Positions 1 to 23,199 of a stretch of 23,199 bases of DNA are shown here, piece by piece. The position numbers and the translations under genes are program-made. The notes beneath the pieces are model-generated. The model saw only the letters and a list, made by a program, of their open reading frames with translations, was not told where the DNA came from and did no database searches. Source of the stretch: a virus; IMG/VR virus record IMGVR_UViG_3300003852_000023, positions 16,395-39,593 of that record; one strand, written 5' to 3'. Positions within the stretch are counted from its first letter, which is position 1, and each line of letters starts with the position of its first letter.

Positions 1-1
1 G

Positions 2-160
2 GCTTCCAGAGCGATGGCTGGGAATTTAGCCAAACAGGAATTGATTGGTAATCTTAAAACCAAATCTAAGGCAGCCCTTGGAATTATGGGTGGTGCCGGA
101 GCAGCTGGCGCAGCTTATGGTGTTGGTCGCGCAACTTCAGGAAATAACCAGAACCAGTAA
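2..160 (+). CDS. C-terminal end of a small Gly/Ala-rich phage protein (partial)
   Basis: The frame opening at base 2 runs 52 codons to a TAA at 158-160; the 5' end lies outside the window. The visible part is a short charged segment (KQELIGNLKTKSK) followed by a glycine/alanine-rich hydrophobic stretch (GIMGGAGAAGAAYGVGRA) and a polar tail. This composition closely matches the Gly/Ala-rich segments of the small minus-strand proteins at 10731-11114, 12180-12587, 12608-13000 and 19972-20298, so I infer it belongs to the same class of small membrane-prone, possibly virion-associated phage proteins. The longer frame read from 45 overlaps it and is a shadow over this stretch. No function can be assigned. 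Confidence 0.6.
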   Translation, partial: ASRAMAGNLAKQELIGNLKTKSKAALGIMGGAGAAGAAYGVGRATSGNNQNQ

Positions 161-170
161 CGGCAAATTT

Positions 171-590
171 ATGCTGCTTAAACAAGCTATATATAACGGC
201 GGTCTAATGGATAAGATCGCCGTTATTATTTTTGGAGCTACTGCTATAAATTCTGGTGAATTAGAAGATACGGCCATAGGTAGAATCCCAGTTATTTCTA
301 AACCCGGTGGTATTACAGGAGTTAAAAAAATAATTCCAGTCAGCAGAAATACCCAGGGGGTTTTTACAAAGAAAGCCGCAGAAACATTTAAAATAAATAA
401 ACCCAAAACGACAGTTTATAAAGCAAGAGAGGCCGGAGATGTTCAGCCTTTATTTAAAGATACCGGCATTATAGATAAGCCTTCCGATTCGACCATTCAG
501 GAGTCATCCAGAGAATCCACCAAAGGATTGAGCCATCTTCAAGATGGTCGAATCAAACCCACCCCATATATTCTTAAACGCCCCAAATAA
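171..590 (+). CDS. Small phage protein of unknown function with degenerate KIA-type N-terminal motif
   Basis: This gene encodes 139 aa if it starts at ATG 171. An in-frame ATG at 45 is open but would overlap the upstream gene ending at 160, so 171 is preferred; ATG 207 is a further option. No strong SD sequence precedes 171. The N-terminus MLLKQAIYNGGLMDKIA resembles the recurring KQAAFxNELxKIA motif of this window with a one-residue insertion, which supports the choice of 171. A short hydrophobic segment (AVIIFGATAI) follows, then a Pro/Lys/Thr-rich, probably extended or disordered region to the end. It lies 10 nt after the previous gene and before the retron-like cassette. I do not recognise the family. 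Confidence 0.6.
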   Translation: MLLKQAIYNGGLMDKIAVIIFGATAINSGELEDTAIGRIPVISKPGGITGVKKIIPVSRNTQGVFTKKAAETFKINKPKTTVYKAREAGDVQPLFKDTGIIDKPSDSTIQESSRESTKGLSHLQDGRIKPTPYILKRPK

Positions 591-602
591 ATCGTTATTT
601 TA

Positions 603-628
603 TATAGTTATTGTGAAATAACTATAAT
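603..628 (+). promoter_or_regulatory. Candidate promoter with overlapping 10-bp palindrome (operator-like) ahead of the RT cassette
   Basis: Bases 603-612 (TATAGTTATT) and 617-626 (AATAACTATA) are a perfect inverted repeat around a GTGA spacer. The right arm overlaps a consensus -10 hexamer, TATAAT, at 623-628. The -35 region is poor (around 600-605, TTATAT). Transcription from here would start near 635, giving a short leader with the SD GGGAGG at 653-658 and a TTG start at 663. A palindrome over a -10 box suggests a repressor operator; as RNA it would form a hairpin with a GNRA-type loop. There is no T-tract, so it is unlikely to be a terminator. The promoter assignment is inferred from sequence alone. 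Confidence 0.45.
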
Positions 629-662
629 GTACGGAATGTTTAATCTCAACAAGGGAGGCGCA

Positions 663-1787
663 TTGATTAGGCAACCCGTCAATAACGTTCTATTTCATGA
701 TGACGTGGATGGCATCATTTCAGCTTCAATTTTTTTATATGCTAATAAAGATGCCAATTATCGTCTTTACCCAGTATCATCCTCGTTGCGAGGAGAAAAA
801 TTTTCCACACTATTTCATTCAATTCCAAGGCATAAAACCAGCAAACGAATCATTCTTGATTATCAGTATGAAAAAGATTCAGACTTATGGATAGATCATC
901 ATTTTAATCCTGAGTTTGGAGAAAGCGCAATTAAAAATGAAAATATTATTTATGATCCTAAAGCCAAATCTGCAACATGTTTAGTGGCTAATTATATAAA
1001 ACAATCTAAATCAGGATTGCTTACAAGCTTCGATTTATGGATGGCTGATATGATAGATTCCGGAGAATATAATAGCGTAGAACAAATATTTAGAGACAAA
1101 AATCCAATGATGAGATTAAGGGCATATTTAGAAAAAGTATATCATGCGACATCAGAAATGGCGTGTTGTAGAATAGTAGAAGTAATAGCCAATTCTAATA
1201 TGAATATAGAAGAAGCGTTATTTAAACTAAAAATAGGAACATATTATGTTACTGAACTTGAAAAAAATGCTCTACAAATAAAAGACTCAATTGTAGTGGT
1301 AAAAAATATATCCATAGTCAGACAAAAACGAATGAATCAATTTCCTAGATATTCTGAATATTTTGTTTTACCTGATATTAAATATTCATTAAGAATAACG
1401 CCAGTGGGCAATAAAAACATATATATCCAATTGGGTTTTAATAATTGGCAGAAAAAATCAAATAAATTTAATATTGGAAAAATGTTTACTGAAATGCAGG
1501 ATAAATATATTATTCACGGAGGCGGTCATTTTAATGTAGGGGCAGCTTCTTTGAAAGAAGAAAATCTTGAACAATTTATAGACAAAATAACTGAAACACT
1601 AAATGAGGAGGATTCCATGGAAAAATACGCTGTTGATTCGACAGATCCGATCGAACAGAAGGCTAACGAAATGATAAAAGAAGGTTCAGCCAAAACGATC
1701 GCAGAAGCAAGAGAAAAATCATCTATTCAAATTCCATTGGAGGGTAGTAATGGACCAAGCGATAGTGGAGAAAAGGAAATTCAGTAA
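663..1787 (+). CDS. DHH/DHHA1-family phosphoesterase (nanoRNase/RecJ/c-di-AMP PDE superfamily)
   Basis: This encodes 374 aa from TTG 663. The frame is open back to ATG 627, but that ATG lies inside a TATAAT box and lacks an SD, while TTG 663 has GGGAGG four bases upstream and puts motif I in the usual place near the N-terminus. Visible motifs are FHDDVDGIISA (residues 11-21, the metal-binding HxDxDG of DHH motif I), an Asp in IILDYQ (66), WIDHHFNP (76-83, the DHH signature) and GGGHFNVGAAS (286-296, the DHHA1 substrate-binding motif). The family uses Mn2+ to hydrolyse phosphodiester bonds in short oligonucleotides, cyclic dinucleotides or ssDNA; which substrate applies here cannot be read from sequence. 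The last 38 bp overlap the RT gene, implying translational coupling. The final 56 residues look like an extra C-terminal module with its own internal SD-ATG. Confidence 0.85.
   Translation: MIRQPVNNVLFHDDVDGIISASIFLYANKDANYRLYPVSSSLRGEKFSTLFHSIPRHKTSKRIILDYQYEKDSDLWIDHHFNPEFGESAIKNENIIYDPKAKSATCLVANYIKQSKSGLLTSFDLWMADMIDSGEYNSVEQIFRDKNPMMRLRAYLEKVYHATSEMACCRIVEVIANSNMNIEEALFKLKIGTYYVTELEKNALQIKDSIVVVKNISIVRQKRMNQFPRYSEYFVLPDIKYSLRITPVGNKNIYIQLGFNNWQKKSNKFNIGKMFTEMQDKYIIHGGGHFNVGAASLKEENLEQFIDKITETLNEEDSMEKYAVDSTDPIEQKANEMIKEGSAKTIAEAREKSSIQIPLEGSNGPSDSGEKEIQ
1605..1787 (+). other. Internal SD and in-frame ATG within the DHH gene: possible 56-aa C-terminal product
   Basis: GAGGAGG at 1605-1611 is followed after five bases by ATG at 1617, in frame with the DHH gene. 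It is a better initiation signal than that of the DHH gene itself. Translation from here would give a 56-aa acidic/polar peptide starting MEKYAVDSTDPIEQKANEMI and ending at 1787. The DHHA1 domain is complete just before this point, so the segment is either a fused appendage or also made as a separate small protein. Which of these happens in the cell cannot be decided from sequence. Confidence 0.4.
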
Positions 1788-2994
1788 TTTTAATTTCGAA
1801 CAAATTTTTGGAAAAAAAGTTGATTTTGTAGATTCCATTTTAGCTAATAAAGAAAAACATATTCGAAGATTTGCAATTCCCAAACATGATGGAACCCATA
1901 GAATAATATTAGCGCCGGACGGGGATTTAAAATACATTCAAAAAATGGTGTATTATAAATTTCTCAAAAGATATGCGTGTCATAATGCGGCTCATGGATT
2001 TGTTCCTAAGAGAGGAATAGTCACAAATGCCGCCCTGCATGTTGGCGCTAAGAGTGTTGGAAAAATAGATGTCAAAAAGTTCTTCGATACAATTTCAGAG
2101 AAACATTTACAGAATTGTTTATTTGGTAATAAAAATATTTGTAGATATTGCAGCAAATATGCCAGAATGCTTGATGATAAATGTAATCCTTCGCTTTATC
2201 ATAATAAAACCCATAATTATGATTATAAATGCGAAGAAATAAAAGCTGTATTTATTCCTAAATATTGTGAAGAAACCGGTTACGAATCATTATTTAAAAG
2301 AATAATTGATATTTGCACTTACAATGGTTTTACAGCACAGGGATTCCCGACCTCCCCAATGCTGGCAAATATAGTTATGCGTGGGTTCGATATAGCCATG
2401 TCGGAGCATTGTGAAAAAGAAGGAATAATATATTCCAGATACGCAGACGACCTGGCTTTCAGTAGCAAAATATTAAATCCTGAAGAATTAAAAGAAAAAA
2501 CCAAATCAAAAGCATATAGATTGTTGTGGGCTTTTGGTTTTGCGGCTAAAAGAGAAAAAACAAGATATCGCTCTTGTGGGGGCAGATTGAAGGTGTGCGG
2601 AGTTGTTGTTAATCAAAAGACATCAGTCCAAAAAGATGATGTTCATTTATTCAGGGCCAAAGTTCATCATGCTATTCACAAGTTTCCAGAAAGAACGACT
2701 AAAACCAGATTAAAAGAATTAAAAGGATGGTGCTCTTTTCTGAAATCAGTAGATAGCATTAAAGGCGATAAATATATGCAACAATTGACCGAATTTGAAA
2801 GTAAAAAATTTCCCAATACTGGAAATGGTAAAAAGAAAAAGAAAAAGAAAAATAATCATATCGAAGAGTGCGTTAGCTATCCTTCTGCAGAAAATATGAC
2901 TCCATGCGCCACTGTTACCTGTTCAAGTGCGCCCAGTAGTAACACTACCTATATTTTCAATTCCACTACTCCTGCTCCTGAAAATATATTATAG
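1750..2994 (+). CDS. Retron-type reverse transcriptase
   Basis: This encodes 414 aa from ATG 1750, preceded by GGAGGG seven bases upstream and overlapping the end of the DHH gene. RT motifs appear in order: HGFVPKRGIVTNAALH (82-97, containing the retron-typical NAxxH), KIDVKKFFDTIS (105-116, catalytic Asp107), QGFPTSPMLANIV (197-209), YSRYADDLAFS (228-238, catalytic YADD) and KVCGVVVN (281-288), which aligns with the retron VTG motif as VCG. No maturase X domain or HNH domain follows, which argues against a group II intron. QGxPTSP argues against a DGR RT. Between motif A and the QG motif lies an extra segment with Cys131, Cys134, Cys145 and Cys161, possibly zinc-binding. The last ~55 residues are a lysine run followed by a Ser/Thr/Pro-rich tail. 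Known retron RTs copy the msd part of a partner RNA into branched ssDNA; a candidate RNA lies at 3717-3911. Confidence 0.88.
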   Translation: MDQAIVEKRKFSNFNFEQIFGKKVDFVDSILANKEKHIRRFAIPKHDGTHRIILAPDGDLKYIQKMVYYKFLKRYACHNAAHGFVPKRGIVTNAALHVGAKSVGKIDVKKFFDTISEKHLQNCLFGNKNICRYCSKYARMLDDKCNPSLYHNKTHNYDYKCEEIKAVFIPKYCEETGYESLFKRIIDICTYNGFTAQGFPTSPMLANIVMRGFDIAMSEHCEKEGIIYSRYADDLAFSSKILNPEELKEKTKSKAYRLLWAFGFAAKREKTRYRSCGGRLKVCGVVVNQKTSVQKDDVHLFRAKVHHAIHKFPERTTKTRLKELKGWCSFLKSVDSIKGDKYMQQLTEFESKKFPNTGNGKKKKKKKNNHIEECVSYPSAENMTPCATVTCSSAPSSNTTYIFNSTTPAPENIL

Positions 2995-2996
2995 TT

Positions 2997-3470
2997 ATGG
3001 AATTTACAATATACACCGATGGCGGTTGTTCTGGAAACAAAAGAGACGCCAATTGCCCTGGGGCCTGGGCTTATATAGTTCTTGACCCCGGCAATAATAT
3101 ATTTATACAGAATTCAAATAGAGAAGAAAATACAACTAATAACAGAATGGAAATGACGGCGGCTATTAATGCCTTGAAAGATTTAATTGAAAAAATTAAA
3201 GATCTTGGACTAGCAATAAATAAACAAGATGTAATAATATATACCGATTCTATGTATATGTCCGGCAATTTTAATGATTATCTTCTTATCTGGAAAAAAA
3301 ATAACTGGATAAAATCAGATCGCGCCCCAGTTATTAATTCAGATTTATGGAAACTGATAGATCTATATTCTCACCAATTTGGTTCGTTTGAATTTATATG
3401 GGTTAAGGGACATTCTGTAAATCCATATAATCAAAAAGTAGATCAAATGGTTCGCGATCATTTATACTAA
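2997..3470 (+). CDS. rnhA: Ribonuclease HI
   Basis: This encodes 157 aa, starting two bases after the RT stop codon. There is no strong SD, so coupling to RT translation is likely. Type I RNase H motifs are complete: YTDGGCSGN (6-14, Asp8), NNRMEMTAAINAL (48-60, Glu52), IYTDSMYM (81-88, Asp84), WVKGHS (135-140, His139) and Asp149 near the C-terminus. Length fits a single-domain bacterial enzyme. It cleaves RNA in RNA-DNA hybrids. In known retrons the host RNase HI trims the RNA template during msDNA synthesis, so a cassette-borne copy next to the RT suggests independence from the host enzyme. That role is inferred; general removal of replication primers is the alternative. Confidence 0.9.
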   Translation: MEFTIYTDGGCSGNKRDANCPGAWAYIVLDPGNNIFIQNSNREENTTNNRMEMTAAINALKDLIEKIKDLGLAINKQDVIIYTDSMYMSGNFNDYLLIWKKNNWIKSDRAPVINSDLWKLIDLYSHQFGSFEFIWVKGHSVNPYNQKVDQMVRDHLY

Positions 3471-3479
3471 GGAGGATGA

Positions 3480-3716
3480 ATGACTAAAAAAAAGCAATTA
3501 AAAGAATATGATGATATGGAGCGCGTTATTGATGCGGGAGCGCAATTAGTAAAAGCGTTGCTTCCATTCGCTATGAAACAACCTGAAAAACCAAAACGAT
3601 CTAATAAAGAAAAAGCTAAACCAGTATCGTCTAAAAAGACGACAGCCAAATTGTCTAAAAATATCGTTCCTATGATAAAGCCTGCCACTCAGTCCAATTC
3701 TGCGACGGTGGCATAA
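3480..3716 (+). CDS. Small lysine-rich protein of unknown function in the RT cassette
   Basis: This encodes 78 aa, starting nine bases after RNase H behind a strong SD (AAGGAGGATGA). The first ~35 residues are predicted helical (YDDMERVIDAGAQLVKALLP). The remainder is rich in Lys, Pro, Ser and Thr (KPKRSNKEKAKPVSSKK) and probably disordered. The basic tail would suit nucleic acid binding. Its stop codon (3714-3716) directly abuts the inverted-repeat arm that opens the structured RNA at 3717. It could be an accessory or effector protein of the retron-like unit, or an unrelated small phage protein. I do not recognise the family. Confidence 0.7.
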   Translation: MTKKKQLKEYDDMERVIDAGAQLVKALLPFAMKQPEKPKRSNKEKAKPVSSKKTTAKLSKNIVPMIKPATQSNSATVA

Positions 3717-3911
3717 AATACAGAAGTAGGGTTTATACCCTTATTCAATGTGTTTCGCATTGATGATTTCAAAATAGATTGCTGAACTTTTGGGAGCGCC
3801 AAAAGTTCTTTGTTTCAATCTCGTCTGGTACGCGCAAGCTCCGCTCGCGCTCAAGGACCAGCCTATGGAGCCTAGGCTGCCCCGACCCCAGCCGAGGTCT
3901 CGTTCTGTATT
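3717..3911 (+). ncRNA. Candidate retron msr-msd RNA
   Basis: AATACAGAA (3717-3725) is exactly complementary to TTCTGTATT (3903-3911), like the a1/a2 repeats that close retron RNAs. The base after the 5' arm is G3726, where retrons place the branching guanosine. Stem-loops follow: GGGT/ACCC (3729-3740); TCAATG/CATTGA (3745-3763) with loop TGTTTCG, resembling the GTTTC-loop msr hairpin of retron Ec86; and a perfect 10-bp GAACTTTTGG/CCAAAAGTTC (3784-3808). A GC-rich block (about 3818-3898) can form a long outer stem (3818-3828 with 3888-3898, one mismatch) holding hairpins at 3832-3850 and 3859-3879; I take this as msd, giving roughly 85-90 nt of cDNA. It follows the last protein gene directly and precedes a terminator. 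The unusual point is its place downstream of the RT. Confidence 0.68.
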
Positions 3912-3944
3912 AAAAGACCCTCAGAATATGAGGGTCTTTTTTTT
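3912..3944. terminator. Bidirectional rho-independent terminator
   Basis: GACCCTCA (3916-3923) pairs perfectly with TGAGGGTC (3929-3936) around a five-base loop. Four A residues lie before the stem and eight T residues after it, so the stem can extend by A-T pairs and works as a terminator in either direction. It ends the plus-strand RT cassette and stands at the end of the minus-strand virion operon, whose last stop codon (3943-3945) touches it. Confidence 0.9.
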
Positions 3945-4215
3945 AGCTATGAGTAGTAAAATTAGATACCCTGCGCCATAATCCAGGCTGTTCAACCTGT
4001 TCTTCTTTTTTATGGCGTTTTTTCTTTTCAGGATAATTGACGCTTATCTGAGGAATATAAAAAAGGTTTGCGACATCAGGTTCATCTATATTCTGAGCGA
4101 TCCTTTTAGGGAGTTTTTCTTTAAAAGGAGAAAGAATAAATGACGCCAAACTCTTTAAAGGAGAGGCAAGTTCTTCACCAATCTTCTCAAAATACCCTGC
4201 ATTTAAAGATATCAT
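3943..4215 (-). CDS. Small protein of unknown function at the end of the virion operon
   Basis: This encodes 90 aa. Its ATG overlaps the stop codon of the upstream 744-aa gene (ATGA), a strong sign of a coupled real gene. The N-terminus contains AGYFEKIGEEL, resembling the shorter FEKIA/FEKVA form of the recurring motif. The middle is mixed hydrophobic and Pro-rich (SPLKSLASFILSPFKEKLP), and a basic run (EKKKRHKKEE) lies near the C-terminus. It ends at the bidirectional terminator. No family is recognised. Confidence 0.65.
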   Translation of the reverse strand: MISLNAGYFEKIGEELASPLKSLASFILSPFKEKLPKRIAQNIDEPDVANLFYIPQISVNYPEKKKRHKKEEQVEQPGLWRRVSNFTTHS

Positions 4216-6446
4216 GCCATGCTCATTTTAAGATTTTCCAAACCATTAATTACATCGGACAAACCTTTAATAGAATTCTTACACGCAGTCTCATCAATCT
4301 CGCTTAATCCCATACGAGACGCGACCAATAATTGAGAAAGATTGGCTAACACATCTTTCATAGCATTGATGTTTTCTATATAATTAGAAATGCTTTCTTC
4401 ATTGATAAAATTAAGTGAAAGAATCACATCAACAGTTTTAGGATCTGTCAATATACTGGCTTCTTTAATCAAATCCCTGCGTAATGAGTAAGCTATCTCT
4501 TTAAGCACGCTTGTTACGCGGGCCTGTTTTTCCATATCCTTCACTAAATCAAATTTTACATAATCATCACGCACACCATAAATAAATACGTTTTTATTCT
4601 TTTCATTATAATTAGCAAATTTCTGAAATGCCACAGTCATTGCGCGATCGCTGGATGTTTTATCCATACCCATAACATTCAAGGCGGCTCTTGTTTCAGC
4701 TGTGGTTAATATTTTACCATTATTAATACCGGCAAGTTTCTTCATAGGTTCAAAAGCCTTACCTTCAATATGATAACCTACCTCTTTACCATTAGAAGAT
4801 ACCCACAAAGCTATCTTACTGATGTTCTGTTCTTCATACATTTTCTGAACAGGAAGATCTGGCCTCATAAAATCACTTTTATTAAATGGTTTCATAAAAC
4901 CTTTATTTACTATTAAAGCCCCTTCAGGAAACAGGTAAATATTAGGAGTGTTTCCAACAATCATTTTATACATGGGATCTTTTACTTTACATACTTTCTG
5001 AATCGAAGCTACATTTGCAGGAATTATTACATTTTCCCTTGAAGAATAAACATGCGAATTTTGGACCATATACTTTTTAAAATTACCTTTGAATTCAACA
5101 CATTCATAAGAAGTTCCTGCTCCATAAATTACAAATAGCCCCTGATTCCAATCGTCTATATAGGAATTGTTTTCAATATATTTTCCACCATCACCATGGC
5201 GATCCTTACCCTGTTCCATCGTATTAAAACCGGCAAATAATTTATCAGAACCGTCATTCCTGTTGTTGGGATTTACATTAATAAAATCATCGGTAGTAAC
5301 GAGAGAAAGCATCTTAACTGCCTTTTCGACAGCCTCAGGAGTATTCATCATTTTTGAACCATAGAAACCTATGCCGGTCTTATCATAATCATCAAAAGTG
5401 CTATAAAATTTTCCACAAAGAGAAAGGAAAACTTGATCTCTACGAGCACGCACTTCTTTCAATTTTTGCTCAGGAGTCTGCGTATCAGATTTTGGAATAT
5501 CAGGAGTACATACTGATAAATTTGTTATACGCTCTTTATCAACCAAATCAAGCAAAATACCTATAACGGGTTTGCCCATTTTGCTGGCAATAAATCTCTC
5601 TGCCATATTTTCACCTGATTCAAGAAAATCTTCCATTGAAGGATACTGATATATTCTCGCTTCCGCTACACACGGCGGCTGCAGAGGTATTAAAGAAGAC
5701 ACATCAAACATATCTGAATCTATAGTCGTAATGGCTCTTTTAGAATCTATAACACCATTCAAATCGATTACTCCTTTGCGGTGCTCATTAGGAGTAACCT
5801 CTTCACGCTGATAGCTCTTAAGCTGAACTAAATTAGTTGCAAGATCGCCGGTATTGTCATGAAATGCAGAACTAACGTCGGGCATTCCAACAAGAGTCTC
5901 AGCAAATTTTTCAAGATCCTCTTTCTTAGCCAACATATGCCAATTCGACATCTTTGCGAATGGCGGATAAAGCGATTCTTCAGGCGCGTCATAAAGATTG
6001 ATTGATTGCTTAGGCTGAACCCCTCCTGGAGCTTTGACAAGCTGATACCCACGCGCCTGATCCCACCTGTTCTCCAATGTAGCTACCTGGTCGGCCATCA
6101 ATACCTTTTTTATATTAATTTCATTTGCCGGATAATAAACATCTTTACCTTCAACTTTATAAATAAATACATCAAACGGACTTAACTTATAATCATTCAC
6201 TATGACCGGAAAATTAATCTGTTTACCATTGAAGAACACCACGATGCTTCCCTTAGCGTATCCTTTATTTTCATCAATATTGGTGATGATAACATTTACG
6301 CCTATTTCTTTAGGAAGATAATTAATTTCTTCATAGAAAGCTTTAAGAATAGTTTCATTCCAGTCATTGATATTCTTGGAAAGTTCTATGGTGGCAATTT
6401 TTTCAAATTTGGGTTGTGGAATAACAGCGTCCTTCAATGATTTCAT
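4212..6446 (-). CDS. Large phage protein of unknown function, probably virion-associated
   Basis: This encodes 744 aa, with SD AAGGAT ten bases or so before ATG 6446. It is soluble-looking mixed alpha/beta sequence with no obvious membrane segment. The N-terminus (KDAVIPQPKFEKIATIE) carries FEKIA, matching the short form of the recurring N-terminal motif. It follows the spike gene after a 95-bp AT-rich gap and is coupled to the small gene at 3943-4215. No catalytic motif is recognised. The context (last large gene of the tail operon) and the N-terminal motif point to a virion component or an injected protein, but this is inference. Confidence 0.7.
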   Translation of the reverse strand: MKSLKDAVIPQPKFEKIATIELSKNINDWNETILKAFYEEINYLPKEIGVNVIITNIDENKGYAKGSIVVFFNGKQINFPVIVNDYKLSPFDVFIYKVEGKDVYYPANEINIKKVLMADQVATLENRWDQARGYQLVKAPGGVQPKQSINLYDAPEESLYPPFAKMSNWHMLAKKEDLEKFAETLVGMPDVSSAFHDNTGDLATNLVQLKSYQREEVTPNEHRKGVIDLNGVIDSKRAITTIDSDMFDVSSLIPLQPPCVAEARIYQYPSMEDFLESGENMAERFIASKMGKPVIGILLDLVDKERITNLSVCTPDIPKSDTQTPEQKLKEVRARRDQVFLSLCGKFYSTFDDYDKTGIGFYGSKMMNTPEAVEKAVKMLSLVTTDDFINVNPNNRNDGSDKLFAGFNTMEQGKDRHGDGGKYIENNSYIDDWNQGLFVIYGAGTSYECVEFKGNFKKYMVQNSHVYSSRENVIIPANVASIQKVCKVKDPMYKMIVGNTPNIYLFPEGALIVNKGFMKPFNKSDFMRPDLPVQKMYEEQNISKIALWVSSNGKEVGYHIEGKAFEPMKKLAGINNGKILTTAETRAALNVMGMDKTSSDRAMTVAFQKFANYNEKNKNVFIYGVRDDYVKFDLVKDMEKQARVTSVLKEIAYSLRRDLIKEASILTDPKTVDVILSLNFINEESISNYIENINAMKDVLANLSQLLVASRMGLSEIDETACKNSIKGLSDVINGLENLKMSMA

Positions 6447-6502
6447 AATTAATCCTTTTTTTTATGTTTCAATATAAATGGTGTATCCAGCCCTTACTAT
6501 TA

Positions 6503-6531
6503 ATAATATAATATAATTCAAGTTAATTCAA
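6503..6531 (-). promoter_or_regulatory. Possible promoter upstream of the 744-aa gene
   Basis: Reading the minus strand, TTGAAT (6531-6526, four of six matches to the -35 consensus) is separated by 17 bases from TATTAT (6508-6503, five of six matches to the -10). It lies in the only sizeable gap inside the tail block, a very AT-rich stretch (6447-6541). The base composition makes chance matches easy, and the phage encodes its own sigma factor, so this is a weak call. Confidence 0.3.
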
Positions 6532-6541
6532 CAAAGTAATA

Positions 6542-7879
6542 TTAAACCGTTGAAAATGTATCAACAACACTTATAAGTCCTATGGCCGGAATTCCTACGT
6601 TTTTAGTGGTAAATCCTTCAGCCGAATCTGGAGATAAAGCCCCCTGATTAAATACTGGCGCTATCGCTGGATTTATTGGCGCCGGCGCTCCTGGGGCAGA
6701 AGATATCCACATGGCTAATTGGTTCTGAACCATCCAATCGAGATACCGTTGATTAATTAAGGGTTGGCCATTGACCCTGAATCCATTTAAAGCGGTAACA
6801 TCTATGCCTTTAATTGGATCTAAAACAATAGAATTAATAGAAGTGTCGGAATCTCCATGAGTTATAGTTATCTTCTTTGCCGCGTGAATCTCCAGTTCCC
6901 CATCTGCGGTAATAGTTAATTTAAATTTAGCTATAGGAGCAGCGCCGCCTGAGGTTAATTCAACAGCGCCTTTATCACTTACTTTTAAATTAAATTTATT
7001 CGATAATATAGCTGGGGTCGCGCCATTCGCCGTTCCTTTTTCACACATCATCACATTATCAATTCTTAAGTTAACAAATGAATCGCCAGGCTCTCCCATT
7101 TCTACGGTTATTCTTGAATCTCCATGATTGATCACTTTTGATAAGAGGACCTCTTTGCTGGCTGACACATAATTTATTTCATTATTGGCGCCTACCCATG
7201 GAGAAAAAGATCCTTCACAAGTAGAGACCCAATCATCAGGAGATAATGTTTTTGTAACAAATCTTCTATAATTAATATAATAATCGGAATCCGATACCCT
7301 GCTGGCCTTGTCTTCCATTGTATCTCCGGCAAACATGCCGAAATGTTCTCTTGAAAGATAATTGGGGGCGTTCGCGATTACTCTGAAATGATTTTGAGCT
7401 ACCGTATGCGACATATCTTCATAAATGCCAAATCCAAAAGCTTTTAATAAAATATGCATAGCCCCGCTGGACATATACACTTCACCTGAATCTGAAGCCA
7501 CAAATCCGGCTTGACTAATTTTATTTTTAATAACTAATCTATCTTTACCAGTCTGAGTTTTATCATTCTCAACTTTAATATTAGTTATGGCCCTTTCGTT
7601 ATAAAGGCCCATAATGTAATTGGCGGACCCAGGGGTAGGATCTTTATATTTCCCATCAGATCCATACATAAAAGTTATCATTACTAAAACATAATCACCC
7701 TGTTTATAATTATTATCTAAACCGGGTTGATATGAAGCTGTGGCGTAAATGGGGCCATTAAAAGCGCCAAGTACGGAATTATGAATGCTTACTTCATAAG
7801 TTTCAGAATCATTTATTTTACTTGTAATTCTCCCTTTGCATATTTGCTTTACAGGGGAGTATGTTATTTCATGTTGCAT
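6542..7879 (-). CDS. Baseplate spike protein (gp5/VgrG/gpV-like)
   Basis: This encodes 445 aa. SD GTAGGG overlaps the end of the upstream gene. The N-terminal part (about residues 10-95) looks like an OB-fold (CKGRITSKINDSETYEVSI ... GDYVLVMITF). From about residue 240 onward the sequence is made of short regular beta-strand repeats (e.g. GELEIHAAKKITITHGDSD), as in the triple-stranded beta-helix of tail spikes. The C-terminus is Pro/Ala-rich and may be the tip or a binding site for a tip protein. Such spikes puncture the host envelope beneath the hub. Placement next to a gp25-like protein supports a baseplate role. No lysozyme domain is visible. The assignment is by fold pattern, not a diagnostic motif. 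Confidence 0.62.
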   Translation of the reverse strand: MQHEITYSPVKQICKGRITSKINDSETYEVSIHNSVLGAFNGPIYATASYQPGLDNNYKQGDYVLVMITFMYGSDGKYKDPTPGSANYIMGLYNERAITNIKVENDKTQTGKDRLVIKNKISQAGFVASDSGEVYMSSGAMHILLKAFGFGIYEDMSHTVAQNHFRVIANAPNYLSREHFGMFAGDTMEDKASRVSDSDYYINYRRFVTKTLSPDDWVSTCEGSFSPWVGANNEINYVSASKEVLLSKVINHGDSRITVEMGEPGDSFVNLRIDNVMMCEKGTANGATPAILSNKFNLKVSDKGAVELTSGGAAPIAKFKLTITADGELEIHAAKKITITHGDSDTSINSIVLDPIKGIDVTALNGFRVNGQPLINQRYLDWMVQNQLAMWISSAPGAPAPINPAIAPVFNQGALSPDSAEGFTTKNVGIPAIGLISVVDTFSTV

Positions 7880-7887
7880 AATTAACC

Positions 7888-8334
7888 CTACATCATTTTA
7901 ATTATAGGTAAATTAAATATCAAATCGTTATAAGCTTCTACCTCAACAGGATTAACTTTTATAGAGGTAGTAACGACGTCGGCCACTACATTAACACTCA
8001 AAATTTCAGCCGATACTATTTTTTCAGTATCAGGAAGATTGGTTGATTGGTCCAACATCATACATTGCACGGTTTGTTCCATAGCTGTTGACAATGCCGC
8101 CGATATACTTTGAATATCAGCAATGACCGCCGGTCTATTAACAAATTTGCCGGCATCTCCACCATAGTTGTCCACAACAGGAGTGTCACCTACCAGAAAT
8201 TGCCTGCGTTTAGTTAAAAAGGTTAATTCAAATCTATTTAATAGCGCTCTATTACCGGTAACTTTTTGAGGATTGTCTCCTAAAGCTATGGTAAAAGATC
8301 CTGTTAAATCTGTTATAAAATCTATGTCTGACAT
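7888..8334 (-). CDS. gp25/GPW-like baseplate wedge protein (probable)
   Basis: This encodes 148 aa, with SD AAGGAT before ATG 8334. It starts DIDFITDLTGSFTIALGD, then has VTGNRALLNRFELTFLTKRR, then YGGDAGKFVN, a helical middle and a beta-rich end (EILSVNVVADVVTTSIKVN). Size and the pattern 'aLlnrfelTf.T..rqfl...YG' fit the gp25/lysozyme-related baseplate family that couples baseplate to sheath. It sits directly upstream of the spike gene, as expected for a baseplate cluster. Sequence identity to the family is evidently low, so confidence is moderate. Confidence 0.55.
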   Translation of the reverse strand: MSDIDFITDLTGSFTIALGDNPQKVTGNRALLNRFELTFLTKRRQFLVGDTPVVDNYGGDAGKFVNRPAVIADIQSISAALSTAMEQTVQCMMLDQSTNLPDTEKIVSAEILSVNVVADVVTTSIKVNPVEVEAYNDLIFNLPIIKMM

Positions 8335-8370
8335 AATAATATCCTTAATAAATATAATTTAATGCAATCA

Positions 8371-10515
8371 TTATGGTGATGGAACGGGATTATTTAAACC
8401 TTTTTCATCAACATCATTTAATATAGTACCTTGAGTAATCTGAGTATTCAATCCTAACGCTTTAATGGCATTAGCTTCACTATCAGCTTGATGTTTTGAA
8501 TCAACCAACGGCGATGGTGAACTAGCCCTATTTCTTGCAATAGCGTGCCATACGTCGTCCCTGCTATCATACATTTTTTTCAGATCGGGATATGCAGCCA
8601 GACAATTAGCATCCGTGGGCCATATATTATTAAAACCATGATTTGTGCAATCGACCTGAAGTTTTCTTACTATAGCCAATACATCCATTGTCGTAGCAAA
8701 TTCATCAAGTATTCCAAGATGATTAAGGAGCGATACTAAATTTCCATATTCAGATCCATAATAAGGAACATATGAATTAAGAGTATTATAAACATCATAA
8801 TTATGTCTCAATATTTTATTTAAAGTTTTTCTTACTTTAGATAAGGATGTGCTTAAATTAGTTCTGGACTTTGGCGTGACCGATCCTATCGCTGCTGGAA
8901 TTTTAGTGACCATACTTAAAGATTCTGGGACCAATTCTATATATGGAGCCGGAGAACCAAGATCAATATTAACCGCCCACACAGCGATCGCTCCATCCCA
9001 ATCTTGAATTTTAGCCAATCTATCTAAAAACGCCTGATATTCATTACCTATAGATGTAAGATTATTAGGAGTATTTAAAGCATTTATTAAAGAACTGGTA
9101 ATCGTAGTATCTAAAACAGTGTCGGCAGTATTAAGCAAAACATGGCCAGTGGTTAATGTTATTGATAATTCCGAACCGGATATTGGCTGACCTGTATTAT
9201 ATTTATCTATTGCTTTAGTAAACATGTCGCCGGTCAATGAAACCATGGATTCGGCGCTTTCTATTATCGCTTGAGTAGACTTGTTTAAAGGACCCATTGA
9301 GGCCCTTATAATTGCTATTAATTGTTTTAAAAGATATTTAATCAAGCCCTGAAAATTATATATAGTAGCACAAGCCTGATGACATTTTAAATAACTTGTA
9401 TAAGCGCTTTGGACACTAATCGTAAAATCACTGAGGTCCTGCATCACTCGATTCATATCATATTGAAACTCGGCCTTAATTCCATTATATGCTTTTTCAA
9501 AAGCAGCGCCATGATCTGCGGAATAAGTATCAGCCTCAATTCTAGCTACCATTATTTTATCTTTTTTCCACTTATCTAATTTTTTTATTTTATCATCATA
9601 TCTGGTTTTCGCTTTATCAAAATCATTAGGCGTATTAATGCTGAACGGTATTTTAATACCAAAAACACCAACGCTCCCTTTTATAGAAGTATCTTTTGAA
9701 GATGACGTATTTTTAATTTTATCGACATCCGATTTGTACCCTTGCACAATAATAGCTTTTTGCTTATCATATTCTGCATTAATCTTGATTATTTTTTGAT
9801 TATATATTTTATCGGATTCAATCTTAAGCCTTTGATTTAAATTAAATTTATTTTCTATCAAAGACGAAGGCATCGTTATATTTATAGCCTGAGATAAATC
9901 TGCCTGAAGTTTATTATATTTTTCTTGATCGAAAAAGGGTTCTTTTTGTATTCCAGCGCTGACCGGGGCTCCCTGTAACTGTTGTATAATAGCTTCCATT
10001 AAAGTTAAAACAGAATTAATATAAGGCATGGCTTTTCGCATTTGATTATAAACATCAGTTCCCTGTTGATGCCTCGACCATTTTAATACTATTGAATTAA
10101 TATCTTCAAAATAAGCAAAACACTTACTTAAAAAAAATCTTTCCCTTTCACAATAATGGACCGCCCTTTGGTATGGAATAGCAACCAACTCAAATAAAGC
10201 TGTGGGAAATAATAAAACAATTTTTAATAAAGCGCCAAGTATACTTTCTAATATTTTCGATCCGGCACTTGATACTTCCCCCAATAGATTATCAGCCATT
10301 GATGCGGCCAAAGTCTCTATTTGATTTAATATCATTTCCCCAAGACTGGCTAAACCAGTAAGAATATCATTGCCGATATCGCCCCATTTTAATTTAAATT
10401 TTAATGCATTTATTTTTTTAATCGCGGCAATGGCATCATAATAAGCGCCAACAAGTTTGGCCCATGTTATTTTAGTGGTAATATATGCTTCACAAGCCGC
10501 TTTTGGGGGAGCCAT
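8371..10515 (-). CDS. Large helical tail/virion protein of unknown function
   Basis: This encodes 714 aa, with SD GAGG before ATG 10515. It is mostly alpha-helical. Hydrophobic or amphipathic segments lie at about residues 50-115 (e.g. SILGALLKIVLLFPTALFELVA), and a long charged coiled-coil-like stretch lies near 215-345. The N-terminus (MAPPKAACEAYITTKITWAK) has no KIA-type motif, like the other tail proteins here. Its position between the small-gene cluster and the gp25-like gene suggests a tail or baseplate structural part. I do not recognise the family. Confidence 0.65.
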   Translation of the reverse strand: MAPPKAACEAYITTKITWAKLVGAYYDAIAAIKKINALKFKLKWGDIGNDILTGLASLGEMILNQIETLAASMADNLLGEVSSAGSKILESILGALLKIVLLFPTALFELVAIPYQRAVHYCERERFFLSKCFAYFEDINSIVLKWSRHQQGTDVYNQMRKAMPYINSVLTLMEAIIQQLQGAPVSAGIQKEPFFDQEKYNKLQADLSQAINITMPSSLIENKFNLNQRLKIESDKIYNQKIIKINAEYDKQKAIIVQGYKSDVDKIKNTSSSKDTSIKGSVGVFGIKIPFSINTPNDFDKAKTRYDDKIKKLDKWKKDKIMVARIEADTYSADHGAAFEKAYNGIKAEFQYDMNRVMQDLSDFTISVQSAYTSYLKCHQACATIYNFQGLIKYLLKQLIAIIRASMGPLNKSTQAIIESAESMVSLTGDMFTKAIDKYNTGQPISGSELSITLTTGHVLLNTADTVLDTTITSSLINALNTPNNLTSIGNEYQAFLDRLAKIQDWDGAIAVWAVNIDLGSPAPYIELVPESLSMVTKIPAAIGSVTPKSRTNLSTSLSKVRKTLNKILRHNYDVYNTLNSYVPYYGSEYGNLVSLLNHLGILDEFATTMDVLAIVRKLQVDCTNHGFNNIWPTDANCLAAYPDLKKMYDSRDDVWHAIARNRASSPSPLVDSKHQADSEANAIKALGLNTQITQGTILNDVDEKGLNNPVPSP

Positions 10516-10542
10516 AAATGCCTCAATAGATAACTGAAAATA

Positions 10543-10728
10543 TTATCGTCTTTCCCAGAGTTTATCGCGATTATGTTTAGTATGCTTCTTGGATAATTTA
10601 CATGCCAGTTTTACATGAGGAAATTTTCTCATTTTTTCAATCATATGAACGGTCTCTTTAGACATCGCTGTCTTTTCGATATTCTTTTTAAAAAATTCAA
10701 AACGCATTTGATCGACAGTTCTTCCCAT
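10543..10728 (-). CDS. Small basic protein with a degenerate N-terminal motif
   Basis: This encodes 61 aa and starts two bases after the stop of the upstream gene. It is rich in Lys, Arg and His (KLSKKHTKHNRDKLWERR). Residues 8-21 (MRFEFFKKNIEKTA) look like a divergent form of the recurring F..E..KIA motif. There is no hydrophobic segment. Tight packing in the operon supports it as a real gene; function unknown. Confidence 0.55.
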   Translation of the reverse strand: MGRTVDQMRFEFFKKNIEKTAMSKETVHMIEKMRKFPHVKLACKLSKKHTKHNRDKLWERR

Positions 10729-10730
10729 AA

Positions 10731-11114
10731 TTATCTCGTTTGTTGAGCCTGTTGAACGTTTCTATGCCTATTCATTAATGCTAAACTGGTGCCCAAACCA
10801 ATATCACCTAACGCATTAATACCGACATTTAACATTTGATATTTACCATGGCCAAGAACAGGGAGACGCCTGGCAACTCTGGCCTGATTAAGTTTATTCA
10901 ATACTACGTCCGTAACCTTATGCGCAGCATAACCTCCAGCCCCAGCCAAAGCGGTCGTAGTGGCCACATCTTTAATAAAATTTCCTTTACCATAAGATGG
11001 TTGCTGCTGTTGTTGAGGCGCAGGCCCTTTTTCTGAAAATGTAAGATTGCTGATCGGCAGATCTTTAGCAACCTTCTCAAATTCAGCCACTTTAATTTGT
11101 TTTAGAATATTCAT
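10731..11114 (-). CDS. Small motif-bearing membrane-prone phage protein
   Basis: This encodes 127 aa with an SD-like AAGGTATAGG upstream of ATG 11114. The N-terminus MNILKQIKVAEFEKVAKD is a clear short-form copy of the recurring motif. A Gln/Pro-rich linker follows (PAPQQQQQPSYGKG, 31-44), then a Gly/Ala-rich segment (TTTALAGAGGYAAHKV, 52-67) and a second weakly hydrophobic stretch (VGINALGDIGLGTSLALM, 97-114). The architecture of motif plus Gly-rich helix is shared with four other proteins in this window. I infer a virion-internal or membrane-inserting role, without direct evidence. Confidence 0.7.
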   Translation of the reverse strand: MNILKQIKVAEFEKVAKDLPISNLTFSEKGPAPQQQQQPSYGKGNFIKDVATTTALAGAGGYAAHKVTDVVLNKLNQARVARRLPVLGHGKYQMLNVGINALGDIGLGTSLALMNRHRNVQQAQQTR

Positions 11115-11121
11115 TGTATAC

Positions 11122-11298
11122 CTATACCTTATTAATTGTTTTAATGCCGCTTATCGGTTTTGTAGGCACTGGATTAAATGGAGGAGCAGGTTCTTCTTCA
11201 GGCGCCTCTCCAATAGTAGGCTCAACGTTGTCTTCAGCAATTTTACGAAGTTCATCTTCAAAGGCTGCTTGTTTAATCTGTTCCATAATGTTTTTCAT
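11122..11298 (-). CDS. 58-aa acidic protein with the consensus N-terminal motif
   Basis: The ATG (11298-11296) overlaps the stop of the upstream gene as ATGA, and the frame runs 58 codons to TAG at 11124-11122. It begins MKNIMEQIKQAAFEDELRKI, the cleanest copy of the recurring motif, followed by a short acidic, Pro-rich tail (EAPEEEPAPPFNP) ending in a basic stretch. Almost half the protein is the motif, so it is either a carrier of the tag with little cargo or a regulator of whatever recognises the tag. Coupling to both neighbours supports a real gene despite its size. Confidence 0.75.
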   Translation of the reverse strand: MKNIMEQIKQAAFEDELRKIAEDNVEPTIGEAPEEEPAPPFNPVPTKPISGIKTINKV

Positions 11299-11486
11299 AT
11301 ATATTTTTTTCTTTTTAAGGATAGTGGCACAACCACTTGTGGTTTCCCTTTTAATATATTCTGTTCCGCAATGGTAGGAGGTTTTGAAAAAGCCCTTCTA
11401 CCCAAAGCTTGTTCAGTAACGGAAACTGCTTTATCGGCAAAAAAAGATATTTTCTCAAATTCTTTAGATGATAGTTTTGATAACAT
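11295..11486 (-). CDS. Small phage protein with short-form FEKI motif
   Basis: This encodes 63 aa. Its ATG shares one base with the sigma factor stop (TAATG), and its stop overlaps the next start (ATGA), so it is embedded in a coupled run. The N-terminus MLSKLSSKEFEKISFF is a short-form version of the recurring motif. The rest is mixed, with a basic C-terminus (SLKRKKYI). No family is recognised. Confidence 0.65.
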   Translation of the reverse strand: MLSKLSSKEFEKISFFADKAVSVTEQALGRRAFSKPPTIAEQNILKGKPQVVVPLSLKRKKYI

Positions 11487-12175
11487 TATCTCATCTCCCG
11501 AATTCTTTGCGACATATCCTGTTTCATTCTATGAACGGCCATTTCATTTATATTTAATTTTTGAGCTATTGCTTTATTATTTAATATTGGTCGTCCGGCG
11601 TATCCAAAAGTATACTCAAAAATTACCTTTTGTTTCGGATCTAATTCTCCATACAAATAATCCGCAAGGTCCCTATCTCTAGAAGGTTTTTGCGAAGCAT
11701 TGCCATAGAAATCAAAAGGCGCGCCTGAAGCTGTAACTTCACCTTTTAATTCATTCAACATCCTGCCAACTTCCTTGCGGTCCCAAACAAGCTCTTCAGC
11801 CAATTCATCTACTGCAGGCTCCCTGCCCAACTGATCCGTTAAATTGTCCTTAACAGTTAAGAATGTAGCTTTTTTAAGATTTCTGTTCTCAGGTATATGT
11901 CCGGACATCAAACTTTCAGTTGCTATACGTTGCACTTTCTGCAGGTTGTTCCAGATATGGGTCGTCGGAACAGTTCCTTTATTTGGATCGTATGATTCAA
12001 AAGCTTTAATCAGTTGCGTTGTCGCATTGGCTCTCAATGTCGCAGGAGCTAATCCTACAGTACGATATTTATTAACAACTGAATTAACAACGGGCTGATA
12101 ACGAATAATTAAATTGGCGAAAAGATTGGGATCTCTCGTTTTTTGCCATTCAACTAATTGTTCTTTATCATCCAT
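11486..12175 (-). CDS. Phage-encoded sigma-70-family RNA polymerase sigma factor
   Basis: This encodes 229 aa. A region-2-like segment is visible at about 17-90 (LFANLIIRYQPVVNSVVNKY, then AFESYDPNKGTVPTTHIWNN). Region 3 is at about 93-145, with the characteristic LGREPAVDELAEEL (116-129) following HIPENRNLKKATF. Region 4 is at about 170-229 (LDPKQKVIFEYTFGYAGRP ... NKAIAQKLNINEMAVHRMKQ), including the helix-turn-helix that reads the -35 element. Region 1.1 is absent, as in other compact phage or alternative sigmas. It would redirect host RNA polymerase to phage promoters, most likely for late virion genes, given that it lies inside the structural operon. It lacks the KIA-type motif. Confidence 0.85.
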   Translation of the reverse strand: MDDKEQLVEWQKTRDPNLFANLIIRYQPVVNSVVNKYRTVGLAPATLRANATTQLIKAFESYDPNKGTVPTTHIWNNLQKVQRIATESLMSGHIPENRNLKKATFLTVKDNLTDQLGREPAVDELAEELVWDRKEVGRMLNELKGEVTASGAPFDFYGNASQKPSRDRDLADYLYGELDPKQKVIFEYTFGYAGRPILNNKAIAQKLNINEMAVHRMKQDMSQRIREMR

Positions 12176-12179
12176 TATT

Positions 12180-12587
12180 TTATAAACCTATTTTCTTAAC
12201 ATTCAGTTTATCCTGTGCTTTCATTAATTTAAATTCTTTACTGGCGCCTGGATATTTAAGTCTATCTATCAAACGACCAATACCATATCCTCCAGCCGCT
12301 CCAGCACCAGTCAAAACAGCAGTGCCCACAGGGAAAAATTTTCCTTTTAATAGCAGGGTAGGCAAAGTAAGTGCAAGCCCACTAGCCGCTCCAATGCCTG
12401 AAGAAGTATTTAGAATTTTATTATATGCTGGATACTTCTTTTTAAATTCGCCCATATTTTTCTTATATTCATCTGAAGCTTCTACAAGTTTTTGCATTTT
12501 ATCCGACGGAATACCATGACCAAAAGCCAGCTTATTAAGTTCATTCATACAGGCGTCTTCCCTGATCTGTTTCATTACATTATCCAT
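12180..12587 (-). CDS. Small motif-bearing protein with two Gly/Ala-rich hydrophobic segments
   Basis: This encodes 135 aa, with SD AAGGAG nine bases before ATG 12587. The N-terminus MDNVMKQIREDACMNELNKL is a copy of the recurring motif (KQIxxxAxxNELxKLA). A helical charged region follows, then hydrophobic segments at about 62-80 (SSGIGAASGLALTLPTLLL) and 86-104 (PVGTAVLTGAGAAGGYGIG), compatible with membrane insertion. The C-terminus is basic. It lies four bases upstream of the sigma gene. Function unknown. Confidence 0.72.
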   Translation of the reverse strand: MDNVMKQIREDACMNELNKLAFGHGIPSDKMQKLVEASDEYKKNMGEFKKKYPAYNKILNTSSGIGAASGLALTLPTLLLKGKFFPVGTAVLTGAGAAGGYGIGRLIDRLKYPGASKEFKLMKAQDKLNVKKIGL

Positions 12588-12607
12588 AACTACTCCTTGG
12601 TAAATGG

Positions 12608-13000
12608 TTAAGTTTTTTTGTTCTTATCAGTAATAAAATATTTTTCTGCAGATTTAGCGGAAGATCTTCCCAAAAGCCAACCAGCAGCACCCGCAACTAT
12701 AGGCGCAATAGCTATAATAGGAAGTGATTTCATAGTTGGTTTTAATGGCTCAAAAGTTCTTCCTTTAAATGCATCTAATACGTTTTGTGTATTAAATAAA
12801 CTGTCTTTTACTATTTCAGGGGTTGTCTTCATTTTTTTAGCAAAAAATTTAATTGCATTATTATAACCTGCAGTTGCCATAGATCCAGCCCCAAGAACAG
12901 CGCCTACTCTTTCAACATTAATTTCCCTATCATCATTCAAAGGAATATTAGCTATCTTCTGCATCTCATTATAAAAACCGGTAAGATAAAATTTTTTCAT
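12608..13000 (-). CDS. Small motif-bearing membrane-prone protein
   Basis: This encodes 130 aa, starting two bases after the stop of the hub gene with SD AAAGGGA. The N-terminus MKKFYLTGFYNEMQKIANIP fits the motif (GFYNEMQKIA). There are two hydrophobic stretches, a Gly/Ala-rich one at 32-47 (VGAVLGAGSMATAGYN) and a stronger one at 93-111 (LPIIAIAPIVAGAAGWLLG). The C-terminus is charged. It belongs to the same architecture class as the neighbours at 12180-12587 and 19972-20298. Function unknown. Confidence 0.72.
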   Translation of the reverse strand: MKKFYLTGFYNEMQKIANIPLNDDREINVERVGAVLGAGSMATAGYNNAIKFFAKKMKTTPEIVKDSLFNTQNVLDAFKGRTFEPLKPTMKSLPIIAIAPIVAGAAGWLLGRSSAKSAEKYFITDKNKKT

Positions 13001-13002
13001 AT

Positions 13003-15789
13003 TTATCCCTTTGTCGATGGCACTGTAAATTTCATTCCTTGGGCCATTAAACTGGCCTCTTTAATATAATTCTCCGCAGCATCTCTGCGCTCTTGAATAA
13101 ACGCAGTAATGGGCATCGTTTCAAGTATGCTACTGAATTGCCCAGGTCCAGTCATCAGCCCTATAGGAGTTGATGGTATTGGACCCACAAATCCAATGTT
13201 TTGAGTAAGTTGCGCTTTGGTTTTAGAACTGGGAAGTTTTAACCCATCTATTTTACCACTGTTCCAAAGAGCATCTGTAACCCCATAGTATTTATCATCT
13301 ATAATTGTACTATCATTGTCGTCCAGATTGCAAACATATTTACCATCACTTTGGAGCCTGGAAGCCCCAACAATCCCCTGAAAAAATATATTGGCATGGC
13401 AAACATCTCTTGCTATAAATTGCATGGCGGCTGTATAATCATATAGTAATTCTTTATGTGTATTCCTTAATTCAACAGTAGCCTCATGAATAGTATCATA
13501 AACAAAATTATAAGCTTTAGTGCCCTCAAAATCGGTGCCTATCATAAAACTTGGCGAATAGTGCTTTAATACATCACGATAAAAACGAACTATTTTTTGA
13601 GGTTCATACTCCTCATCAAGATAGATAATATTGGATGCCCCACGCTTTGCACTTTCTTTTGAAATTGTTAAAAAATCTTTTGCATAAATATAAGGCTTCG
13701 CACTCTCTACTAATTGTAAATCATAAAATTTGTCATTCAATCTAGTCTTCGTTCCAGGTACAGGTTCAGGAACTGCATATTTAGTATCTGCATACCATAA
13801 TATATCAGGATCTATTTTTGCAGCCGCATGATCAGTAGGTTTCATCCACAACTGATTTCCCCAGGCGTCTATATCAGTTGGTTCATCAACAAACCTGACG
13901 CAATTCATTACTACGCTTGTACTTGCCTCTGCCCCTTCAGAACTTATATAAATCAAATGTTTAACCTGTTGAACCATACCTATAATAGATTTAGAGGACT
14001 GCGAACCAGCAGCCTCTTCATCATCGATAACTAGTCCAGGGAATCCGCACATAATATATGGATTAAACATCATATCAACAGTAACCACAGCTCCAGCGTA
14101 TTTAGAATTCAAAAATTTAATAAGAGCATGTCTTCTTAATGCAACTTCTGTTCTATCATGGCCGCTATTCCCTTGATCGAAATTTTCCGCAACTCCGACC
14201 CTTTTTTGAGCTATGGCGTCTTCTTTAAGTTTATGTTGAGCTTCCAATATTTCTTTTTGAGTTGTCGGCAAGCTGGTATTATCAAGCGAAGCGTTTTTCT
14301 TTCCTTTTAATCTATTGGCGGCTGTCTGAAGTTTAGCAACCTCAGCTTTTATTTGGCTGACAGTCAATTGATTATATATCCAGTTAACGTGCGCCGCAGC
14401 AGCGTCATCACAAGCTAAATTATACTCCACACTACCATAAGCTACATTAACGCCTTTGTATCTTTCTTCTAAAGTCAAAGGAGGTTTAACTCTACCATAT
14501 TGATCTTTTACACTCTCCTGTTCATAATATTTAGTATGCGTTGGATCAGGATTATAAAATAACGCATTTGGTATTTGCACTCCTACTTTAGACATTATCT
14601 GAACCGAATCAGGAGTGGATAAACTATCAATCTGATCATAATATCCGCGAGTAGCGTTTATATCTGAATCATATTGCCACATTACCCTGTCGTACATTGG
14701 AGGGAGCATAATATTGCAATTAGGTGGGGCTGTAAATTCAAGAGGAGGAAGAAGCATACTTTCATTTAATATATATTGACCGCCAAATTCAGCAGATGCT
14801 CGATTTACTAAGAAATGTCTGACACGATCATCCATTATCATAGAAACTGAAGGATTCGGCTTACCTGGGGCTTCATCTTTAATGGAAATTAAACTGGGCG
14901 TATTACAAGAATAAACTCTTACATTGAAAAGAGACGCAATTCTCATAATTGCAGCTTCGAGACTGCTGAATTTTGAATTGCCTAATACATATGAAGCAAT
15001 CTCTAAACCTGAGTTCTGCCTGTTCCATATATTATAACCAGCCCTATTGGCAGGGATAAGAAAGCGTTTATCAACTCTTATTCGTTTATTAATAAATTGA
15101 CCAACAGACGTTCCTCCAACAGCCTCAAGCCACATCCCACGAATTAATCCATCAAGAAAAAAAGCACATTTAGCATGACCGATCTCATCTTCTTGAAGAT
15201 TTTGACCATATTTAGAAGTATAGTGATATTCACCATCGGCTTGTTCTGTAAGACCCACGGCATAAGCTGTTCCGGCAATAGTCCTAAGCATAAAATATAA
15301 AGGATTTAACCCTCCACCGTATTCTCTTATACCCGCATTTGCCAACACTTGTTTTTGACCAGGTTTATTTTGACCAGGCACAACAAATGTTTGGAATATA
15401 CCCTGCATATTGCAAAGATTCAAAGCAGTTAATTCTTCATCTTGAACAAACGCTAAAGCCGCAGGAGCCCTTCGTATATCCATCCTGAAATCACGACATA
15501 CAATACTTACCATCCTGCCTTCGGTAGCCTGGTCCATTTTAGATATACTTGAATAGAAACCATCGAACATTAATCGCCAGAATAGTCGCCCTTCTTTATT
15601 AGGCACCCAATCACGATAGAATATATGCACTGAAGTTTTTGGTTTTAAATCATAAATCGCCCTGTTGGCATATATATTAATACTTGCCTCAACACCATTG
15701 GGGGTGCAAATAATATTGGCACTCTTAAAAGGCGTTACAATACCTTCAAGATATAATCTGAATTGTAAATTGTAACCCTGGAGAGGCAT
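13003..15789 (-). CDS. Large tail/baseplate hub-like protein (gp27/gpD-like)
   Basis: This encodes 928 aa, with SD AAGGAT before ATG 15789. The N-terminus is beta-rich and of the kind seen in hub proteins (YNLQFRLYLEGIVTPFKSAN ... TSVHIFYRDW), with a later IVCRDFRMDI that resembles the conserved D in 'v.l.crD' of gp27/gp44-like domains. Near residue 580 is YIMCGFPGLVIDDEEA, then GMVQQVKHLIYISS and a Ser/Thr-rich STSVV, a pattern common in long phage hub proteins. It sits directly after the tape measure and a tail protein, where hub genes are usually found. It is longer than the classic T4 gp27. The call rests on pattern and context, not a catalytic signature. Confidence 0.55.
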   Translation of the reverse strand: MPLQGYNLQFRLYLEGIVTPFKSANIICTPNGVEASINIYANRAIYDLKPKTSVHIFYRDWVPNKEGRLFWRLMFDGFYSSISKMDQATEGRMVSIVCRDFRMDIRRAPAALAFVQDEELTALNLCNMQGIFQTFVVPGQNKPGQKQVLANAGIREYGGGLNPLYFMLRTIAGTAYAVGLTEQADGEYHYTSKYGQNLQEDEIGHAKCAFFLDGLIRGMWLEAVGGTSVGQFINKRIRVDKRFLIPANRAGYNIWNRQNSGLEIASYVLGNSKFSSLEAAIMRIASLFNVRVYSCNTPSLISIKDEAPGKPNPSVSMIMDDRVRHFLVNRASAEFGGQYILNESMLLPPLEFTAPPNCNIMLPPMYDRVMWQYDSDINATRGYYDQIDSLSTPDSVQIMSKVGVQIPNALFYNPDPTHTKYYEQESVKDQYGRVKPPLTLEERYKGVNVAYGSVEYNLACDDAAAAHVNWIYNQLTVSQIKAEVAKLQTAANRLKGKKNASLDNTSLPTTQKEILEAQHKLKEDAIAQKRVGVAENFDQGNSGHDRTEVALRRHALIKFLNSKYAGAVVTVDMMFNPYIMCGFPGLVIDDEEAAGSQSSKSIIGMVQQVKHLIYISSEGAEASTSVVMNCVRFVDEPTDIDAWGNQLWMKPTDHAAAKIDPDILWYADTKYAVPEPVPGTKTRLNDKFYDLQLVESAKPYIYAKDFLTISKESAKRGASNIIYLDEEYEPQKIVRFYRDVLKHYSPSFMIGTDFEGTKAYNFVYDTIHEATVELRNTHKELLYDYTAAMQFIARDVCHANIFFQGIVGASRLQSDGKYVCNLDDNDSTIIDDKYYGVTDALWNSGKIDGLKLPSSKTKAQLTQNIGFVGPIPSTPIGLMTGPGQFSSILETMPITAFIQERRDAAENYIKEASLMAQGMKFTVPSTKG

Positions 15790-15804
15790 TATTGAATCCT
15801 TTTT

Positions 15805-16638
15805 TTAACGACTATCGGTCAACACTCTTGATGCATCAATCATACCACTTAAAAAATTTCTACTTAGTCTGTTAGTATTAGCAAGGCCATTATATCTCCA
15901 TCCCTGATCGATTTTAGCATAACCCTTATTTTCAGGATCGTTAACATCAAAATAATAACCATCAATATAATTTGTCCTAATCCATGAAGTGCCCTTAACC
16001 AACATAGTAAATTGAAATTCTTTTAATTGAACCGTGGCGGCATTATGAGATACCGATATATTTAAAAGATATCCATCAATTAATTGTCCAGCCACCATAA
16101 GTTTGGTTCGCATCTTTTCTTCTATTGATTTGCGCCCACTTAAATATTTATCGAATGCAACCATAAATTCCTGATAATAAGGGTAATCTATACTGTCTAA
16201 AAAATATCCTCTGAATTGATAAATGCTGGGGGTGTTTCCAAAAAAGAAAGCATTCCAATTCGCGCTGAAATTCATATGAATTTTAACTATCTGATCGTGC
16301 GTTTCAGTAAATCCAGTTAAACAAAAATTATTGAATACTCCATAATATTGATGTTCACCATCTAAATTAAGCATTGGAATAGTTCCGCCTTCAAGAAGAT
16401 CCGGCTGATTTAAAGTTGATATTGAATTAAGTTGGAGGGTCGCGACTGTTTGCGATAAATCTCCATAATAGTTGGTATCGTTTGTACTTTTAGCAATAGG
16501 CAACGCGGCACTATCACCATCTTTAAATATAAGGATAGTAGCTATAGGGTCGGGATGCTCTCTACTACCGCTGAAGTATGGACGCATCTTGGTGTCATAA
16601 TCAAATTCCGCAAACTCGCTGTCTAATGGTGTTGCCAT
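15805..16638 (-). CDS. Tail/baseplate structural protein of unknown family
   Basis: This encodes 277 aa, with a strong SD AGGAG before ATG 16638. The beta-rich C-terminal half contains GQLIDGYLLNISVSHNAATV followed by FQFTMLVKG, a pattern seen in baseplate or tail-tube junction proteins (an I-x-GY-L strand, then an 'f.f.m.v.g' strand). It has no signal or membrane segment. It is placed directly between tape measure and hub, the usual place for proteins that join tube to baseplate. A specific name is not justified. Confidence 0.6.
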   Translation of the reverse strand: MATPLDSEFAEFDYDTKMRPYFSGSREHPDPIATILIFKDGDSAALPIAKSTNDTNYYGDLSQTVATLQLNSISTLNQPDLLEGGTIPMLNLDGEHQYYGVFNNFCLTGFTETHDQIVKIHMNFSANWNAFFFGNTPSIYQFRGYFLDSIDYPYYQEFMVAFDKYLSGRKSIEEKMRTKLMVAGQLIDGYLLNISVSHNAATVQLKEFQFTMLVKGTSWIRTNYIDGYYFDVNDPENKGYAKIDQGWRYNGLANTNRLSRNFLSGMIDASRVLTDSR

Positions 16639-16648
16639 AATAGTTCTC

Positions 16649-19600
16649 CTATAATGACCAGGAATTATTAAAATAATTCAGAACAGGAGGATTAACTTGA
16701 GCGTTAATAGTTTTTCCTTGAGCTGTCTCTCTTTCACTTAAGATTTGGGCGTTTTGTGTTAATCTAGCGCGTTGTTCGTTCTGTTCTTTCAGGTTAGCAT
16801 CAAGTTCTCCTTTTGTGACCTTTTTACCACCAACCGTTGTTCCATCATTAATCATGACAAATGGAATTGTTTTTGGATTATTTGCCATGTTATTTAAAGC
16901 TACAATATTTTGATTAGCACGATCTAAATCAGAAACCGCATTGCGAGCTACGGATAAATTGGTTACCAATGTTTGCATATTATAAGTTTTATCACGAGAT
17001 TTAGTATACCAATAATTGGCATCATAACCATAATTTTTAGCTAACATTCCAGCAACATTTTTACTTACAGGGCCTTCAAGCCCTCCGGTAATATAATCCT
17101 GAGTTTCTTTTAATAATTGTTCCGCAGTCCCAGCCTTGGCTTTTTTGCCAACCGTTTGCTGTGCCATTTCTAAAGTAAATTGATTAGCTATACCAGCTGT
17201 AACGGCTTTCTCTTTCGCCAATCTAAATTGACCGCCAGCGCCTTTAGGATCAAGATATGTATTTAATTTATTAAGCAATGCCTCTTTTTCTCCAGAAGTC
17301 CAAACATTAAGTTGTTCTTGTTCGCGAGTTGATAATCCTGCAGTACTGATTAATTTTGTTCTCAATGCGGTCATGCCCTCTACGGTGGCTGTATAACCCA
17401 ACTGTTCTGCCCCTTTTCTAAGAAATACATCAGCAATTTTTCCTGAAAGATAATTTACAAATCCTTTAGCAGAAGGACCACCAGCCAAAGCTTGTTGAGC
17501 CTGATCTGCACGAATAATTGATAATGCGCCAGCTTTGGCCACCCCCTCAAACTTAGCAAGATCAACATAATTATTTACTGATGTGATGGTCCCAATCCCA
17601 AGAACCTTATTACTGCCCTCTTCGGCAAATCTTTTCTTAACTGCCATTATCATATCTTTTTGACTTTGACTGGTTGTTTTATTAATATCTTTAGAAGCTA
17701 AATCTCTACGTTGAGTTTCGTTAAGTTCATTAACTCTAAGTATAGCCATATTCAAATCACCAAGTCTGTTTTTATTATCATTAGAATATTTAGCCCATGA
17801 AGCTAAATCATCATCAGCCGCCTTGCTAATACTTTTTTGCCCTTTTTGCAAACCAATTATTGCGGCACGAGCATATCCAGTAGGATCTGATTGCATTTTT
17901 TTCCAGTCATCGTTGCCACGGTCTAAATGCAATGTTCGTTGCACAATACCCTGATTAAAAGCTTCATTCATTCTACCGCTAAAAAGACCACTTTGAAGTA
18001 TTTGAACTGTATGTTGCAAATCTATTGATTCGGCTCCTTTAATAATATTAGCACCCCAGGCTTCAGTAAGCTTATTAGTAAATGCTGGTGGTATTTTTTC
18101 AATCATACCACGAGCTGTTTGAATATTTTGTTTATAAAATGCCATATCTTCCTGAGTCATACCTTTTCCTAAACTGTACATATTTCTATAAGCTTTTTCA
18201 AGATCTCCAGGACCACGAATACTAGTATTAAAATAATCATATTTATAATTAAAGGCGCCTCTTACCCATGCGTTTGCAACTGTCGCGGTGCCTCTAGCAA
18301 AAGCGCTCCATACTCTAGAAGGCATTTCACCAGTAGCTGAAACTTCTGTAACTACACCGGCGCCCAATTCATTAAAAGGTTTTTGTATATCATACATTAC
18401 GCCGCGTTCCCACCTTCTAAATGGGCCAGGGGGTTCTCCTGTTTTATTTGCTATAGCTAAAGAAGTTATTCTTTCCGCTCTCATAGTGCCATAACCAGTA
18501 GGTCTGGTTAGCATATCAGCTATTAAATTGGCGCGATCCTGATCGCCACCCGATTGTGATTCAGCATACCATTGGGCTTGTTGATCAAAGGTGCCGCGTC
18601 TATTTCTACGCCATATATTGAAAGCCTGACGAGAAATCATATCTATAGCCTCAGGAGCTTCTTCGGCCACTTTATTTAATAATTCTCCACTACGTCTATT
18701 AAACATTACTCTATAACCCAAATCGGCGGCTCTTACAGATCCAGTACGAGTTATTTCGTATGCTGAAGCTTCGCCAGTTAATAATCTATTTAAATTAGTC
18801 TGATCTAATTCTCCCTTCGACCCCATTAAATAAGCTGTTACTCTGCGACCTATACCCGACTTCATCATATTCATTTGAGCACCAGCAATTGTAGCTCCAG
18901 CTTGCGCCACACCACCAGCCATCTGGACAGAACGCTGAGCAGTTATATCACCACCACGAGCCAACCATCCAGCCTGAGCGGCGCCATATTGATACATCTG
19001 GGTTCCAGCAACACCACTCCAAGAGGTTCCTTGAACAGCAGCAGCCCCAGCAGCGCCAATTTGTAACATATTTTGAACACCTAATCCTGTCATTGTCCCA
19101 TAAGCTTTAGCTGTAGTAATTGCCTGACCAATCTGTTCAAATGTTCCAAATCCCTGTTGACGCATTTCTTTCATTAATGACATGCCGCCCGAAACAGTAG
19201 TGTTTAATGTTTTAACAACTCGCTCTGTCATTTTTAATAAATCGCTAAAATTCTTTTCATATGCTTTTATATCGCCTTCTATCATTCCTTTAGATTTACC
19301 GGAAATCATATTATTTGCTATAGCCATACGATGAATATCTGCCACTTGTTGAGCATTAAAAAAATTACCCGGTTTACCAGGACCATAATTTTTAGTCATA
19401 TTAGAGGCTAATTGTGTAGCTTGATTATATGTCAAATTATTCATTCCCAATTGGCCCCTATATGTTTCAACATCAGAAGCTATTTGATTCATATAGCGCT
19501 GACGTTCAAGCGATCGTTGAACACCACCAACAAGCATAGCTACAGGAAGCGCCGGTAAAAGTGCTGATAAACCAAATCCGGCAATACCAGTAATTCCGGC

Positions 19601-19954
19601 TGCGGCCAATGCTGCAGAAGTAACACCATATCCTGCATAACTAGCCATCCCTGTAGCAATAGCGCCCCCAAATGCCATTCTATTCATTTCAGTTTGTCTT
19701 TGATATGTTCTCCAATCAGGCTCCTGTGTTCCAAATCTGAAACGTTCATTTGTTAAATATTTATAAGCCTGTTGATGAGTCATGGGCATTTGACTCGTCA
19801 TCATCTGTTGATATTGCGAAACAACATTGGAACGAACTATATCTGAATAGTTAATTTGATTGTCGCCAGTGGGGCCAATACCTTCGCTATCGGCAGGGCC
19901 AAGAGAGGTTTCTTGCCATCCGCCAGCACCAGGAGGAGGAGAGGGAAAATTCAT
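16649..19954 (-). CDS. Tail tape measure protein
   Basis: This encodes 1101 aa, with SD TGGAG before ATG 19954. It has a Pro/Gly-rich N-terminus, then a strong hydrophobic block at about 94-146 (AFGGAIATGMASYAGYG, then AALAAAGITGIAGFGLSALL). Long Ala/Gln/Met/Gly-rich helical sequence follows (e.g. GAAGAAAVQGTSWSGVAGTQ), with coiled-coil-like stretches to the end. This is the classic make-up of tape measure proteins, which set tail length and carry membrane-active segments used during DNA entry. It lies upstream of the tail-tube-junction and hub candidates, as in many myoviruses. No lytic transglycosylase or peptidase domain is obvious. Confidence 0.75.
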   Translation of the reverse strand: MNFPSPPPGAGGWQETSLGPADSEGIGPTGDNQINYSDIVRSNVVSQYQQMMTSQMPMTHQQAYKYLTNERFRFGTQEPDWRTYQRQTEMNRMAFGGAIATGMASYAGYGVTSAALAAAGITGIAGFGLSALLPALPVAMLVGGVQRSLERQRYMNQIASDVETYRGQLGMNNLTYNQATQLASNMTKNYGPGKPGNFFNAQQVADIHRMAIANNMISGKSKGMIEGDIKAYEKNFSDLLKMTERVVKTLNTTVSGGMSLMKEMRQQGFGTFEQIGQAITTAKAYGTMTGLGVQNMLQIGAAGAAAVQGTSWSGVAGTQMYQYGAAQAGWLARGGDITAQRSVQMAGGVAQAGATIAGAQMNMMKSGIGRRVTAYLMGSKGELDQTNLNRLLTGEASAYEITRTGSVRAADLGYRVMFNRRSGELLNKVAEEAPEAIDMISRQAFNIWRRNRRGTFDQQAQWYAESQSGGDQDRANLIADMLTRPTGYGTMRAERITSLAIANKTGEPPGPFRRWERGVMYDIQKPFNELGAGVVTEVSATGEMPSRVWSAFARGTATVANAWVRGAFNYKYDYFNTSIRGPGDLEKAYRNMYSLGKGMTQEDMAFYKQNIQTARGMIEKIPPAFTNKLTEAWGANIIKGAESIDLQHTVQILQSGLFSGRMNEAFNQGIVQRTLHLDRGNDDWKKMQSDPTGYARAAIIGLQKGQKSISKAADDDLASWAKYSNDNKNRLGDLNMAILRVNELNETQRRDLASKDINKTTSQSQKDMIMAVKKRFAEEGSNKVLGIGTITSVNNYVDLAKFEGVAKAGALSIIRADQAQQALAGGPSAKGFVNYLSGKIADVFLRKGAEQLGYTATVEGMTALRTKLISTAGLSTREQEQLNVWTSGEKEALLNKLNTYLDPKGAGGQFRLAKEKAVTAGIANQFTLEMAQQTVGKKAKAGTAEQLLKETQDYITGGLEGPVSKNVAGMLAKNYGYDANYWYTKSRDKTYNMQTLVTNLSVARNAVSDLDRANQNIVALNNMANNPKTIPFVMINDGTTVGGKKVTKGELDANLKEQNEQRARLTQNAQILSERETAQGKTINAQVNPPVLNYFNNSWSL

Positions 19955-19971
19955 TGAAGCTCCAATGTAAA

Positions 19972-20298
19972 TTACATGTTATGTTGAACATTATACAGAT
20001 GTGACGTTACTTTCTCAGCGCCACCCATGCCTGCCCCAATATATCCACCAGCCTTACCTCCAGCAATTGCTCCAGCCAACATAGATGCCCCAATAACTGC
20101 TGCGGAATAAGGATTCATTTTAGGATATCTTTTCTCAACCAATTTCATAATCTTATACATGGGCAATCCTGCCGCACTACCGCCAATGATAGCTCCCCAC
20201 ATGCCGCCTTTACCAGCTTCGATGGCAACTGGGTTTTTGGCTATCTTTTCCATTTCATTAAAAAACGCTGCGTATTTAGTCTGTTTCAAATCCATCAT
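19972..20298 (-). CDS. Small motif-bearing Gly-rich membrane-prone protein
   Basis: This encodes 108 aa, with SD AGGAGG before two adjacent ATGs (20298 and 20295). The N-terminus DLKQTKYAAFFNEMEKIAKN is a strong copy of the recurring motif. Hydrophobic Gly/Ala-rich segments lie at about 33-48 (MWGAIIGGSAAGLPMY) and 65-92 (AAVIGASMLAGAIAGG, then GGYIGAGMGGA), a glycine-zipper-like composition. It follows the tRNA-like gene and precedes the tape measure gene. Function unknown; the architecture is shared with three to four other small proteins here. Confidence 0.75.
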   Translation of the reverse strand: MMDLKQTKYAAFFNEMEKIAKNPVAIEAGKGGMWGAIIGGSAAGLPMYKIMKLVEKRYPKMNPYSAAVIGASMLAGAIAGGKAGGYIGAGMGGAEKVTSHLYNVQHNM

Positions 20299-20315
20299 AA
20301 CCTCCTGAATTTAAT

Positions 20316-20390
20316 TGGTAGCAGGATCCTGAGTTGAACAGGTTACCCGAGATTATGACTCTCGGTAAGATGCCGACCTTCCACCTGCGG
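20316..20390 (-). tRNA. tRNA-like gene, anticodon CAT (Met-type)
   Basis: On the minus strand this 75-nt segment has a 5-bp anticodon stem CGAGA/TCTCG (extendable by C-G) with the seven-base loop GTCATAA, anticodon CAT. It has a D-arm GAAG...CTT with GG in the loop, a T-arm CCTG-TTCAACT-CAGG, and acceptor pairs GCAGG/CCTGC. The 3' end is an encoded ACCA. The arms are imperfect: the outer acceptor pairs do not match, D-stem and T-stem each have a mismatch, and position 21 is not A. It lies in the gap between two coupled genes of the operon. It could be a divergent functional phage tRNA-Met (elongator, initiator-like or Ile2-like cannot be told apart) or one that is decaying. Confidence 0.62.
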
Positions 20391-20394
20391 TAAA

Positions 20395-21921
20395 TTATTT
20401 AATACTTTTCCATTCTTTTCTAGATTTTAATTGAGACTGCAACAACCCTCTTAATAAATCTTTTTTATTTTTTTCTCCAAATAATTCTGCTGAATATTTT
20501 AAATCTTTAGGCAAAGATTTTTTAATATGTCTTTCCATATCTTTTTTTAAAAGCAAGTCGTTTTTTACTTCTGGATTAACCATATTCATCATGGTCTCTA
20601 ATACACTTTTCTTATAAGCTTTAGTTAATAATTTTGAACTAAGCGCAATTTTCTCTAATTCATTTTCAAACGCTGCGTTTTTAATCTGTTCCAACGCTGC
20701 GGTTTTCTCAGGCAAATCCTTGCCCTTAGCCCTCTTCGCCCACTTCATCGCCTTACCCTCAGGAAGCTCGCCACGCTCTTCAGCAGCAAAAGCCCAACGA
20801 CGTTGAGATTCAGAAACAGGATGTTTCTTTTTCTTCGCTAATTTAATAAGATCCAACATACTTACTCCTTGGTTAAGATTGAATTCGTTTTCAAACGCTG
20901 CTTGTTTAACTTGTTTTGCGTCTTCATTTAAAAATAATTTCCTTGCCCCATATGCCAATGCGGGAGCGGAAGCTGGTAATAAATATGAAGAATTTATTAA
21001 TAACATTTTAGCGCCGCCTCCATGAGTTAATGCTTTTCCCAATCCACCATACATTTTGGATAAACCATGAATACCACGCATGGATGCCAATCCCTCTTCA
21101 ATTAATGCGGGCATACCAACAGCCGTCCCAATAATAGCCGCTTTTTTAGCTGTTTTATCTTTTTTAGCAAAAGCTGCTGTTCCAGTTGAAGCCGCAAAAG
21201 CCAAAGGGCTTAATGATCTTATTGCCATATAAGGCGTCGTTAATTTTAATTTATTTAATAATTTAAAATTTTTATGATGCCCCATTTCATGAGACATTAT
21301 CGCAGGATCTGAACCTAACATATGAACGCCGGAAGGCATATCCACAAATTTGAATTTATTAATTTTGTTAAATATTCCTTTAAATTTCGGCAAATAACCA
21401 GCTACCATTCTCTCTGCCACCGGTGTATTAAGATGAACACCCACATCTTCTACATTCATAGCCTTTTTTAATTTATCTATAACATCAGATTTAACATTTA
21501 ATTGTTGTTCTCCCATTGACATCCTTGAGTTCATTGCCATTGGGGTTAAAGCGAGCATTCCAGCGGATTGCGGGAGCCCTGCTGCTAAATAGGCGCCAAC
21601 CCGTCTTCCAAAATGATATTTTTCTTTATCTGTCTTTTTTTCTTTTGCTAATTTTTCTAATTCATTAATAAACGCCGCTTGTTTAATTTGTTCCAACATA
21701 TTAACTCCTTTAAATTGTGGTGGTTCAGGGACATCCTGATTATATTTAATTTCCTCATAAGTTATAGTTCCATCTTTCAATTTTTTCTTATTATCTTTCA
21801 TCTCTTTTTCAGCCTCTTTAATCTTCTTATTTAATTTAAATTTCTTATGATCGACGTACTTCTTTAATTCAGATTCATTTACGATAGGATCATGAGCCAA
21901 TTTATATAATAAATTATTCAT
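20395..21921 (-). CDS. Composite protein: N-terminal module, gluzincin-like metallopeptidase, C-terminal module with motif copies
   Basis: This encodes 508 aa, starting three bases after the upstream stop with a GGGG SD-like run. Module 1 (1-74) is highly charged and helical. Module 2 (75-354) begins with the motif MLEQIKQAAFINELEKLAKE. It contains HEMGHH (211-216), a zinc metallopeptidase HExxH, then hydrophobic segments and EEGLAS (275-280), which could supply the third ligand as in gluzincins. It ends with a partial motif (QVKQAAFENEF, 338-348). Module 3 (355-508) starts MLDLIKLAKKKKHPVSESQR; 'PVSESQRRWAF...ELPEGKA' resembles short domains common in phage proteins, followed by a full motif copy, LEQIKNAAFENELEKIA (410-426). 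Met75 and Met355 each have an SD in good position. It may be one multi-domain protein, a precursor cut at the motifs, or nested products. Confidence 0.7.
   Translation of the reverse strand: MNNLLYKLAHDPIVNESELKKYVDHKKFKLNKKIKEAEKEMKDNKKKLKDGTITYEEIKYNQDVPEPPQFKGVNMLEQIKQAAFINELEKLAKEKKTDKEKYHFGRRVGAYLAAGLPQSAGMLALTPMAMNSRMSMGEQQLNVKSDVIDKLKKAMNVEDVGVHLNTPVAERMVAGYLPKFKGIFNKINKFKFVDMPSGVHMLGSDPAIMSHEMGHHKNFKLLNKLKLTTPYMAIRSLSPLAFAASTGTAAFAKKDKTAKKAAIIGTAVGMPALIEEGLASMRGIHGLSKMYGGLGKALTHGGGAKMLLINSSYLLPASAPALAYGARKLFLNEDAKQVKQAAFENEFNLNQGVSMLDLIKLAKKKKHPVSESQRRWAFAAEERGELPEGKAMKWAKRAKGKDLPEKTAALEQIKNAAFENELEKIALSSKLLTKAYKKSVLETMMNMVNPEVKNDLLLKKDMERHIKKSLPKDLKYSAELFGEKNKKDLLRGLLQSQLKSRKEWKSIK
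20857..20870 (-). promoter_or_regulatory. In-frame internal SD and start codon (Met355 of the 508-aa frame)
   Basis: On the minus strand, AAGGAGTAAGTATG (20870-20857) places an SD six bases before ATG inside the 508-codon frame, where it reads QGVSM. The downstream product would be 154 aa, with a LIKLAKKKK start and a full motif copy about 55 residues later. The SD sequence is almost identical to the one at Met75. Confidence 0.55.
21697..21710 (-). promoter_or_regulatory. In-frame internal SD and start codon (Met75 of the 508-aa frame)
   Basis: On the minus strand, AAGGAGTTAATATG (21710-21697) is a near-ideal SD with six-base spacing before ATG. It lies within the open 508-codon frame, where it reads as KGVNM. 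The protein downstream begins with the recurring motif, exactly as free-standing genes in this window do. This suggests the metallopeptidase module was once, or still is, translated from its own start. Confidence 0.6.
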
Positions 21922-21924
21922 AGT

Positions 21925-23199
21925 TTATTTCCCCAGAATAACTTCACGAAATTTACCAGGTTCTATACCCTTCTTAAGAAACGTACTCAAATCAATCCTC
22001 TTACTATCAGGCATACCTTTCTTTTCCCACGCAGACAATAATCTATCATTACGATGATGAGTAAAAATGGCCACCCTTTTACCTTGATATTTGTTTTTAA
22101 TATCCTTAAGAAAATCCAAATATCTATTTTTAAAATCATTAAAAGATTCGCCACCCTCCACCTTCTTATTAGGAGAACTGGCGTAATCAGCAATAACATT
22201 CAAAACGTCCTTTGAATGCTGTCCAGACAATTTACCCAAATTCCAAGGACGAAGTTGTTTGGTTCTTTTTACAGGAACACCAATCTTATTTGAAAGAGCT
22301 TTAGCTGTATCTACAGCCCTTATTAAATCTGAAGAAAGAATGACATCAACATCCTTATTTACAAGCTTTTTAGCAGCCTTCCTAGCCTCTTCCTGACCAT
22401 GCTCGTCCAAAGGAATATTCTTCCAGCCTCGTATCTTATCACCATCAGCATTAAGTTTCGTTTCACCATGTCTGACTAAAATAAGTTTTGTAGGCATAGA
22501 TTCACCTGATGCTATTTTGTTTAATTCATTTATAAAGGCATTATATTTGATTTGATTAAAGTCCATAGATTGTTTCTCCAAATTCTTTTCTACATGCATA
22601 TCATAATAAGCGGGCGCTCTTAATGCACCTGAAGCAAACTGCTGTTGTGATTTAACCCTTGCAACCAATCCAATATAATCTTCAGGATTCTTCAACATGT
22701 CCTTTTTCATCGGACGATCGAAACCTGTTCCTACGTTACCAACTATCTTTCCCTTTGGTGTTAAACTATATTCAAAACCACCAGCTTCATTCTTTTCCTT
22801 ACCAGACTTGTCAATCGCAGGATAAACACTCCTTATATAAACATCATAATTATCACGAAACTTCAATTTTGCAGGATTACCTGATTCCTGCCTTACATCC
22901 CATTGTACCACACCCTCTTTAGTATCAGGATGTTTACCTAATTTAATTGAATTAACAAGTCTCTGTTTCTGCTTTTCAGTAAAGGCTGTATCCGCAACTC
23001 GTAAAGCAGGCACTTGTGATTCAATCTTTTTTAACAAATCAAATTTGACTGCATAAGGCTCATTGGATACGTCTTTGCCTTTGAATTTGACTATATCATA
23101 AATATATGGTTGAAGTTTACCTAATTCTTTCTGTTTCTCAAGACTTTTATTTACACTCGCGTTTAATATTCCACCAACCTGTTCTGCAGCCATTGGTTT
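21925..23199 (-). CDS. ATP-dependent DNA ligase C-terminal part fused to a histidine phosphatase (5' end outside window)
   Basis: The frame is open to the window edge; Met at 23193 is probably not the true start, because the ligase active-site motif KxDG is missing and must lie upstream. Residues are counted from that Met. Ligase part: LQPYIYDIVKFKG (27-39, motif III-like), KEGVVQWD (92-99, motif IV), AKLKFRDNYDVYI (108-120, motif V) and GNVGTGFD (152-159) in the OB domain. At 210-228 lies MDFNQIKYNAFINELNKIA, the recurring motif. Then comes a histidine phosphatase/phosphoglycerate mutase-type domain: LILVRHGETKLNADG (237-251, phospho-acceptor His), SSDLIRAVDTAKAL (287-300), GGES (347-350) and FTHHR (377-381). 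Ligase joins nicks in phage DNA; the phosphatase substrate is unknown. Met210 has GGAG nine bases upstream, so a separate phosphatase product is possible. Confidence 0.78.
   Translation of the reverse strand, partial: KPMAAEQVGGILNASVNKSLEKQKELGKLQPYIYDIVKFKGKDVSNEPYAVKFDLLKKIESQVPALRVADTAFTEKQKQRLVNSIKLGKHPDTKEGVVQWDVRQESGNPAKLKFRDNYDVYIRSVYPAIDKSGKEKNEAGGFEYSLTPKGKIVGNVGTGFDRPMKKDMLKNPEDYIGLVARVKSQQQFASGALRAPAYYDMHVEKNLEKQSMDFNQIKYNAFINELNKIASGESMPTKLILVRHGETKLNADGDKIRGWKNIPLDEHGQEEARKAAKKLVNKDVDVILSSDLIRAVDTAKALSNKIGVPVKRTKQLRPWNLGKLSGQHSKDVLNVIADYASSPNKKVEGGESFNDFKNRYLDFLKDIKNKYQGKRVAIFTHHRNDRLLSAWEKKGMPDSKRIDLSTFLKKGIEPGKFREVILGK

Follow-up and report, generated by a model that had tools for sequence, protein, structure and literature searches.

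A gene set that ends in a structured RNA

The stretch of DNA analyzed here (23,199 nucleotides, referred to below as the window) covers positions 16395-39593 of a 39.6-kb virus record, IMGVR_UViG_3300003852_000023. Within it, an operon on the + strand (663-3940) carries genes for a DHH/DHHA1 protein, a retron-type reverse transcriptase (RT), an RNase HI and a 78-aa protein, followed by a structured RNA and a terminator. The DHH and RT genes overlap, and gaps of 2 nt and 9 nt separate the RT gene from the RNase H gene and the latter from the small ORF. The main features are as follows:

594-628, + strand: promoter-like element preceding the operon, GTTATTT-N15-AATAACTATAAT, also an inverted repeat
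663-1787, + strand: DHH/DHHA1 phosphoesterase (nanoRNase/RecJ-like), TTG start after GGGAGG, ORF open from 627
1617-1787, + strand: conserved MEKY-VD peptide, encoded in frame within the 3' end of the DHH gene, its internal start accompanied by AGGAGG
1750-2994, + strand: retron-type RT with YADD, invariant NAxxH and a four-Cys insertion (PADLOC, profile, fold, alignment)
2997-3470, + strand: RNase HI, catalytic D8, E52, D84 and D149 present
3480-3716, + strand: small ORF, 78 aa, with a weakly conserved segment
3717-3911, + strand: whole msr-msd-like non-coding RNA (folding, covariation, covariance model)
3912-3940, + strand: intrinsic terminator of the operon, hairpin plus T-run

Upstream of the DHH gene there is only a short promoter-like stretch. 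The element at 594-628 is the sole mismatch-free match in the 39.6-kb record, and a similar one (GTTATTT-N15-AATAAC) lies 5' of the DHH gene in most relatives; we infer from the sequence that it is a promoter. To the left of the window, the record encodes a terminase with a GpA-type ATPase domain and a capsid-like protein, and contains an intein-like insertion. Locus L002 (5880-8897, minus strand) encodes a protein with an apparent intein (CFINPEFPILTIEGY ... SHNC). Elsewhere in the window, all on the minus strand, are a tRNA-Met (cat; 20316-20389) amid head or structural genes, a sigma-70 region 3/4-like protein (11486-12175) in the structural cluster, and a family of 49-nt repeats (11237-11285, 12526-12574, 20240-20288, 20645-20693, 20870-20918, 21647-21695 and 22511-22559). 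The repeats encode a common peptide, approximately QIKxAAFxNELEKIA, at the start of or within otherwise differing proteins; it might act as a propeptide or as a signal for targeting to the head.

Sequence, profile, fold and the invariant NAxxH all identify the RT as that of a retron. In PADLOC its best model was RT_XIII (1.6e-63), with RT_III-A and RT_II-A at 1e-56. The best match of the RT profile was the Ec86 RT (5e-43); against structures, retron RTs scored from 1e-43 to 1e-25, group II intron RTs did no better than 1e-16, and DRT2 gave 1e-10. The top 18 hits of the fold search were all retron RTs. The retron-type RT originally recognized from the sequence has solved retrons as its top matches in both sequence and fold. 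In region X, N93, A94 and H97 of the NAxxH motif are invariant in 19 sequences (alignment A3). Region Y has VCG or ICG in most members instead of VTG, the Cys being invariant. VTG is found in 14 of 16 validated RTs, and RT-Eco6 and RT-Vch2 deviate as well (PMC6868368), so the motif is typical rather than strictly defining. The RT also contains an insertion at about residues 124-178 that is helical, confidently modelled and missing from the other phage RTs of alignment A1. Its four invariant Cys (131, 134, 145 and 161) probably form a zinc site.

The RNase HI matched Pfam RNase_H at 2.8e-32, and the family profile matched E. coli RNase HI structures at 1e-33. The catalytic residues are kept in most members, with an active-site change in L024, and the gene lies in the same operon in nearly all. 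Known retrons require host RNase H1 for processing of the RT-DNA, for its length and for defence (PMC8989520); given this dependence, an RNase H within the operon fits a retron with its own processing enzyme.

Pfam matches of the DHH protein to DHH and DHHA1 were below cut-off. The motifs H-x-D-x-D-G and DHH are conserved in nearly all members and lost in L027. The best folds for its AlphaFold model (pLDDT 86.5) were PggH and PAP phosphatase, followed by RecJ-type nucleases, and the fold also resembles nanoRNases. No match to the protein was found in isolated phages. The small ORF encodes 40-100 aa in relatives, with weak conservation of the segment F-x3-(I/V)DA-x3-F-x-K-x3-P. A peptide with the consensus MEKYxVDxxDPxE is conserved in most members, often with a purine-rich (Shine-Dalgarno-like) stretch upstream, and in L026 (at about 5918) and L028 its frame differs from that of the DHH gene. 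The pattern suggests that the MEKY peptide is translated separately. PADLOC gave no convincing effector match for the DHH protein, RNase H or small ORF, i.e., no known retron effector; the RNase H matched NsnC with an E value of 0.009 only.

Structure and covariation of the RNA

The stop codon of the small ORF (3714-3716) directly precedes the RNA, and the terminator hairpin and T-run follow at once, as in the preliminary description. The RNA has the following parts:

3717-3725, + strand: a1 arm, AATACAGAA, covarying with a2
3726, + strand: candidate branching G at the a1 junction, AAG in most members
3728-3741, + strand: SL1, 98.7% of pairs kept over 15 members, arms identified by hand
3745-3763, + strand: SL2, 8-bp stem with a UUU triloop, covarying, matching the recognition hairpin of the Ec86 RT
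3772-3815, + strand: P3, long variable hairpin (third msr hairpin or outer part of the msd), a similar hairpin there in most relatives' folds
3818-3898, + strand: GC-rich branched msd-like domain, the likely template, seen in folds, with inner helix arms set by hand in 13 members
3880-3891, + strand: conserved block CCCCGACCCCAG, nearly invariant in alignment A2
3903-3911, + strand: a2 arm, TTCTGTATT, covarying with a1

The perfect 9-bp inverted repeat described previously is present, and both the minimum free energy (MFE) and the centroid structures close on it. The MFE of 3717-3911 was -68.9 kcal/mol (z = -5.0; 0 of 200 shuffled sequences as good), and z was -6.5 for 3710-3945. In a 401-nt context, seven of the nine a1/a2 pairs had probabilities of 0.94-0.98, and seven of the eight SL2 pairs had probabilities of 0.89-0.98. 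G3726 does follow the 5' arm directly, with a G at the same junction in the members compared, and by analogy it may be the branching residue. The second hairpin does resemble the msr hairpin of Ec86, as had been proposed, but not by way of the TGTTTCG loop then drawn; an 8-bp stem capped by a UUU triloop describes it better, and it is predicted to be the msr hairpin that the RT recognizes. The higher GC content of the following block was borne out (59% at 3801-3900 versus approximately 30%-40% around it). In place of the long msd-like stem envisaged there, a GC-rich branched domain with paired inner arms is predicted; its outer helix is short and not uniquely defined.

By our estimate, about 0.3 9-bp repeats at such a spacing are expected per 400 nt by chance. 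Since the repeat alone is thus not significant, conservation among relatives decides whether the RNA is real. The same RNA occurs at the same place in at least 15 related viral contigs; it lies directly 3' of the small ORF and 5' of the terminator in the window, L009-L026 and L028, some of these contigs being near-copies. The distance from the stop codon of the small ORF to the conserved G downstream is 7-21 nt in all members with both defined. MFE z scores were -4.6 to -11.8 in 15 longer family sequences.

When the family was aligned with MAFFT and folded with RNAalifold, unguided, a1/a2 and SL2 were recovered and almost nothing else, which bears out the compensatory changes that the preliminary description had proposed looking for. 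Two-sided changes occurred in 13 of about 14-15 pairs of this unguided structure. Its covariation score was 0.831, against 0.322 in shuffled and at most 0.20 in slid controls, and 88.8% of its paired cells could pair, against 64.6% (shuffled) and 32%-45% (slid). SL2 has a stem of 7-9 bp in relatives, with a loop of UUU, AUU, GUU, UAA, UUA, AAU, UUC or similar. In SL1, SL2 and the inner msd arms as assigned by hand, pairing is likewise kept despite sequence change. Arms outside P1 (a1/a2) and SL2 were assigned by hand, which is biased towards structure, and the argument therefore rests on the unguided structure with its shuffled and slid controls. Covariation of the full msd was not recovered by MAFFT/RNAalifold because the middle of the RNA is too variable. 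The most conserved stretch of the RNA, CCCCGACCCCAG, is almost invariant. There was no support for a second site in the phage genome marked by this C-rich block: in the 7 of 10 records containing it (up to one mismatch), it occurs once, inside the RNA.

A covariance model of the RNA (R1), built from 14 members, found the RNA in family loci, including near-copies outside the model, and in 0 of about 40 other retron loci; it gave no significant match in L026-L030. In L026 and L028 the RNA is reduced to about 85-90 nt, i.e., a1, SL1, SL2, one short hairpin and a2. No RNase H gene was found in these two contigs, and the two reductions may be connected. L027 has the RT, with no RNA found. L029 keeps an SL2-like hairpin and CCCCGACTC and matches the RNA loosely; in L030 the match is also loose and the RNA doubtful. 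The Rfam search, i.e., the covariance-model check suggested earlier, gave no matching family, and we found no description of the element in the open-licence literature.

A fixed locus beside the terminase

Single-sequence locus scans with the window RT found no relatives; alignments were needed. A scan with alignment A1 yielded 22 viral contigs whose RTs are 38%-69% identical to that of the window, the next best being at 30%. The best RT matches in prokaryotic genomes were at 31% and those in isolated phages at about 30%. DHH and RT genes are present in all 22 contigs and an RNase H match in 20. Where both flanks are present in L009-L030, the operon is located between the gene for the large terminase subunit (TerL) and a homologue of the 744-aa protein encoded on the opposite strand at 4212-6446 of the window, which is a structural gene.

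A second scan, based on TerL, yielded 35 contigs. Of these, 18 extend for at least 7 kb on the operon side, and every one has DHH, RT and RNase H; the operon is missing from no TerL contig that is long enough there. Because the two scans recovered mostly the same contigs, their counts are not independent. RT and TerL identities/distances were correlated (Spearman 0.84; Mantel, 1 of 2000), and the RTs of the family form a monophyletic clade (support 100/96). By these sequence comparisons, the operon descends with the terminase. Its fixed place and this shared descent point to a function that is old, under selection and inherited vertically. The capsid has distant similarity to those of Salmonella phage Arash and Vibrio phages D69, D148 and D181, none of which is among the RT matches. 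In this lineage of large, uncultured bacterial viruses, the retron-like operon looks like a permanent part and not a borrowed defence gene.

The tree also contains a second group of retron-type RTs from viral contigs (L031-L036, L038, L039 and L043-L045, with the RT at about 6001 in most). Several of these contigs exceed 130 kb, and some have long structured leaders 5' of the RT and neighbouring genes that look like those for AAA ATPase and radical-SAM proteins.

Interpretation and comparison with known retrons

With a probability of roughly 0.78, we take 3717-3911 to be the msr-msd RNA of a retron that the phage encodes, forming the 3' end of its own operon mRNA. The DHH nuclease, RT, RNase H, small ORF and RNA form a single operon, which we regard as a phage-core retron with its RNA at the 3' end and RNase H in cis. 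The points against the retron reading are VCG in place of VTG, the position of the RNA 3' of the RT, the lack of a known effector, the RT of L027, for which no RNA was found, the loose matches in L029 and L030 and the short outer helix of the msd. The position, which had been flagged as unusual, is the same in every relative in which the RNA was found. The operon genes overlap or are separated by 2-9 nt, which leaves no room near the RT for another msr-msd, in agreement with the original placement.

The machine probably makes a small RNA-linked DNA. A phage promoter would transcribe the DHH-RT-RNase H-small ORF-RNA unit as a single transcript, in which a1 would pair with a2 and the RT would hold SL2 by its 8 bp and triloop. 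By analogy with Ec86, cDNA synthesis would be primed from the 2'-OH of G3726 and start immediately 5' of a2, running into the GC-rich domain and across 3818-3898. The phage's own RNase H would then remove the template and set the end point, trimming again being modelled on Ec86, and the DHH enzyme might trim or clear RNA or DNA oligonucleotides. This would yield a branched RNA-DNA, its DNA part being roughly 80-130 nt long. The stop codon of the small ORF borders a1, so RNA folding may be coupled to translation, and translation of the ORF could tune a1/a2 folding. The phage might use the msDNA in its own cycle.

Studied retrons are optional bacterial anti-phage systems, and phages are known to carry defence genes. 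Here, the most likely role is instead a standing function in the phage's own cycle, such as counter-defence, exclusion of rivals or genome handling. We propose, tentatively and at slightly less than even odds, that this lineage turned a complete retron into a fixed core set beside its packaging genes, with msDNA serving the viral life cycle rather than host immunity. Somewhat less probable, although a serious contender and compatible with a retron, is a defence module against competing phages, with the small ORF, the MEKY peptide or the DHH protein as effector. The small ORF product could, by its size, be a toxin; however, defence genes usually have a patchy distribution and are mobile, whereas the present locus occurs in every testable member, at the same place, and descends with the terminase.

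Three further explanations concern the RNA and RT themselves. It is unlikely, but deserves weight, that the RNA is a structured partner of the RT other than a retron template, i.e., a scaffold, a regulator or a template for some other, DRT2-like synthesis. A free template would not need a C-rich block as conserved as this one, and the position, gene set and altered VTG are unlike known retrons; nevertheless, the RT profile matches retrons far better than DRT2, and a1/a2, the junction G and the SL2 triloop are all retron features. Very improbably, the RNA is an ordinary 3' UTR or small RNA with processing and terminator hairpins, tied to the RT by operon position only: it does abut a terminator, and hairpins are common at 3' ends, but a1 and a2 covary over a long range, family members share a multi-helix architecture and the RNA is strictly associated with the RT family. 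A diversity-generating retroelement or group II intron, both carried by phages and with related RT folds, is highly improbable given the ranking of their structures below retrons for this RT, the lack of any template/variable repeat (TR/VR) pair within the window and the lack of an intron family in the Rfam search.

If the retron reading is correct, a retron that is universal and vertically inherited in a phage lineage would imply msDNA that serves the virus, raising the question of its use. It would also provide an msDNA system that is self-contained, RNase H being encoded in cis, and whose RNA is arranged in a new way (3' location, and a minimal form of about 85-90 nt in L026 and L028), useful for retron engineering and annotation. 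Searches examining only the region upstream of the RT would miss such an RNA.

Among known systems, DRT2 and other defence-associated RTs also combine an RT with a structured non-coding RNA, but belong to a different RT clade, and we know of no a1/a2-SL2 anatomy in DRT2-type RTs. Klebsiella phage 4LV2017 and Escherichia phage pro147 also have retron-type RTs, which, compared by RT alone, are only 24%-25% identical. Type XIII retrons, likewise compared by RT only, provide the best PADLOC model for the window protein, other types being nearly as good. In the standard retron cassette the RNA is upstream of the RT, an arrangement that is usual rather than definitional, whereas in the phage element it lies 3' of the small ORF wherever found. 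The closest solved RT is that of Retron-Eco1 (Ec86; type II-A). Unlike Ec86, the phage element has its RNA 3' of the RT, two genes away, RNase H and DHH proteins in cis, no effector of the Ec86 kind, and an RT with a four-Cys insertion and VCG for VTG. Like Ec86, its RNA has an a1/a2 repeat, a G at the a1 junction, an msr hairpin of 8 bp with UUU and a predicted GC-rich msd-like stem. In Ec86, the hairpin bound by region Y of the RT consists of an 8-bp stem and a UUU loop (PMC6868368), which is the geometry of SL2 as well.
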